From Acidobacteriaceae bacterium (GTDB taxonomy: Bacteria; Acidobacteriota; Terriglobia; Terriglobales; Acidobacteriaceae): a stretch of DNA of 64,000 nucleotides. How positions within the stretch are numbered: position 1 is the stretch's first letter; the number at the start of each line of letters is the position of its first letter. The translations under genes and the position numbers were made by a program. This document shows, piece by piece, positions 1 to 64,000 of this stretch. The DNA lies in NCBI GenBank assembly GCA_025350325.1, contig JANXYB010000005.1, forward strand, positions 1-64,000, read 5' to 3'. Below the pieces are notes generated by a model, which saw nothing but the letters and a program-made list of their open reading frames with translations, was not told the origin of the DNA and ran no database searches.

Positions 1-1180
1 GCCAGTGAATTGGCGTGCTCTTCACATAGGGCGCAAGCGTGTAATCGTACGCACCACCGCCGCCGAAGATCGGCTTCCAACGCGCGCCGCCATCTGTCGA
101 ACGAAAGATGTCTTCGCCGCCAGCCGAACCCGGCCTGCCAAATGAACTCGCAATCAGAGTCTGCGGATGATGCGCGTCGACCGACACCGCGGCGTATCCA
201 AATTCCTTGCCCCCTGCGGTTGGATGATCGGGTGTAACGTCACTCCATGCGCCCGTTCGGGTGCTCAATTTCCACACTGCTCCATCGGTCATGCGTGATG
301 GCCCAGGCGCATTTCCATAAGCAATGTACAGAGAGCCATCGGTCGAGAGCGCGGCACGCGTGGGCCTATACTTCGTAGGCTCCCCAGCCACATCGTGCCA
401 GTGAACGCCTGCGTCGCTGGAGACAAAAAGATTAGTGCGCCCCATCAGCGATACGCCTACATAAATCTCCTCTGCGTTTTCATTCCCCGCTGCTGCGCTC
501 GGCACGAATTTCACAAACACTATGCCGCTTCCGCGCACCGGCATGCGTCGCCAATGCTGTTCCTGCGTTTCGCCTGGAACCGGAACCGGCATCGGGGGCA
601 CAGCTTCCTGCACATCTGGGAAACTGCTTACCCGCGCCCACGTCGCTCCGCGATCTTGAGAGCGCCAAAGGCCGTCATGGCGGGTTCCTAGCAGCAGCAC
701 GCGCGGATCCTCAGGATCGACCACGAGGCGCTCCCCATTGCCGCGACCATCTTCATTTCCACCAAACTTTAGAGGCAGGTCCGAGCGCTCAAAGGTGCGA
801 CCGCCGTCCTGCGAACGAAGAATTGCACCGTTCGGGGTGCGTGCATTGGTGTAGGTTCCACACGCCAAATAGACGCGCTTCGCATCCGCCGGATCAACGG
901 CGATCGATTCGACGCCCATCAGATTCAAATCCTTGTACGGCATCCAGTCGAGCATCGGCTGCCATCGATGGACGCTTTCGTCCCAGCGATAAGCCCCGCC
1001 CATATCCGTGCGTGCAAACCGAACGCCCGCTACGTGGGGATGAAAAATTACGCCATCGACGAAGCCGCCGCCGACAATTTGCACGCTCTTCCATTTGTAG
1101 TGAGTCTCCGCGGAACGCTGCGCGTACATCGACATCGTAGTGAACAACAACAGCGCAATCGCCGCCTTTACCTGCTTCAT
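1..1180 (-). CDS. GH74 xyloglucanase-type glycoside hydrolase (partial, 3' end outside window)
   Basis: I translated this from the minus strand; 393 codons are open from the ATG at 1180 to the left edge, so the C-terminus is missing. It begins with a signal peptide (MKQVKAAIALLLFTTMSMYA, then Q), so the protein is exported. Near residue 55 is the segment FARTDMGGAYRWDE, which closely matches the N-terminal beta-propeller signature of GH74 endo-xyloglucanases, where the Asp of the TD(I/V/M)GGAYRW motif is a catalytic acid. Several BNR/Asp-box-like repeats follow (SQDGGRTF, SQDRGATW, SSDAGVHW, STDGGARW), as expected for a seven-bladed propeller. A purine-rich ribosome site (GAGGGGAAG) precedes the start. 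The family cleaves the beta-1,4-glucan backbone of xyloglucan; the second catalytic Asp would lie beyond the edge. A sortilin/BNR-type protein without hydrolase activity is the main alternative. Confidence 0.8.
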   Translation of the reverse strand, partial: MKQVKAAIALLLFTTMSMYAQRSAETHYKWKSVQIVGGGFVDGVIFHPHVAGVRFARTDMGGAYRWDESVHRWQPMLDWMPYKDLNLMGVESIAVDPADAKRVYLACGTYTNARTPNGAILRSQDGGRTFERSDLPLKFGGNEDGRGNGERLVVDPEDPRVLLLGTRHDGLWRSQDRGATWARVSSFPDVQEAVPPMPVPVPGETQEQHWRRMPVRGSGIVFVKFVPSAAAGNENAEEIYVGVSLMGRTNLFVSSDAGVHWHDVAGEPTKYRPTRAALSTDGSLYIAYGNAPGPSRMTDGAVWKLSTRTGAWSDVTPDHPTAGGKEFGYAAVSVDAHHPQTLIASSFGRPGSAGGEDIFRSTDGGARWKPIFGGGGAYDYTLAPYVKSTPIHW

Positions 1181-1663
1181 TAAGCTTCCCCTCACTACTT
1201 GAACTACTCTCCTCGAACTCCACCGATTTCGCAGACCTCTCCCCAGGCTTTTCTTGAAATGCCTGCTCGATCGCTCAGTGAAGCGACGCGAAGATATCAA
1301 CATGTGTATCTCATAATCCTAATGCCTTACGCGCCCAGCTGCCTTTGAATACTCCGCTCCCCTCCGCATTGCGCCAAACCTCACGGATTATTGCTGATTC
1401 AACTGGTTAGCATTTATTCGCCACGCGAGTATGAGATTGACACCGTTCAGGCGCACTGCGATTTCAGCAAAGCATGTGAGCTCTTTTGCACAACTTCCTG
1501 GCCTCCGCCATGCCGCTATCCGCAGTTCCAATTGAACCGACCGTGCCTTCGATGATTCCGCCATTGTGCGCACAGTCACGCATGATTACGCACGACGGCT
1601 GCGCAGGGATAAAATGGTTATGTCATCAGAAATCCCATTTAGTCAGCGGAAGGAGTTACCCCT
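1181..1663. other. Divergent intergenic region between GH74 gene and pal
   Basis: This 483-base stretch separates two divergently transcribed genes and should hold promoters for both. I see no convincing coding sequence: the open frames in it lack ribosome sites and recognisable protein features. A TTGACA at 1437-1442 has no good -10 at 17 bases, and a TAAAAT near 1610 could be a -10 for pal, but neither is strong enough to call. Confidence 0.5.
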
Positions 1664-2401
1664 TTGAACCATCGTTCACGTGTTCTTGGCTTTGCAATGC
1701 TGCTTGTCGTCTTGGTTGCCGTTGCGGGTTGCAAGAAGAAGCACCCGACAACAAGGCCCACCGACACCGCCCCCGCGACCTCACCCGCCCCCACCGCCCA
1801 GATCAATGCTTCTCCGACCTCAGTATCGGCCGGCGATCAGGTGACGCTGACCTGGCGCACCACCGATGCGACCAGCGTTAATATCGATGGCGTTGGCGAC
1901 GTGCCCACCTCAGGAACCAGAAGCGTGACGCCTAGCGCCTCGACCAGTTACCACCTCGTAGCCCGTGGCGACGGCGGCACCGCAGATGCTACGGCGCGCG
2001 TTACCGTCAATGCCCCTCCCGCCGTTGAAACTCCCACCAACACCATGTCGGCTGAAGAAGAATTCAAGTCCAACGTCCAGGACATCTTCTTCGATTACGA
2101 CACCTACGATGTTCGTGGAGACGCGCAGGCCATCCTTTCTAAAGACGCCTCGTACCTGGCCAGCCATCCAAATATCAAGGTAGTCATCGGCGGCTATTGC
2201 GATGAGCGTGGCTCCAATGAGTACAACTTGGCTCTCGGCCAAAATCGTGCGGACGGCGCAAAAAATGCGCTGATAACCGCCGGTGTCGCCGCAGGACGTA
2301 TCCGCGTCGTTAGTTATGGCAAAGAGAAGCCCTTCTGCTCTGAATCTTCGGAGTCTTGCTGGCAGCAAAATCGACGCGCCGGCTTCTCCATCGACAGATA
2401 A
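1664..2401 (+). CDS. pal: Peptidoglycan-associated lipoprotein Pal
   Basis: A 245-residue lipoprotein of the Tol-Pal envelope system, which ties the outer membrane to peptidoglycan and helps constriction during division. The N-terminus is a lipoprotein signal with lipobox VAVAGC followed by lysines. A Thr/Pro/Ala-rich linker and an Ig-like stretch (about residues 45-115) lead into an OmpA C-terminal domain (about 135-245) with FFDYDTYDVRGDA, GYCDERGSNEYN and GQNRA, the usual peptidoglycan-binding motifs. The start is TTG at 1664, supported by GGAAGGAG eight bases upstream; no ATG fits the signal peptide. The Ig-like insert makes it longer than the approximately 170-residue E. coli Pal. cpoB follows 220 bases downstream; tolB, tolQ and tolR are not in the window. 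Confidence 0.92.
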   Translation: MNHRSRVLGFAMLLVVLVAVAGCKKKHPTTRPTDTAPATSPAPTAQINASPTSVSAGDQVTLTWRTTDATSVNIDGVGDVPTSGTRSVTPSASTSYHLVARGDGGTADATARVTVNAPPAVETPTNTMSAEEEFKSNVQDIFFDYDTYDVRGDAQAILSKDASYLASHPNIKVVIGGYCDERGSNEYNLALGQNRADGAKNALITAGVAAGRIRVVSYGKEKPFCSESSESCWQQNRRAGFSIDR

Positions 2402-2621
2402 CTGGCCAGCTTCCTTGGGCGGCACGCAAGATAAACTGTGCCGCCCGTTAACGCAGTTGGCGCTCGCTTGCCGCGGTTAAGATCAACCTCGACTACTGAC
2501 TCTGAAGCCGGGCGAAAAAAATCACGCCGACGTAATTTAAGCGTAGCGTCTTCAATAGAAATATCGCGGTTTCACTCTCTTCCGCCAGGGTTGCCGCTCA
2601 GTCTCATTTCATGGGTGATGA

Positions 2622-3572
2622 ATGCACAGAATAATGGCAATACGGAATCTTTTCGTTGCGGCGGCGACCCTTGCCGCCGTTCTCGTCTTTGCACCCGTTC
2701 CTGCGCGCGCCGCATCGAAGGAAATCATAGAGCTTCAAACCCAGGTGCAGCAGTTGCTCGACATGGTGCAACGCATGCAGTCGACGTTGGACACCCGCTT
2801 TGGCGTTCTGCAGCATCTCGCAGAGCAGACCGCTGACAATGCCAACCAGATGACCGCGGCGGTTAATACCCTGCAGCAGAAGATCAACGCGCAAAACGAT
2901 GCTATGGGTACCAAGCTCGATGCAACTTCAGGGCAGGCCCAGGCGCTGAACGATTCCGTCGACGAACTCAAATCCCGCATCGCCAAGCTTGATAAATCCA
3001 TTCAAGATATGCAGGGACAGTTGCAGACCATGCAGAGCGGTGCGCCGCCTGCCGCCGGCGCCCAGCCATCAGGACCAACCGCTCCGCCTCCCGATCCAGG
3101 CCCCGGCGGTGCCGCAAACGGACCCATGCCTGGTGTCAACCCAGGTGTTGCCAATCCGGGTTCTGCCAACAGCGCGGCACCGCCCTTAAGAGATACCTTT
3201 CAGGCTGGCGTTCGCGATTACAATGCCGCTAAATATCCGGTAGCCACGGGCGAGTTTGAGGATGTCGTCCACTACTATCCCATGGAAGAAATCGCGGGCA
3301 GTGCTCATTTCTACCTCGGCGAAATCGCCTACCGTCAGCAAAATTATGCCGATGCCGTCAAGGCCTACAACGCCGTCCTTGAGGGGTTCAGCGGCAACTC
3401 CAAGGCACCTGCCGCACAGCTTCACAAGGGGCTCGCGCTGATTCAACTCAACAAAAAAGACGCAGGCATCCACGAGCTTCGCCTATTGATCCAGCGCCAC
3501 CCGCAAACTCCCGAAGCCGCTCAGGCGCGCACCAAACTGAATACCCTTGGCGTCCGCATCACACCACGCTGA
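2622..3572 (+). CDS. cpoB: Tol-Pal periplasmic accessory protein CpoB (YbgF)
   Basis: A 316-residue periplasmic protein. After a signal peptide ending near ARAASK comes a coiled coil (about residues 35-135, heptad-like KEIIELQTQVQQLLDMVQ), a Pro/Gly/Ala-rich linker (about 140-185), and a C-terminal TPR domain beginning near FQAGVRDYNAAKYPVATGEF with the YFxLGE-like repeat HFYLGEIAYRQQNYADAV. This is the layout of CpoB, which coordinates peptidoglycan synthesis with outer-membrane constriction. Its position just after pal supports the call. The start could instead be the ATG at 2634, which removes four residues; neither has a strong ribosome site, though GGTGA precedes the first. Confidence 0.9.
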   Translation: MHRIMAIRNLFVAAATLAAVLVFAPVPARAASKEIIELQTQVQQLLDMVQRMQSTLDTRFGVLQHLAEQTADNANQMTAAVNTLQQKINAQNDAMGTKLDATSGQAQALNDSVDELKSRIAKLDKSIQDMQGQLQTMQSGAPPAAGAQPSGPTAPPPDPGPGGAANGPMPGVNPGVANPGSANSAAPPLRDTFQAGVRDYNAAKYPVATGEFEDVVHYYPMEEIAGSAHFYLGEIAYRQQNYADAVKAYNAVLEGFSGNSKAPAAQLHKGLALIQLNKKDAGIHELRLLIQRHPQTPEAAQARTKLNTLGVRITPR

Positions 3573-3825
3573 TCTCGTCCAAGCACTAATCCGATTCGCG
3601 AGCGCGTTCCTGACACAGCTGTCTGGCTAACGAGGCCGTCGCTTGTTTGTGCCACCACCCTTTCGCGGTTAGCCACATACGCCTTCACCGCACAACTTTT
3701 CCGTCGTGAATCAACTCCGCCTTCACCCCATCCGGGCTAGATAAAAGACTCTAAAGTTGAAGCCGCCGTGTCGTTCTGTTTAACATCTAAGAATTCACGC
3801 CGCAATCGCGTGCAGGAGAAATTGA

Positions 3826-4245
3826 ATGGCTGGCAAATCGTTAGGTGTTTCGTTGGAAGCAGCAAGAAAAATTATTCAAGCGGGCCAGGAGAAGGCAAAA
3901 GAGATCGGTGTCCCGATGAACATCGCCGTCGTCGATGCCGGCGCAAATCTAGTCGCCTTTGAACGCATGGAAGGGGCATGGATAGGCAGCATTGACATCG
4001 CTATCAACAAGGCTTTCACATCACGCGCATTCGACATTGAGACCAAAGCGCTAGGTGAAAACTCACAGAGTGGCGATCAGTTTTTCGGCATTCACGCCTC
4101 AAACCATGGCCGCGTCATGATCTTTGCCGGCGGCGTCCCGCTTAAACAGGCAGGCGAAGTGGTCGGTGCCGTCGGCGTGAGCGGCGGTCTCGGCACGCAG
4201 GACCAAGCCGTCGCCGAAGCGGCTGCGGGAGCGTTAGCCAGATAG
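3826..4245 (+). CDS. GlcG/HbpS family small protein (DUF336)
   Basis: A 139-residue soluble protein with a good ribosome site (AGGAGAAATTGA before the ATG). It matches the GlcG/HbpS fold family: an N-terminal helix (SLEAARKIIQAGQEKAKEIG), the strand MNIAVVDAGANLVAFERMEGA, and the C-terminal glycine-rich segment GAVGVSGGLGTQDQAVAEAA. Members include the heme-binding HbpS of Streptomyces and GlcG-like proteins next to glycolate or corrinoid enzymes; the biochemical role of most is unknown. There is no signal peptide. It stands alone here between cpoB and a convergent oxidoreductase operon, so context adds nothing to its role. Confidence 0.85.
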   Translation: MAGKSLGVSLEAARKIIQAGQEKAKEIGVPMNIAVVDAGANLVAFERMEGAWIGSIDIAINKAFTSRAFDIETKALGENSQSGDQFFGIHASNHGRVMIFAGGVPLKQAGEVVGAVGVSGGLGTQDQAVAEAAAGALAR

Positions 4246-4662
4246 CACTCCGAGCTTAGTCAAGGCGAAGCATTGCGGTCCCTACTTTGTTCAACGCAAC
4301 ATTTGCAGAGGACCCACCTGACATTTGCAGATTGTTTCCCCGCAATCACTATCCTTAGAAGTGTGAGGAAACCGGCAGCATCTCATTCATGAGCACACCA
4401 ACAGACCCTCGTTCTGCACTCTCCCATTGAAGGGCGATGTTAACCCTATTATCCAGAGGACTCTGCGGACAACTCTGTTGCTTAGAAGACTTTACAGCGT
4501 TAGGCTACAGGCAAGTCGATGAAAAGACAAGACTTCTATCCAGAGTACGGGTGGGGGTGGGTCGGGGACATCGCCCCAGGGTTTAAGTCCGAGAACAAGT
4601 TTGTCAGCAGTCTGAAGCCCCGCGGAGGCGGGGCTTTTCGGCTTTCAAATGGCGCTCTCCGA
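4246..4662. other. Intergenic region, possible small RNA upstream of a plus-strand terminator
   Basis: 417 bases without a credible protein gene. A plus-strand intrinsic terminator lies at 4615-4640, 370 bases after the preceding plus-strand stop codon, which is far for a simple 3' end. A TATTAT at 4447-4452 could be a -10 starting a transcript of roughly 180 bases ending at that terminator. Internal small hairpins exist (for example GGGG-ACATCG-CCCC near 4563-4577). It matches no RNA family I can recall by eye. Confidence 0.3.
4615..4640 (+). terminator. Rho-independent terminator
   Basis: A perfect 9-bp stem AAGCCCCGC / GCGGGGCTT with a 4-base loop (GGAG), followed by TTTTCGGCTTT on the plus strand. 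The T-run is on the plus strand only, so it ends plus-strand transcription; the stem could also help insulate the convergent korB 3' end at 4663. Confidence 0.8.
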
Positions 4663-5712
4663 TCATTGCAGGCTCGACATCAAGCGATCCAGCGCCTCTT
4701 TCGGAGGGCGAGTCATCGATTCAGGCAACGTCGACAACGGCTCATCGACCAGGTTTAACAAATCGGTGAATGTCGGTTTCTCAGTGTTGATGTAAAACAC
4801 TCCGGTGAGAACTTCGTTCTTCTCCTCGGCCTCCATCAACGTGCGCACCGCGTTCGCCTTATCCGTCGGGTCATAGTCTTCGTGCAATTTGCGCAGTCTG
4901 AGGCTCGATCCATCATGCATTTCTACATCGTAAATTTCCCCGGAATTGTAGTCGACAGCGATGTCTTCGAAGCTGGCAACGAAACCAACCTCATTGATTG
5001 GCTCATCAAATTCCTGCATGAATTTGTAGCTTTTGGTTGACCCTTCGTGATCGTTGAATGTGACACAAGGGCTTATAACATCGAGCATCACCGTTCCCTT
5101 ATGAGAAATAGCCGCCTTCAACATTGCGAGCAGTTGCTTCTTGTCGCCGGAGAATGAACGACCCACAAACGTCGCTCCAAGTTGAATCGCGAGAGCACAC
5201 GTGTCAATCGCCGGCAGATCGTTGATAATGCCAGTCTTGAGTTTCGAGCCGAGATCAGCCGTCGCTGAGAATTGCCCCTTCGTCAAGCCATACACGCCGT
5301 TGTCTTCAATGATGTAGATCATTGGAAGGTTGCGCCGCATCAAGTGAACGAACTGACCGACGCCGATCGACGCCGTGTCGCCATCGCCGGAAACACCCAG
5401 CATTTGCAATTGGTGATTCGCGAGATGCGCGCCTGTCGAGACCGAGGGCATGCGTCCATGCACACTGTTGAAGCTGTGCGAACGGCTCATGAAGTAGGCC
5501 GGACTCTTCGACGAGCAGCCAATACCGCTCATCTTCATCATCCGCTCGGGCTCAACACCCATCTCGAACATTGCATCGATAATGCGCTCTGAGATCGCGT
5601 TGTGGCCGCAGCCTGCGCAAAGGGTAGACTTGCCGCCGCGATATTCAATGACCGGCAGACCGATGTGATTCAGCTTGGGGCCCGGCGTTGCGGTTGGAGT
5701 TGTCGTTGCCAT
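4663..5712 (-). CDS. korB: 2-oxoacid:ferredoxin oxidoreductase, beta subunit (KorB-type)
   Basis: 349 residues. This is the thiamine-diphosphate and Fe-S subunit of a 2-oxoacid (probably 2-oxoglutarate) :ferredoxin oxidoreductase, which decarboxylates a 2-oxoacid to acyl-CoA with ferredoxin as acceptor. Visible signatures are LCAGCGHNA (Cys32, Cys35) and GIGCSSK as Fe-S ligands, the diphosphate/Mg motif SGDGDTASIG, and EDNGVYGLTKGQ. I chose the ATG at 5712 rather than the TTG at 5715, because AAGGAGG lies seven bases before the ATG. The ATG overlaps the stop codon of the alpha-subunit gene by one base (TGATG), so the two are probably translationally coupled. The precise 2-oxoacid cannot be fixed from sequence. 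Confidence 0.92.
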   Translation of the reverse strand: MATTTPTATPGPKLNHIGLPVIEYRGGKSTLCAGCGHNAISERIIDAMFEMGVEPERMMKMSGIGCSSKSPAYFMSRSHSFNSVHGRMPSVSTGAHLANHQLQMLGVSGDGDTASIGVGQFVHLMRRNLPMIYIIEDNGVYGLTKGQFSATADLGSKLKTGIINDLPAIDTCALAIQLGATFVGRSFSGDKKQLLAMLKAAISHKGTVMLDVISPCVTFNDHEGSTKSYKFMQEFDEPINEVGFVASFEDIAVDYNSGEIYDVEMHDGSSLRLRKLHEDYDPTDKANAVRTLMEAEEKNEVLTGVFYINTEKPTFTDLLNLVDEPLSTLPESMTRPPKEALDRLMSSLQ

Positions 5713-7553
5713 CAAAGGCCCTCCTTGGTTACGAATTCTTCTGTGATGGTGCGCGCATCAATTGGCAGTCCGTTGTAATGCAGAATGCTGCGCAACTTGA
5801 CCACTTGCTCTGCCGGCAGATCGAGCTTGAGCAGGCTGGCAAGCTGCGCGTCGCGATCTTGTTCGACAACATACACGCGCTCATGCGAGGCCACGAAGTC
5901 GTGAATCTCGTGGGCAAACGGATAGGCCCGAATGCGCATGTAATCCACATCAACGTCGTTTTCTTTCTTCAACTGATCGCGGCTCTCGCGGAGTGCAAAG
6001 TCTGTGGTTCCATAAGCCAGAAAGCCGACCTTGGATGAGCCGTCTTTAACCACCACCGGTGCCGGAACCAGCTTGCGCGCATTTTCAAACTTGCGAGCTA
6101 GCCGCTCCATCAAAGCGACGTATTCATGCGGCTTTTCGGTGTAGCCCGCCGCATCGTTGTGACCCGAACCGCGCGTAAAGTAAGCGGCCTTCGGATGCCG
6201 CGTTCCCGGCAGCGTGCGCCAGCCAATCGCATCGCCGTCCACGTCGCGATAGCGAGCAAAGCTGCCCAATCGCTGCAGGTCTTCGGCGGTCAGCACCTTG
6301 CCGCGATCCAGTGGCTTGTCAGGATAATCGAATTGCTCCGACATCCAGTTGTTCATGCCCAGATCGAGGTCGGTAAGCACAAATACCGGGGTCTGCAGGC
6401 GTTCACTTAGATCAAATGCCGCGTAGCCGAATTCAAAACATTCCTTCACCGATCCCGGCAGCAGAACCACATGCTTAGTGTCGCCATGCGAGAGGAAGGC
6501 CGTCGAAAGTAAATCAGCCTGCGATGTCCGCGTCGGCATGCCGGTAGACGGTCCCGTACGCTGCACATCGAAGATGACCCCAGGAATCTCGGCGAAATAT
6601 CCCAGCCCCGCAAATTCCGCCATCAGCGAAATCCCAGGCCCTGAGGTCGATGTCATCGAGCGTGCTCCGCCCCATCCCGCGCCGAGCACCATGCCGATGG
6701 CAGCCAGTTCGTCTTCCGCCTGAACGACCGCAAAGGTCGCCTTGCCTTCTGGAGTCACGCGAAACTTCTTCAACAGATCGGTTGTGGCCTCTATCAAAGA
6801 AGTCGACGGCGTTATGGGATACCACGCCACCACCGTGACGCCCGCAAACACCGCGCCCATGCCGGCCGCCGCATTGCCATCGATGATGATCTTGCCGGCA
6901 GTCTCGTCCATTGCCTCGAGCATAAAAGGATCCTGCTTCGGCAACTTCTCCTGCGCGTATTCAAATCCTGCCTTGACCGCTCCAAAGTTTAGCTCGAACA
7001 CCTTTTGCTTTTTTGCAAACTGCTTGCGCAGGCCGCCTTCTACGACCGTGAGATCAATCGACAGCAGTTGTGCCAGCACGCCGACGTAGACCATGTTCCT
7101 GACCAGCTTGCGCAGCTTGGCTTCAGAGCACACGGCAGCCGTGATCTTGTCAAATGGAACCGGGTAGCAGGCCACGTCGTCGCGGTACTGCTTGAGATTC
7201 TGGCTCTCTTCGTAGATGGCCACGCCGCCGGTTGGCAGCGCTTCTATGTCCTGCTTGGCGGTTTCAGCATTCAATGCGACCAGGATCTCTGCGTCGCGGG
7301 TACGAGCGACATAGCCGTCTTTGCTCGCACGAATGGTGTACCAGGTGGGTAGACCGGCAATGTTCGAAGGAAAAAGGTTTTTCCCGCTGACCGGGATACC
7401 CATTCCAAAGATGCTTTTCAGCAGCACGCTATTGGCGGATTGCGAGCCGGAACCGTTCACCGTTGCTACGTTGATGCTGAAGTCGTTAATTATGCGCGCC
7501 CGTGCTTTGATTGCGCCCTGTTCTTGCCCCAGGGCCAGGTCTCCAGTCGCCAT
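5712..7553 (-). CDS. korA: 2-oxoacid:ferredoxin oxidoreductase, fused gamma-alpha subunit (KorA-type)
   Basis: 613 residues, which is the length of subunits in which the gamma domain is fused to the alpha domain. The gamma domain (about residues 20-190) begins with NVATVNGSGSQSANSVLL. The alpha domain starts near DGNAAAGMGAVFAGVTVVAW with the YPITPST motif that binds the thiamine pyrimidine, and continues with TSTSGPGISLMAE and DVQRTGPSTGMPT. It partners KorB, encoded immediately downstream with a one-base overlap. GGAAGGG is the likely ribosome site. An oxygen-tolerant or anaerobic 2-oxoglutarate oxidation replacing 2-oxoglutarate dehydrogenase is a likely role, by inference. Confidence 0.92.
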   Translation of the reverse strand: MATGDLALGQEQGAIKARARIINDFSINVATVNGSGSQSANSVLLKSIFGMGIPVSGKNLFPSNIAGLPTWYTIRASKDGYVARTRDAEILVALNAETAKQDIEALPTGGVAIYEESQNLKQYRDDVACYPVPFDKITAAVCSEAKLRKLVRNMVYVGVLAQLLSIDLTVVEGGLRKQFAKKQKVFELNFGAVKAGFEYAQEKLPKQDPFMLEAMDETAGKIIIDGNAAAGMGAVFAGVTVVAWYPITPSTSLIEATTDLLKKFRVTPEGKATFAVVQAEDELAAIGMVLGAGWGGARSMTSTSGPGISLMAEFAGLGYFAEIPGVIFDVQRTGPSTGMPTRTSQADLLSTAFLSHGDTKHVVLLPGSVKECFEFGYAAFDLSERLQTPVFVLTDLDLGMNNWMSEQFDYPDKPLDRGKVLTAEDLQRLGSFARYRDVDGDAIGWRTLPGTRHPKAAYFTRGSGHNDAAGYTEKPHEYVALMERLARKFENARKLVPAPVVVKDGSSKVGFLAYGTTDFALRESRDQLKKENDVDVDYMRIRAYPFAHEIHDFVASHERVYVVEQDRDAQLASLLKLDLPAEQVVKLRSILHYNGLPIDARTITEEFVTKEGL

Positions 7554-7782
7554 TTGGCGGGATTCCCTTCCAGTAAATTCTGAAGAAACACTCTCTTCGG
7601 TCTCGTGCGATTATAGTCACTTGGATGTCTGAGCGTCCCGATTACAGGCGCGTCCCATCCCTTTAGTACCAGACGCGGCAACCCGCGTTTCGATGTTCGT
7701 TTTTATGAATTTAAACTCCCACTCGAAAGTGAGATGCTGGTAAACAGCCGGTGGCTCCCGCGGACCTCTAAATCAATACGAT

Positions 7783-9135
7783 TCAGCGCTGAAGCGCCAT
7801 TTGTGTGGAGTCCTTTTGCCATCGCAGCAACAGGGTCACCGAAATGACGATCAGGGCCAGTGTTAGCCCCATCCACATCCCGTATATGCCCCACTTCAAC
7901 ACAAAGCAAAGAATCAACCCCAGCGGAAGTCCTAAAACCCAGTATCCGATCAGGTTTGCAATCATCGGAATGCGTGTTTCTCCCAATCCGCGCAATGCGC
8001 CCGTGCAGACCGTCTGTATGCCGTCGAAGATTTGAAAGGCGGCCGCAATCCATAACAGCGACGGCCCCACTGCCAGCACCTGCGGATCGCGTGTATAAAT
8101 CGCGATCAGCGGTACCGGCGCAACGAGAAACACTACCGCCGCCAGCAGCATGAAAGACGTGCCCAGTCCCAGCGCCAGCCAGCCCGCACGACACGCCCGC
8201 TCAGGGTCGCCCGCGCCGACCGCATGACCTACGCTTACCGCCGCGGCTGCCGACACACCCATCGGCACCATATAAGAAATACTGGCGTAATTTAATGCAA
8301 TCGAATGCGTCGCCAATGCCACGGGCGTCAAATATCCCGCCGCAAATGTGCTTAGATTCCACGCGCCGACCTCAAGCACGATCTGTCCCGCCGCGGGCGC
8401 TCCCAGCCGTACCAGTGTGCGCAATCGATCAAGCTGCGGCGCTGCCCAATGCTCAAACAGCGGGTGGCCGCGCTGTTTCTCGTAACGCCACGCCAACCAC
8501 AGTAGGCCTACAGCCATGCCCACTCTTGCGATGCAGGTCGAAATCGCCGATCCATTCACGCCCAATGCCGGCAATCCAAATCTGCCGTCAATCAGCACCC
8601 AATTTCCGAACCAGTTCAGCAGGTTTGCCAGCACATAGGTAGCTGTGATGACGCGCACTTCACCTACGCCTTGCAGGTAGCGCCGCGTCCCACCGTAAAG
8701 CAGCAGGGGCAGCGTGCTCCAGTTGAGAATGCGCAAATAACCGCCCGACAATACCGCCACTTCAGGGATCACGCCGAAGCGTGGTATTCCATAGCTCAGC
8801 CCCGCGATGATCAACATCAGCGGCGGAGTAATGATGCATGCGAGATAAACACCTTGCGCCAGCCAGCGATGGCAGTCCTCGTGGTCCTGGCGTCCGTAGG
8901 CCTGTGCGACAAGCGTGTCGAGGCCCAGCAGCAATCCGATGCCAAACAGCGCTGGAGCGTAGTAAGCCGCGTTGCCCAGCGCGACTGCGCCGATCGCAAC
9001 CGGACCCAGCTTACCCACCATGATGTTGTCTACGACGCCCTGTGCGATCCAGCCCAGTTCGCTCAGCACCACGGGAACTGCCAGCGTGACCATCGCCGCC
9101 AGTTCCGTTCTCCACTTGCCGTGCGCCTGGCTCAT
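7783..9135 (-). CDS. MATE family multidrug exporter (NorM-like)
   Basis: 450 residues with about twelve hydrophobic segments, the normal size for the multidrug and toxin extrusion family, which expels organic cations or drugs using a Na+ or H+ gradient. Two homologous halves are visible: the N-terminal half begins ELAAMVTLAVPVVLSELGWI and the second begins LVRLGAPAAGQIVLEVGAW, each with the characteristic early Pro/Gly-containing helix. There is no Shine-Dalgarno sequence; a TAGATT lies six bases before the ATG (see findings). It lies between korA and ku on the same strand, but with gaps of 131 and 229 bases, so it may be its own unit. Substrate unknown. Confidence 0.9.
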   Translation of the reverse strand: MSQAHGKWRTELAAMVTLAVPVVLSELGWIAQGVVDNIMVGKLGPVAIGAVALGNAAYYAPALFGIGLLLGLDTLVAQAYGRQDHEDCHRWLAQGVYLACIITPPLMLIIAGLSYGIPRFGVIPEVAVLSGGYLRILNWSTLPLLLYGGTRRYLQGVGEVRVITATYVLANLLNWFGNWVLIDGRFGLPALGVNGSAISTCIARVGMAVGLLWLAWRYEKQRGHPLFEHWAAPQLDRLRTLVRLGAPAAGQIVLEVGAWNLSTFAAGYLTPVALATHSIALNYASISYMVPMGVSAAAAVSVGHAVGAGDPERACRAGWLALGLGTSFMLLAAVVFLVAPVPLIAIYTRDPQVLAVGPSLLWIAAAFQIFDGIQTVCTGALRGLGETRIPMIANLIGYWVLGLPLGLILCFVLKWGIYGMWMGLTLALIVISVTLLLRWQKDSTQMALQR

Positions 9136-9266
9136 CTTTCTAATCTAATGTGCGCAATCTATTCTTCGAATTATTCTTGCGCCTGCGCAACTCAACAGCG
9201 ATGGATTCGCGAGCCGGTCCCGTTCCTGTGCCGAAAAGAATCAGGTTAAACCGCTCCCACGCAACG

Positions 9267-10193
9267 TTAAGCGGACTTCCGCCGCGCACCCTTTGCCGCA
9301 GGCTTCACCAAGCCGATTCCCTTGCTGGCAACAGCCTCTTTCGCGCTTACCACCGGCTTCTTGGTTTGGCGTGCCGCAGAGCTTTCTGCGCCTAGGCTAC
9401 TGCGTAGTGCATCCATCAAATTAATCACCTTGCCGCTAGACACGCGCTCCGGCTCATCCTTAGGTATAGGTAGATGATTGATCTTCGCATCTACAAGTTC
9501 CTTGACCGCAACCTCATAGCCATCTTCAAATTTCCCGATCTCAAATTTCGAAGACATCTTTGTAATCAGCGCTTCCGCTAATTCCAGGTAATCCTGCTTG
9601 ACCTCGGTCGACTTGATATCGCGAAAGTAATCAGCCTGGTTGCGCAGTTCGTTCTGATACCGCAGCGTGTAACCCATCATGCCGCGCCCGTCCGTGCCCG
9701 CCGCGGTAAGCGCAAAAACATGCTCTCGCCCAGAGAACGCAATCTTGCCGATCGCGACTTTGCCTGATTTGATCAGCGCCTGGCGCACCACACCGAATGC
9801 CTCAGCCTGGTCATCATTTTCCGGCACTACGAAATAAGGTTTCTCTACGTATTCTGGGTTCAGCTCATTCAAATCGATGAATTGCGAGACCGCGATAGTG
9901 TGCTTTGATGGGACGCGCAGGTTATCCAACTCACTCGGCTCGATGATGACGTATTTGCCTTTGCTGTACTCATAGCCTTTGACGATTTCGTCCTGTTGCA
10001 CCACCTCAGCAGCCTCATCGCTGCGGCTGTCTACGGCACTTTGCAGCACCTTCTGATGGCGCACGCGCTCACCCGTGCTGCGGCTTATCTGGTGAAAACT
10101 GATCTGACTCTTGCTTTCGGTAGCGACGTAAAGACTCACGCCCACCGACACCAGCGAAATCTGAACCTGACCTGTCCAGTACGGTCGCGCCAT
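9267..10193 (-). CDS. ku: Non-homologous end-joining protein Ku
   Basis: 308 residues. Bacterial Ku forms a ring-shaped homodimer on DNA ends and recruits the ligase LigD. The start MARPYWTGQVQISLVSVGVSLY and the segment VRHQKVL...EVVQQDEIVKGYEYSKGKYVII are typical of the Ku core (about residues 1-255). The C-terminus (SSAARQTKKPVVSAKEA to KGARRKSA) is Lys/Ala-rich, resembling the extended basic tails that give some bacterial Ku proteins extra DNA affinity. AGAGGTGAT provides a strong ribosome site. LigD is not in the window, so its partner must be encoded elsewhere if NHEJ is functional. Confidence 0.95.
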   Translation of the reverse strand: MARPYWTGQVQISLVSVGVSLYVATESKSQISFHQISRSTGERVRHQKVLQSAVDSRSDEAAEVVQQDEIVKGYEYSKGKYVIIEPSELDNLRVPSKHTIAVSQFIDLNELNPEYVEKPYFVVPENDDQAEAFGVVRQALIKSGKVAIGKIAFSGREHVFALTAAGTDGRGMMGYTLRYQNELRNQADYFRDIKSTEVKQDYLELAEALITKMSSKFEIGKFEDGYEVAVKELVDAKINHLPIPKDEPERVSSGKVINLMDALRSSLGAESSAARQTKKPVVSAKEAVASKGIGLVKPAAKGARRKSA

Positions 10194-10362
10194 CGATCAC
10201 CTCTGTTGACTGTTTTGATTCCACGTCAAACTCTAAAGATGTCTTTTACAAACTATGAGTTACCAATTTGACTGCAAGCCCGGTCGCAGGAACACAATAG
10301 TACTTTGGCTTTGGAAATCACGCAATGGAAAAGACACTACAATCCGAAAGCATGGAGGCACA

Positions 10363-10662
10363 ATGACGCTCGATCGACTTTTGTCCCGGGCCGCACTCGA
10401 GTGCGTTGAGGAGCGGGAGCGCTACCTGGCAATTTTTACCGTCGGTATGAACGGTTACGTGTGTCAGAACAAGTTAGATGTGGACGAGAGCCGCGCCCTC
10501 TTCAAAGGCACCTATCGCGAGTGCCAGGTTTGGATCGAACGCCACGGCATAGTAGCAGCACTCCTATTCATCCTCGCCCATAGGAGCGAGGTGCCCGAGC
10601 TATCTGCCGGCACCACGACGCCGACTGATCTGTTAACTCTTCTCGCTGTCAATCCACGATAA
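10363..10662 (+). CDS. Hypothetical protein, 99 residues
   Basis: Not recognised. I start it at the ATG at 10363, because GGAGG sits eight bases upstream; the frame extends 36 codons further upstream without such support. The product is a small, mostly helical, slightly acidic soluble protein (MTLDRLLSRAALECVEERER...) without a signal peptide or membrane segment, with two Cys residues in the first 35 or so and a third later. It lies divergently from ku and 145 bases ahead of uvrB. Its codon composition and the ribosome site suggest it is real, but function is unknown. Confidence 0.6.
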   Translation: MTLDRLLSRAALECVEERERYLAIFTVGMNGYVCQNKLDVDESRALFKGTYRECQVWIERHGIVAALLFILAHRSEVPELSAGTTTPTDLLTLLAVNPR

Positions 10663-10796
10663 ATGCGAAACCCACGACCCCGCTTCAATCACAACTGGCT
10701 GGTACAGATCGCACTCTCTCACACATAAAAGCAACGGTCCACGTCACCTCGTTGACCTGAAGCACTGCTGTCTTCGCCTAATCTTCGCTCTTCGGC

Positions 10797-10802
10797 TATA
10801 AT
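10797..10802 (+). promoter_or_regulatory. -10 hexamer TATAAT directly before uvrB
   Basis: A consensus TATAAT ends five bases before the uvrB ATG at 10808. No Shine-Dalgarno sequence exists between them. A start of transcription about six to seven bases after the hexamer would fall on or next to the ATG, giving a leaderless mRNA. No good -35 is present at the usual distance, so it is an inference. Confidence 0.55.
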
Positions 10803-10807
10803 TAGTT

Positions 10808-12799
10808 ATGGATTTTCAGCTTGTCACCAGCTACACGCCGCGCGGAGACCAGCCCCGCGCTATCCGCGAGTTGATGGACGGCTTGGCCGCGGGCGAAAAG
10901 CATCAGGTACTCCTCGGCGTTACTGGTTCGGGCAAAACCTTCACCATGGCGAAGGTCATCGAGCAGTCCAATCGGCCAGCCCTCATCCTCGCGCACAACA
11001 AGACCCTGGCCGCGCAGCTCTATCACGAATTCAAGCAGTTCTTCCCCGGCAATGCCGTCGAATACTTCGTTAGCTATTACGACTACTACCAGCCCGAGGC
11101 CTACATTCCCGCAGGCGACTTGTATATCGAAAAAGAAGCCACCATCAATGAGGAACTAGACAAGCTGCGTCTTTCCGCCACGCGTTCTCTCTTTGAACGC
11201 CGCAATGCGATCATCGTCAGCTCCGTAAGCTGTATCTACGGACTCGGTTCGCCTGAAGCCTATTACGGCATGCTCCTACTGCTCGAAAAAGGTCAGCGCA
11301 TCAGCCGCAAAGACATCACCCGTCGCCTCGTCGAAATTCTTTATGAACGCAACGACGCAGATTTTCGGCGTGGCACATTTCGCGTGCGCGGCGATGTCAT
11401 TGAGGTTTTTCCTACCTACGACGAAACCGCATACCGCATTGAACTGTTCGGCGACGAGATTGAATCTTTGGCGCAGATCGATCCCCTTTTCGGTACCGTT
11501 AAACAGAAGTATGCGCGCCTGCCTATTTACCCCAAGAGCCACTACGTGGTGCAGCCCGAGCGGCGGGCCGAAGCCGTCGATTCCATCGTGAAGGAACTGA
11601 ACGGCTGGGTTGCTGAGCTCGAATCGCAAGGCCGCATGGTCGAGGCGCAGCGCGTTCATCAGCGTACCCGCTTCGATCTGGAAATGATCAAGTCGATGGG
11701 CTTCTGTCACGGCATCGAAAATTATTCGCGCCACTTTTCCGGCCGCCTTCCCGGCGAGGCTCCGCCCACCCTGCTCGATTATTTTCCTCGCGACTTTTTA
11801 CTCTTCGTCGATGAAAGCCACGCGACCATTCCGCAGGTGCACGGCATGTGGCACGGCGACCGCAGCCGCAAGCAGAATCTGGTCGACTACGGCTTTCGTC
11901 TGCCCTCCGCCATGGACAACCGCCCTCTCAAATTCGAGGAGTTTGAAAATCGTGTGCAGCAGGCAATTTATGTTTCCGCCACACCTGGGCCTTACGAGCT
12001 CACGCGATCCGCCGGAGTGGTCGTCGAACAGGTCATACGACCTACCGGCCTGATCGATCCTGAGGTAGAAATTCGACCTGTCAAAGGCCAGATCGACGAT
12101 CTGTTAGCCGAGATTCGCGATCGCGCCAAGCGCAATGAGCGCGTGCTTGTCACCACCCTCACCAAGCGCATGTCAGAAGATCTCGCAGGCTACTACACAG
12201 AGGTCGGCGTGCGCTGCCGCTACATGCACTCTGAAATCGAAACCCTGGAGCGCGTCAAGCTTCTCGCAGGTCTGCGTCGCGGCGAATACGACGCTCTCAT
12301 CGGCATCAACCTTTTGCGCGAAGGACTCGACCTGCCCGAGGTCTCCCTCGTTGCCATTCTCGATGCCGATAAAGAAGGCTTTCTTCGCTCCTCTGGCTCC
12401 CTGATTCAGACTATGGGCCGCGCTGCCCGTCACCTCGAGGGCCGCGCCATTCTGTATGCAGATCGCATGACCGATTCAATGAAACAGGCCATCGGCGAGA
12501 CCGACCGGCGTCGCGCCATCCAGCGCGCGTACAACGAAGAACACGGCATCACGCCCACCTCCATCATCAACACCATGGACATGGGCCTTGCGCAGATTCT
12601 CAAGGCCGAATACGGCGAAGTCGAAGAAGAAGCTATGGCGTCTCTTCCCGACTTCGCTTCACAGACGGAGCTCGATGCTTTCATCGCCAAGCTCGAACAA
12701 GACATGCGCGAAGCCGCGAAGAGGTTCGAATTTGAAAAGGCAGCCCGCATGCGCGACAACATCAAGGAACTTCGCGAAAAGGAGTTCCTGTTTGGATAG
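10808..12799 (+). CDS. uvrB: UvrABC excinuclease subunit B
   Basis: 663 residues, the usual UvrB length. UvrB receives damaged DNA from UvrA, verifies the lesion with its beta-hairpin and presents it to UvrC for incision. Visible are the start [17 protein letters not shown], Walker A GVTGSGKT (residues 37-44), the beta-hairpin region [12 protein letters not shown] (about 92-103), the helicase motif segments [13 protein letters not shown] and QTMGRAARH, and the C-terminal UvrC-binding helical hairpin [15 protein letters not shown]. The N-terminus matches other UvrB proteins, so the start at 10808 is secure despite the absence of a ribosome site. No LexA-type operator was recognised upstream. 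Confidence 0.97.
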
Positions 12800-12867
12800 C
12801 GCCCAGAGCCTGCAAGCCTACCGACGCGCCACGACCTGATCTTGCACCTTGGCACAGCTGCCTTCGT

Positions 12868-14160
12868 TCACTCGTACAACGGAATGGGGACCTGTTCGAC
12901 GATCTCCAGGCCGAATCCTTCGAGGGCGGGGATGTGCATGGGCGTGTTTGAAAGCAGTCGGATGCGCTGGATGCCGAGGTCGGACAGAATCTGTCCTCCC
13001 AAGCCGATGGCTCTAAGGATGCGCCCGGTGCGGGCTTGCGAGCCTTCGCGCGTGCGCAGTTCCTGATGGAGCATCAGACGCGGGGCGGCGTATTGGTTTA
13101 GATGCGCGCCGACCGCTGTTCCGCTCACTGAGAAGACGGAACTCGAAGCAGAGCCGCGATCGATCTCAAATCCGCGCGAAGTGTTGTGTAAATAAAGGAT
13201 GACGCCGCAACCTTCCGCAGCAACCATCCGCATGGACTGGTCGAGTATTTCGCGGCAATTGCAGTCGGCAGCAAAGACATCGCCTGCGGTGCAACGCGTA
13301 TGCACTCGAACCAGAACTGCGTGTGAACAAGGTGGCCGAGTGGTGCGGGAATCGCCGGGTACGTTAGCCGAACCGCCATGGCAGGCCGGACAGGTAGGGC
13401 AGAGATCGCCACGGACCAGCGCAATATGACTCTCGCCGCCGTTGACTTCACTCTCGTAAGCGATCATGCGGAATTCGCCGTGCCTGGTCTGAATGCGGCT
13501 TTCACCTGCGCGCACTATGTAGCGTTCGTGACGCAGACGGTAGCGAATCAACTCGGCGACTGTGAGGATGCGTAGGCCGTGCTCGGCGCAAAATGGAATT
13601 AAGTCGGGAATGCGAGCCATCTCGCCATCGTCGCGCATAATTTCGCATATGACCCCGGCAGGTTGCAGGCCGGCCATACGGGCGAGGTCGACGGAAGCCT
13701 CTGTCTGCCCTGCGCGGACCAGCACACCACCTTGACGGGCGCGCAGCGGAAAGATGTGGCCGGGGCGCACAAGATCGCTGTAGGTTGATTCCGGGGCCAA
13801 CGCAGTGCGAATGGTGTGAGCGCGATCAGCAGCGGAGATGCCGGTGGTGACTCCTTCTCGAGCCTCGATGGTTTCAGTAAAGGCGGTGCCGAAGCGAGAG
13901 GAGTTCACTTGGGTCATGGGGAAAAGGCGCAAAAAATCTGCGCGCTCGTCGGTCAGGGTCAGGCAGATGAGGCCGCGTCCGTAGCGGGCCATGAAGTTGA
14001 TCGCTTCTGGGGTGACGTGCTCGGCGGCGAGGGTAAGGTCCCCTTCATTTTCGCGATCTTCATCGTCGACTACGACCACCATGCGACCGGCACGGATATC
14101 CTCGAGCGCGCCGGGCACGTCGGTAAAGGGAGGCTCGAAGGTGCGTACACTTTCTGGCAT
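12868..14160 (-). CDS. ribBA: RibBA-type DHBP synthase with divergent GTP cyclohydrolase II domain
   Basis: 430 residues from the ATG at 14160, chosen because AAGGTG lies about six bases upstream; an upstream in-frame TTG at 14202 has no support. The N-terminal half (about 1-200) is an orthodox 3,4-dihydroxy-2-butanone-4-phosphate synthase: [11 protein letters not shown], the HTIRTAL and [10 protein letters not shown] segments, and [15 protein letters not shown]. The C-terminal half aligns with GTP cyclohydrolase II but is altered. The Zn Cys triad is present as C-x9-C-x-C instead of C-x10-C-x-C; the usual QEGRGIGL reads NTSRGFEI; D-x-RDYG reads ILRAIG. A Cys-rich insert (CPTCPAC...CSH) sits just before VLVRVHTRC. 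It may make only the butanone phosphate, or the second half may have a changed activity. Confidence 0.88.
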
Positions 14161-14243
14161 TGGGAACACCTTATTCTCGCCTATGGTGGTCGCTAAGGGC
14201 AAAGAGGTACCTCGAAGTACAGAATATGCTTTGCTAAACGATC

Positions 14244-14274
14244 AAAGCGCCACCCGAAGGCGGCGCTTTTGTTG
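14244..14274 (-). terminator. Rho-independent-type hairpin after the 75-residue ORF
   Basis: AAAGCGCC and GGCGCTTT flank a small inner CC/GG stem with a CGAA (or TTCG on the minus strand) tetraloop, a very stable hairpin. It lies 20 bases beyond the stop codon of the minus-strand small gene at 14294. T-runs are present on both sides (TTTTGTTG on plus; TTTGATCG on minus), so it may act in either direction. Confidence 0.6.
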
Positions 14275-14293
14275 TACAGACAGAAGGAGAAAC

Positions 14294-14521
14294 TTAGAGG
14301 GTAGACTCGATTTCGAATCCCCAAGCCTCAAGCAGCGCCTCTGGGATGTACTTGGAATTCTTATTCCGGCGGGCCCACTCCCGCAGGCGGGTAGACCGGA
14401 TGTACTGATCAGGGGTAAGCTTGAACTCCTTAACGATCTGTTCGAAGGAGGTCACAGTGGGCACTACCGGCCCGATGGGCTCCGGTTTGCCCCAATTTGG
14501 ATTTCCACGACGTTTTGCCAT
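14294..14521 (-). CDS. Small conserved-looking basic protein, 75 residues
   Basis: Function not recognised. The protein begins [19 protein letters not shown], is rich in Lys/Arg and Pro at its N-terminus, and continues with a helical segment [20 protein letters not shown] and [16 protein letters not shown], which could be a compact helix-turn-helix-like or nucleic-acid-binding fold. AAGGAC lies upstream of the ATG as a ribosome site and a strong hairpin follows, so it looks like a genuine single-gene transcript. The motif resembling RRGNPNWG is one I associate loosely with small Acidobacteriota proteins, but I cannot support this from memory with certainty. Confidence 0.7.
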
Positions 14522-14800
14522 TGGTTGTTGTCCTTATATTTCTGATTGAGATCGTTGTTCAGCATTGAACCGCCGCTGGGGATTTGGGCAGTCCTGTATC
14601 AACTCTAGAACATGAGTTTAGCTGTATTTACTTCAAAAATCAAGCGAAAATGCGCCTGATTTGACGATTTAGTGCAGATTTGCGATGTGTGCAATTCGAG
14701 CTTGATTCCCTTCTCATACATAATTTGCGAACAGTATGCGGGGGATTGGCGAACCTCAAGCTGTAACTGCATGTACGGCGCATTGGTGGGAAGATATGGC

Positions 14801-15400
14801 ATGTCGACATCATTGCGGATAAAGGCTTGTAGCCTGCTCCTGCTGGCTGTGTGTGCGCCAAGCTGTCGAGCGGTGGAACTGAAGGTGAGCCGCGAAGCCC
14901 TGGAGAGGACTTTGAATGAACAGCTTTTCAGCGGACCGAACGGGCGCTACTACCTCAAGGGGACGGCAAAGTCCGCATGCTCGGTTTACGCCGATGAGGC
15001 ACACCTCACGTTTGCGCAGGATCGAATCGTGGTGCGTATCAAGACGCGAGCGCGGATGGGCAAATCCATGGGCGAATCGTGTGTCGGAATCTCGCTCGCT
15101 CCGATCGCCGAGGTTTCGCTGGCGCCGTATGGCGAGGGCGAAACGATCGGGTTCCGAGATGCGCAGCTCATCAGGGTCAGCGATCAGCGCGAGTTGAACT
15201 TCCTGCTTGCGCCATTTATGAGCCGTCAGATTCCGTCGAGCCTGAAAGTGAACGCGGCGGGGCTGCTGCGCAAGGCGCTGGAGGGATCGACAGCGACGTC
15301 AGGATACAAGGTGACGTTGGAGAAGTTGAAGATCCACTCAGTACAGATTGTGGGCGATGCGCTGGTGCTCGATGTGGACGGGGATATCGTGGTGAAATAG
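14801..15400 (+). CDS. Secreted hypothetical protein, 199 residues
   Basis: Not recognised. I start it at the ATG at 14801, where a signal peptide begins (MSTSLRIKACSLLLLAVCAP, then SCRA). The mature part is rich in beta-strand-like alternations: VELKVSREALERTLNEQLF, then a strand-dense region with GISLAPIAEVSLAPYGEG, and an Ile/Val-rich C-terminus. The opening segment vaguely resembles small lipid-binding or YceB-like periplasmic proteins, but that is weak. A strong terminator follows at 15422, so it is likely its own transcript. The upstream extension of the frame to 14672 has no signal peptide and no ribosome site. Confidence 0.7.
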   Translation: MSTSLRIKACSLLLLAVCAPSCRAVELKVSREALERTLNEQLFSGPNGRYYLKGTAKSACSVYADEAHLTFAQDRIVVRIKTRARMGKSMGESCVGISLAPIAEVSLAPYGEGETIGFRDAQLIRVSDQRELNFLLAPFMSRQIPSSLKVNAAGLLRKALEGSTATSGYKVTLEKLKIHSVQIVGDALVLDVDGDIVVK

Positions 15401-15421
15401 CGGTTGCGACGGGCCAAAGAA

Positions 15422-15456
15422 AAAGCCCAACGGAAATCGCCGCTGGGCTTTCGTTT
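15422..15456 (+). terminator. Rho-independent terminator
   Basis: Stem AAAGCCCA / TGGGCTTT with a 14-base loop followed by TCGTTTCG, 21 bases after the stop codon of the secreted hypothetical gene at 15400. It also lies 22 bases from the convergent uspA 3' end and may serve both; an A-rich run on the other side would be a T-run for the minus strand. Confidence 0.75.
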
Positions 15457-15477
15457 CGATAAGTCTAAAGGTCGGGT

Positions 15478-15990
15478 CTACCACCACTCCATCAAGCGGC
15501 TCGACGAAACCTTTGCGCTGCTCTTGGGTTTGGGGGTGCGCATAAGCATCAGGCTGCACGGTGCCAGTTTGACCACCTTCTCGGCGATCGACCCAAACAC
15601 CATCGGGTACCATCCCGAACGGCCATGGGTTGAAATGACGACCAGATCGATGTTGTCGTGCTCGATGGCTTCGAGGATCGAGCCAGCTACGTCTTCTCCA
15701 ACATCTACGCGGGTGGTCGCCTTGAGGCCCTTGGCATCGAGAGAGGCTTGCGATTTCGCAAAATGAGCGGTCGCCTCTTTCTTTGCGGCATCAATGATGG
15801 CGCTCTCTGAAACAGTCTCGGGAAGCGTGACGGTGGAAAAGGGTGGGATCACATTCAATAGAAAAAGCTCGGCATGAAATTTTTCGGCCAGCTCGGTGGC
15901 TGCTTCAAGCGCGGCGTGCGATGACGAACTGAAGTCGATGGGCACAAGAATCTTGGTTGGGACTGCGCTGTTAGCGCCTGCTTCGGACAT
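15478..15990 (-). CDS. Universal stress protein, UspA family
   Basis: 170 residues from the ATG at 15990, which has GAGGAG at good spacing; the open frame continues upstream but lacks support. One Usp domain: the first strand KILVPIDFSSSSHAALEAA, the helix AEKFHAELFLLNVI, and the nucleotide-binding signature STHGRSGW-x5-FGSIAEKVV followed by CSLMLMR, which corresponds to the G-x2-G-x9-G(S/T) ATP-binding pattern. Members respond to starvation, oxidative or envelope stress; the exact role is not predictable. It lies divergently from the FAD oxidoreductase at 16163. Confidence 0.93.
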   Translation of the reverse strand: MSEAGANSAVPTKILVPIDFSSSSHAALEAATELAEKFHAELFLLNVIPPFSTVTLPETVSESAIIDAAKKEATAHFAKSQASLDAKGLKATTRVDVGEDVAGSILEAIEHDNIDLVVISTHGRSGWYPMVFGSIAEKVVKLAPCSLMLMRTPKPKSSAKVSSSRLMEWW

Positions 15991-16162
15991 TCCGGTCTCC
16001 TCGCCGAACCACAGGGTGGCCGGCCTCTTATTTTCGTCCCCAATCATAGCAAGGGACCATGCACATCGATACGTGACCGGCAACACACCTAAACGCCGCG
16101 GCAGCACACCGGCGCTTGGGCGTTACCGCCGCAGGATGGTGAGATGTTACCGTAATACGCGT

Positions 16163-17755
16163 ATGAGTTCCGCTACCGCTGATGTCTTGGGTGAAATCGG
16201 GCTGCCAATGCCCATTCACGACCTTGTAAATCGTACCTGGGACGTGATCGTAGTGGGGGCCGGGCATAACGGCCTGGCGTGTGCGGCCTACCTCGCCCAG
16301 GCGGGCCAGCGCGTGCTGGTGATCGAGAGCCGCGACAGGGTGGGCGGGGCATGCACCATCGAGGAGCCGTTCCCCGGCGTCAGCATGTCGCCGTGCGCAT
16401 ATCTTGCAGGGCTGCTGCATCCTTTGGTCGTCGAAGAATTGCAGTTGGCGCGGCGCGGGTTTCAATGGACGCCGGCGGTGAATGGGCTGTTCGTTCCCTT
16501 CCTCGATGGATCGAGCATTCAGCTTTGGGATGACGATGAACGCTGCACCGCGGAGGTGCGCGCGTTCGCGCCGCGCGACGTGGATGGATTTAACGCGATG
16601 TGCGATGTGATTCGGCGCTTGCGGGACCGGCTGCGGCCTCCGGGCGCTGATGATTTCTGGATCGGCGATGCGCCTACGCGGGATCAAATAGAGGACCGGT
16701 TGGGCAACGATGCCGAGGCACGGTCTGTGCTGTTTGATTGGTCGATGGCTGAGTTTGTTGAACGATACATTCAAGACGAACGGCTGCAGATTGCGTATCT
16801 CGGGCAGGGTGTGATCGGAACGAATGCGAGCCCATTTGACAAGGGCACAGCCTCGATTCGTTTTCATCATGCGTCGGGGCGTCTGGGCGGCATGCCGGGT
16901 ATGTGGGGCTACGTGCGCGGCGGCATGGGGATGGTTTCATTTTACTTTTGCGACGCGGCGCGGGACGCCGGGGCGACGGTAGTCTCTGGCGTGCCTGTGG
17001 CAGAGATTGTGCCCGGTGAATGCGTAGTGCTTGAAAGCGGCGAGCGCATTGCGGCAGGCGTGATTGTGTCGAATGCGGATCCGCGGCGGACGTTGAAGAT
17101 GCTTGGGCCGTCGGCCGATGCGGGCTGGCGCAAGCGTATTGAGGACGTGCCGATTGAGGGCTGCACGGTGAAGCTGAATGTGCATTTGAAGGAGCTGCCG
17201 AATTTTACCGCCCGGCCAGGAACGAACGAGGCGCATCACTACGGGCAGATCAATGCGCCGCTGACCAAGGCGGAGTGGAAAGATGGATTTGCCGCGGCGC
17301 GGCGCGGTGAGTTGCCGGAGCAGCTATGGTGCGAGCTTTATTTTCAAAGCGTGCATGATGCGTCGATCGTGCCTGCAGGCGAACACACCATGAGCGTGTT
17401 TGCGCAGTACGTGCCTTACAAATTTGCGCGAGGGACGTGGGACGAGCGGCGCGATGAAGTGCGCAAACTGGCGCTGCAATCGCTGAGGCGGTTTTGTTCA
17501 AACCTGGACAGTGCGGTGATCGATGCGCGTGTGCTGGGGCCGCCCGATATCGAGCAGAAGGTAGGGCTGACGGGCGGCCACATCTTTCAAGGGGAATGCC
17601 TGCCGCAGTACATGTGGTCGAATCGGCTAAGCGCGCGCACGCCGATGGCGGGGATGTATTTGTGTGGGGCGTGTACGCATCCTGGCGGGAGCGTGATCGG
17701 GATCAACGGGCGGAATGCGGCTATGGCAGTGTTGAAGGATTTTGGTGCGAAGTGA
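16163..17755 (+). CDS. FAD-dependent oxidoreductase, phytoene-desaturase/PYROXD2-like
   Basis: 530 residues. The N-terminal dinucleotide-binding fold is clear: DVIVVGAGHNGLACAAYLAQ, then VIESRDRVGGACTIEE, the GGxC/GG motif of the flavin amine oxidase and carotenoid desaturase superfamily. The C-terminus has the second FAD segment MAGMYLCGACTHPGGSVIGINGRNAA. The architecture is that of PYROXD2-like or retinol-saturase-like enzymes rather than a true carotenoid desaturase, and no carotenoid genes are nearby, so the substrate is unknown. I took the ATG at 16163, in a stretch without a ribosome site; an ATG a few codons later (near 16208) would also leave the domain intact. Confidence 0.88.
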   Translation: MSSATADVLGEIGLPMPIHDLVNRTWDVIVVGAGHNGLACAAYLAQAGQRVLVIESRDRVGGACTIEEPFPGVSMSPCAYLAGLLHPLVVEELQLARRGFQWTPAVNGLFVPFLDGSSIQLWDDDERCTAEVRAFAPRDVDGFNAMCDVIRRLRDRLRPPGADDFWIGDAPTRDQIEDRLGNDAEARSVLFDWSMAEFVERYIQDERLQIAYLGQGVIGTNASPFDKGTASIRFHHASGRLGGMPGMWGYVRGGMGMVSFYFCDAARDAGATVVSGVPVAEIVPGECVVLESGERIAAGVIVSNADPRRTLKMLGPSADAGWRKRIEDVPIEGCTVKLNVHLKELPNFTARPGTNEAHHYGQINAPLTKAEWKDGFAAARRGELPEQLWCELYFQSVHDASIVPAGEHTMSVFAQYVPYKFARGTWDERRDEVRKLALQSLRRFCSNLDSAVIDARVLGPPDIEQKVGLTGGHIFQGECLPQYMWSNRLSARTPMAGMYLCGACTHPGGSVIGINGRNAAMAVLKDFGAK

Positions 17756-17938
17756 TGGCTTGCGCCCGCGATGGAGAAGAGCAATCGCAGGGCGTTAGAC
17801 TTCGCTGCGCTGCGCTCTGGATGACAAGCCTTGATGGCGCTTATCGCATACCTCTTCAGGGTGTGTCAGGCCTCGAGTCTGGAGGCTTCGCAAGATTAAG
17901 TTTCATTGGCATCGCGGCTCTGCTATGCTCCGCCGTAC

Positions 17939-19348
17939 ATGGCTGCTGCTCCTGCGCTTAAAAGAGGCATCCGGTTTCGCGACCTGGTGTTGTTTTACGT
18001 GGTCATTGTGCTCAGCGTGCGCTGGACGGCGACTGCTGCAGCCGCTGGTCCGAGCATCTTTGTCATATGGTTTGCCGCGCTGACCTGCTTCTTCATTCCA
18101 CTGGCGGCGTCGGTGATGGAGCTGTCATCGCGCTATCCGCAAGAGGGCGGCATTTACGTTTGGACGCGTGAGGCGTTCGGCGACTTCTCTGGCTTCATCT
18201 GCGCGTGGACGTACTGGATGAGTAATCTGCCCTACTTTCCCGCAGTGCTTTATTTTGGCGCGGCATCTGTCTTGTTTGCTTTCGGGCCGCATGCGCAGAA
18301 ACTGAGTGCGAATCCGCTGTACTACATGGCTTTTGCGACGGTTGCGCTGGCGCTGATCACGATACTCAACATCGTCGGGGTCGACGCAGGCAAGTGGCTA
18401 AACAATATTGGCGCGTTGGGCAGCCTGCTTCCACTGTCTGTTCTGCTGCTGCTGGCCGCGGTGTCGTACTGGCGATTCGGCGCGGCAACCCACTTCACGA
18501 GAGCAAGCATGGTTCCGCAGTGGTCGCTGAACAACGCGGTGTTCTGGTCGGGCGTGTTCTTTGCGTTCAGCGCGATTGAAGCGGTCTCTGCGATGGGCGA
18601 CGAAATTCAAAATCCGCGCAGAGCGATACCATGGGCGATTCTGGTGGCGGGCTTCATTCTCGCTATCGGCTATATCGGCGGCACCGCCGCGCTGTTGGTG
18701 GCGCTGCCTACCGCAGCAGTGGGAGGGCCCGACGGTTTTGTGAACGGCATTCGCATGCTGAGCGAACGGCTGGGCGTGGGATGGATGCTTGCGCCCATGG
18801 CGTTGCTGGTCGGGTTGAATGCGGTTGGCGGAGCGGCCGGGAATCTCTCAACAACGGCACGGCTGCCCTTTGTCGCGGGCGTCGATCGCTATCTCCCCTC
18901 GGCGTTCGGATCGATTCATCCGCGCTTCCGCACGCCGTGGGTTGCGATTGGCGTGTATGGCGCGGCCGGCATCATCATGGCGATGTTGGGGCAGGCAGGT
19001 ACCACGGTGCGCGGCGCATATGACGTGCTGGTCAGCATGGGCGTGATTTCGCTGTTTTTGCCTTACTTATTTCTGTTTGCCGCGATGATCCGCATGCAGA
19101 GCAGGCCTGCGGGGCCTGAGGTACGGCGCGTGCCGGGCGGTAAGCCCGTAGCGATTGCGCTGGCGTCGGTGGGCCTCGCGAGTACGGCGATCACGATCGT
19201 GCTGTCGATGATTCCAGGCAACGAGGAGACCAACAAGCCGCTCGCGGTGGCGAAGGTGCTGGGCGCGACGATGGTGCTGGTGGGTGCGGGCGTGGCCGTC
19301 TTCGTTGCGGAGCGGCGCCGGGCGCGATTGCGGAACCGTTCTGTCTGA
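17939..19348 (+). CDS. APC superfamily amino-acid/polyamine permease
   Basis: 469 residues with about twelve transmembrane segments, typical of amino acid-polyamine-organocation permeases. The first helix is followed by SVMELSSRYPQEGGIYVW, which corresponds to the conserved helix-2 region with the AELxxxxPxxGGxYxW pattern, and later by FSAIEAVSAMGDEIQNPRRAIP, the helix 6-7 signature shared by the family. The protein probably imports an amino acid or its derivative in symport, but the substrate is not evident. The ATG at 17939 is preceded by TATGCT nine bases upstream and has no ribosome site. It is followed by mdh after 134 bases. Confidence 0.9.
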   Translation: MAAAPALKRGIRFRDLVLFYVVIVLSVRWTATAAAAGPSIFVIWFAALTCFFIPLAASVMELSSRYPQEGGIYVWTREAFGDFSGFICAWTYWMSNLPYFPAVLYFGAASVLFAFGPHAQKLSANPLYYMAFATVALALITILNIVGVDAGKWLNNIGALGSLLPLSVLLLLAAVSYWRFGAATHFTRASMVPQWSLNNAVFWSGVFFAFSAIEAVSAMGDEIQNPRRAIPWAILVAGFILAIGYIGGTAALLVALPTAAVGGPDGFVNGIRMLSERLGVGWMLAPMALLVGLNAVGGAAGNLSTTARLPFVAGVDRYLPSAFGSIHPRFRTPWVAIGVYGAAGIIMAMLGQAGTTVRGAYDVLVSMGVISLFLPYLFLFAAMIRMQSRPAGPEVRRVPGGKPVAIALASVGLASTAITIVLSMIPGNEETNKPLAVAKVLGATMVLVGAGVAVFVAERRRARLRNRSV

Positions 19349-19431
19349 AAACCCGAAACGTCTTTTGCGGGCCTCGTTGCTGATGGTGTTGTACTTTATT
19401 CTTTCGGAACGTATGTTGATGGAGCAGATGA

Positions 19432-20409
<978 letters not shown>

Positions 20410-20437
20410 ACGCTTGCCACCTCGCTAATCGCACCAC

Positions 20438-20472
20438 AAGAGGCCATTCCGCCATCGGAATGGCCTCTTTTC
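20438..20472 (+). terminator. Rho-independent terminator of mdh
   Basis: A 13-bp inverted repeat AAGAGGCCATTCC / GGAATGGCCTCTT with a six-base loop, followed by TTCTT, starting 28 bases after the mdh stop codon. Confidence 0.9.
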
Positions 20473-20700
20473 TTGGAGTCAACCGAATGGATGAGTATCT
20501 GACCCATCCATTGGGCGAAGACCGGTATACCTCCGGCAAAAGACACTTCTGGTGAAGTGCTGGCGCCCATGCGTATTTCTGCCGCCCCAAGGCACACAAA
20601 GCACGCACGCAGCGACCTACCGCCGAAAAAGTTTTTCCCGGTTCCCGATCGCAGTCCCAGCAAGAGGACTTTTACCACGCAAGTTTCTTCAAGGAGCGCC

Positions 20701-23700
20701 ATGTTTCGCCGATTCCTCTACGTCTCTCTCTGCCTCGCCTTCGTCCTTGTCACAGCGCACGCCCAAAGCAATTATGCAGTCGTGCGCGGATCGATTCTCG
20801 ACCCGCAACATCATGCGATTGCCGGTGCCCATGTCCACATTACGGCGGTGGGAACCGGCTCTGAACGCGAAGTTTCAGCTAATGGCACAGGCCTCTTTGA
20901 AATTGCCGGCCTGCATCCGGGCGCATACAAGCTCACGGTCGATAGCACTGGATTCAAACACGGCGAACGAACCATCGATCTCGAAGTCGGTCAGCAGGCA
21001 ACCATCGACCTGGAACTGAGTCTCAGCAGCGATACGCAAACCGTTACTGTAAAAGCCTCCGGCGAACTGCTCAAGACTCAAGATGCCAGCGTGGGCGAAG
21101 TCGTGGATCAGCGTTCGGTCGATTCCCTACCCCTCAACGGCCGCATGCTGATTGACCTGGTCCTCACTGTGCCCGGAGCGCACCTCAGCCACGGAGCATC
21201 TGCCGGCGATATGAATCCGCTCTACTGGCGGCCCGGCCAGCGTTCGGCAGTCAGCATCGGCGGCAGCCGTCCCAACGCAAACTACTTTCTGCTCGATGGC
21301 GCAACCAATACCGACCCAACATTCAGCACGCAAAACCTGAGTGCCTCGCCTGATGCGGTGCAGGAGTTCCAGGTACAGACCGGCAGCTACTCCGCAGACA
21401 TGGGCGGCGCAGGCGGCGGCCAGATCAATATCGTCACCCGCTCCGGCTCGGGCAACTTTCACGGCACCGCCTACGAATTTCTTCGCAACGGCGCGATGGA
21501 CGCTCACTCGTTCAACCAGATGGGCAGCTCGAATTTTCTGGTGCAAAATAACTTTGGCGCTTCTGTCGGAGGCCCGGTCTGGCATGCCGGCAAAACATTC
21601 TTTTTTGTGAATTACGAAGCGCTGCGCAATGTTGAATTGATGGCGATGGTCGATACTGTTCCGACGCCTGCCGAGGTCTCCGGTGACTTCAGTCAGAGCG
21701 GCGTGAACATCTACGATCCCAACTCGACCACGGCTAACCCGAGTTACAACCCCAACATTCCGATCAGCAAGACCAATCCCCAATATATTCGCCAACAATT
21801 TTCTTACAACGGCGTGCCCAATGTGATCCCGCCGAGCATGATCACGCAAGCCGCGTCAATCATGCTTAATGCGTACACGCCACAGCCCAACACAATGAAC
21901 ATGGGCTCAACCACAATGATGGGCCAGCCGACCGTGATCGGTGCGGGCAACGACGCCAACAATTTTCTCGACTCGCGCAAACAGCGCATGACCAACGACC
22001 AGGGAACTGTGCGCATCGACCATAGTTTCGGCAACGGCGATACGGCGTTTTTCCGCTACTCAGGTGCGGGCGAATACGGATTTATGCCAGAGGGGCTGCC
22101 GGGCTTCGGCTTCTATCACGACGATCTATCGCAGCAGGGCATCCTCGCATACAATCACGTCTTCTCTTCGCATCTCGTCAATATGGCGACGGGCGCCATC
22201 TCGCGCTTGAGCATGATGCACACCACCGAGAGCGCAAACAAAATCGATATCGTTTCACAACTGGGAATTAATGGAACCGGTTTCGGCGGTTCGGCAGCCT
22301 GGGGCGCTCCCTACTTCAACGTGCAGGGCTATTCGCCGCTCGGCGACAGCTATCTGGCCACTCCAATGCACGCGTGGGACACCGTCGTCGAAGGGCGTGA
22401 CACCCTAAACTGGCAGGCAGGTCGCCACAGCGCCAAATTTGGCGGCGCTTATCGGAAATTCATCTGGCCGATGTGGGGATTTTTTCAAAACCGCGGCTAC
22501 TACCAATTCACCAATGGCTACACAACTGAGTACGCACTCAACGACGGCCATACCGGATCGTCGCTGGCCAGCTTTCTCCTCGGCCTACCCGCGGCGCGGC
22601 AGGGCCAGGTAGGCGTGCCGCAGATGGATCTGCGCCAGTGGTATGCAGACGGATACGCGCAAGATGCATGGCGCGTTACTCCTACGACCACGCTCACCTA
22701 CGGCGGACGCTATGAGTTTATGAGTCCTCTGGTCGACATCCGTTACACCAACAGCAATCTTGACCTCAGCAGTGGAGCCCCGCGCGTTTTCATCGGCGGA
22801 CAAAACGGTTATCCCAAGGGCTTGATGTACGCCAATCACACCAACTTTGCACCGCGCCTTGGCCTCGCACAAAGTTTGCCGCGCCTCGGCCTGGTCGCCC
22901 ATATCGCTTACGGCATCTTCTATACGCCGGTCGATATGAACACGTGGTGCAATCAGCGCCACAACGTGCCATATGTATTTCCAGAGACGGCGCAGGTCGA
23001 TCCGTTTGTGACCCCCGCCACGCCGCTCACGTTGAACTTCCCTGCTCCGGTCCTGGGCAAAACCGCGGTCAGCTTTACCAGCCTGCAGCTGCACGCCCCG
23101 CCGCAATACATTCAGCAGTGGAGTGCGTCCATCGAAAAGCAACTTGGTAGCGAAACCACAGTTGAGGTTGGCTATCTTGGCGCTGGCGGATTTCACCTGC
23201 AGCGTTCGCACCTTATCAACAACGCGCAACCCGGACCAGGCCTGATTCAGCCTCGCCGCCCCCATCCAAAAATCAGCTTCGTGCCTAACACCGTTTTCCC
23301 AACAAGCGTCGCGCAATCCATGACCAGCTCAACCTTCCCAGTCAGCACCATTAACCTGCTCGAAAATACTTCGCAGAGCTGGTACGACGCTGGCTATGTC
23401 AACGCCCGCCGTCGCTATGCGAATGGCCTCAGCCTCCTCGCGAACTACACCTTTGCCAAGTCGCTCGAGAATGCTCCCGACTTCCGCTCGCCGATGTTCG
23501 AGGCCGCTACGCCTCAAAACAACGACGACCTGAGTGCTGAGAGGGGCCCGGGCTGCGACATCCGCCATCGCTTTGCTCTTAGCGCTGTCTACAGTTCGCG
23601 CGCTTACGGAACAAACCGTCTCGAGCGTATACTCACGCGCGATTGGCGCGGCTCTCTCGAATACCAGACGCAGTCTGGATTTCCCCTCACTATTTCTGTC

Positions 23701-24093
23701 TTTGGCGATACTGCCAACGCGGGCACCGTCGTCGGTGAGAATCCCATTCGCGCCAACCTGACAGGGCAAAAAGTGTTTGGCACCGGCACACGCAACTCCA
23801 CCAAATGGATCAACCCCGGTGCGTTTGCCGCGCCCCCCGCCTACACCTATGGCAACGTCGGACGCAACTCCGTCTACGGACCCGGTCTACAAACAATGGA
23901 CGTGGGCCTCGTGCGAGAATTCCCCGTCGGCGAAAAAGCCAGGTTCGAAGCACGCGCCGAATTCTTCAACGCGCTCAACCACACCAACCTCGGAACGCCG
24001 AATCGATTCGTGAATACTTCAAGCTTCGGCAGCATTACCGAGGTCGCCACACCGGGCCGCGAGATTCAATTGAGCGCGCGCCTCAGCTTTTAA
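20701..24093 (+). CDS. Oar-like TonB-dependent outer-membrane protein, 1130 residues
   Basis: Starts at the ATG at 20701, which has AAGGAG at good spacing and a signal peptide (FRRFLYVSLCLAFVLVTAHA, then Q); the frame's upstream part contains no such features. The mature N-terminus is a carboxypeptidase-regulatory-like domain (YAVVRGSILDPQHHAIAGA to LELSLSSDTQTVTV). Next is a plug with SVDSLPLNGRMLIDLV, SIGGSRPNANYFLLDGA and GGQINIVTRSGSGNFHG, then a long beta-barrel ending in the aromatic Phe (LSARLSF). This Oar-like class is massively expanded in Acidobacteriota and is thought to move large substrates, but the ligand is unknown. No TonB or SusD-like gene is adjacent. Confidence 0.93.
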   Translation: MFRRFLYVSLCLAFVLVTAHAQSNYAVVRGSILDPQHHAIAGAHVHITAVGTGSEREVSANGTGLFEIAGLHPGAYKLTVDSTGFKHGERTIDLEVGQQATIDLELSLSSDTQTVTVKASGELLKTQDASVGEVVDQRSVDSLPLNGRMLIDLVLTVPGAHLSHGASAGDMNPLYWRPGQRSAVSIGGSRPNANYFLLDGATNTDPTFSTQNLSASPDAVQEFQVQTGSYSADMGGAGGGQINIVTRSGSGNFHGTAYEFLRNGAMDAHSFNQMGSSNFLVQNNFGASVGGPVWHAGKTFFFVNYEALRNVELMAMVDTVPTPAEVSGDFSQSGVNIYDPNSTTANPSYNPNIPISKTNPQYIRQQFSYNGVPNVIPPSMITQAASIMLNAYTPQPNTMNMGSTTMMGQPTVIGAGNDANNFLDSRKQRMTNDQGTVRIDHSFGNGDTAFFRYSGAGEYGFMPEGLPGFGFYHDDLSQQGILAYNHVFSSHLVNMATGAISRLSMMHTTESANKIDIVSQLGINGTGFGGSAAWGAPYFNVQGYSPLGDSYLATPMHAWDTVVEGRDTLNWQAGRHSAKFGGAYRKFIWPMWGFFQNRGYYQFTNGYTTEYALNDGHTGSSLASFLLGLPAARQGQVGVPQMDLRQWYADGYAQDAWRVTPTTTLTYGGRYEFMSPLVDIRYTNSNLDLSSGAPRVFIGGQNGYPKGLMYANHTNFAPRLGLAQSLPRLGLVAHIAYGIFYTPVDMNTWCNQRHNVPYVFPETAQVDPFVTPATPLTLNFPAPVLGKTAVSFTSLQLHAPPQYIQQWSASIEKQLGSETTVEVGYLGAGGFHLQRSHLINNAQPGPGLIQPRRPHPKISFVPNTVFPTSVAQSMTSSTFPVSTINLLENTSQSWYDAGYVNARRRYANGLSLLANYTFAKSLENAPDFRSPMFEAATPQNNDDLSAERGPGCDIRHRFALSAVYSSRAYGTNRLERILTRDWRGSLEYQTQSGFPLTISVFGDTANAGTVVGENPIRANLTGQKVFGTGTRNSTKWINPGAFAAPPAYTYGNVGRNSVYGPGLQTMDVGLVREFPVGEKARFEARAEFFNALNHTNLGTPNRFVNTSSFGSITEVATPGREIQLSARLSF

Positions 24094-24124
24094 TGGCGAT
24101 AAGGTTTGTCCCTGAGCTCGGCAG

Positions 24125-25042
24125 TTAGTCCTTGAGAAACTCGAGCACCTTCGGAGCGATCTGGCTCGCGCACTCGTTTGGGGCCAGATGGCCGCATCCG
24201 GGAATCGCTTCCAACTCCGATTGCGGAATCAGGCGATGCATCATTTCACCTTGGCTAAACGGAAAAAGCCGATCTTCCCTACCCCATACAATCAGCACCC
24301 GCATCTTCAATCCCGGCGTCAGGGTGTCAGTAGTGTCGCGACCCAGCATCATTGAATCGATCGCTCGACGGATTACCCAAAGATTGTTGCGCGAACTTCG
24401 CAAAATGTCCCTGACGACGAATGCTGGAAGCATGGGAGGCTTCGGAATGAGCAGAGCGTAGAGTTGTTCCAGTTCAGCCGGCGAACTTGGCGTGAAGAGC
24501 TGCGTATCCCACACCGGCTTCTCGTAAATGCCGGCGCTGTCAAAAAGCATCAGGCGTTGCACGCGTGCAGGGTGAGCACTCGCAACGCGCTGCGCGACCC
24601 AGCCGCCCATCGACCATCCGCCGAGGTCGAACTGCTTCAAACCCGTCGAATCGGCAAACCCAATAACGACCGAGGCCTCGTCCGCTATCGAATAAGAAAA
24701 ATCCGTCGGTTTGTCGCTCCGCCCAAAGCCCAACAGATCTGGCATGTATACGCGATAACCGGCTTTGGTGAGATAAGGCGCAAGATTCTGCCAATCCTCC
24801 GATCGGCCACCCAGCCCATGCACAAGCACCACAGCCGTCCCATTAACCGGTCCCATCGTGTAGTAGTGAACGCGATGCCCTGCAATCGTCGTATAGCGGC
24901 TGTCCGCACCGGAAAGGAGCATGTGAAGCTCTCCGTATTCCCGAAAGAATTTGACGGGCCGCGCCCAGATCGCCGCAAAAACCAATATCGCCCCAGCCAG
25001 CAATAAACCCACGAACCACTTGAACTTACCGATCCGTGTCAC
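24125..25042 (-). CDS. Alpha/beta hydrolase, membrane-anchored
   Basis: 305 residues from the GTG at 25042, which is supported by AGGAGGAAAA immediately upstream. It overlaps the stop codon of the Nudix gene (GTGA), so the two are coupled. The N-terminus (GKFKWFVGLLLAGAILVFAA) is a single transmembrane anchor or uncleaved signal. The hydrolase fold has the oxyanion segment LVHGLGG, the nucleophile Ser144 in GGWSMGG, the acid Asp in WGREDRLFPF, and the His in IPGCGHLAP. The cap domain resembles C-C hydrolase and lipase-like enzymes. The substrate is not inferable. Confidence 0.9.
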   Translation of the reverse strand: MTRIGKFKWFVGLLLAGAILVFAAIWARPVKFFREYGELHMLLSGADSRYTTIAGHRVHYYTMGPVNGTAVVLVHGLGGRSEDWQNLAPYLTKAGYRVYMPDLLGFGRSDKPTDFSYSIADEASVVIGFADSTGLKQFDLGGWSMGGWVAQRVASAHPARVQRLMLFDSAGIYEKPVWDTQLFTPSSPAELEQLYALLIPKPPMLPAFVVRDILRSSRNNLWVIRRAIDSMMLGRDTTDTLTPGLKMRVLIVWGREDRLFPFSQGEMMHRLIPQSELEAIPGCGHLAPNECASQIAPKVLEFLKD

Positions 25043-25503
25043 TTTTCCTCCTGCATATCCCTCCTGGGACTTTGCACCCGCTGCCAGCCCACTTCGATCA
25101 CCCGCACCGTCGCCCGATCGAGTTCCAGCGCACCGCCGTCTATCCATTCTTCGCGCCGCACCCAGCGCACATCCTCCGCATCTGAGCGTGCACGCAGTTT
25201 GCCACCAACCACGCGGCAGAGGTAGTCGGCAATCACGTAATGGTAGCGAACCCGCTCCGCCTCACGGTGAACGCGATCAACCAATTCAATCAACTCGATC
25301 GCTTCGACCGTCAACCCCGTCTCCTCTTCAACCTCACGCACCACGCCATCGACTATCAATTCGCCTAATTCGAGCAGGCCTCCGGGTAACGACCACTTTC
25401 CTTTTAGCGGCTCATGTCCTCGCCGTACCAGCAAAACACGTCCCTTGTCGATGACCACTGCTCCCACAGCCATCAGCGGCGAATTCGGAAATTCTCTCTG
25501 CAT
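25039..25503 (-). CDS. Nudix hydrolase
   Basis: 154 residues. The Nudix box is complete: GGLLELGELIVDGVVREVEE followed by ETGL, i.e. G-x5-E-x7-REVxEExGL, which binds the divalent metals. Upstream is the core strand VGAVVIDKGRVLLVRRGHEP with GKWSLPGG, typical of ADP-ribose or dNTP-type hydrolases. Ribosome site GGAGG lies five bases before the ATG. The downstream alpha/beta hydrolase gene overlaps its stop codon. Substrate not predictable; likely a nucleoside diphosphate derivative. Confidence 0.93.
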   Translation of the reverse strand: MQREFPNSPLMAVGAVVIDKGRVLLVRRGHEPLKGKWSLPGGLLELGELIVDGVVREVEEETGLTVEAIELIELVDRVHREAERVRYHYVIADYLCRVVGGKLRARSDAEDVRWVRREEWIDGGALELDRATVRVIEVGWQRVQSPRRDMQEEK

Positions 25504-25637
25504 AGGCCTCCGATGTTGGCGATGTCTTTACCATATCTTCTTATCTCGCTCCGACACGAAGGTCACCTAAAGTTGCCATTTAGACTGCGTTTGCATCGCT
25601 TGCCTACGCGTATCATCAAATCGCATAGGAGTGTCCA

Positions 25638-25844
25638 ATGGCGGAAATTACGCTGCTCATTGATGGGATGCACTGCGGAGCGTGTATTCGCCGCGTCACC
25701 CAGGCCCTATCGTCTGCTGAAGGGGTCAGCGTTTCAGAGGTGCGGCTTGGCGCGGCACGCATCAGTGCACCCGACGCGACGCCGCCCGATGCTGCCATCG
25801 CAGCGTTGGCCAAAGCTGGATTCGCAGCCCACGTGGAGAAATAA
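25638..25844 (+). CDS. copZ: CopZ-like heavy-metal-binding protein
   Basis: 68 residues, a single heavy-metal-associated domain with the Cu(I)-binding motif GMHCGACIRRV (Cys at about residues 13 and 16), as in CopZ/Atx1 chaperones that hand Cu(I) to the ATPase. TAGGAG precedes the ATG. It ends eight bases before copA, so the two form an operon. No copper-responsive regulator is visible in the window. Confidence 0.9.
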   Translation: MAEITLLIDGMHCGACIRRVTQALSSAEGVSVSEVRLGAARISAPDATPPDAAIAALAKAGFAAHVEK

Positions 25845-25852
25845 CTCCATCG

Positions 25853-28111
25853 ATGCCGGTATCCCTCACAGAATCGGTTACTTTGCCCGTGGTGGGCATG
25901 ACGTGCGCCTCCTGCCAGCACCACGTTGAAGGAGCCTTGCAGGCGACCCCTGGCGTTGAGTCTGCGCGTGTCGATCTGATGGGCAATCGTGCCACCATTG
26001 TTTTCGACCCAAGCGTAGCTTCCGCGCAGACGCTCATCGATGCAATCCGCGGGGCTGGATACGATGCGGTGCTACCGCATGGCGATGAACACGCTCCTGA
26101 AGACAGTCTCGACGCCCCCGGCGGTCCAGGAGTAAAAGCGGCTGTAACGCTTGCCGCCGGAGTCGTGGCGATGATGCTGGCCATGCCGCTCGATGACCAG
26201 ATGGGCGTGCTTGATCGAAACTTCATGAGCATCTTCCCCTGGCTTTATGCTCTGCCGCCAGACTTGCTGCGCTGGTTCCTATTGATAACGACGGCGGCAC
26301 TCATGGTATGGGCAGGCCGCGGCATTTATGTCAGCGCAGCGAGCGCACTGCGCCACGGCACGACCAATATGAACACGCTGGTCGGATTGGGTACCGGCGT
26401 GGCTTTTCTTTACTCGGCCTATGCCACGTTTTTCCCTTCACCGGACCGGCAGGTCTACTTCGACGCGGTGCTGCTCATCACTGGCTTTTTGCTATTGGGC
26501 AAAACGCTGGAACACCGCGCGAAGCGCCGAGCTTTAGCCGCGTTGAATGCGCTGAGTCGCCTGCGTCCCGTCACCGCGCGCCGAATACTTAAAGGCCTTG
26601 AGTCCATGGTACCGCTCAGTGAGATCGGCCCGGGCGACAGCGTACTGGTGCTGCCCGGCGAACGATTCCCCGTGGACGCGACAATTTCCGAGGGCCGCAC
26701 CAGCGTTGATGAGTCCATGCTGACCGGCGAGTCGATGCCCCAGCCACGCGAGGTTGGCGGACGCGTCCTGGCCGGCTCGCTTAACTATGACGGAGCTGTG
26801 GTCTGCGAAGCTCAATCCACGGGCGGAGCGACCGTGCTGGCGCAGATCACCAGAATGGTCGAGCAAGCGCAATCATCGCGTGCGCCGATGGAGCGGCTGG
26901 CCGACCGCGCCAGTTCCATCTTTGTCCCGATTGTGCTAAGTCTTGCTGCGGTCACCTTTGCAGCATGGTTGATGATTGGGCACTCGCTTCCGATGGCCCT
27001 GGCCAACACAGTTGCCGTGCTGGTCATCGCGTGCCCTTGCGCTATGGGACTGGCGGTTCCCGCGGCGCTCACCGTTGCGGTGGGGCGCGGCGCGCAACTC
27101 GGAGTGCTCTTCAAAGGTGGTGAGGCGCTGGAGAGGCTGGCCCATGTCGACATCGTGGTGCTCGACAAGACCGGCACGCTCACCATTGGCCATCCCGTGC
27201 TCCAGTCCGTGAGGACGGTAGGGGGTTACAAAGAAGCGGACATTTTACGCATCGCTGCTGCTGCGGAAGAGCGTTCAAACCATCCCCTCGCGCATGCCTT
27301 GGTCGATTTTGCGCGCGCCCGGAGCCTGAGATGGAAGCCGGCGGAAGATGTGCAAATTCTGCCTGGTCGTGGTCTCACAGCGAAGGTCGAGAATTTCAGT
27401 TGCGTGCTTGGAAACGAAGCTCTCTTTCGCGAAATGTATATTCGAATGCCAGACGCCATTCCACCCACCAGACCCGGCGTGACGCGCCTGTGGATGGCGC
27501 TCGACGATCAGGCCGTCGGCTGCTTCGACGCGCGAGACATGCTACGCCCAGATGGAGCAGCGGCGGTCGATGCGCTCCACAGCGCCGGTCTGCGCGTGCT
27601 GATGCTTACCGGCGACTCCGCTGTGGCGGCCGCTCCCATTGCCAACCAGGCACATATAGACGAATTTGAGGCGGACCTTGACCCGGCAGGCAAGCTGGCG
27701 CGTATTCGCGCCCTGCAAAGCGAAGGCCATCGCGTTGCGATGGTGGGGGACGGCATCAACGATGCGGCAGCGCTTGCCCAGGCAAACGTCGGCATCGCAA
27801 TGGGCACAGGAACAGACCTGGCCAAGGAGGCTGGCGACGTCCTGCTCTTGCGGTCGACTCCCGAAGTCATACCTGCCTCTCTCGATTTAGCGCGCTCCAC
27901 TGTCCGCGTCATGCACGAAAACCTGATTTGGGCGGCCATCTACAACATCCTTGGAATACCGCTTGCCGCCGGGCTGTTGTACCCCGCGTTTCACATCCTG
28001 CTCAGCCCCTGGCTGGCTGCTGCGGCGATGGCTCTCAGTTCGTTAAGCGTTTTGGGCAACAGCCTGCGCCTGCGCAACTGGCGGCCCGTCCCGCCCGCCC
28101 AGGCGCGATAA
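25853..28111 (+). CDS. copA: Copper-translocating P1B-type ATPase
   Basis: 752 residues. One N-terminal metal-binding domain with GMTCASC (Cys18, Cys21), the transmembrane CPC motif (residues 394-396, in VIACPCAMGLAVP), phosphorylation site DKTGTL (Asp438), HP dipeptide in SNHPLAHAL (His477), and the hinge GDGINDA (Asp633 region). These identify a Cu(I)/Ag(I) exporter of the inner membrane. It is preceded by its chaperone copZ. The distal lptFG-like gene starts 21 bases after the stop, so it may be co-transcribed, but the functional link is doubtful. Confidence 0.96.
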   Translation: MPVSLTESVTLPVVGMTCASCQHHVEGALQATPGVESARVDLMGNRATIVFDPSVASAQTLIDAIRGAGYDAVLPHGDEHAPEDSLDAPGGPGVKAAVTLAAGVVAMMLAMPLDDQMGVLDRNFMSIFPWLYALPPDLLRWFLLITTAALMVWAGRGIYVSAASALRHGTTNMNTLVGLGTGVAFLYSAYATFFPSPDRQVYFDAVLLITGFLLLGKTLEHRAKRRALAALNALSRLRPVTARRILKGLESMVPLSEIGPGDSVLVLPGERFPVDATISEGRTSVDESMLTGESMPQPREVGGRVLAGSLNYDGAVVCEAQSTGGATVLAQITRMVEQAQSSRAPMERLADRASSIFVPIVLSLAAVTFAAWLMIGHSLPMALANTVAVLVIACPCAMGLAVPAALTVAVGRGAQLGVLFKGGEALERLAHVDIVVLDKTGTLTIGHPVLQSVRTVGGYKEADILRIAAAAEERSNHPLAHALVDFARARSLRWKPAEDVQILPGRGLTAKVENFSCVLGNEALFREMYIRMPDAIPPTRPGVTRLWMALDDQAVGCFDARDMLRPDGAAAVDALHSAGLRVLMLTGDSAVAAAPIANQAHIDEFEADLDPAGKLARIRALQSEGHRVAMVGDGINDAAALAQANVGIAMGTGTDLAKEAGDVLLLRSTPEVIPASLDLARSTVRVMHENLIWAAIYNILGIPLAAGLLYPAFHILLSPWLAAAAMALSSLSVLGNSLRLRNWRPVPPAQAR

Positions 28112-28131
28112 ACTAACGCAAGAGCCCACCT

Positions 28132-30468
28132 GTGCGCATCCTGACCCGATACATTCTCGGCGAAATTCTTTCTCACACGCTGATCGGCTGCGCGGTCTTC
28201 ACCTTCATTCTCTTCATGCGCGACTTGAATCACATCCTTGAAACGGTGGTTCGCAATAGTTCGACCTGGTCAAGCGTGATGGAAATTTTCGTCCTCCTGA
28301 TGCCCAACACCTTCAAAGTCACCATCCCCATGGCGGTGTTGGTTGGCATTCTGCTGGGACTCAGCCGCCTGGCCGCCGACAGCGAAATTATCGCGATGCG
28401 CGCGTCCGGGCTGGGCATCGGATACTTTGTCCGCGTCGCTGCCATCGTGGCTGCCGGCGGCACCCTGATCGGGCTGGTTAATTCGTTGTATGTCGCTCCG
28501 CGCGCCAACCGCGCAATTCTTGAAATGGAGCAGACGCTGGCCGCGTCTCAGGCTTCTTACGAAATTCAGCCGCGCATCTTCATCGAAGACTTTAGAAATT
28601 TCGTTTTGTATGTGCAAGATGTGCGGTCCGGAACCGGTGCGTCAAACTGGCGCCAGATTTTTATGGCCGACGTCACTGATGCGTCGAATCCCATCATTAC
28701 TACCGCCGCCTCTGCGACCGTTGTGAATGACGCAACGCAGGAGTTGCTCATGCGTCTGCGCGACGGCTCGCGCCACGAAACTGTCGCTGGCCAGCCGCAG
28801 CAATACAACATTTCCACCTTCAGCAACACCGATCTTCCCTTCTCGTTGAGTCAGCAGAGTGAAATGCACCTGGGGCGCTTGGACACTGCAATATACGCTT
28901 TGCCAATGACGGCCTTGGTAAAGCGAACGCACGACAAGGAAGGCAAGCGTTTCGTACTCGAACTGCAGACGCGGTTTTCTTACCCGGTGGCATGCCTGGT
29001 ACTCATGCTCGTCGGTGTGCCGTTGGGGGTCATCTCGCGCCGTGGCGGCAAAAGTTCAGGCCTGGTCTTCACGATTCTCCTGGTTCTGGTCTACTACGTT
29101 CTTTCCTATACAGGCATTTCCCTGGCTCGACAAGACAAGCTTTCTCCATTCCTAGGGGTATGGTTGGCTAACTTGCTGTTCGCGGCCGTGGGAATGTTTT
29201 TGCTGTGGCAAATGGCGAGCGGTGGCCGCGTGCTCGCTGCTCTAGCGAGCTTTGCATCGCGCCTGCCAAGTCTGAAACCTTCTGAGAGATCCAACAATTC
29301 GCACATTGGCGGTTTTCTCGACCGTCTGCAGCCGCGCTCAGCGCGCATCGGCTCGCGCAGCGTCTTTCCGCGCATCCTGGATTCCTATGTCATTCGCGAA
29401 TTTCTCAATACTTTCGTCTTGGTGCTAGCAGCCTTTGTCATGCTGATGCTGGTTTTTACCTTTTTCGAACTCGTCGGCGACATTCTGCGCAATCACATTC
29501 CGCTTACAACCGTGGGCGAATATCTGTTCAACCTGACCCCCAGCATGCTTTATCAGATCACGCCCCTCGCAGTGTTGATTGCCGTTCTCGTCACCTTCGG
29601 TGTACTCAATCGGAACAGCGAAATCATCGCCATGAAGGCGACAGGAATCAGCCTGTACCGTCTCGTCGTTCCGGTTGTCTCGATCGCCGCCATTCTTGCC
29701 ATCGGGCTATTTCTGTTTGACGAGTTCTATCTGCCTCAGGCCAATCGCCGGCAAGAAGCCTTGCGCAGCACCATCAAGGGCCGCCCGCCACAAACCTTCC
29801 TTCACCCTGAACAGGTTTGGATATTTGGCCAGCCCCATCCCGGGGAGCCGGGCCGCATTTTCTACTACCAGTTCTTCGATCGCGACCGCAGCGAATTCGC
29901 GAATCTATCCATTTTTGAATTCAATCCTTCAACCTTCGCACTCTCGCGCCGAATCTTTGCGCCTCGCGTATATTGGCAGCCGGCAACACGCTCGTGGCGT
30001 TTCCTAAACGGGTGGGAACGGGACATCGACGGCAACGACAGCCGATACACCGAGTTCAACAGCACGACGTTCGCGGAAATTCAAGAAGACCCCGCCTACT
30101 TCAATAAAGAAAATTTGCAGTCGCAGGAAATGAATTTTAGTCAACTCGACAAATACATCAAAGATCTGCGCCAGAGCGGCTTTGATACCATGCGGCTCCG
30201 CGTCGCGCTATGGCATAAGCTAGCCTATCCGCTAGTTGCGATTGTGATGGCCGCATTGGCCATTCCCTTCGCCTTGTCGATGGGCCGCCGCGGATCGCTG
30301 ACGGGCATAGCCGTAGCAATTTCCGTGGCGCTGGCCTACTGGGTGGTTGACGGCCTGTTCGGGGCGATGGGCGACGTTAACTACTTGCCTGCCGCATTGG
30401 CAGCATGGTCCCCCGACATTCTGTTTGGACTGACCGGCGGCTACCTGCTGCTGCGGACCCCGACCTGA
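28132..30468 (+). CDS. lptFG: Fused LptF-LptG lipopolysaccharide transport permease
   Basis: 778 residues, about twice a normal LptF or LptG. Two YjgP/YjgQ domains are visible. The first (residues 1 to about 360) begins RILTRYILGEILSHTLIGCA and carries the helix-rich SEIIAMRASGLGIGYF signature. A variable linker (about 365-410, SLKPSERSNNSHIGG) leads to the second, beginning SYVIREFLNTFVLVLAAFVM with SEIIAMKATGISLYRL and a periplasmic beta-jellyroll stretch. The paired EIIAMxAxGI repeats show a duplicated permease in one chain. It would extract LPS from the inner membrane with LptB. The start is a GTG. An MsbA-like exporter follows 61 bases later. Confidence 0.9.
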   Translation: MRILTRYILGEILSHTLIGCAVFTFILFMRDLNHILETVVRNSSTWSSVMEIFVLLMPNTFKVTIPMAVLVGILLGLSRLAADSEIIAMRASGLGIGYFVRVAAIVAAGGTLIGLVNSLYVAPRANRAILEMEQTLAASQASYEIQPRIFIEDFRNFVLYVQDVRSGTGASNWRQIFMADVTDASNPIITTAASATVVNDATQELLMRLRDGSRHETVAGQPQQYNISTFSNTDLPFSLSQQSEMHLGRLDTAIYALPMTALVKRTHDKEGKRFVLELQTRFSYPVACLVLMLVGVPLGVISRRGGKSSGLVFTILLVLVYYVLSYTGISLARQDKLSPFLGVWLANLLFAAVGMFLLWQMASGGRVLAALASFASRLPSLKPSERSNNSHIGGFLDRLQPRSARIGSRSVFPRILDSYVIREFLNTFVLVLAAFVMLMLVFTFFELVGDILRNHIPLTTVGEYLFNLTPSMLYQITPLAVLIAVLVTFGVLNRNSEIIAMKATGISLYRLVVPVVSIAAILAIGLFLFDEFYLPQANRRQEALRSTIKGRPPQTFLHPEQVWIFGQPHPGEPGRIFYYQFFDRDRSEFANLSIFEFNPSTFALSRRIFAPRVYWQPATRSWRFLNGWERDIDGNDSRYTEFNSTTFAEIQEDPAYFNKENLQSQEMNFSQLDKYIKDLRQSGFDTMRLRVALWHKLAYPLVAIVMAALAIPFALSMGRRGSLTGIAVAISVALAYWVVDGLFGAMGDVNYLPAALAAWSPDILFGLTGGYLLLRTPT

Positions 30469-30517
30469 CGCCACTCCACAATTGGGACCCCTGATCGACC
30501 GGCATGCTGTTCCCCCG

Positions 30518-30523
30518 TACAAT
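30518..30523 (+). promoter_or_regulatory. -10-like TACAAT just before the MsbA-like gene
   Basis: TACAAT ends six bases before the ATG at 30530. A TCGACC at 30495-30500 lies 17 bases upstream as a possible -35 (4 of 6 matches to TTGACA). There is no Shine-Dalgarno sequence, so it would generate a leaderless mRNA. This is an inference from the sequence arrangement. Confidence 0.5.
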
Positions 30524-30529
30524 AAATTC

Positions 30530-32281
30530 ATGTTTCGCGATTTGGCCCCACTTTTTAAATACATGCGCCGCTACCGCTGGGGATACCTTTGGGGCACCCT
30601 CTCCTGCATTGCGACCAATGCCGTGTGGGTGCTCTTTCCCAAAGTGTTGCAGGCAGCGATTGATGATCTGAATCATGGCGTCACCCGGCAAAGGATTGTG
30701 CTCTTCGCCTGCCTGCTGATTGCCATCTCCCTGGTGAAAGGAATATTTCTTTACGCCCAACGGTGGATTCTCATTGGCATTTCGCGCGAAATTGAATTTG
30801 ACCTCCGCAACGACCTCTTCCGCCAATTAGAACTTCAAGATTCCGGGTTCTACCAGCGCTATCGAACCGGCGACATCATGGCCCGGCTCACCAACGATCT
30901 AAATGCCGTGCGCATGCTGCTAGGTCCGGCGCTCATGTACAGTGCCAACACCATCTTCTTCACGGTTGGCGCATTATTCTTTCTGCTGCGCATCAGCCCC
31001 TGGTTAACCCTCGTGGCTTGGGCGCCCATGCCTCTAGCAAGCATCCTGGTGCAGTATTTCGGCCGCAAAATACATGATCGCTTCGAGCGAATCCAGGAGA
31101 GCTTCTCTGAAATCTCATCGCAAGCGCAGGAGAACTATTCGGGCGCTCGCCTGGTGCGCGCCTTCGGACGCGAACAGTCGCAGATTGATTTATTTGAAAA
31201 TCTTAACCGACGCTATATTGCCCGCGCGCAGCGACTCGTGCAGCTGATGGGAATGTTGTGGCCTACGCTGGAATTCATACTCGGCATTTCAATGATCATC
31301 ACCCTCCTGGTTGGGGGGCACCTCGTCATCGCGCATCGCATTTCTCCCGGCGAATTTGTGGCTTTCAACACTTACATGATCATGCTGATCTGGCCCATCA
31401 TCGCGGTTGGCTGGGTGGTAAATCTATTTCAGCGCGGCACCGCCTCAGTGAAGCGCATCGATGAGTTGCTTCGCGCCAAGCCGGCGATTGACGATAGTGC
31501 AGCCGATCAAACAATTCCGTCCGATCTGGTGCTGCGCGGCGCAATCGACTTCCGCAGTCTCAGCTTCAACTACGGCGACACTCCGGTACTGCACGAGATC
31601 TCATTGCACATTCCCGCCGGATCGAGCCTGGCCATTGTCGGGCCCACGGGTTCGGGAAAATCGACGCTAGTGAATTTAATCTCACGCCAATACGAGGCAC
31701 CAGAAGGCTCATTATTAATTGATGAACGCCCGATACGGGACTATCCGCTGGAACTGCTGCGTCGAAACATGGGCTTCATTCCGCAAGAAACATTCCTATT
31801 CAGCGAGACCATTCGCGAGAACCTGGCGTTTGGCGCACCGAAAGCCACGGAACAAGATCTGCTCGAGGCAGCCGAGGCCGCGCATATCCGCCGTGAGTTT
31901 GAGGACTTTCCCAATGGCTTCGAAACGATGGTGGGCGAGCGCGGGGTCACGCTTTCAGGTGGACAGAAGCAGCGATCGGCAATCGCGCGCGCCCTGCTAC
32001 GGCGGCCGGCAATTCTGATTCTTGACGACGCGTTGGCGAGCGTCGACACGTACACCGAAGAACGCATCCTCGGTGGGCTGCGCAATTACACCGAGACGGC
32101 GACCACCATTCTCATATCGCATCGCGTGTCGACCGTGCGCAACGCCGATCAAATTGCCGTGCTCGATCAGGGCAGAATTGTCGAGGTGGGCCGGCACGAT
32201 CAACTCATAGCACTCGACGGATACTACGCCAGCCTCTACCAGAAGCAACAACTAGAGGAAGAACTGACCGTCGCTGGATGA
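30530..32281 (+). CDS. MsbA-like ABC exporter (fused permease-ATPase)
   Basis: 583 residues. An N-terminal six-helix exporter domain (about 1-310) is followed by an ATPase with Walker A VGPTGSGKST, Q-loop FIPQETFLFSETIREN, signature LSGGQKQR, Walker B ILILDDALASVD and the switch His in LISHRVSTVRNAD. This is the lipid A flippase or drug-exporter class. Its place directly after the LptF-LptG fusion suggests an envelope lipid role, but a general half-transporter cannot be excluded. I start at the ATG at 30530 because the N-terminus then begins in the first helix as in the family. Confidence 0.92.
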   Translation: MFRDLAPLFKYMRRYRWGYLWGTLSCIATNAVWVLFPKVLQAAIDDLNHGVTRQRIVLFACLLIAISLVKGIFLYAQRWILIGISREIEFDLRNDLFRQLELQDSGFYQRYRTGDIMARLTNDLNAVRMLLGPALMYSANTIFFTVGALFFLLRISPWLTLVAWAPMPLASILVQYFGRKIHDRFERIQESFSEISSQAQENYSGARLVRAFGREQSQIDLFENLNRRYIARAQRLVQLMGMLWPTLEFILGISMIITLLVGGHLVIAHRISPGEFVAFNTYMIMLIWPIIAVGWVVNLFQRGTASVKRIDELLRAKPAIDDSAADQTIPSDLVLRGAIDFRSLSFNYGDTPVLHEISLHIPAGSSLAIVGPTGSGKSTLVNLISRQYEAPEGSLLIDERPIRDYPLELLRRNMGFIPQETFLFSETIRENLAFGAPKATEQDLLEAAEAAHIRREFEDFPNGFETMVGERGVTLSGGQKQRSAIARALLRRPAILILDDALASVDTYTEERILGGLRNYTETATTILISHRVSTVRNADQIAVLDQGRIVEVGRHDQLIALDGYYASLYQKQQLEEELTVAG

Positions 32282-32289
32282 CGCATGCG

Positions 32290-32754
32290 TCACCCTGTCC
32301 ACCGCGAACTGACCGCGCCCTCAGCGTAATCGAAACTATTGCGCGGAATGACCGCACGCTCCGACCTGATAGCAAGGCGGGACGACGCAGCAAAGCCCTC
32401 GGGAGCTCTCGCTACCTGGCGCCACGCATCGCGCACTTTCCACACGCATGCGATCACATGCTCAAATTTTTCCTTGGAGTTGGCCTGCGACCCTTGCAGC
32501 ATGAGGGCAAACATTGCTACATAAAAATCAGCTAATGCCTCCGCGGGCTCGCCACCGATGTCCATCTGCAGAGTGGCTTGCAAATGAATCACGATATCCA
32601 TGGCCCGCTTGACAGCAGCCCGGCGCTGGCTCTCGTTTCCCTGCTCCACTGCGTCGATAGCATTGCGCATGAAACGGATAATACCGTCGTAAAGCGCCAT
32701 GGTCAGTTCCACGCCTGAGGCACCCTCAAGCGCACGCGTCTGGTACTGGTCCAT
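32290..32754 (-). CDS. fliS: Flagellar export chaperone FliS
   Basis: 154 residues from the ATG at 32754, where AGGAGC lies five bases upstream; the alternative ATG at 32772 is inside fliD. FliS binds the C-terminus of flagellin in the cytosol and prevents premature assembly. Features are the leading segment YQTRALEGASGVELTMALYD, the four-helix bundle and NESQRRAAVKRAMDIVIHLQ. It is the last gene of the fliC-fliD-fliS unit; only 8 bases separate its stop codon from that of the convergent ABC exporter gene. Confidence 0.9.
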   Translation of the reverse strand: MDQYQTRALEGASGVELTMALYDGIIRFMRNAIDAVEQGNESQRRAAVKRAMDIVIHLQATLQMDIGGEPAEALADFYVAMFALMLQGSQANSKEKFEHVIACVWKVRDAWRQVARAPEGFAASSRLAIRSERAVIPRNSFDYAEGAVSSRWTG

Positions 32755-32764
32755 CGGGATGCTC

Positions 32765-34204
32765 CTATCCATTGTTCTTGTTGTACCCTGTCACTGCGCT
32801 GTACATCTCGCTGACCTGCTGAATCATCTGGGGTATCGACTGCAGAATCTGGTTGGCCATATTCAGTTCCGTGGTCAGCCTCGTCTTTTGCGAAGCTATT
32901 AGCGCTTCCTGCTTAGAGACATTGTCGTTGAGCATCGTTTCTTGACTGCTGTTTTCGCTGCGTGCCAGGCTGATCGCGCCTCCAGACGCACCGCTATTCC
33001 CGAGACCGTTTAAAGTATTGGTGAAGGTCGATCCGAAGTTGCCGGTATCCTGAAAAAACGATACGACCTGGGCAAAGTTGCTGTTCAGCGCTGTGCTCAG
33101 CTTGTCGGCATCGAGGCTGATCGTGCCGTCCGCGCTCGCGTTGGCCGTGATGCCAAGAGAGATCAGCGAATTGATTCCATTGCTGCCAAACGACGAACTC
33201 ATGGCCGACAACAATCCCTGCTGTAGCTGGGCCAAAACTGATGTCCCGTACAGTGGCTCTGCATTGCCGGATGAGTCTTTACCTTCCTGCATATTCAGAG
33301 CTTTCATCGCGGCGTTGTAGTCCGTCACAAATGTGCTGATGGCGGTCTCGATGCTGGTCGTGTCGTTGGCAATCACGACCTGTATGCTCTCGGGCGTGGA
33401 ATTGCTGCCTGTACTACCCGCCGAAAGTAGTTGGAACGTCACACCCGGAATGGCGTTGGCGACAGTATTGGCGGCGCTGGTAAGTGTGACTCCATCCACT
33501 GTAATGGTCGCGTCGACGCCATCCTGAATGGTGGTCAGCCCCAGTCCCATGTTTTTGCCGGCAGTCGTTAAATCCGCCAGGGTCGTTGGGCTGCTTGGAT
33601 GGTTGCTGGAATTGGCAATTGTAATCTCGCCAGCCGCGCCACTGGTCTGGCTCACCAGAGAGAGACGCTCAGAACCGTCTGCATTGGTCAGTACGCTCGC
33701 GGTAACTCCGAGGGCAGCATTGTTGATCGCCGCAGACAGTCCGGAAAGCGTGGCCGCACTTGAACCGTTGCCTACGTTCACTGTCTGCCAGACACCTGTA
33801 CCGACCTTGAAAGTGATGCCGCCGGTAAGCACATCCGAGGCACTGACCGCATCCGATGCCGCACTTGACCTCTGCGCCAGGTTTTGCACCACAATCGTAT
33901 GTGTGCCGGCGACGGCTGCGGCACTGGCTGACGACAGGTTCAGCACGTTGGTGTTGGAACTCGATCCCGTCTTGTATGCCATGGTGCCGCTGAAGTCTGT
34001 CAGGTTCTGCAGGTCAGTCGATAACGTGGCAAACTGCGCGCCCAGGCTTGAGAGTGTAGTGTCTTTGCCGGTCAGAGCCGCCAATTGATTTTTCCAGGGG
34101 CTCTCTACGGTTTTTAAATTGGTCACAATTTGATTGACCGTGGCGGTTACGTCGAAGCCTTGTCCGCTGGTGGCGGAGCCGAAGTTTAAACCGACAGCAC
34201 CCAT
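32765..34204 (-). CDS. fliD: Flagellar filament cap protein FliD
   Basis: 479 residues from the ATG at 34204, which has GGGAGG upstream. FliD caps the growing filament and helps fold incoming flagellin. The N-terminus LNFGSATSGQGFDVTATVNQ followed by LKTVESPWKNQLAALTGKDT is typical of the coiled cap base, and the C-terminus has the conserved coiled-coil SSQETMLNDNVSKQEALIAS and LNMANQILQSIPQMIQQVSE. The middle domain (about 100-330) is the usual hypervariable part. It overlaps the alternative fliS start but not the preferred one, and is downstream of fliC on the same strand. Confidence 0.92.
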   Translation of the reverse strand: MGAVGLNFGSATSGQGFDVTATVNQIVTNLKTVESPWKNQLAALTGKDTTLSSLGAQFATLSTDLQNLTDFSGTMAYKTGSSSNTNVLNLSSASAAAVAGTHTIVVQNLAQRSSAASDAVSASDVLTGGITFKVGTGVWQTVNVGNGSSAATLSGLSAAINNAALGVTASVLTNADGSERLSLVSQTSGAAGEITIANSSNHPSSPTTLADLTTAGKNMGLGLTTIQDGVDATITVDGVTLTSAANTVANAIPGVTFQLLSAGSTGSNSTPESIQVVIANDTTSIETAISTFVTDYNAAMKALNMQEGKDSSGNAEPLYGTSVLAQLQQGLLSAMSSSFGSNGINSLISLGITANASADGTISLDADKLSTALNSNFAQVVSFFQDTGNFGSTFTNTLNGLGNSGASGGAISLARSENSSQETMLNDNVSKQEALIASQKTRLTTELNMANQILQSIPQMIQQVSEMYSAVTGYNKNNG

Positions 34205-34302
34205 AGTTGCCCTCCCTGTCACTCAACATCAGGTGAATGACCAAGCCACGTCTCAAAAGATTAGAAAAGACAAACAGCTCCAAGTTTGGCCCCAAAGCAA
34301 AA

Positions 34303-34349
34303 CGGGGAAAGCCGCAGTTTCGCCGCCGTCCCCGTCTTCGCTCCACTGC
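34303..34349 (-). terminator. Possible terminator after fliC
   Basis: On the minus strand, ACGGGGA and TCCCCGT pair over a roughly 20-base loop and are followed by TTTTGCTTTG, one to two dozen bases after the fliC stop codon. The stem is only seven pairs, so attenuation between fliC and fliD (more filament than cap protein) is an inference. Confidence 0.4.
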
Positions 34350-35801
34350 CTACTGCAGCAACTTCGTGATCAACTGCTGCGCCTGGTTAGCCTGCGACAG
34401 AGCGGCAATGCCGGTCTGGCTCAGAATTTGAAACTTCGACATGTCTGAAGTGGCCTGGCCATAGTCGGTCGCCGTCACATCGTTCATTGCGGCCAGGGTG
34501 TTGGTTGACTGCATGGTCATCACATTTCCGACCGCGGTCAGCGTGTTGATGTTCGCGCCCAGTGTGCCACGTGCCGCAGCAACGGTGGTGATTGCGGAGT
34601 TAATCGCCGTCAACGCAGCCTGTGCGCCGGCGGTGCTGGTCAAGTCGGTTCCCGCCAGCGAAAGCGCGCTGGAACTGGCCTGCACCATATCGGAGGACGC
34701 ATTGTTATAGGACTGCGAGATGGTTCCATCGGAGGTAAAGATGGCCACGGTCTGGTTTGCCTTACTGTTTGCAATCCCAGACTCTGTGACGTCTCCAGCC
34801 GCCGCCGAAATCGTGCCGCCCTTTACGTTCAGCGTGTTGGCTGAGACCGTAGCGTCTGCGCCGCTTGATCCAAACTGAGTGTTGATCTGTGCGGCGAGCT
34901 GATACAGGTTTCCCGTCCCAGCCGCGGCAAAATTAGTGATCGAGACAGCTGCGCCGCCCGTGGTGGTGAACTTAAGATCCGTGCTACCCACGGTGAGCGT
35001 GTCACTCGCGTTGCCGACTGTGAGCGATGCAGTACCACCGCTCGCGGTCGTCGGCACTTGAAGAGTGTCAGTCAGGTTTGCAATCGTACCCGTAAGTTTA
35101 GCGCCGCCACTCAGTACCAATTGGCTGCCTTGCACCGAAGCTACCGAAGCGCCGAACTGTGAGTTGATTTGACCGGCGAGCGTGGCGAGCGTGTCGGTAC
35201 CAGCGCCCACGGTATAGATGCCAGTTGCTCCGCTGGCTATCACGCCAGTTGTAGAGGCGTTGCCGCTTCCAGAATTTTCGAGTTTCAAAGTCTGCGTACC
35301 GTAAGTCACGGTCGCGATGTCCGTGGCTAAGGCGCCTACATCGATTTTGTCGGTGCTCTTGCCAACGGTGAACGCTGCATTCTTGGCAAATGTATTGATG
35401 CCGTTGTACTCGGTATTGTTGTTGATCGTGTCAGCCTCGGTGAGGATCTTCTGATATTCCGAATTGGCTGCGCTTACCTGACTCGAGTTCAGCGTACCGT
35501 TCGAGGCTTCGGTCGCCAGCGTAACAGCGCGATTGAGAAGGCTGGTTACCTGCGAAAGCGCGCCGTCGGCAACCTGCAAAAAGTCGACGCCTTCCGTCGC
35601 GTTCTTTGCCGACTGCGAGAGAGCGGTCGATGAAGCCTGCAGGCCATTGGCCAGCGAAAGACCGGCTGCATCGTCGGCGCCGGAATTGATGCGCGAACCG
35701 GAAGACAGCTGTTGAAGGGTTTTGGACAAAGAAGCCTGCGTATTTGCCAGGTTGTTCTGCGCGTAAATTGCATTGATGTTATTCAGGACACCCAAAGCCA
35801 T
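34350..35801 (-). CDS. fliC: Flagellin FliC
   Basis: 483 residues from the ATG at 35801, with AAGGAG upstream. The N-terminal D0/D1 helices (LGVLNNINAIYAQNNLANTQ to QLSSGSRINSGADDAAGLSL) and the C-terminal D0 (ALSQANQAQQLITKLLQ) are canonical flagellin. The centre (about 170-400) contains two related beta-rich segments, around AGQINSQFGASVASVQGSQL and AAQINTQFGSSGADATVSAN, suggesting an internal duplication in the surface domain. A sigma-28-like promoter is 125 bases upstream. It heads a fliC-fliD-fliS unit. Confidence 0.95.
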   Translation of the reverse strand: MALGVLNNINAIYAQNNLANTQASLSKTLQQLSSGSRINSGADDAAGLSLANGLQASSTALSQSAKNATEGVDFLQVADGALSQVTSLLNRAVTLATEASNGTLNSSQVSAANSEYQKILTEADTINNNTEYNGINTFAKNAAFTVGKSTDKIDVGALATDIATVTYGTQTLKLENSGSGNASTTGVIASGATGIYTVGAGTDTLATLAGQINSQFGASVASVQGSQLVLSGGAKLTGTIANLTDTLQVPTTASGGTASLTVGNASDTLTVGSTDLKFTTTGGAAVSITNFAAAGTGNLYQLAAQINTQFGSSGADATVSANTLNVKGGTISAAAGDVTESGIANSKANQTVAIFTSDGTISQSYNNASSDMVQASSSALSLAGTDLTSTAGAQAALTAINSAITTVAAARGTLGANINTLTAVGNVMTMQSTNTLAAMNDVTATDYGQATSDMSKFQILSQTGIAALSQANQAQQLITKLLQ

Positions 35802-35925
35802 GGAAATTCTCCTTAGAGTTGAAGTTTCGTTTTGGGTTCCTGCTTGGGGCACCGACCGGAATTGCGGGGGGTTTTTCACCGCCTGCCCGGACCACCTTGC
35901 TGAAGGAACCTTTTACCCACTGCCT

Positions 35926-35952
35926 TCATCGGCGACCTGTGAAAAGACTTTA
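35926..35952 (-). promoter_or_regulatory. Sigma-28 (FliA) promoter for fliC
   Basis: On the minus strand, TAAAGTCT (35952-35945) and GCCGATGA (35933-35926) are separated by 11 bases, matching the FliA consensus TAAAGTTT-N11-GCCGATAA at all but two positions. Transcription would begin near 35919, giving a leader of about 118 bases before the fliC ATG. The leader contains an inverted repeat GGTTCCT/AGGAACC (35835-35841 and 35904-35910 on plus) of unknown role. Confidence 0.8.
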
Positions 35953-36008
35953 TGAGTTTTCGACTACAGCTTCCGACTACGCTCTTTCATCACTAAATTT
36001 CTACTTGC

Positions 36009-36016
36009 GCCGATAA
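36009..36016 (+). promoter_or_regulatory. Possible sigma-28 -10 element for flbD-motA-motB
   Basis: A perfect GCCGATAA lies 33 bases before the flbD ATG on the plus strand. TAAATTT at 35994 is the best -35-like sequence but at 11 instead of 15 bases from it, so the -35 is imperfect and this promoter is less certain than the fliC one. It would make flbD, motA and motB divergently co-regulated with flagellin. Confidence 0.5.
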
Positions 36017-36048
36017 CTAACTTGACGCCGCAGGAGGTCTGGCAGCGA

Positions 36049-36348
36049 ATGATCGAACTAACCCGGCTAAACGGCAATCCAATGGTGCTGAATAGCGATC
36101 TCATCAAGACCGCCGAAGCCTCACCAGACACCATGCTGACGCTTATCAACGGAGAGAAGCTCATCGTGCGCGAGGCTCTCAACGAAGTCTTGGAACGCGT
36201 GCTTGCGTATCGGGCGCGCTTGCTGGCGACGGTCGCTCGCCGTTTGTTTATCAACGACGACATCGAGCAACTCGCTTCCCTGGCCGACATTGAAGTCTCC
36301 CGGCAGTCGATTCCGTTCGCAGCTATCAAGCCAACCTCAGGTCGCTGA
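36049..36348 (+). CDS. flbD: Flagellar protein FlbD
   Basis: 99 residues from the ATG at 36049, which has GCAGGAGG upstream; the start MIELTRLNGNPMVLNSDLIK is the usual beginning of this small family. These proteins accompany the motor genes in many bacteria (commonly just before motA), with unknown detailed role. The segment TLINGEKLIVREALNEVLER is diagnostic; the tail after residue 65 is longer than in Firmicutes FlbD, with several Arg residues, a minor variation. It sits 51 bases before motA. Confidence 0.85.
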   Translation: MIELTRLNGNPMVLNSDLIKTAEASPDTMLTLINGEKLIVREALNEVLERVLAYRARLLATVARRLFINDDIEQLASLADIEVSRQSIPFAAIKPTSGR

Positions 36349-36399
36349 TCATGAAAGACAAAATATGCAATGAGTTCAACGTAATAAGAGGACCCTTCC

Positions 36400-37173
36400 A
36401 TGGATAAGGCGAGTGTCGGCGGAGTGATTCTCGCCATAGTGGGGATCGTTGCCGGCCTGCTGATTGAGGGCGGCAACCTGAGCCAAATATTTCAGCCCAC
36501 GGCAGCCCTGATCGTCTTTGGCGGCACGATGGGAGCGGTTCTGCTTCAATTCCCGCTTGCTACCGTTACCGCCGCGTTTCGCAGCCTGGCCCGCGTTTTC
36601 ATTGAGCCCGGCAAGCCGAACGACCAACTCGTACGCCAACTCATCGCCTTCGCAAATAAGGCTCGGCGCAGTGGGGTAGTCTCACTCGATGCGGATTTAA
36701 AGTCGATTCAAGATCCGTTTCTCAAGCAATCGATCATGCTCGCCGTCGATGGCACCGAGCCGGCAGAGTTGCGCAAGATCATGCGCGTCACGCTCGATTG
36801 CACCTCGGAGAACGAAGAGCGTTTGCCCGCCGTCTTTGAATCGGCAGGCGGCTTCTCACCCACCATCGGCATACTCGGCGCCGTATTGGGTCTGATACAG
36901 GTAATGCAGCACCTCGACAACATCACTGAAGTAGGGCGCGGTATAGCCGTCGCTTTTGTGGCCACAATTTACGGCGTGGGCATCGCCAATCTATTCTTCC
37001 TGCCCTTCGCAGGCAAAATGCGCATCCAGTTACGCGATGAGCATCTGCGCCGCGAAATGATGTTGGAAGGCGTGATATCTATCCTAGAGGGCATCAACCC
37101 ACGCATGCTCGAAGTCAAGCTATCAGGTTTTCTTGAAGACTCCAAGCTACCGAAGAAAGAACGGGCCGCATGA
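36400..37173 (+). CDS. motA: Flagellar motor stator protein MotA
   Basis: 257 residues with four transmembrane segments: two near the N-terminus (GGVILAIVGIVAGLLIEGGN and LIVFGGTMGAVLLQFPLATV) and two near residues 150-205 (GFSPTIGILGAVLGLIQVMQ and GRGIAVAFVATIYGVGIANL). The large cytoplasmic loop contains RKIMRVTLDCTSENEERLPA. The Pro-containing motif FSPTIGILGAVLGLIQVMQ is the MotA/PomA stator signature. It overlaps motB by four bases (ATGA), so they are coupled. Confidence 0.96.
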   Translation: MDKASVGGVILAIVGIVAGLLIEGGNLSQIFQPTAALIVFGGTMGAVLLQFPLATVTAAFRSLARVFIEPGKPNDQLVRQLIAFANKARRSGVVSLDADLKSIQDPFLKQSIMLAVDGTEPAELRKIMRVTLDCTSENEERLPAVFESAGGFSPTIGILGAVLGLIQVMQHLDNITEVGRGIAVAFVATIYGVGIANLFFLPFAGKMRIQLRDEHLRREMMLEGVISILEGINPRMLEVKLSGFLEDSKLPKKERAA

Positions 37174-37985
37174 CGCCTCGCATTCAGCGCAGCCGGGTAA
37201 CGCAGGAACGCTGGCTGGTTTCCTATGCCGACTTCATCACGCTGCTCTTCGCATTCTTCGTCGTCCTATACGCGTTTGAGAAGGCGGACCACAAAAAGCA
37301 GGCGCAAATTCCCGTCGCTATCGACGCAGCCTTCAAATCCCTGGGAGCTTTTCCCATCGCAATAGGGTGGCCTGCGAGTGGCCTCCGCAACGCTTCGGTA
37401 ACGCAGCAGGCCGTGATCCCTCTGGATGTCGTTATGCGCGAAAATATTGTATCGCCTGCGAGAGTCAAAAGTGATCTTGAACAGATGCGTCGTGAATTGG
37501 AACAGTCTCTATCAGCCGCCATCGCTCAACACACCGTGTCGCTCCAGATGGGCCGGGGTGGATTGATCATAAGCCTTCGCGAGGCTGGATTCTTCGACTC
37601 TGGATCGGCAGTTCCTCACCCTGAAACGTCGGGCACGCTCCACATCATTGCCGATTCGCTCCGGCGCACATCCTACAACGTGCGCGTTGAGGGACACACA
37701 GACAATGTACCGATTCACAACACCGACTTCGATTCAAACTGGGAATTATCCTCGGCGCGCGCCACACGCATTGCCCGACTGATGCTCGAAATTAACGCTA
37801 CCCCTCCCGAGCGTCTCTCGGCCGCGGGGTACGCTGAGTTCCACCCGATTGCCGACAATGGAACAGCGGGGGGCAGAGCCGACAATCGCCGCGTCGATCT
37901 AGTCGTAATGCCGCGCTCCGAGATCGACCTTTCCAGTCCCGATCCAGCAACGTCCGGTCCATGGAAAAAAGTTACAGATAACTAG
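37170..37985 (+). CDS. motB: Flagellar motor stator protein MotB
   Basis: 271 residues. One transmembrane helix near the N-terminus holds the essential proton-conducting Asp in SYADFITLLFAFFVVLYAF. The C-terminal OmpA-type peptidoglycan-binding domain contains VRVEGHTDNVPIHNTDFDSN and ELSSARATRIARLMLE. Start ATG overlaps the motA stop codon. With motA it forms the stator; no other motor or basal-body genes are in the window. Confidence 0.96.
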   Translation: MTPRIQRSRVTQERWLVSYADFITLLFAFFVVLYAFEKADHKKQAQIPVAIDAAFKSLGAFPIAIGWPASGLRNASVTQQAVIPLDVVMRENIVSPARVKSDLEQMRRELEQSLSAAIAQHTVSLQMGRGGLIISLREAGFFDSGSAVPHPETSGTLHIIADSLRRTSYNVRVEGHTDNVPIHNTDFDSNWELSSARATRIARLMLEINATPPERLSAAGYAEFHPIADNGTAGGRADNRRVDLVVMPRSEIDLSSPDPATSGPWKKVTDN

Positions 37986-37989
37986 GGTG

Positions 37990-38406
37990 TCACTCAACCC
38001 CAAGCACCTTCACGATCACGCGCTTCTTGCGTTGCCCATCAAACTCTGCGTAAAAGACCCGCTGCCACCGGCCCAGATCCAGGCGTCCGTCAGTCACGGG
38101 AAGCGTCGTTTCATGGTGCAGCAGCAATGACTTGAGGTGCGCATCACCATTGTCCTCGCCAGTCTGGTGATGCTTATAGTCCAGGCGTGCAGGCGCTAGT
38201 TCTTCAAGCCACTTGCCGATATCTTCAATCAATCCACTCTCCAAATCATTCACGTAAACGGCGGCAGTTATATGCATCGGAGACACAAAGCACAGGCCGT
38301 CCTTTACGCCGCTGCGCTTTACGACCTTCTCCACGTCGTCTGTAATATGCACCATCTCTCGACGTTTCTTGGTCTCAAAACTTAAGTATTCCGTATGGCT
38401 CTTCAT
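37990..38406 (-). CDS. YjbQ family protein (UPF0047)
   Basis: 138 residues from the ATG at 38406, with AGGAGG upstream; the frame extends further but without a ribosome site. The family is defined by conserved His residues and the motif [13 protein letters not shown], followed by [20 protein letters not shown] and [11 protein letters not shown], with a metal-coordinating trio of His. Some members have weak thiamine phosphate synthase activity, which may not be the physiological role. It ends four bases after the convergent motB stop codon. Confidence 0.93.
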
Positions 38407-38472
38407 CGATTCCTCCTCAATGTCTTGATCGTTGTCATCTTTCGTGTCCATTCCTTTATCCTAGTGATTGCC

Positions 38473-38841
38473 GTGACCGATACCCGCGAATCCCCTGCCG
38501 ACCTGCTATCGCAACGTGGAATTGACCTGCTCGCTGCGGGGAAACCTGCAGAAGCTGCGGATCTGTTTCACGCCGCAATCACCGCTGAGCCGACGCATTA
38601 CGAAGCTCACCACGGTCTCATTCGAGCATTGAGAGATGCCGGCGCACTTGAGAAATCTATCGCCGCTGCCCTTGCCCTCACTGCACTCACTCCGGGCGAT
38701 CCACTGGCGCATACCGCACTTTCAATTTCGCTGCAACATGCCGGCCACGTGCCAGAGGCAGAGGCGGCTGCCGCACGCGCACGCATACTAGAGTGGAAAA
38801 CGCAGCTACAGTCTTCTGCTAGCGAGGAAACGCCTCGGTGA
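38473..38841 (+). CDS. Tetratricopeptide-repeat protein, 122 residues
   Basis: Small helical protein with about two to three TPR-like repeats (LLSQRGIDLLAAGKPAEAADL, AAITAEPTHYEAHHGLIRAL, LTPGDPLAHTALSISLQHAG). I chose the GTG at 38473, since the preceding residues of the open frame form a hydrophobic segment ([20 protein letters not shown]) in the overlapping divergent yjbQ start region and lack a ribosome site. That segment could alternatively be a real membrane anchor, making it a 148-residue anchored protein. It overlaps the glycosylase gene downstream by 4 bases (GTGA), so the two are coupled. Confidence 0.65.
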   Translation: MTDTRESPADLLSQRGIDLLAAGKPAEAADLFHAAITAEPTHYEAHHGLIRALRDAGALEKSIAAALALTALTPGDPLAHTALSISLQHAGHVPEAEAAAARARILEWKTQLQSSASEETPR

Positions 38842-39587
38842 AAACCGGTCAAATCCCCGATGCTGCACGTCGTTTGCGCCTCATGCATGATCGGCTCGCC
38901 ACTGCATACGGCCTACAACACTGGTGGCCTGCCAAGACAGATTTCGAGGTCGTGCTCGGTGCATATCTCACGCAGAATACATCGTGGCGCGGTGCCAGCC
39001 GGTCACTCGATAATCTGCGCCAATCCGGCCCTCTGACTATCGCAGGTCTTCGCGAGATTCCCCTTGAACAATTGCAACAGCTCATTCGCCCGTCGGGCTT
39101 TCAGACGCGCAAGAGCGTCGCGCTCAAAGCATTTGTCTTCATGCTCGATTCCGAATTCGGTGGCTCGCTCGACAATCTTGCGGCTTCACCCACCGTGACA
39201 ATTCGCGATCGCTTGCTCAACCTGCCTGGAGTTGGCCCTGAAACAGCGGACGCAATCCTTCTATACGCGCTCAAGCATCCCGTGCCGGTTGCGGATGAGT
39301 ATCTGCGGCGCATTGCTCAACGGCACCAGCTGATCACGCCACCACCGAGTCACAACCGCAGCGGGTACGATGCCTTGGTCCAACTTACACGCCAGGCCTT
39401 CGCCGACGACCCAGCTCACGACCAGGTTGATTTGTTCAATGAATTTCACGCGCTCGTGGTGGCCGTCGGAAAAGCGCATTGCGGCAGCAATCCGCGGTGT
39501 ATCAATTGTCCTCTTTCATATGATTTGAGCGGCGTAGCTAGCTCAAACACTGCTAAAAAAACGCGGCCAGTGCAGCGAGAGCCTTGA
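38838..39587 (+). CDS. Endonuclease III-like DNA glycosylase, MagIII-type
   Basis: 249 residues, GTG start overlapping the TPR gene. A helix-hairpin-helix glycosylase: LTQNTSWRGASRSLDNL, HhH segment LPGVGPETADAILLYALKHP, and catalytic Asp153 in VADEY. Endonuclease III has a lyase Lys (KTAN) at the position of Glu135 here, so it would be a glycosylase without AP-lyase activity. The hairpin GVGPETADAILLY is more like MagIII (3-methyladenine glycosylase) than Nth. The Fe-S cluster end has only three of the four Cys (HCGSNPRCINC, without a fourth), so a normal 4Fe-4S cluster is doubtful. Substrate is likely an alkylated base. Confidence 0.85.
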   Translation: MKTGQIPDAARRLRLMHDRLATAYGLQHWWPAKTDFEVVLGAYLTQNTSWRGASRSLDNLRQSGPLTIAGLREIPLEQLQQLIRPSGFQTRKSVALKAFVFMLDSEFGGSLDNLAASPTVTIRDRLLNLPGVGPETADAILLYALKHPVPVADEYLRRIAQRHQLITPPPSHNRSGYDALVQLTRQAFADDPAHDQVDLFNEFHALVVAVGKAHCGSNPRCINCPLSYDLSGVASSNTAKKTRPVQREP

Positions 39588-39659
39588 ACAAGCAGAGAAC
39601 GCCGTGTGATACCCTCGCTTTTCAATGAGTATGCATGACGCATCCGCTATGAATCTCCC

Positions 39660-41930
39660 GTGCTAAACGATTCGCGCGCCTATGCACGCGCCAACATTCG
39701 ACGCAGACTCTGGAAGGCGGGGATCGGTTGTGTATTCATCGCCGTCCTTGTGCCTTTTTCGTACCACGTAGAGAGTCGCCTCGAGACCGCGGTCCACATA
39801 CAGGGCAGCGAGGCAGAGCGCGTCGATCAAGAACTCACTGACCGCTTCCCCTCCCCGTATGTACACCGCTTGATCTTTGTCATCGAAGGTCTTCCCGAAC
39901 CCGATTCATCGTCCAGAAGTCAGGCCCTGGATTTAATATCCAGTACTTTACGATCTGAGCCGCACGTCTCCGGTGTTCTATCGGAATTAGATTGGCCCGA
40001 CAACCTCTTCCATGGAAAGAACGGCGGAACCCTCGTCGTTGTCGGAGTCGATGCCCAGTCTGTTTCGTTTGAGATGTTGCTGCCGCAATTGCGCGCGCGC
40101 GCTGCATCGATACAGGCGCAACTACGTACCCAGTTTCCGAAAATCAAGATTCAAACGACCGGCGAGATGGCCCTCAATTATGACTTACGTCGGATAAGTG
40201 CAGCAGACGTCAGTCATGCTGAGTGGCGCGCCCTTCCTGTCACGCTGATTCTTTTGCTATTGGCGTTCGGTAGCTTTATCGCTGCGCTTTTACCGCTTTT
40301 CATAGGGATCGCCGCGATCTCAATGACGATGGGTGCAGCGGCGTTGCTCTCGCATTATCTACATCTTTCCATCCTGGTCCAAAACCTCGCTACCATGCTC
40401 GGCCTGGGGTTAGGAGTCGACTATGCATTGTTGATGGTGAGCCGGTTTCGCGAGGCCATGGCTAGCGGAATCGATGCTGGCAGCGCAGCGGATTTAGCAG
40501 CCCGCCAGGCGGGGCGCACACTCCTGATTTCCTGTTCGACTGTCGCCATCGGATTTAGCGCATTGCTGTGGGTTCCGATCAGCGAGATTCGCTCAATTGG
40601 CGTCGCCGGCCTGCTTATCTCTGCCACCAGCGTTTTACTATGCATTTTGATTCTTCCCCTGATTATGAGTCTGCTTGGGCCACGCATCAACGCGAGCGGC
40701 ATCGGGATTATGAGTCGCTTTGCTTCAACAGCGGGGCGTATAGCTTCGCAGCAGCAACGGTGGCGGCGGTGGGGCACTTTGGTGACGGCACACCCCTGGC
40801 TGACGCTATTCGTTGCTGGAGCCCCTGTGTTGCTCCTGGCCTTTCAGGCTACGCGCATTGCAATCAGTCTCCCCCCAGGCGACTTGCTCCCTGGCGGCGC
40901 CGAGTCTGTCGAAGCCCTCCGCTCGCTCGAACATATGGGCAGGGCCGGCATCGTGCAGCCGCTTCGCTTTGTATTGGAATTGCCTGCCGACACCGCACCC
41001 CGCTCAAAAACCGGGTGGGATGCGATAAGTCGCATGGCGCACTTTCTCGAGAAAGACCTGCGCACTGCCGAAGTACTCTCGCTGCCGACACTGTTAGGCA
41101 ACGACAGCAGTGCAGACAACATCGCTACGCTGCCGGATTGGGCACAGAAGAGCTTACTGCGCAACGACGCCAAAGCCACATTGATCGAAATCTTACCGGC
41201 ATCCACAGTCACTGAGAATGAACAGATACGCTGGATCGCTGAATTGAGAAAACTAGACCTGGCCACCATCACGGGGGTCCACGGAGCCACGTCGCGCATC
41301 GGCGGTATTCCGGCGATGAATGCCGATTACGAACAAGTCGTGGGCAAGCTACTCCCCCGTGTCATCGCATTTGTCGTAGGAGGAAGCCTGGTCGCGTTGC
41401 TGGTGGGATTTCGATCGCTGTTTGCTGCTGTAAAAGCGGTGCTGCTGAATCTTGTTTCAGTCGGTGCTGCGTTTGGCGCACTCGTTTTGGTCTTTCAAGA
41501 GGGACATGGGTCTTGGCTGTTCGGTGTCGCAGAGCCCACCAAAAGCATCTTTCCCATCATCCCTATACTTTCGTTCGCGATCGTCTTCGGTCTCAGCATG
41601 GATTACGAAGTTTTTCTTGTTGCGCGCGTTCTAGAAGAGCGTCGCGCCGGATTGACAGAGCGCTCCGCCGTGATAGAAGGGATGGCAACAACGTCAAAAT
41701 TGATCACGAGCGCTGCTGCAATCATGATCGTTGTGTTCATTGCATTCACCTTTGGAAATTTTGTCATCATAAAAATGTTGGGGTTTACGTTGGGCGTGGC
41801 GGTTTTGATAGATGCAACTTTAGTACGCATGGTGATTGGTCCAGCACTGCTGCAACTTGCAGGCGATTGGAATTGGTGGCCATTCGGGTTGTCTGGTTCG
41901 TCTGCGGCGACCGACAAGTTAGGCAGATAA
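39660..41930 (+). CDS. MMPL/RND-superfamily membrane transporter
   Basis: 756 residues with twelve predicted transmembrane segments in two sets of six and two large periplasmic loops, typical of the MmpL/RND lipid and hopanoid-type transporters. The conserved loop after the fourth helix appears twice: LGVDYALLMVSRFREAMASG and LSMDYEVFLVARVLEERRAG. The start is a GTG at 39660. It is not next to any obvious lipid gene; it precedes the GH2 gene. Substrate unknown; the family exports lipids, siderophores or pigments. Confidence 0.9.
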   Translation: MLNDSRAYARANIRRRLWKAGIGCVFIAVLVPFSYHVESRLETAVHIQGSEAERVDQELTDRFPSPYVHRLIFVIEGLPEPDSSSRSQALDLISSTLRSEPHVSGVLSELDWPDNLFHGKNGGTLVVVGVDAQSVSFEMLLPQLRARAASIQAQLRTQFPKIKIQTTGEMALNYDLRRISAADVSHAEWRALPVTLILLLLAFGSFIAALLPLFIGIAAISMTMGAAALLSHYLHLSILVQNLATMLGLGLGVDYALLMVSRFREAMASGIDAGSAADLAARQAGRTLLISCSTVAIGFSALLWVPISEIRSIGVAGLLISATSVLLCILILPLIMSLLGPRINASGIGIMSRFASTAGRIASQQQRWRRWGTLVTAHPWLTLFVAGAPVLLLAFQATRIAISLPPGDLLPGGAESVEALRSLEHMGRAGIVQPLRFVLELPADTAPRSKTGWDAISRMAHFLEKDLRTAEVLSLPTLLGNDSSADNIATLPDWAQKSLLRNDAKATLIEILPASTVTENEQIRWIAELRKLDLATITGVHGATSRIGGIPAMNADYEQVVGKLLPRVIAFVVGGSLVALLVGFRSLFAAVKAVLLNLVSVGAAFGALVLVFQEGHGSWLFGVAEPTKSIFPIIPILSFAIVFGLSMDYEVFLVARVLEERRAGLTERSAVIEGMATTSKLITSAAAIMIVVFIAFTFGNFVIIKMLGFTLGVAVLIDATLVRMVIGPALLQLAGDWNWWPFGLSGSSAATDKLGR

Positions 41931-42053
41931 CTCGCAACTCACAGGCACTCTGATTCGCACGACCGTTGTGCGTCCAATCGCCTCGTCTGTTACAAAGGTC
42001 CTTGCCTGTCTGATACCAGCAACCAATGTACAGCCGGTTTGAAGGAGATAAAT

Positions 42054-44726
42054 TTGAAGACTCATTCTGTTCGCGAATTGTTTGCGGCCACGCTCTGCAC
42101 CTTTGCATTCGTTACGCCTGTTGCGATCTGCGCCCAGGCAGTTCCTTCTCCTGTCATTCTGACTAATGGCTGGCAATTGCAGGATGTCGCTAAAGTCTCT
42201 CAGGCCGGTGCGGAAGTCTCCTCAACAAAATTCAAAACCAAAGGTTGGTATGCAGCCACGGTGCCGGGAACAGTGTTGACATCTCTGGTCAACGACCATG
42301 TGTATCCCGAACCACTTTACGGTGAAAACAATCGGCCGGAGGTGATACCAGAATCCCTCGTCCACACCTCTTACTGGTACAGAACACAGCTGGATATTCC
42401 TGCGTCGTACGATGGTCGCCGCGTCTGGCTCAATTTCGATGGCATCAATTACTCCGCTGAAATCTGGGTCAATGGCGTGCAAGTCGGCTCCATGCGCGGA
42501 GCGTTCAAGCGCGGCATCTTCGACATCACGTCAAATGTGAAGCATGGCAAAAAGGCCACTCTCGCTGTGTTGGTGTCGCCTCAACCGCACCCCGGAGTTC
42601 CGCACGAACACACGATTCAAGCCGGCCTCGGACAAAATGGCGGCATCACTGCCATCGATGGCCCGACTTTCCTCTCCACTATTGGCTGGGACTGGATCCC
42701 CGCCATTCGAGATCGCGACGCCGGCATCTGGCAGAAAGTGTTTCTATCTTCGACCGGTCTGGTCACACTCAGGGACCCACTCGTAACCACCGACCTGCCT
42801 CTACCGCAGACCGATTCAGCAGATGTTGCGGTGCAAGCCACGGTTGAGAATGTAAGCGACAATCCAGTGAGCGGTATTGTTCACGGCAAGATTGAAAACA
42901 TTTCCTTCGAACAACCAATCGAATTAGCCGCTCACACGAGCAAGAAAATCAGCTTCGATCCGAAGACTTCCGCGGCGCTACATATCGCGAATCCGCGCCT
43001 GTGGTGGCCAAACGGATATGGGGCGCAGAACCTATACAGTCTTCGCCTCAGCGTCGACGTCGGATCAGCGACTTCCGACGCTCAGGATGTGAGTTTTGGG
43101 ATTCGCAAAATTTCCTACAGCGTGCCTGGCACCGACAACCTGACTATTTCGGTGAACGGTGTTCCAGTGTTCATTCGTGGCGGCGATTGGGGCCTTGATG
43201 AAGCCCTTAAGCGGATTCCACGGGAGCGGCTCGACGCTGAAATTCATATGCACAAGCTGGCCAATCTCAACATGATTCGCAACTGGGTTGGCCAGAGCAC
43301 CGGCGAGGATTTCTACGAGCTCTGCGACAAATACGGCATCCTCGTCTGGGATGAATTCTTTCAAGCCAACCCTTCCGATGGTCCCGATCCCGCCGATATC
43401 GATCCGTACATCGCCAACGTGCGCGATAAGATTCTGCGCTTCAGGAATCATCCATCGATAGTTTTGTGGTGCGCGCGCAACGAGGGCTATCCGCCACCTG
43501 AAATCGATGCTGCCTTGCGCAAATTGTTGGGCGAACTCGAACCCACCCGCCGCTATCAGCCCAGTTCCACCGACGGAGCCGGGGTTCGATCGCACGGGCC
43601 GTATCATTGGCGCACCCCGCGCGAGTTTTACACGGTGACGGACGACTTCTTCAAGACCGAAACAGGCAGCGTATCCGTACCTACATTGGAGTCAATCCAC
43701 GGCATGATGCCGCAGAAGGATTGGGAGACGATCAACGACGATTGGGCTGAGCACGATATGGCCAAGGGTGCGCAGCAAGGCGATAAATATCCGGTTACAA
43801 TCGCAGCCCGCTACGGCAAACTCGACAACCTCGCCGATTTTGTTCGTAAAGCGCAGCTCGCCAACTACGAGGCTTTTCGCGCAATGTATGAGGGACGCAA
43901 CGCACAACTGTTCCATTCGACGACCGCAATTCTCACGTGGATGAGCCACCCTGCTCAGCCAAGTTTCGTCTGGCAGCTTTATCACTATGACTTGGAACCG
44001 AATTCTTCCCTCTTTGCCGTTCTGCACGCCTCTGAACTCATCCACATTCAATTCAATGAATCAACGGACGAAATACAGGTCATCAACAACTTCCCCCGTC
44101 CGATCGCGGACGCCATCGCACACGTCTTCGTATACAACCTCGATGGGACGGTTGCCTACCAGGAGGATTTGCCGGTCGCGGCCCCGGGCGATATTGCAAC
44201 CAACCTGGGAAAGATTATTTTTCCTTCCACGGTCTCCGCAGTTCATTTCATTAAGCTCGAACTGCGCGATGCTGCCGGCAAGTTGCTCTCCAGCAACTTC
44301 TACTGGCGTGCACTCCCCGAACATCCCGACGATCTCACCGAACTGAATACGCTGCCTGCCGTCACGCTCGAAGCTCGCCTCGAAACCACAAATTCCAACG
44401 CCGATAGCAAAACCGTTATGGTGACTCTGCACAATCCAACTAAGAACATCGCTCTGATGACGCACTTGCAGTTACGACACCCGTCCGGCCAACGCGTTTT
44501 GCCTGTCTATTACAGCGATAACTACATATCGCTGGTACCCGACGAAACGCGCGTCATCACCATCGATGCCGCGATGAGCAATAACCCGGTCATTCTTCTC
44601 GACGGCTGGAATGTGACCGTCGCGCCAGCATCTTTCCCCGGGGGTAAGATAGCGCCCAATGTTGACGCTCAACCGGAGCATTCACCCAAGACAGGCCTAC
44701 CGTTTCAAACCATCGGTTTGCGTTAA
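42054..44726 (+). CDS. GH2 glycoside hydrolase (beta-mannosidase / exo-glucosaminidase-like), secreted
   Basis: 890 residues from the TTG at 42054, with AAGGAG upstream; the signal peptide (LCTFAFVTPVAICA, then Q) follows. The jelly-roll (TSYWYRTQLDIPASYDGRRV), Ig-like domains (RLWWPNGYGAQNLY) and TIM barrel (IRGGDWGLDEALKRIPRERL) are those of GH2. The acid/base is Glu477 in WCARNEG and the nucleophile is probably Glu536 in FFKTETG. The long C-terminal Ig-like region and FxTETG pattern are closest to exo-beta-D-glucosaminidases and beta-mannosidases, which I cannot separate by eye. A perfect 17-bp terminator stem follows. Confidence 0.88.
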   Translation: MKTHSVRELFAATLCTFAFVTPVAICAQAVPSPVILTNGWQLQDVAKVSQAGAEVSSTKFKTKGWYAATVPGTVLTSLVNDHVYPEPLYGENNRPEVIPESLVHTSYWYRTQLDIPASYDGRRVWLNFDGINYSAEIWVNGVQVGSMRGAFKRGIFDITSNVKHGKKATLAVLVSPQPHPGVPHEHTIQAGLGQNGGITAIDGPTFLSTIGWDWIPAIRDRDAGIWQKVFLSSTGLVTLRDPLVTTDLPLPQTDSADVAVQATVENVSDNPVSGIVHGKIENISFEQPIELAAHTSKKISFDPKTSAALHIANPRLWWPNGYGAQNLYSLRLSVDVGSATSDAQDVSFGIRKISYSVPGTDNLTISVNGVPVFIRGGDWGLDEALKRIPRERLDAEIHMHKLANLNMIRNWVGQSTGEDFYELCDKYGILVWDEFFQANPSDGPDPADIDPYIANVRDKILRFRNHPSIVLWCARNEGYPPPEIDAALRKLLGELEPTRRYQPSSTDGAGVRSHGPYHWRTPREFYTVTDDFFKTETGSVSVPTLESIHGMMPQKDWETINDDWAEHDMAKGAQQGDKYPVTIAARYGKLDNLADFVRKAQLANYEAFRAMYEGRNAQLFHSTTAILTWMSHPAQPSFVWQLYHYDLEPNSSLFAVLHASELIHIQFNESTDEIQVINNFPRPIADAIAHVFVYNLDGTVAYQEDLPVAAPGDIATNLGKIIFPSTVSAVHFIKLELRDAAGKLLSSNFYWRALPEHPDDLTELNTLPAVTLEARLETTNSNADSKTVMVTLHNPTKNIALMTHLQLRHPSGQRVLPVYYSDNYISLVPDETRVITIDAAMSNNPVILLDGWNVTVAPASFPGGKIAPNVDAQPEHSPKTGLPFQTIGLR

Positions 44727-44756
44727 GAGCCGGTAATCAAAACTTCAGGCCTACGC

Positions 44757-44795
44757 AACAATGGCTCACCTATCAATAGGTGAGCCATTGTTGTT
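44757..44795 (+). terminator. Rho-independent terminator of the GH2 gene
   Basis: A perfect 17-bp inverted repeat (AACAATGGCTCACCTAT / ATAGGTGAGCCATTGTT) with a two-base loop, followed by GTTC, 31 bases beyond the stop codon. The T-run is short but the stem is very strong. Confidence 0.8.
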
Positions 44796-45243
44796 CGATC
44801 GTTACAGCTTACCCCGCCAGCAGGGTGGGCCGTAAGACGTAACCTCAGTTAACAGCACAAGCGCTGTTGAATGTCGCGGTCATGTTCCTCTAAACAATTA
44901 ATGACGTGAATGTACCGAGCGTGATTGTCGAGACAGACTGCCTGACTACGATGCTCTGCACAATCACGGGCCTAAATGAAGATAAAGACTCTTACTTATA
45001 ACAAGCACTATCTAAGTTAAGGCCTATGTTACTTAAGTTGACTTATTCAGTGATACTCGCGCAAAGGGACGATGACTATCAACATTAAGACTGCTGACAA
45101 CTTACTATGCGACCGTAGAAACAGTTTGCTTTATCGCCCGACTAGTAAGCAGGCTTTGAGCTCTCTTGAATACCGAGTCCGGTCCATCAGTTAGAGACAG
45201 GCCGACGCAAATCACTGTTGTCCCATCGCTTGCAATAGAAATT

Positions 45244-45269
45244 AAAAAGGCTCCCGCTGCTGGGAGCCT
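45244..45269 (-). terminator. Rho-independent terminator of tRNA-Asp
   Basis: On the minus strand AGGCTCCC / GGGAGCCT with a six-base loop is followed by TTTTT, 92 bases past the tRNA 3' end. Confidence 0.85.
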
Positions 45270-45361
45270 ATGACTAATTTGCAGTTGAAATGATAAGAGC
45301 CGCCTCGTGCAACTCTAGTGAGGCAATTGATGCCATACTTCCCGACTGACTAGCGGAAATA

Positions 45362-45438
45362 TGGCGGGGACGACGAGGCTCGAACTCGCGACCTCCGCCG
45401 TGACAGGGCGGCGCTCTAACCAACTGAGCTACGTCCCC
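45362..45438 (-). tRNA. tRNA-Asp (GTC)
   Basis: Read on the minus strand, the gene starts GGGGACGTAGCTCAGTTGG and ends with a GTTCGAG T-loop, a CGTCCCC acceptor strand, a G discriminator and an encoded CCA. The anticodon loop is CTGTCAC, giving anticodon GTC (Asp). Acceptor (GGGGACG/CGTCCCC), anticodon and T stems pair fully. Length is 77 bases including CCA. Confidence 0.96.
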
Positions 45439-45791
45439 AACTTGTTTGTTCAACAACTGGGATGAACGTCACATAGAATGAGATACATAGTTGCTGCTCT
45501 CACACTACCCTTATTGATGGTCAGCCTCAACTTTGGATATGTTTTAACGCCAAATCCGCCAAACCAACAACGAAGATCAGTTTATCAGATGAACGTGAGT
45601 TCGGTGCTTGCATCGCTAAGTTCCGCGTGACTCATGGGGACGGTTGGCAGCAGTGTGCCTGCGTGGAACGATCACGGAGGGCGAACTTGATCAATTTATC
45701 ACTCTTTTTCGGGAGAAATGGCCAAATTATCTCCATGCGTCGCAGATGTCGACCCAAAGTGCAGTGCTTAGCCGTGTAGAATCAGGGCGAC
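45439..45791. other. Intergenic region between tRNA-Asp and deoR-type gene
   Basis: 353 bases holding promoters for the tRNA (minus) and regulator (plus). I see no coding sequence; a 94-codon open frame at 45644-45928 overlaps the regulator in another frame, has no ribosome site and no protein features, so I reject it. Confidence 0.5.
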
Positions 45792-46577
45792 ATGTCGGAT
45801 ACCTTAAGTCCCCGCTCCGAGCAGATCATCAAATTCCTTCTGCGCTCGGGAACCGCAACTATCGAAGAGATTCTGGCCGTCGCCGGATCGTCTGCGCCAA
45901 GCATCCGTCGCGATCTGGCGAGGCTTGAAAATCGCGGGCTGATTCGGCGCACGCACGGTGGGGCCACGCTGGTCGAACCCCTACTCTACGAACCCTTCCG
46001 TTACGACAGTTCATTCCTGGCGCGAGAGCAACGTAGCGCTTCTGAAAAGCGCCGCATCGGCCTGGCCGCGGCCGAACTCGTAGAGGCCGATGAAACGGTG
46101 GGACTCACCGCAGGCACTACCTCCACCTACATCGGGCGAAGTCTCAGGCACCGGGAAAAAATCAAGGTCATCACCAATGCCATCAATATCGGCATGGAAC
46201 TGTGTAACCAGCCGGGCATAAAGACATTTCTAACAGGGGGTGTGGTTCCCTGGGCCTGGTCGTTTTCGCTGACCGGTAATGCCGCACTGACGTTCCTCGA
46301 CGATATTTACATGGACAAAGTCTTTTTGAGTGTGACTGGCCTGGACATTAATCGCGGAGCCACTTCGCTCGAAACCGACGAGGCGTTGGTCTACCGCAAG
46401 ATGGTTAAACAGTCGAAGCAGGTGATCGTGGTCGCCGATTCAAGCAAGTTGGGAAAAGTTGGACCGGCCTTTATCTGCCCTGCTAGCGATATTCACATCT
46501 TGATTACGGATACTGGAGCCACTCTCGAAGCCCTCGCACCCTTCGAGCACCAGGGAATCTTAATTATCCGCGCTTGA
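45792..46577 (+). CDS. DeoR family transcriptional regulator
   Basis: 261 residues. The N-terminal helix-turn-helix is QIIKFLLRSGTATIEEILAV followed by SIRRDLARLENRGLIRRTHG, the DeoR recognition helix. The C-terminal sensor fold (DeoR_C, ribose-5-phosphate-isomerase-like) has the phosphate-binding LTAGTTSTYIGRSL, VFLSVTGLDINRG and VVADSSKLGKVG. Such regulators sense phosphorylated sugars and usually repress a catabolic gene set. A TAGAAT at 45777 is nine bases before the ATG with only a weak purine stretch (AGGG). The target is not fixed, but the receptor gene at 47239 is the next gene on the same strand. Confidence 0.93.
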   Translation: MSDTLSPRSEQIIKFLLRSGTATIEEILAVAGSSAPSIRRDLARLENRGLIRRTHGGATLVEPLLYEPFRYDSSFLAREQRSASEKRRIGLAAAELVEADETVGLTAGTTSTYIGRSLRHREKIKVITNAINIGMELCNQPGIKTFLTGGVVPWAWSFSLTGNAALTFLDDIYMDKVFLSVTGLDINRGATSLETDEALVYRKMVKQSKQVIVVADSSKLGKVGPAFICPASDIHILITDTGATLEALAPFEHQGILIIRA

Positions 46578-47238
46578 AGTGCGATAAGACGAGAGGCCCA
46601 CACCCTCTCTACAGGCACACGGAGTCGCTTTGCCAAACGCGGGTCCGCACGCTTCGCGGCTGGCAGTGCTGTTGATCTAAGTCACACCAGGTTTGACGCT
46701 TAGTCGCCCATCGCACTTAAACGGCAGGCCAAAACTTCGACGAAAAGGGGTTCTATTTGGCCTAGGTCAATGTAGCCTTGGCGACTTATCTCTTCACGAT
46801 GGCGAGCAAACCCCCGATCAGGAACCACAATTTTGATCATTTTGGACCTATCTGTTCATTTTTATCTTGTGTTCGCCGGAAATGTATTTTATTGTCCTAG
46901 CAACGAACCTAAGCCAAGACGGTTTTCAGATCGGTTCAACGACACCAAAATTGACAGGTTGCGGTTGGCTCGTCGTCCGGCGAAAGGCACTGCAAACGCC
47001 GCTTATTACCCTGAAACGCTTTGTGGATGGGATGCAACAGAGAGATACCTGCTCGTCGTCCTCGTCCACTAGCGGAGTACTGGTTTTAGAGTTCCGCTCT
47101 TAGTCCTGCAGCGCGATGGTTAGGCGCGAGGGCTCCGGGCTACTGGTCTTTGACTCCTTGGTGTATATCGTCCCGCAGGCTGGCTTGTATGCAGCTCAGT
47201 ATTTGGACATCACAGGATTTCAACAAAAGAAGGGTGCG
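46578..47238. other. Intergenic region upstream of the second Oar-like receptor
   Basis: 661 bases without a recognisable gene. A small inverted repeat GAGAGG / CCTCTC (46591-46609) just after the deoR stop may be a weak transcription end. The remainder should contain the promoter and any operator of the receptor gene; AT-rich stretches such as TTTTGATCATTTT (near 46843) are possible regulator sites, but no clear palindrome was recognised. Open frames in it have no ribosome sites. Confidence 0.45.
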
Positions 47239-50200
47239 ATGGCAATGATTGATCTCATTCGAGGCTCAAACCGCTGGCTTTTAGGCTATTGTCTTAACCG
47301 GAGCTCCCGCGGCTCCACCAAACCGACTCACTCCGTCCTCGGCAGTGCGTCTCTAATTTGGCTGTCGACGATTTTGCTGTTGATGTCTCCTCTGCTGATA
47401 CGCGCTCAAGAGTTGACTGCAACTCTTAGCGGAGTCGTCACCGACACCTCCGGAGCCGTGATTCCCCATGCCGCCATCACTATCACGCTCAACGGCACCA
47501 ACGGTACAGCTCGTGCCTTAGAGTCGGGCGGCGACGGCAATTACACTGCCACCAACCTCACTGCCGGAACCTATTCGGTCACTGTCGTAGCCTCTGGATT
47601 CGAGACCTACAAAGGCAAGAACATCGTTCTCGAAGTAGCTCAAAAGCACACGGTCAACGTACAACTGAAGGCGGGCGCGGTCACGACTACGGTTACCGTA
47701 GAAGACAACCCCGTGTCGGTCGATACGGAAAGCAGCGCCCAGGTTGGAACCATCTCTGGAGTCCAGGTACGGGAGCTAGAGCTAAGTAGTCGCAGCTTCG
47801 AGCAACTTGTGACTCTACAGCCTGGCGTCGTCAATCAACTGGGCGATGAGGTTTCCGCAGGCGGCACAGCTCTCTCGGTCAATGGCGCGCGGACTACGGC
47901 TAATAACTGGACTGTAGACGGCGCTGACATCAACGATAGCGGCTCGAACGGAACCATCACCAATGAGCCCAGCGTCGATGCGATCCAGGAATTCACCCTG
48001 CAGCGAGGCAACTACGACGCCGGCTACGGACGCTCGGGAGGCGGACAGATATTGGTGGCCACCAAGAGCGGTACCAGCGCCTTCCATGGCGACGCGTATG
48101 AGTTTGTCCGCAACACGGCTCTCGATGCCAATTATTCCTTCAACAAGCCGGAGGGAATCGCGCGTGGCGTGAACCACCACAACGACTACGGCTTCACCAT
48201 CGGCGGCCCGTTCTACATTCCCAAGCTCTACAATCAGGCCAAGAATAAGACCTTCTTCTTTTGGTCAGAGGAATGGCGCAAAATCACGACCCCGGGCAAT
48301 ACCAGCATGCCGGTAGCGACCGCCGCTGACCTGACTGGCACAATCCCCGACACGGCTGTGGTCGAGAATGGGGTGACTACTTACGCCCCCTATACGCCCG
48401 GTGGGCCTAACGGTCTGTCTGGGAGTTGCGCTCCGGTGCACGATGCGGTCGCCCACACCAGCCAGATATCGCCCGCCTGCTTCAGCGCGAACGCACAGGT
48501 CTATCTGACTGACATCTTCGCCAACCCCAAGTATGCAGCCAACAACGGGGGCAATCTCAATTTCGCATACTCGCAGAAGAACGACCTACACGAAGACATT
48601 ATCCGTGTCGATCACTACTTCAATGACAAGGTGCATTTCTACGCGCGCGGCATGAACGATGTCATGCCTGTCAACGCTCCCATGGGGCTTTGGGCAGGGC
48701 CGAACTATCCCGGCCTGGTGAATACGGCGGTTGATTCGCCGGGCAAGAACGTCGTGGGCAACCTGACCTGGACCATTTCACCCACGATCGTGAATGAAGT
48801 TGAATTCGTATACGCTCAAGGCACCTACCACTCGACCATCTTAGGCGGGCAATTTGCCACTTCGCCCACTGCCTTCAGCGCCCTGACCAACAACTGGGCA
48901 TATAAAGATCCTTACGGGCGCTTACCTTCAGTGAGCATCACTGGAGTTCAGGGATTTAGTCCCGGTTCCGCTCCTTGGAAAGAACGTAACCTCGACCGCA
49001 CCTACTTTGACAATCTTGCGGTAACCCTTGGCAAGCACACTTTGCGCACCGGCTTCCAGTTCCAACAGATGATCAAGACTGAGAACGCCGTTTCGGGCGG
49101 TCCCAACTTCTCCTTCGCCAACCCCAGCGCCAACGCCAGCAATCCCTGGAGCTTTGGTGACTTTCTGCTGGGCGATGTACACACCTATTCGCAGGGCAGC
49201 CGCGATATCGTTCCCGACCTGCATTACATCAACAGCGAAGCTTACGTGCAAGACGACTGGAAAATCAACAAGCGCTTGACTATCAACCTGGGTGTACGCT
49301 GGAGCGCTTTCCCGTCGCCTTCCGACGTAAAGAATACGCTCAATAATTTCAATAGCCAGCTGTTCAGCGCGTCTAAGGCACCGGTCATCAACCCGATAAC
49401 AGGCAATTTTGACCCGCTGTTCACCAACCTGATCCCGGCCACGTATGCCAACGGGATTATCTTCCCGGCTGGTGCGGCGTGCACCGCGGCTCAGGCAATC
49501 TCTTCGCAGATTAGCTGTTCACCTTTTAAAAGCCACATCAATCCCGACAAAAAAACTAACTTCGGCCCTCGCCTTGGATTCGCCTATAACCCCGACGGTC
49601 GCGGCGCAACATCGATCCGCGGCGGCATTGGCATCTTCTACGATCGCCTGCTGAACGGAATCTGGGAGCAGAATGCCTTCCAGGATCCGCCGTTGCTGCA
49701 GACCACGACAATCAATGTGACCTCGTTCGACCAGCCAAGCGGCGCCAATCAGGTTTCATACGGCCCTAACGCGCTGACCGTTACAGGCACGCCAACTTTC
49801 AAGGTTCCAAATTACGCTAACTACAACCTGTCACTGCAGCGCCAGCTACTACCCACTACCACCCTCGAAGTGGCCTATGTAGGAAATCTGGCTCGTCACC
49901 TGCTCGGCGAGTTTGATTTGAATCAACCTACGCTCGCTGCAAGAATCAACAACCCAACAGCCGACGTCAACGCCATCCGCCCCTACCAGGGATATAGCTA
50001 CATGCACGACCGGGCCCCTCTCTTCACCAACAACTACAATTCGCTGCAAGTCTCACTCAGTCATCGCTCGACACGGGGACTGACCCTGGGAGCCGCATAC
50101 ACATGGTCGAAGGACCTGACCACCAATTCCAACGATCGTGGGACCTCCGCAACCAACAGTTACAACTTCAAGCAGGACTACGGTCCGTCAACCTCGAATA

Positions 50201-50742
50201 CGCCGCAGATGCTAATCGTCAACTACGTTTACGACTTGCCGTTCTTCAAAGGACAGCGTGGCTTTGAAGGGCACCTTCTAGGCGGGTGGGAACTCTCGGG
50301 CATCTCATCTTTCTATTCCGGGTCGTCGTTTACAGTGACCCAGCCGCTTGACCCCTTCGCCACCATAGGCCCCAACGGGTTGGGCTTCATCGCAGACGGA
50401 GATATCGCAATCCGTCCCGACCAGGTTTCACCCATTCATAGGACCAAGACCAAAGCACAATGGTTCTCAACTTCTTCCTTCACCCCCGCAGCAGGACACT
50501 TCGGCAGCGAGCGCGTCGGTTCTCTGCTGGGACCCGGCGTGCAGAACTGGGACTTGGCTTCGATCAAGAATTTGAACCTGGGAGAACACCTCCGGTTCCA
50601 ACTACGCGGGGAATATTTCAACGCATTTAACCACACTAACTTCAGCGACGTCGATGCCGGGGTTGGCGACGCCAATTTCGGACAAGTCACCTCTGCCCAT
50701 GAGCCGCGCAGGATCCAAATCGGCGCAAAACTAAACTTCTAA
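47239..50742 (+). CDS. Oar-like TonB-dependent outer-membrane protein, 1167 residues
   Basis: I start it at the ATG at 47239 (AAGAAGGG upstream); the earlier part of the frame has no signal features. A hydrophobic stretch (ASLIWLSTILLLMSPLLIRA, then Q) at residues about 37-56 acts as signal peptide, preceded by an unusually long basic N-terminus. Then come a regulatory-like beta-sandwich (TATLSGVVTDTSGAVIPHAA), a plug (LALQ-like segment, VNGARTTANNWTVDGADIND and GGGQILVATKSGTSAFHG), and a barrel ending IQIGAKLNF. It is of the same class as the receptor at 20701 but only distantly similar. Its nearest upstream gene is a DeoR regulator, suggesting sugar-related uptake. Confidence 0.92.
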   Translation: MAMIDLIRGSNRWLLGYCLNRSSRGSTKPTHSVLGSASLIWLSTILLLMSPLLIRAQELTATLSGVVTDTSGAVIPHAAITITLNGTNGTARALESGGDGNYTATNLTAGTYSVTVVASGFETYKGKNIVLEVAQKHTVNVQLKAGAVTTTVTVEDNPVSVDTESSAQVGTISGVQVRELELSSRSFEQLVTLQPGVVNQLGDEVSAGGTALSVNGARTTANNWTVDGADINDSGSNGTITNEPSVDAIQEFTLQRGNYDAGYGRSGGGQILVATKSGTSAFHGDAYEFVRNTALDANYSFNKPEGIARGVNHHNDYGFTIGGPFYIPKLYNQAKNKTFFFWSEEWRKITTPGNTSMPVATAADLTGTIPDTAVVENGVTTYAPYTPGGPNGLSGSCAPVHDAVAHTSQISPACFSANAQVYLTDIFANPKYAANNGGNLNFAYSQKNDLHEDIIRVDHYFNDKVHFYARGMNDVMPVNAPMGLWAGPNYPGLVNTAVDSPGKNVVGNLTWTISPTIVNEVEFVYAQGTYHSTILGGQFATSPTAFSALTNNWAYKDPYGRLPSVSITGVQGFSPGSAPWKERNLDRTYFDNLAVTLGKHTLRTGFQFQQMIKTENAVSGGPNFSFANPSANASNPWSFGDFLLGDVHTYSQGSRDIVPDLHYINSEAYVQDDWKINKRLTINLGVRWSAFPSPSDVKNTLNNFNSQLFSASKAPVINPITGNFDPLFTNLIPATYANGIIFPAGAACTAAQAISSQISCSPFKSHINPDKKTNFGPRLGFAYNPDGRGATSIRGGIGIFYDRLLNGIWEQNAFQDPPLLQTTTINVTSFDQPSGANQVSYGPNALTVTGTPTFKVPNYANYNLSLQRQLLPTTTLEVAYVGNLARHLLGEFDLNQPTLAARINNPTADVNAIRPYQGYSYMHDRAPLFTNNYNSLQVSLSHRSTRGLTLGAAYTWSKDLTTNSNDRGTSATNSYNFKQDYGPSTSNTPQMLIVNYVYDLPFFKGQRGFEGHLLGGWELSGISSFYSGSSFTVTQPLDPFATIGPNGLGFIADGDIAIRPDQVSPIHRTKTKAQWFSTSSFTPAAGHFGSERVGSLLGPGVQNWDLASIKNLNLGEHLRFQLRGEYFNAFNHTNFSDVDAGVGDANFGQVTSAHEPRRIQIGAKLNF

Positions 50743-50765
50743 CGAACAATCGCTTTGCACATACG

Positions 50766-50804
50766 ACGACGGCCGGGATTGAGTCCCGGCCGTCGTTTCT
50801 TTGT
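50766..50804 (+). terminator. Rho-independent terminator of the second Oar-like gene
   Basis: A 13-bp stem ACGACGGCCGGGA / TCCCGGCCGTCGT with a TTGAG loop followed by TTCTTTG, 23 bases past the stop codon at 50742. Confidence 0.9.
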
Positions 50805-50863
50805 TGCGTCTTGCTATAGAAAGGCGGCAACTATTCGATTTCAAATTTGAATCGATTCCGTCT

Positions 50864-52048
50864 TTATTTGTCATGAGGCGATTCAGCCGCCGCGGGCGCC
50901 ACCGGGGATTTTGACGGGAGCCTGGACATCACTTTGAGGAGCCGATCGTCGGCGGCCTTGTTGAGACTCTTAGCCTTGGTGAATTCTGCTTGAGCCTCTG
51001 CGGTTTTTCCCATGGAGCGATACAGCCGCCCCATCCGCCAATGAACATTCACGTCTCCGGGGGCCAGTCTTGCCGCGGTTTTGAACTCCAACAAGGCGTC
51101 CGCATTGCGGCTCTGATCGGCATAAACGATACCGAGGTCGAGGTGTTCCATGGAATTTGCGGGGTTGGCCTTCACCAGTTTTTCGAGCAGTGGTTTGGCA
51201 GCGTCCATCCGGTTCATCTGGATTTCGGAGTCGGCAAGATAAAGCGTGGCCTGCAGGTGATGCGGGTCGCTGGCAATTTCCGCTTGAAACTCCTGAGCCG
51301 CCTCAGCATATTGATTTTGCATCCACAACAGGTAGCCCAAACCGAAGTGCACATTCGGCTCTTTCGGATTCGCCTTTACGGCTGCGCGGAATTCGCGGGT
51401 CGCACCAATTCTGTCTTTCATCTCATCCAAGGCTTCGCCAACCAGCATGTCAGCCTCGGCAGACTCTGCGTTGAGCGCAATCATCCGATGAAATGCATCG
51501 AGAACGCACTGATACTGGTTTGACAACAGGCAACTGTGCGCCAACGTTAGCAGCAGTGTCAGATTTTGAGGATCACGATCCGCTGCAATTTTTAGAAAAG
51601 AATTCGCCGCCGGATACTCACCCAATCCGTAGTGCGACATCCCCATAAGAATGTTGAGTCGCTGATCTTCGGGCTCTGCTTTGACCAGCGGCGCGAATGC
51701 TTGTATGGCTTGTTTGTAGTCTCCGTTTTTAAAGAGCGCGAGGCCCAGATTCAAACGCAGGCCAGGCATTTCGGGAGCCAGGGCCTGAGCCTTGCGATAG
51801 TTCGCGATTGCCTCTGAATAGTGGCCTTGGCGAGCCTCGAGCAAGCCCAGATGTGCAAATGGTTCGGGATTAGTCGCATTAGCCTTGGCGAGACTGCCCC
51901 ATGCAGCCTCGGCCTCTGCGAGTTTGCCCTGTTGCTCAAGCGATATGGCGGCGTCTCTCTGCTCGGTTTGCGACAGTGCGAACGATCCACCACAGATGAC
52001 GAAAATCGCCAGCCAGACTGCCACTCGCTGCACAAGAATGTATCTCAC
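50864..52048 (-). CDS. Secreted TPR-repeat protein, 394 residues
   Basis: About nine tetratricopeptide repeats cover the mature protein (for example GKLAEAEAAWGSLAKANATN, GHYSEAIANYRKAQALAPEM, NQYAEAAQEFQAEIASDPHH). I start at the GTG at 52048, which gives a signal peptide (LVQRVAVWLAIFVICGGSFA); a longer start at 52129 would bury it. GGGGAA precedes the GTG. It is a periplasmic scaffold of unknown partner, similar in kind to many Acidobacteriota TPR proteins. It lies between the Oar-like receptor (convergent) and iclR. Confidence 0.85.
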   Translation of the reverse strand: MRYILVQRVAVWLAIFVICGGSFALSQTEQRDAAISLEQQGKLAEAEAAWGSLAKANATNPEPFAHLGLLEARQGHYSEAIANYRKAQALAPEMPGLRLNLGLALFKNGDYKQAIQAFAPLVKAEPEDQRLNILMGMSHYGLGEYPAANSFLKIAADRDPQNLTLLLTLAHSCLLSNQYQCVLDAFHRMIALNAESAEADMLVGEALDEMKDRIGATREFRAAVKANPKEPNVHFGLGYLLWMQNQYAEAAQEFQAEIASDPHHLQATLYLADSEIQMNRMDAAKPLLEKLVKANPANSMEHLDLGIVYADQSRNADALLEFKTAARLAPGDVNVHWRMGRLYRSMGKTAEAQAEFTKAKSLNKAADDRLLKVMSRLPSKSPVAPAAAESPHDK

Positions 52049-52183
52049 AAATTCCCCAATAGAATTCTCGCTTGCAGCAGCGATCACTCGCAACCGGGAA
52101 ATGGCGGTCGCTGCGAAAGGTGGTCCCAACGCGCTCTACCATCATTGATCTGCCCGACCATTGATCAGCACGAACTGGCAGAC

Positions 52184-52996
52184 TTAAGCCGACAACGCAG
52201 TCCGGTTGGCACGCGCCGAAGTGGTGAATCCCATATCCATTGAAATGCCGCGCACGCATTGCAGGAGATGATTCGCAATCGAAGGAAGCTTCGCCGCAGT
52301 CACGCGAAACGACGGCCCTGAAACACTCACCGCGGCTACCGGTTGGCGTTGTGCATCGAGCAGCGGCACAGCAATGCACCGCAGGCCCTCTTCGAGTTCC
52401 TCGTCGTCGACTGCATAGCCTCGACGCCGTGTCTTTTCAATCTCGGTGCGGAGAGCCTCGGCGGAAGAAATAGTCCGATGGGTGAAGCGTTCAAAGCGCG
52501 TGCGCTTGATAATTTCGGCGATCCGGTCCTCCGGCAAAAAGGCCAAAATTGCCTTGCCCACTGAAGTGCAATACAACGGATTGCTCGACCCAATCCGCGT
52601 AATCATGCGCACTGAACGCGCCGGCTCAATTTTGTCAATGTAGATAACGCGCAACTGCTCGAGGATGCAGAGATGCGCGGTCTCTTCGGTCTCTGCAACC
52701 AGCCGTCGCAGATGCGGTTGAGCACGGTCACGCAGGTCGTACTGTTCGATGGCGCGATTGCCCAAATCGAACAGCCTGAGGCCCAATCTGAACTTGCCGT
52801 TGACGGTGCGTTCAACCATGCGGTGCCGCTCGAGCACCATCAGGAAGCGGTGTGCAGTGCTCTTATGCAGTTGCAGGGACGAAGCGACCTGCGCAAGTCC
52901 GAGAGGAATGTCGCTCTCTCCGAGCAAATCGAGTACAGCGAAGGCGCGATCCAGGGCTTGAACTTTATAAGTCCCTTGGGGGGGAGTATCTCGCAT
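52184..52996 (-). CDS. IclR family transcriptional regulator
   Basis: 270 residues from the ATG at 52996, with AGAGGA upstream. The winged helix domain comprises ALDRAFAVLDLLGESDIPLG, LQLHKSTAHRFLMVLERHRM and a wing; the C-terminal effector domain carries SSNPLYCTSVGKAILAFLPE, RRRGYAVDDEELEEGLRCIA and PVAAVSVSGPSFRVT, all characteristic of IclR. Members respond to aromatic or sugar acid effectors. The nearby 2-keto-3-deoxygluconate-kinase-like gene (55606) makes a KdgR-like role plausible, but that is inference, as three kilobases separate them. Confidence 0.93.
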   Translation of the reverse strand: MRDTPPQGTYKVQALDRAFAVLDLLGESDIPLGLAQVASSLQLHKSTAHRFLMVLERHRMVERTVNGKFRLGLRLFDLGNRAIEQYDLRDRAQPHLRRLVAETEETAHLCILEQLRVIYIDKIEPARSVRMITRIGSSNPLYCTSVGKAILAFLPEDRIAEIIKRTRFERFTHRTISSAEALRTEIEKTRRRGYAVDDEELEEGLRCIAVPLLDAQRQPVAAVSVSGPSFRVTAAKLPSIANHLLQCVRGISMDMGFTTSARANRTALSA

Positions 52997-53181
52997 AGTG
53001 GTCCTCTGTTCCGTCTGGTGACAACGCCTAATTTTCTCAAAATATGGGACTGTCGTCAACAAGTGGGACGCAGGGCGTGAGGTCTAATTTTCAGTGGAGC
53101 TACGACACTGACTGCGGCTTCGCTTTCAAGATGCTCTAAGAGAGATTAAACGGCCCGTCCAGGTCGGCAGTCGCTGACAGC

Positions 53182-55071
53182 TTATGCGGACACAACATCC
53201 CCCTCACCCGGCGCTAGGAAAAGATTCTCTTCCAACCCATGCTGGCGGGTGTAAAGGTCGTAGTAGCGCCCACCCATCGCAAACAACTCGGCGTGGTTGC
53301 CGCGCTCTACGATGCGACCTTGTTCCACCACCAGGATCTGATCTGCGCGGCGAATCGTCGATAACCGGTGCGCAATGACGAAGGTTGTACGACCCTCCAT
53401 CAACTTGCTGAGGCCCGCCTGAATCATCGCTTCCGATTCCGAGTCAAGCGAACTGGTGGCCTCATCGAGAATGAGAATGCGAGGCTCGGCAAGCAGCGCA
53501 CGTGCAATCGACAGTCGCTGACGCTGACCACCGGAAAGCTTTACGCCACGTTCTCCCACAATCGTTTCGTAGCCATCCGGGTAGCGTTCAGCAAATTCAT
53601 CCACACGCGCGGTGCGACAGGCAAAGAGAAACTGCTCTTCGGTCGCCTCCGGTCGCGAAAACATCACATTTTCGCGAATCGATCCATCAAAAAGAAACGA
53701 GTCTTGCAGCACTACGCCCAATTGCGATCTGAATGTATTCAGATCAACGGCCGCGAGATCTACATCGTCCACCAACACGCGACCCTCTGACGGTGTGTGA
53801 AATGCACATAGCAGGCTGATGATCGTCGACTTGCCCGATCCCGACGAACCAACCAGCGCCGTCACTGTTCCGGGCTCAGCCAGGAAGCTGATGCCGTGCA
53901 GCACGGGTTTGTCAGCCTCATAGGCAAAGATCACGTCGTCAAAGCGCACCGTACCGTGAATGGGCGGCATCTTTAACGTCCGCCGCGGATCCTGGTTTTC
54001 CCCTATCTCGGACATTATTTCTCGGGTGCGGTCCAAGCCCGCAAAAGCCTCAGTCAGTTGGGTGCCGATATTCACGATCTGAAAGATTGGCATGACCATG
54101 ATGGCCAGAAACATGTTGTAACTGAAGTAGTCGCCCACCGTCCACGTATGACTCAAAACATTGTGGCCGCCCAACCACATCACCAGCGCGGAAACCAGCC
54201 CCAACACAGTCGTGGAGGCCGAGCCGAGCACGCTGGTCATCGTCAACGACTTCATCACATTCGCAAGAAGTCGTTCCACACCGACTGCAAAAACCGAAGC
54301 CTCGCGCTCTTCAGCGTGATAACCCTTGATGACGCGCACGCCGCCTAGCGACTCCGTGAGCCTGCCCGTAACCTCCGCATTTATTTTTGCCCTCTCACGA
54401 AAGATCGGGCGGATTACTTTGAATGCGTACTGCAGAATGAAAACGAAGGAGCCTACCACCGCGAACACGGTGAGCGTAACCAAAGCGCTGCGATGCAGCA
54501 AATACACAAATGCCAAAACGGCCGTCAGCAGTCCACCTACGAATTCGACTAGCCCGGTGCCAACCAGGTTGCGCACGCCTTCGACATCAGACATAATGCG
54601 CGCCACCAGCGTCCCTGTGCGGTTCTCGTCATAGTAAGAGACCGACAGCAGACCCACGTGCCGCTGCACCTGGCGACGCATTTCGGCAATCAGGCGTTGA
54701 CCGGCCTTTGACAGCAATTGCGTGAGCGAGAACGAAGTGATTGCCTGCACTATCATTGCCGAAAAAACCAGCGCAATAATCCGCGGCAACAAATCGGGGC
54801 GCGGGTGCAGCGGAGAGAGCACCGTATCTAGCAGCGGCTTGGCTGTATAAGGCAACACCAGTCCAGCGACGCGGTTGATGACCATCAGCCCCATGCCCAA
54901 CGCGAGTAGCCCGAGACGCGGCGCCACCAGCGCACGTATCTGCGGCCACAGTTTTTTGAGATCGGGCTTGCGCTTGGGCAAGTCACCTAAGGCCGCGCGA
55001 GCCCCTCCGCCGCGGGGCGAACGCTCTGCGCCTGCGCTCAGACCCGACCCCCCGCCTCGCATGGTGCTCAT
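53182..55071 (-). CDS. MsbA-like ABC exporter (fused permease-ATPase)
   Basis: 629 residues. The N-terminal exporter domain (about 40-340) is preceded by a Gly/Arg-rich tail and followed by the ATPase domain with Walker A VGSSGSGKST, Q-loop LGVVLQDSFLFDGSIRENVM, signature LSGGQRQR, Walker B ILILDEATSSLD, and switch His in FVIAHRLSTIRRAD. Functions as a homodimer exporting lipids or drugs. Its start codon lies only three bases after the stop codon of the small membrane protein gene, so the two form an operon. It is distinct in sequence from the exporter at 30530. Confidence 0.92.
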   Translation of the reverse strand: MSTMRGGGSGLSAGAERSPRGGGARAALGDLPKRKPDLKKLWPQIRALVAPRLGLLALGMGLMVINRVAGLVLPYTAKPLLDTVLSPLHPRPDLLPRIIALVFSAMIVQAITSFSLTQLLSKAGQRLIAEMRRQVQRHVGLLSVSYYDENRTGTLVARIMSDVEGVRNLVGTGLVEFVGGLLTAVLAFVYLLHRSALVTLTVFAVVGSFVFILQYAFKVIRPIFRERAKINAEVTGRLTESLGGVRVIKGYHAEEREASVFAVGVERLLANVMKSLTMTSVLGSASTTVLGLVSALVMWLGGHNVLSHTWTVGDYFSYNMFLAIMVMPIFQIVNIGTQLTEAFAGLDRTREIMSEIGENQDPRRTLKMPPIHGTVRFDDVIFAYEADKPVLHGISFLAEPGTVTALVGSSGSGKSTIISLLCAFHTPSEGRVLVDDVDLAAVDLNTFRSQLGVVLQDSFLFDGSIRENVMFSRPEATEEQFLFACRTARVDEFAERYPDGYETIVGERGVKLSGGQRQRLSIARALLAEPRILILDEATSSLDSESEAMIQAGLSKLMEGRTTFVIAHRLSTIRRADQILVVEQGRIVERGNHAELFAMGGRYYDLYTRQHGLEENLFLAPGEGDVVSA

Positions 55072-55074
55072 ACG

Positions 55075-55455
55075 CTAAACCTTTCCTGATCGCCGCGCGG
55101 CGATAAACGACCGCACACAAAGCAGCACATAAACGAGCAACAATCCAGCCATCGCGACTTGGGAACCAATAGCGATCATGTCCGGCGGCACACCGGCGGA
55201 ATTAGCGTGCAGATATCCCTGCACCGCCTTGATCGCACTTCCCAGAAAACCTAACAACCCGATGGTCACGTTGATGTGCATGAAGAGCTTGCGGCGCGAC
55301 TCGACGGGGCTCATCGCCAAATACCCGAATATGCCCAAACCCAATCCAAACCACGTCGGAATGAGGGCAGTTGGATGCTGGCTGCCGGTGCCGAAGAAAC
55401 TCCCCAAGCCGAGCAGGATCAGCAGGGCCGCAAACACTATTGTTAGTTTTGCCAA
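55075..55455 (-). CDS. Small four-helix membrane protein, 126 residues
   Basis: Not recognised as a named family. I start at the TTG at 55455, as GGGAGG lies six bases upstream; the longer open frame upstream lacks support. Four hydrophobic segments are visible (LTIVFAALLILLGLGSFFG, WFGLGLGIFGYLAM, INVTIGLLGFLGSAI, VAMAGLLLVYVLLCV), so it is an integral inner-membrane protein with both ends probably inside. Its stop codon is three bases before the ABC exporter start, so it could be an accessory subunit of that exporter. Confidence 0.75.
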   Translation of the reverse strand: MAKLTIVFAALLILLGLGSFFGTGSQHPTALIPTWFGLGLGIFGYLAMSPVESRRKLFMHINVTIGLLGFLGSAIKAVQGYLHANSAGVPPDMIAIGSQVAMAGLLLVYVLLCVRSFIAARRSGKV

Positions 55456-55605
55456 AGAGAGCCTCCCTCGCGGCACCCGGTCAGGATACCAGTTGAAAGT
55501 ATGCTCCGACCCTGCCTCCCGATGCGAAGATTCAGATGCCAAGATTCTGGGGCGAACATTCAAGTACGAAAGTTCCAGTGAGAAGATTCAAGGTCAACAC
55601 GGCGC

Positions 55606-56685
55606 CTAGCGTTGAATGCGCGCCGAACCGCCATTTGCAAACGCGCGCACCTGCTCAATCGTCGCCATGGTGGTATCTCCAGGGAAGGTGGTGAGCAGCG
55701 CGCCATGAGCCCATCCCAGTTTGAGAGCCTGCTCGGGCGACTCTCCGGCCAAAAAGCCGTAGATGAGCCCCGCAGCGAAACCATCACCGCCGCCAACCCT
55801 ATCCGTTACTTCTAGCTCCGCCGTAGGAACGGTATAGGTCTTGCCATTGATCCATGCAACTGCTCCCCAACTATGCCGATTGGCCGAGTGCACCTCGCGC
55901 AGTGTCGTCGCGACCACCTTGACCGCTGGATGTTTTTTGATTACCCGGTCGATCATATTCAAAAAAATGCTTGGGTCGAGCTTTGACTTCGCTGCGACTT
56001 CAGGCCCGGGAATGTCGAGGCCTTTCTGCAGGTCTTCCTCATTGCCCACCAGCACGTCCACATTTTCGAGAATCTTTGCGATGGTCGCCACTGCTGTCTC
56101 GGCGCCTCCGGAGATCTTCCAGAGCTTCTCTCGAAAATTGAGATCGAACGATGTAACGGCACCGACGGCCTTGGCTTCCCGCATCATTTCCGCCGTCAAC
56201 TCAGCCGTGGTGGGTGAAAGAGCGGCAAAGATTCCGCCGCTATGCACCCAGCGTACGCCCCCTGCAAAAATCATTTTCCAATCAAAGTCGCCAGGCTTCA
56301 ATTGCGCCGCCGCTTCATTTGCCCGGTTGTAGAAAACAACAGGTCCACGCACTCCGCAACCGCGATCGCTGTAGACGGTCGCCATATTCGGCCCCGTCAC
56401 GCCATCATGCTTGAAGTGCTTGTAGAAGGGCTTGACGCCCATCGCACGGACACCCTCTGCGATGAGATCCCCAATTGGATAATCCGACATGGCCGAGGCG
56501 ATGGCCGTCTTCATTCCGAAACAGTCGGAAAGATCGGCAGCGACGTTGAATTCCCCGCCGCTGACATGTATCTCGCACCTCTTCGCTTTGCGAAAAGGGA
56601 TGATCCCGGGATCGAGCCTATGCACTAGCGCGCCAAGAGACAAGAAATCAACCGCACCGTCTTTATTGATCTTCAAACCACTCAT
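55606..56685 (-). CDS. PfkB-family sugar kinase, KDG-kinase-like
   Basis: 359 residues. PfkB signatures: first motif HVSGGEFNVAADLSDCFG and the second, DRVGGGDGFAAGLIYGFLAG, whose Asp is the catalytic base. The segment SFDLNFREKLW is typical of 2-keto-3-deoxygluconate kinases, which phosphorylate KDG from pectin or uronate breakdown. Fructokinase or ribokinase-like substrates remain possible. AAGGT lies upstream of the ATG. The IclR regulator lies about 2.6 kb further on the same strand. Confidence 0.88.
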   Translation of the reverse strand: MSGLKINKDGAVDFLSLGALVHRLDPGIIPFRKAKRCEIHVSGGEFNVAADLSDCFGMKTAIASAMSDYPIGDLIAEGVRAMGVKPFYKHFKHDGVTGPNMATVYSDRGCGVRGPVVFYNRANEAAAQLKPGDFDWKMIFAGGVRWVHSGGIFAALSPTTAELTAEMMREAKAVGAVTSFDLNFREKLWKISGGAETAVATIAKILENVDVLVGNEEDLQKGLDIPGPEVAAKSKLDPSIFLNMIDRVIKKHPAVKVVATTLREVHSANRHSWGAVAWINGKTYTVPTAELEVTDRVGGGDGFAAGLIYGFLAGESPEQALKLGWAHGALLTTFPGDTTMATIEQVRAFANGGSARIQR

Positions 56686-56726
56686 CGTTGATCGACCTTA
56701 CTAAAACTTAACCGTTGTAATCGTCA

Positions 56727-57626
56727 TCAGGCCACCGGCAAACTCTGCTTAACATCCGCCACAATTTGTTCTGGGGTCCATTCATTTCCAGGATAAAAAC
56801 GCACCACTTTTCCGTCCACTCCGATAAGCGTAGTAGACAGGGTGTGCGTTATTGTTTCATCTGTTTCGTTCGTGATTCCAAGGTCGAAAAACTTCGCCAT
56901 CTCGAGCAGCGCAGGCTTGTCAGGCACCGCAAAATCCCAATCATCAAAAGCATCCTTCGCGTCGCTGCCGATGTAGGTCGCGCCATAGGCACGCAGCCGA
57001 TCCGGCGTGTCGTGATCGGGGTCAAAGCTGATGCAGAGCAAATGCGTTTTGGAATGAAGTGCGGGGCTTACCGCCAGTCGCTTGTGTATCGCTGCAAAGT
57101 TGCGCGTCACCAAAGGGCAGAAGTTCGGCGAAGGACAGCGCGTGTAGATAAACGTAACCAGCAGGTCTTTGCCGCGGAACTGACTTGTATGAATGGCCCG
57201 CCCATCCTGGTTCCTCAATTTGAAATCAGGGACAACATCTCCCTGCGCCGGAACGTGGTACGAAACCGCAGGGCGATAATCCGGCTTCGCCTGCGCCACA
57301 ATCACAATATGATCGAGCAGTACGTCGCCCGACGCGCCCTGCGGCACCAGGACATCGGCAGTGATCACATCGCCCGGATGCAGTTCGCTCAAAATGCTCG
57401 CGTCTCTAAGTTTGTACGGCATGGTCATGGCTTCCATGAATCCAGCAATAGCCTGGTGGTCTACCGTAACTTCGCCCTTGGCCGCATTCGTCGAGATGAC
57501 CTTGCCGCGCAGTTTGTACACGTTGAAATCAGAACGCGACGCAGAAGTCTGCGTCTTTTGACCGGATTGGCAACCAGTCACCGTCACGACCGCGAACAAC
57601 GTGAAAGCCAGGAGTCGGTTAAGCAC
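56727..57626 (-). CDS. Copper-binding lipoprotein: CusF-like domain fused to SCO1/SenC
   Basis: 299 residues, GTG start at 57626. The signal ends in a lipobox (VTVTGC), so it is membrane-anchored by lipid. The first domain (about 30-105) resembles the Cu(I)/Ag(I) chaperone CusF: LRGKVISTNAAKGEVTVDHQ followed by MEAMTMPYKL, where His and the MTM Met residues are the ligand set. The second is a SCO1-type thioredoxin fold with VPDFKLRNQDGRAIHTSQFR, the redox/copper pair in YTRCPSPNFCPL, and His in ITHTLSTT. SCO proteins deliver copper to cytochrome oxidase Cu-A. It is divergent from addB; copZ-copA lie 29 kb away. Confidence 0.9.
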   Translation of the reverse strand: MLNRLLAFTLFAVVTVTGCQSGQKTQTSASRSDFNVYKLRGKVISTNAAKGEVTVDHQAIAGFMEAMTMPYKLRDASILSELHPGDVITADVLVPQGASGDVLLDHIVIVAQAKPDYRPAVSYHVPAQGDVVPDFKLRNQDGRAIHTSQFRGKDLLVTFIYTRCPSPNFCPLVTRNFAAIHKRLAVSPALHSKTHLLCISFDPDHDTPDRLRAYGATYIGSDAKDAFDDWDFAVPDKPALLEMAKFFDLGITNETDETITHTLSTTLIGVDGKVVRFYPGNEWTPEQIVADVKQSLPVA

Positions 57627-57696
57627 ACCTCAGTGTACAACTGACCCTGTTTTCCTCGGGTAGCGCCGCTCCCGCCGGTCGGCGTATAACGCAAGA

Positions 57697-60414
57697 ATGG
57701 GGACTCTGCGGGGATCGGAGATTGACGACTGGCTTGGTGAACAAAACCTGGTCGTCACCGCCAGTGAACGCGCAGCGCGAGCCTTGCAACAAGCGTTCCA
57801 TCGGCGTCGCCGCGCTGAGGGCCTTGGTGCTTGGCCGACGCCTGACATTTCAGATTGGAAGAACTTCGCCCGCAATGCGTGGGAGGCCCGTAGCCTTGAC
57901 GACCGCTTGCTGCTCAACTCAACGCAGGAGCAGGCCCTTTGGGTAGACATTATTCGGGCCGATCAGCAATTGCCCGGCACCATCCCCGCATCGCTTCATC
58001 GTCTCGCCGCAATGGCGATGGAAGCTCACAGCCTGCTGTGCGCGTACGCTCCACGTCAGTTGGAAGAGCGCGCGCGCAGTGGTTGGGATCAAGATGCCGG
58101 TGCATTCAGTCGCTGGCTCACTGCTTTCAACGAGGTTTGCCGCAAAGACTCCCTGCTTAGCCCGGCGCGCGTCCCCCTCGAATTGATACCGCTGTTGCAA
58201 TTACAGACAGACGAACGCCCGGCGCTCAAGGCTTTGGCATTTGACCGCGTTCTCCCTGTACAAAGGGAGGTCTTCGATGCGTGGGGTCAGTGGGATCAAG
58301 ACGCACCTGCACAGCCAGCCTCGCAGGTGCACGCTTACGCCGCTACCGACAATCAAACTGAATTGGAAGCGTGTGCCCTTTGGTGCATCCGCGAGGTTGA
58401 GGCTAATGCGCACAAGCGATTGCTCGTCATCACGCAGGACATTTCCACGCGTCGCGGCGAAATCGAACGCGCGTTTCTTCGCTATAGCAAACTTGGTGCC
58501 AGACCCCTGTTCGAGTTTTCGCTTGGCGTTCCTCTGAGCCAGATACCTCTCGCGCGCGCGGCGCATCTGCTGCTTCGGTGGTTAGACGGCGCAATCGACG
58601 AGAGTGAACTCGACTGGCTGATTGCAAGTGGTCTGGCGGCAAGCGCAAAGGAATCGGCAAGCCTGCAAAAATATATGCGGGCCTTGCGTCATCGCAACCT
58701 GCAACGAATGCAGTGGGATTTCGACGCTTTCACTGGCCAAGGCCGAGCGACAGAGTTTTTGCCCTCCTACTGGGTGGGGCGCATGCGCGACGCCCGCAAC
58801 AGGCTGCAACGCGTCGAGAATAAATTGCAGAGCCCACTTGGGTGGTCCCAGGAAATACCGAATCTACTTCAGACCATCGGTTGGCCCGGCGGCCGTTCCC
58901 AGGGCAGCGCAGAGTATCAGGCAATGAACCGCTGGCAGCAGGCTGTCGACCTTGCGGGCTCGCTGGGATTCGATGGTCGTCGCATCGACTATCAAGAGTT
59001 CTTGCCGTATCTTTCTCGCGCGTTAGAAGAGACCCTCTACGCATCGCAATCGCTCGACGCACCGATTCAAATCGCAGGCCCCGCAGAGTCAGCAGGCCTC
59101 ACCGCCGACGCCATCTGGTTTCTCGGCGCAGATGAGAGCGCATGGCCTTCCATCGGGTCCATGCATCCGCTGCTGCCGGCCAGCATTCAACGCGATACCG
59201 GCATGCCGCATAGTTCGCCATTGCGCGATTTCGAATTGTCCTCTGTCATCACAACTCGTCTCGTGTCGTCTGCCGACACCGTGTTTTTTACCTTTGCGCA
59301 TCAAAAGGACGGTGTTGAGAATCGCCCTTCCACCCTGATCTCAAAGATTGCCGGAACACCGCAGCCACTGCCAGCCAACCTGGTGCCGCCGCCCGGCGCT
59401 AACCCCTCTACGATCTTTTATCGTGACTTCAGCCGCATTGCGTTTCCCAACGAAAGCCTCGCAGGTGGTTCGAAAATTCTCACCTTTCAGTCGCAGTGCC
59501 CCTTCAAAGCATTCGCGACGGCGAGGCTCAGTGCAGAAAGTTGGGAGCCGGCAGTAATTGGTCTCACGCCACAGCAGCGAGGCCAGTTGCTCCATGCCGT
59601 GCTGCATGCGATATGGGCTGGCCCACCGCATGGATTGGGCAACCTCGACGATTTGCTCAATCTCGATGATCGTCACGCTTTCGTTCAACGCCACGTACGT
59701 CAAGTCTTAGCGGGAGAGACGCCAAGTTCGATTGTCGAGTGCATGCCGCATCGCTATCTCCAACTCGAAGAGAAGCGCCTCACATCCGTGATCACGCAAT
59801 GGCTCGATTACGAAACCACGCGTCTCCCCTTCACCGTCGCCAAGACAGAAGCAACACGCAACATCACCCTCGCGGGAATCTCACTCAGTCTGCGCCTCGA
59901 TCGAATTGATCGGCTCATCGATGGCTCCCACCTTGTCATCGATTACAAAACGGGAAATGTTTCGCCTACAGCATGGGACCCGCCGCGCCCCGATGATTTG
60001 CAATTACCTCTGTACAAGATTTTCGGCAATATCGAATCCATCGAGTCTAATCGCGAACTGCATGACAACGAATCAGCAGAAGCAACCGGCGGCCTGGTAT
60101 TCGCCAAGGTCCGCGCTGGAGATACGTGCTTTACTGGCCGCGTCGCAAACCCGGTTGAGACGATCTCACCCGCGCTTGACGGCCGCAACGGTCTGGTAAG
60201 AACGAAGCTTACCGCCGCGCAGGAGGCAGATTGGAAATCGGAGATTGAGCGTCTGGCTGCTGATTTCGTCGCCGGCCACGCAGAGGTGAATCCGCGTAAG
60301 TTTCCAGACACCTGTGATAATTGCGGGCTCCACGCCATCTGTCGCATTCATGAGAACAACAATCAAAGCGACGCTGATAGCGATCTGCCAATTGACGAGG
60401 CGGCCGATGAATAG
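57697..60414 (+). CDS. AddB-like PD-(D/E)XK nuclease subunit
   Basis: 905 residues. The C-terminal nuclease has the metal/catalytic motif in VIDYKTG (Asp749, Lys751). Four Cys that would bind a 4Fe-4S cluster bracket it: Cys601 in SQCPFKAF and Cys873, Cys876, Cys882 in TCDNCGLHAIC, the C...C-x2-C-x5-C spacing known from AddB. The N-terminal half lacks the Walker A GxxGxGK(T/S) of Bacillus AddB and opens VVTASERAARALQQAFHRRR, as in the shorter AddB-like proteins of proteobacteria. It probably pairs with the AddA-like gene, whose ATG lies 8 bases inside its 3' end. A TATAAC lies six bases before the ATG and no ribosome site is visible. Confidence 0.88.
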   Translation: MGTLRGSEIDDWLGEQNLVVTASERAARALQQAFHRRRRAEGLGAWPTPDISDWKNFARNAWEARSLDDRLLLNSTQEQALWVDIIRADQQLPGTIPASLHRLAAMAMEAHSLLCAYAPRQLEERARSGWDQDAGAFSRWLTAFNEVCRKDSLLSPARVPLELIPLLQLQTDERPALKALAFDRVLPVQREVFDAWGQWDQDAPAQPASQVHAYAATDNQTELEACALWCIREVEANAHKRLLVITQDISTRRGEIERAFLRYSKLGARPLFEFSLGVPLSQIPLARAAHLLLRWLDGAIDESELDWLIASGLAASAKESASLQKYMRALRHRNLQRMQWDFDAFTGQGRATEFLPSYWVGRMRDARNRLQRVENKLQSPLGWSQEIPNLLQTIGWPGGRSQGSAEYQAMNRWQQAVDLAGSLGFDGRRIDYQEFLPYLSRALEETLYASQSLDAPIQIAGPAESAGLTADAIWFLGADESAWPSIGSMHPLLPASIQRDTGMPHSSPLRDFELSSVITTRLVSSADTVFFTFAHQKDGVENRPSTLISKIAGTPQPLPANLVPPPGANPSTIFYRDFSRIAFPNESLAGGSKILTFQSQCPFKAFATARLSAESWEPAVIGLTPQQRGQLLHAVLHAIWAGPPHGLGNLDDLLNLDDRHAFVQRHVRQVLAGETPSSIVECMPHRYLQLEEKRLTSVITQWLDYETTRLPFTVAKTEATRNITLAGISLSLRLDRIDRLIDGSHLVIDYKTGNVSPTAWDPPRPDDLQLPLYKIFGNIESIESNRELHDNESAEATGGLVFAKVRAGDTCFTGRVANPVETISPALDGRNGLVRTKLTAAQEADWKSEIERLAADFVAGHAEVNPRKFPDTCDNCGLHAICRIHENNNQSDADSDLPIDEAADE

Positions 60415-63400
60415 TCTCATTTCTGTGGCTCCTCCCGATCAGGCCGATCGCAACGTTGCCGTCGATCCGCAGCGTTCTATTCTGGTGCAGGCGCCTGCAG
60501 GCTCAGGCAAAACCGATTTGCTGACCCGCCGCTTTCTGCGCCTTCTCGCCGAAGTTGATGAGCCGGGCCAAATAGTAGCCATCACTTTTACCATCGCTGC
60601 GGCTGCCGAGATGCGACTTCGCATCTTGTCTGAATTGGAAAAGGCCTCGGCTCTCAATACGGCCGAACAAATTACAGATTTGTCTTCGATGGCCGGGCTA
60701 GCCAGGCGCGCGTACCAACGTTCGCACAAATTAAATTGGCGCTTGCTCGACCTTCCCACGCAGCTTCGCATATCGACCATCGATTCCTTTTGCCGCGAAC
60801 TGGCGCTCCGGCAACCGCTGCTCTCTGGCGTTGGCGCCGGCCTGCAAATCAACGATTTGCCCGACGAACTTTATCGGGCTGCTGCGCGCCGCACGCTTGA
60901 ATCGATAGGCGGCGCAGATTTAGCACTCGCAAAGTCCATCGAAGAAATTCTGATGCGCCGCGACAACGGCTGGCATGAGATGGAAAAGCTACTCATCGAA
61001 ATGCTCCGGCAGCGCGATCGATGGATGCATGACTTCGTTCTCCAGAGAGAACAGGATTGGGACGCTCTGCGCACGCGCCTGGAGCGGCCGTTCGCCAACG
61101 CAGTTCGCCAAGGACTCACTAAATTTTATAGTCTTTTACAGCATCTCGAGAGTACGCATGCAGACTTGCTTGAGCTTGCTCGCTTCGCATGCGAACACAG
61201 CGACGGCCTTTACCGCGACCTTGCCGAAATTGCTGAATTCCCTGCTCCGCCTTTCATGACGACCGACGAGCTTGAAGATGCACGTCAGGCTTATACGTGT
61301 CTGGCTAATATGCTGCTCACCGAAGACGATGGTTTCCGCGCACAAGTAAATAAGACGCACGGCTTCCCCCCGGAACATAAAGACGAGAAGGAAAAGCTGC
61401 TGGACCTTATCGAGAATTTCAGGCTCATTGACCAATTCGAGTCTGCTCTCGCGGCGGTCCGCAGCTTGCCGCCGGCTCGATACATAGATGACGATTGGCA
61501 GATCATACGCGCCTGCTTTACGTTGCTGCGACATGCAGTGGGGCAGCTCAGAATACTTTTTGCGGAGTCGGGTACAGTCGACTTCATCGACGTAGCTCAG
61601 ATTGCGCAGCATGTCCTCAGGGATGCAGAGGGCCAGCCTACCGACGCAGCTCTCGCCGAAGCCGACGGAGTTCATCATCTGCTCGTTGACGAGTTTCAAG
61701 ACACAAGTCGCCGCCAGCATCAGTTGTTAGCTTCACTGGTTGCGGCATGGCCTGACCAATCCAACCGCACCCTCTTCATGGTCGGCGACCCGATGCAGTC
61801 TATCTATTTCTTTCGCGACGCTGACGCGGAACTATTTCCCCGGGTCCGGACGCGCGGCCTTGAGCTGAGCGACAACGAAATATTTCATCTCGACCCCGTA
61901 CAACTCAAAGCAAACTTTCGCACTGAGCCCGATCTGGTTGACCAGCTCAACGAATCATTTGCAAAGATCTTCACGAAGGATGACGGCAGCAATGTAACTT
62001 TTTCACGCACCGAACCAGCGCGCGACTCAAGCGCCTCCTCAAGCAAACGCCTTCAGTTGCACCTTGAGTTTGTTCCGCAACCTGCCGCGGGAAGATCAGG
62101 TTCGTCCGACGCAAATCGTGAAAAGCTCGAGGCGGCTGACCTGCGTGAGACTGCGCGCCAAAAGCAGGTTAACGAAATCGTTGCCGTGATTGCCAGTCAC
62201 CTGCCCCGCATGGACCGCGCCCGCGCTCGTGGAAATAAATATCGCATTGCAGTTTTGGGTCGCACGCGCGCTGCCCTCGCTCCGGTTGCCGAGGCACTGC
62301 GTGAAAGTGCCATACCTTTTCGGGCGATAGATTTGGAAAGCCTCAAAGACCGGCCGGAAATTCTCGACGCGATCTCGCTTGCCAGAGCGCTTCTGAATCC
62401 AAACGATCGTGTCGCGTGGCTCGGCGTTTTGCGTGCTCCGTGGTGCGGTCTCTCGCTCGAAGAACTGTACATGCTGGTCAACATTCCAGGCGCGGCCAAG
62501 CCGGTCGCTACTATCCCAGATTTGCTGATCGAACGCCTTCATCTGCTCAACCCGGATGCCAGCCAATCTGTTCAGCGCGTCCTGAGTGCGTTTGAATCTG
62601 CGCCACGATTACGTGCCGGCCTCCCAACTGCGTCGTTGGGAACAGTGCTTGAGCAGGTATGGCTTAACGTAGGCGGCGACAGGTGTGTCGACTCAACCGC
62701 GCGCGCCAATTTAAATCTGCTGTGGAATCGCCTTGACCACTTGCCGCAAGGGGAGCAAGACCTTCACGGAACCGGACTCGATTTAACGCTGGATGCGCTT
62801 TTTGCATTGCCTGATCCATCGGCGAGCAGCGACTGTGGCGTGCAGCTCATGACGATTCACAAATCCAAAGGATTGGAATTTGAAGTCGTAATCGTTCCTG
62901 ACCTGCACGCCGGCAAACATCGCGGTCAAACAAAGCTTCTTTCCTGGCTTGAGCGAGGCCTGGCGGAGCCTGACATATCCGGCGAGATAACTGAGTTCCT
63001 AGTCGCTCCGCTGCAACCCAAGGGCGCCGACCGCGGCAAGGCTAAAGCGTGGGTCGATCGCGTCTACTGCGAGCGGGAGGCGCAAGAAATGCGCCGCATC
63101 TTATATGTTGCCGCAACGCGTGCCCGCGACGAACTGCATCTGTTTGCTCGACCTGCCTACAGACGCGATAGCGACGATTTAATGTCGCTTGTCACCCCAT
63201 CCAATTGCTTGCTGGCCACTGCATGGCCCGCATTCGAATCGGAGATTCGGGAGCAATTCGAGAAGTGGAAGCAGCAGGCAGGAGAGTCTAATTTTGACAA
63301 CCACCAACTCGTGTTGGACTTCGCCGCGGCAGCAGAAAGCAATCTCGCCGTCATGCCCGCTCAAGCGAAACCGACTACATTGCGACGGCTTCCACCTGAC

Positions 63401-64000
63401 TTTAATCGCAGCGCCGACGTTGGCTCTGATATGTCCGTCGAAAAGATTGTAGGCACCGGCTCCGATCAATCGTATGAACGTCACCCAGGAGGCATGGCCT
63501 CGCGCGCATTAGGCAGCGCCGTTCATAGATTGCTCGAAGAGCTTGCGCGTCTGCGCGAAAGGCTCGATTGGAACCAGGCGCGCGAAGCGATTGCACAATG
63601 GGAGCCTCGCATCCTGGCCCAAATTCGGTCTTCAGGAATGGAAAGGTCGCAGGCAGCATCAATCGCCGCAAAGTCTGTCGACATTGCGCTCAAAGCCTGC
63701 AAAGACACCACAGGCCGCTGGATCCTGTCGCCGCATACTGAAGCCGCAAGTGAAGCCGGTTTAGCCGGCGTGGTCAACGGGGATCTGAGCCTGGTGCGAG
63801 TTGACCGCATCTTCCGCGCCGGAGCCGAGCCGACCGCTCTACAGGAAAATGTTTGGTGGATCATCGATTTCAAAACCGCACATGCCGACAACGTCAACCC
63901 TGCGATCACCCTGCCCGAGTTTCGGCGTAAATTTGGTCCGCAACTTGAGACCTATGCCGCGATCATGCGCAAGCTTCATGGCCCCGATGCGCAACTGCGC
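60407..64000 (+). CDS. AddA-like UvrD-family helicase-nuclease (partial, runs off right edge)
   Basis: 1198 codons are open to the window edge. Helicase motifs are clear: Walker A APAGSGKT (residues 29-36), motif Ia-like VAITFTIAAAAEMRLR, Walker B LLVDEFQDTS, QxxR region GDPMQSIYFFRDAD, and motif V-VI segments MTIHKSKGLEFEVVIVP and RILYVAATRARDEL. The C-terminus is a PD-(D/E)XK nuclease: GSAVHRLLEEL and WWIIDFKTAH (Asp1154, Lys1156). This order is that of AddA, which resects double-strand breaks with AddB. It overlaps the addB-like gene by eight bases. The remaining C-terminus is likely only a few residues beyond the edge. Confidence 0.93.
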   Translation, partial: MNSLISVAPPDQADRNVAVDPQRSILVQAPAGSGKTDLLTRRFLRLLAEVDEPGQIVAITFTIAAAAEMRLRILSELEKASALNTAEQITDLSSMAGLARRAYQRSHKLNWRLLDLPTQLRISTIDSFCRELALRQPLLSGVGAGLQINDLPDELYRAAARRTLESIGGADLALAKSIEEILMRRDNGWHEMEKLLIEMLRQRDRWMHDFVLQREQDWDALRTRLERPFANAVRQGLTKFYSLLQHLESTHADLLELARFACEHSDGLYRDLAEIAEFPAPPFMTTDELEDARQAYTCLANMLLTEDDGFRAQVNKTHGFPPEHKDEKEKLLDLIENFRLIDQFESALAAVRSLPPARYIDDDWQIIRACFTLLRHAVGQLRILFAESGTVDFIDVAQIAQHVLRDAEGQPTDAALAEADGVHHLLVDEFQDTSRRQHQLLASLVAAWPDQSNRTLFMVGDPMQSIYFFRDADAELFPRVRTRGLELSDNEIFHLDPVQLKANFRTEPDLVDQLNESFAKIFTKDDGSNVTFSRTEPARDSSASSSKRLQLHLEFVPQPAAGRSGSSDANREKLEAADLRETARQKQVNEIVAVIASHLPRMDRARARGNKYRIAVLGRTRAALAPVAEALRESAIPFRAIDLESLKDRPEILDAISLARALLNPNDRVAWLGVLRAPWCGLSLEELYMLVNIPGAAKPVATIPDLLIERLHLLNPDASQSVQRVLSAFESAPRLRAGLPTASLGTVLEQVWLNVGGDRCVDSTARANLNLLWNRLDHLPQGEQDLHGTGLDLTLDALFALPDPSASSDCGVQLMTIHKSKGLEFEVVIVPDLHAGKHRGQTKLLSWLERGLAEPDISGEITEFLVAPLQPKGADRGKAKAWVDRVYCEREAQEMRRILYVAATRARDELHLFARPAYRRDSDDLMSLVTPSNCLLATAWPAFESEIREQFEKWKQQAGESNFDNHQLVLDFAAAAESNLAVMPAQAKPTTLRRLPPDFNRSADVGSDMSVEKIVGTGSDQSYERHPGGMASRALGSAVHRLLEELARLRERLDWNQAREAIAQWEPRILAQIRSSGMERSQAASIAAKSVDIALKACKDTTGRWILSPHTEAASEAGLAGVVNGDLSLVRVDRIFRAGAEPTALQENVWWIIDFKTAHADNVNPAITLPEFRRKFGPQLETYAAIMRKLHGPDAQLR

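Follow-up and report, generated by a model that had tools for sequence, protein, structure and literature searches.

Several described systems bear on the way in which the filament and stator genes of a flagellum are controlled here. Acidobacteriota are common soil bacteria; a search of the open-licence literature for papers that map transcript starts in Acidobacteria by dRNA-seq gave none, and flagellar control in this phylum seems little studied at that level. In Pseudomonas aeruginosa, the flagellin gene and fliD of the a-type and b-type are exchanged by recombination. The name flbD is known from Caulobacter, where it denotes a sigma-54 activator with AAA+ and receiver domains. A flagellin leader is the target of CsrA-FliW, which exerts post-transcriptional control of flagellin synthesis in Bacillus and Campylobacter; the flg-Rhizobiales RNA motif sits before flagellin genes, and a 5' stem-loop like that of ompA protects mRNA from decay. 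FlbT acts on the fliC 5' UTR in Caulobacter and Brucella (PMC4347634), the flg-Rhizobiales motif RF01736 is a candidate cis-regulatory RNA (PMC2864571) and SwrD of Bacillus subtilis raises the power of the flagellar motor (PMC9195833, citing Hall 2018). The consensus of FliA (sigma-28), TAAAGTTT-N11-GCCGATAA, is printed in PMC2859248 and PMC7286023, the first of which also describes the activation of a sigma-28 promoter by CRP in E. coli.

The window, that is the whole stretch of 64,000 nucleotides that was analyzed, belongs to contig C15 of a genome of 4.49 Mb, which is 99% complete. Among named contigs, the closest relatives of its MotA belong to Acidobacteriaceae and to unclassified Acidobacteriota. 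The genes fliC, fliD and fliS run leftward and flbD (PF06289), motA and motB rightward. The 247 bp between the ATG of fliC (35801) and that of flbD (36049) contain both promoter sites. The features of the locus are:

32290 to 32772, minus strand: fliS, flagellin chaperone, end of the filament cassette (PF02561, E 6e-27; TIGR00208 over its cut-off)
32765 to 34222, minus strand: fliD, filament cap (PF07195, PF02465)
34350 to 35801, minus strand: fliC, flagellin, ATG at 35801 (PF00669, PF00700; Shine-Dalgarno at 35809 to 35814)
35809 to 35814, minus strand: fliC Shine-Dalgarno AAGGAG, not included in the stem that closes the leader (sequence)
35834 to 35913, minus strand: fliC 5' leader RNA, proposed conserved structured core, class A (covariance model R2, consensus fold)
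35926 to 35933, minus strand: putative sigma-28 -10 octamer of fliC, GCCGATGA (sequence; conserved)
35945 to 35952, minus strand: putative sigma-28 -35 octamer of fliC, TAAAGTCT, N11 from the -10 (sequence; spacer conservation)
35990 to 35997, plus strand: putative -35 region of flbD, TCACTAAA, degenerate, first three bases fitting the family profile
36009 to 36016, plus strand: putative sigma-28 -10 octamer of flbD, GCCGATAA (sequence; conserved)
36032 to 36037, plus strand: flbD Shine-Dalgarno AGGAGG (sequence)
36049 to 36348, plus strand: flbD, SwrD-type small flagellar protein (PF06289, E 2e-25)
36400 to 37173, plus strand: motA, stator (PF01618; NF006583 over its cut-off)
37170 to 37985, plus strand: motB, stator (PF13677, PF00691)

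We consider it likely that three elements are joined at this locus, namely divergent FliA promoters, a structured flagellin leader and a travelling filament cassette. Two FliA (sigma-28) promoters would lie back to back between fliC and flbD, the leftward one driving the filament cassette, fliC and then fliD and fliS, the rightward one flbD-motA-motB. Filament and stator would thus be turned on together, late in assembly, upon release of FlgM. The fliC transcript would start with a leader of about 80 nt whose conserved structure is closed shortly before the ribosome-binding site and leaves it uncovered, and promoter, leader and fliC-fliD-fliS would travel between genera by recombination. The promoter pair is supported by the sequence of the sites, by their conserved position and direction and by the presence of fliA and flgM. 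From these data we infer the start sites, the dependence on FliA and the late timing of both operons, and hence a single late-flagellar control point for filament and stator.

The site facing fliC, at 35926 to 35952 on the minus strand, reads TAAAGTCT-TTTCACAGGTC-GCCGATGA and agrees with the consensus at 14 of 16 positions, with a spacer of exactly N11. A previous reading of the sequence only had described it as close to the FliA consensus, which our comparison confirmed. It was the sole match of at least 13/16 in the 64 kb window when spacers of 10 to 12 were allowed, and one of two matches of at least 14/16 genome-wide with spacer 11. The distance from the edge of its -35 to the -10 of flbD is 56 bp, in agreement with the earlier estimate that both promoters lie within about 60 bases, and 75 bp separate the two -10 boxes.

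A perfect GCCGATAA had also been reported to face flbD, and it was indeed present at 36009 to 36016 on the plus strand (8/8), 32 nt before the ATG. As the start of flbD we retained ATG 36049. TTG 36022, the start in a mechanical list of open reading frames, was rejected because the protein read from 36049 is matched by Pfam from its first residue on, AGGAGG is placed at 36032-36037 and an ATG stands at the homologous codon in 120 of 129 family places, window included. The sequence-only reading had further stated that the flbD side lacks a well-placed -35. This -35 is weak, as stated, but ordinary for the family: when scored with a leave-one-out matrix, the 20 nt ahead of the -10, with TCACTAAAT in the place of the -35, stood at the 54th percentile among 104 sites, so that the "missing" -35 is the family's usual weak one. 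The score was reached by 0.2% of random 20-mers and by 6.4% of shuffles of the same 20 nt.

The product of flbD has 99 amino acids and matches PF06289 with 88.4 bits (cut-off 24.7), its sole Pfam match at E<=0.001. We take PF06289 to be the family of B. subtilis SwrD (YlzI), and the search matched the B. subtilis control genome. The AAA+ and receiver domains of a Caulobacter-type FlbD were not found in this protein. The gene named flbD before encodes a SwrD-type protein, not a transcription regulator. A torque factor that shares an operon with the stator would make sense.

PF06289 was present in 125 of 250 genomes of the family Acidobacteriaceae, and all 129 places, made up of the window, 30 loci and 98 stretches, were read. 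Two such places were found in each of four genomes (G028, G045, G152, G247), possibly a sign of two flagellar sets. In 114 of the 129 places fliC lies divergently upstream of flbD; some of the other 15 are at contig ends or are second copies. GCCGATAA occurred at 7/8 or better, 10-95 nt before flbD, in 104/129 places compared with 3.8 in shuffles, at a median of 26 nt before the ATG, and did not occur in the searched strip of the other 25. When counted in the promoter strip (-73 to +20), it was found in 102/129 places versus 0-11 in 23 other strips of the same strand. On the opposite strand, coding strips also reached high counts by codon conservation, up to 33/127 in motA, and the non-coding counts are therefore those that matter. 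A fliC-facing site of at least 12/16 was detected anywhere in the intergenic region in 87/114 places (1.0 in shuffles), and 76/114 had both sites at these cut-offs.

Named contigs, among them those of Edaphobacter, Granulicella, Acidicapsa and Acidipila strains, enlarged this set. Of 80 loci, 71 had flbD and a near divergent fliC (2 were lost to distance and 7 to a missing match), and 49 were kept after removal of sequences already in the set. This made 163 intergenic regions in all, which represent 161 different sequences. Both sites were present in 136/163 at slightly looser cut-offs, and the spacer of the fliC site was N11 in 123 of these 136. In the 136 regions, the lengths between the edge of the fliC -35 and the -10 of flbD cluster near 55, 67, 75 and 100 bp. 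We do not claim a helical phasing between the promoters (R(10.5) 0.32, p 0.002), since the 84 cluster representatives are not independent by descent. Outside the family, 28 of 33 genomes of the phylum with a match were read and 5 of the 28, without flbD by tblastn, were dropped. In the 23 readable places flbD and motA were together in 20 and a divergent fliC lay within the stretch examined in 1, so that the flbD-motA linkage extends past the family whereas a near divergent fliC was rarely seen there. In one of the dropped loci (L269), about 2.3 kb separate motA from a divergent fliC. Read by eye, GCCGATAT precedes flbD in 5/23 places, all in other families of the phylum (L256, L258, L259, L273, L276), and in 4 of these 5 the -35 letters resemble TAAC or TAAG, with a spacer of about N12.

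The sequence-only reading had made its case depend on a fliA homologue in the genome. One was present on contig C150, between fliM and a putative flhA read from its translation alone: a FliA/WhiG sigma factor matching TIGR02479 with 232 bits (cut-off 189.6). FlgM was found as well (PF04316, 40.5 bits), and TACAGTTA-N11-GCCGATAG precedes its gene. Among flgM genes of the family, 25 of the 29 scored, the own one included, had a site of at least 12/16, where 0.7 were expected. For this set, 30 of 44 places became loci and the own one was added; 2 of the 31 were unscorable, and the lowest-scoring one (L333) was probably read on the wrong strand, strands having been guessed from the motif. A chemoreceptor (MCP) gene on contig C62 is preceded by TCAAGTTC-N11-GCCGATAA (G000:C62:37312-37338, L147). 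The motif, which the sequence-only reading had proposed to search for at other flagellar genes, was found at flgM and MCP but was not enriched in the genome, which had 30 sites with at most 3 mismatches versus 51 in a reversed control. Most motif sites of the own genome are therefore chance, only those of fliC, MCP and flgM were taken as real, and the relatives were used as evidence. Another site, TAAAGTCG-N11-GCCGATAG (L155, G000:C72:4464-4490), precedes a small open reading frame without Pfam match within longer open frames; it is probably due to chance and was set aside.

In the aligned relatives, conservation does not stop at the -10 of fliC but extends as far as the ribosome-binding site, and this leader pairs at its two ends. 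In the window, the closing stem P1 joins GGUUCCU (35904-35910) to AGGAACC (35835-35841), is present in the minimum free energy fold and closes upstream of AAGGAG, leaving the ribosome-binding site free; the inner stems are of the GGUG/CACC and CCGG/CCGG type. The fold energy of the window leader was not unusual (z +0.68, with 155/200 shuffles folding as well), and relatives gave z -1.74 (L060) and -0.87 (L113). The evidence for the leader is therefore conservation and not stability. Three classes, together 82 of the 163 leaders, were aligned: A (17 of the 52 with GGTTCC), B (42 of 49) and C (23 picked by eye from 62 others). The other 81 are outside the alignments, and the statements on like folding thus concern the 82.

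Class A, to which the window belongs, folds into P1 (GGUUCCU/AGGAACC), P2 (GGUG/CACC) and P3 (CCGG/CCGG). In P2, C-G replaces U-A in 5/17 members, a compensatory change. Pairing was possible in 94.8% of cells, compared with 25.7-59.8% in slid versions, and none of 500 shuffles reached the covariation score; cells and pair types were also above shuffles. Pairs changing on both sides numbered 2, which was not above shuffles (442/500). The cores measure 65-85 nt, the P1 letters barely vary within the class, and inner positions of the consensus, near AAGGTGA-CCGG and CCGGTCAGGCACCCGAAGC, are conserved as well. In class B, GATGCG/CGCATC was found by the fold and the inner helix RCGG/CCGY was added by eye before counting. 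Here 94.5% of cells were paired versus 17.9-37.3% in slid controls. Four pairs changed on both sides (1.7 in shuffles; 2/500 reach that), as did 14 cells (3.8 in shuffles), with 0/500 shuffles reaching the cells or the score, and the inner P1 pair changes from G-C to A-U in 5/42. Class B comprises 9 of the 11 flbD-bearing genomes of the genus of the window, plus some others; its alignment leaves out 7 longer or variant leaders of the 49, all of which were found by the class B model R3. Class C has CGCG/CGCG, whose inner pair is A-U in 6/23, as well as GCC/GGC-type and GGU/ACC helices. Its 6 double changes, all at one P1 pair, were counted without shuffle control. Its 8 members with a genus name are all Edaphobacter or Granulicella.

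Covariance models, whose scores for R1 and R2 combine sequence and structure, were then compared across the classes. R1 is the class A model. R2 was built from 13 sequences with the genus of the window left out and has 14 pairs, its own fold shortening P1 to 3 pairs. R2 recovered the window leader at E 7.8e-10, L113 at 1.3e-13, L182 at 2.1e-15 and L200 at 0.0017, and furthermore, at 4.5e-7, a fliC leader from a genome that has fliC apart from flbD. When R1 was run on 120 family genomes, 15 of them yielded a total of 16 matches at E<=0.05: 10 training leaders, 2 untrained fliC leaders, one of them (L348) from a genome with fliC not next to flbD, and 4 weak matches away from fliC (E 0.004-0.027). 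The own genome had a single R1 match, the fliC leader of the window. R1 found 11 of the 22 class C members given to it untrained (E 4e-5 to 0.034) and R2 11/23 (3e-5 to 0.003), so that about half of class C was missed by both. R2 gave no leader match in class B loci, L019 or L021; R1 did not recognize class B except for L190 at E 0.8, and R3 matched no class A or C leader. The models thus link class A with about half of class C and do not link class B, which gave no cross-match and for this reason was modelled apart. No Rfam 15 family, flg-Rhizobiales included, matched at E<=1 in 35600-36400 of the window or in the loci of 7 relatives. By its compensatory changes and by the model built without the genus, the fliC leader is a conserved structured RNA, which we propose as a new family. 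It is apparently undescribed so far; in the open-licence literature we found nothing naming this leader or the promoter pair.

A palindrome, TGTCC-N6/7-GGACA, lies midway between the promoters in class B relatives (L060, L076, L174, L187 and others). With at most one mismatch it occurred in 33/50 class B regions versus 0/113 other intergenic regions, and of 19 inspected loci with the exact GTGTCC-N6/7-GGACAC in 59 genomes of the genus, 9 were at the fliC-flbD locus. Its 5-6-5 spacing resembles that of a CRP-type site, and it is a possible candidate operator. It is absent from the window, being confined to class B, and was not retained as a part of the locus.

The window, L113 (G229), L182 and L200 have class A leaders, yet their stator genes fall within a clade of mostly class B; for L182, L200 and the other named contigs, genus membership was inferred from MotA. 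Protein identities were compared between the window and same-genus class B genomes (means) on the one hand and G019, from another genus, on the other. Outside the filament genes, the window was closer to its genus: 82.6 (n=7) versus 68 for the ABC neighbor, 84.9 (n=9) versus 78 for flbD, 78.4 (n=9) versus 66 for motA and 87.2 (n=5) versus 84 for a YjbQ-like neighbor. The filament genes were closer to G019: fliS 59.6 (n=7) versus 69, fliD 53.4 (n=8) versus 62, the N-terminal part of fliC 73.6 (n=9) versus 82 and its C-terminal part 60.4 (n=9) versus 82. The means for class A genomes of other genera were 57.7 for fliS, 53.8 for fliD, 76.2 for fliC N and 65.4 for fliC C; since not all of them are so close, the exchange partner would be near G019 and G089. 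A tree of flbD and motA (31 rows) kept the genus together with SH-aLRT 100, and class A members stood in three places within it, scattered by branches without strong support. A tree of fliC (30 rows) joined the window, L113, L182 and L200 at 100 to L358, L362, L365 and L369 of other genera. L365 is in this group although the pattern used does not assign its short leader to class A. Supports are SH-aLRT values from quick tree searches, or from FastTree, and fliS and fliD were compared by identity only. The exchanged block would thus comprise fliS-fliD-fliC with leader and promoter, a probable cassette passed from genus to genus, and flbD-motA-motB follows the genus. One putative junction lies between the promoter of fliC and the codons of flbD, the other between fliS and the ABC-transporter gene. 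This qualifies the single control point, because the two halves can part in evolution: the filament half and its control region appear to have been exchanged between genera, the stator half not.

Other explanations have to be weighed. Conceivably, only fliC has a FliA promoter, and GCCGATAA before flbD is a chance occurrence or a relic, with flbD-motA-motB transcribed from a sigma-70 or other promoter. The degenerate -35 and the 25 of 129 places without a good -10 in the strip would fit this. We nevertheless regard it as very unlikely in view of the counts of the -10 before flbD, far above those of shuffles and of other same-strand strips, and of GCCGATAT before flbD in other families of the phylum; moreover, no sigma-70-like site was detected in 35780-36420. 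As for the cassette, the class A filament genes could be an old allele retained within the genus after duplication and differential loss, without any transfer. Class A does occur in several genera, an ancient pair of alleles could persist, and the starred branches of the stator tree force at most one class A origin in the genus. Retention would, however, require loss in most other lineages, and it has to accommodate a window fliC nearer to G019 at both ends (82%) than to the nine same-genus members of class B (at most 76 and 64) between flanks that are both closer to the genus. Holding the genus together in the fliC tree cost 66 log units and was rejected by the AU test (p 0.00215). We consider retention improbable, if somewhat less so than a lone fliC promoter, and favor exchange of the cassette.

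The paired blocks of the leader might also be read as DNA, either as protein-binding repeats or as conservation of the initial transcribed sequence. The 5' arm is close to the probable start site, P1 is nearly invariant inside class A and the fold energy in the window is ordinary. This reading has in our opinion a slim chance, since the arms are set apart by a stretch of variable length, compensatory changes occurred in all three classes (P1 of B and C, P2 of A) and slid versions of classes A and B lost their pairing. With the leader taken as RNA, it would either stabilize the flagellin mRNA or be the target of a regulator replacing CsrA-FliW. CsrA was found in 0/80 family genomes searched, and neither CsrA nor FliW nor FlbT in the source genome, with searches that do match in control genomes; these three were thus discarded as regulators of the leader. 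Their absence from the source genome, together with the position of P1 near the probable 5' end and the free ribosome-binding site, would suit a plain 5' stem-loop like that of ompA, guarding an abundant flagellin mRNA from decay without any regulator. This is a serious possibility on which we would still hesitate to settle, because the conserved inner letters (AAGGTGA-CCGG, CCGGTCAGGCACCCGAAGC) exceed the needs of a plain stem. More tentatively, and on balance unlikely in all its parts, the leader would be a new regulatory RNA in place of CsrA-FliW, whose core is bound by a flagellar protein that couples flagellin translation to assembly. Each filament cassette would then carry its leader along, so that whole filaments could be swapped between genera, perhaps under phage pressure, and leave the stator operon undisturbed. 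Between an element protecting the mRNA and the target of another regulator, we judge the chances about equal.

The locus offers a late-gene control point that can be tested. In a family where CsrA was found in 0/80 genomes searched, a structured leader raises the question how the balance of flagellin is kept, and the exchange of the cassette suggests that the filament may be replaced along with the region that controls it. A promoter pair of this kind is nothing unusual, whereas the leader is new, and the leader together with its travel in the filament cassette merits follow-up.

When compared to known FliA promoters, the octamers and the N11 spacing on the fliC side and the -10 octamer on the flbD side are alike, whereas the weak -35 on the flbD side and the back-to-back control of fliC and swrD-motA-motB, kept in 114/129 family places, are different. 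With B. subtilis SwrD, the protein shares the family PF06289, but here its gene heads a motA-motB operon. The leader differs from the target of CsrA-FliW in being a different RNA, in a family with no CsrA in 80/80 genomes and in a genome with no FliW. Like the FlbT system it concerns a flagellin leader, although without FlbT in the source genome, and it differs from flg-Rhizobiales RF01736 in its taxa and in the lack of an Rfam match. As in the exchange of flagellin and fliD in P. aeruginosa, the flagellin and cap genes would be replaced together; unlike there, the promoter and a structured leader would travel along, and across genera.
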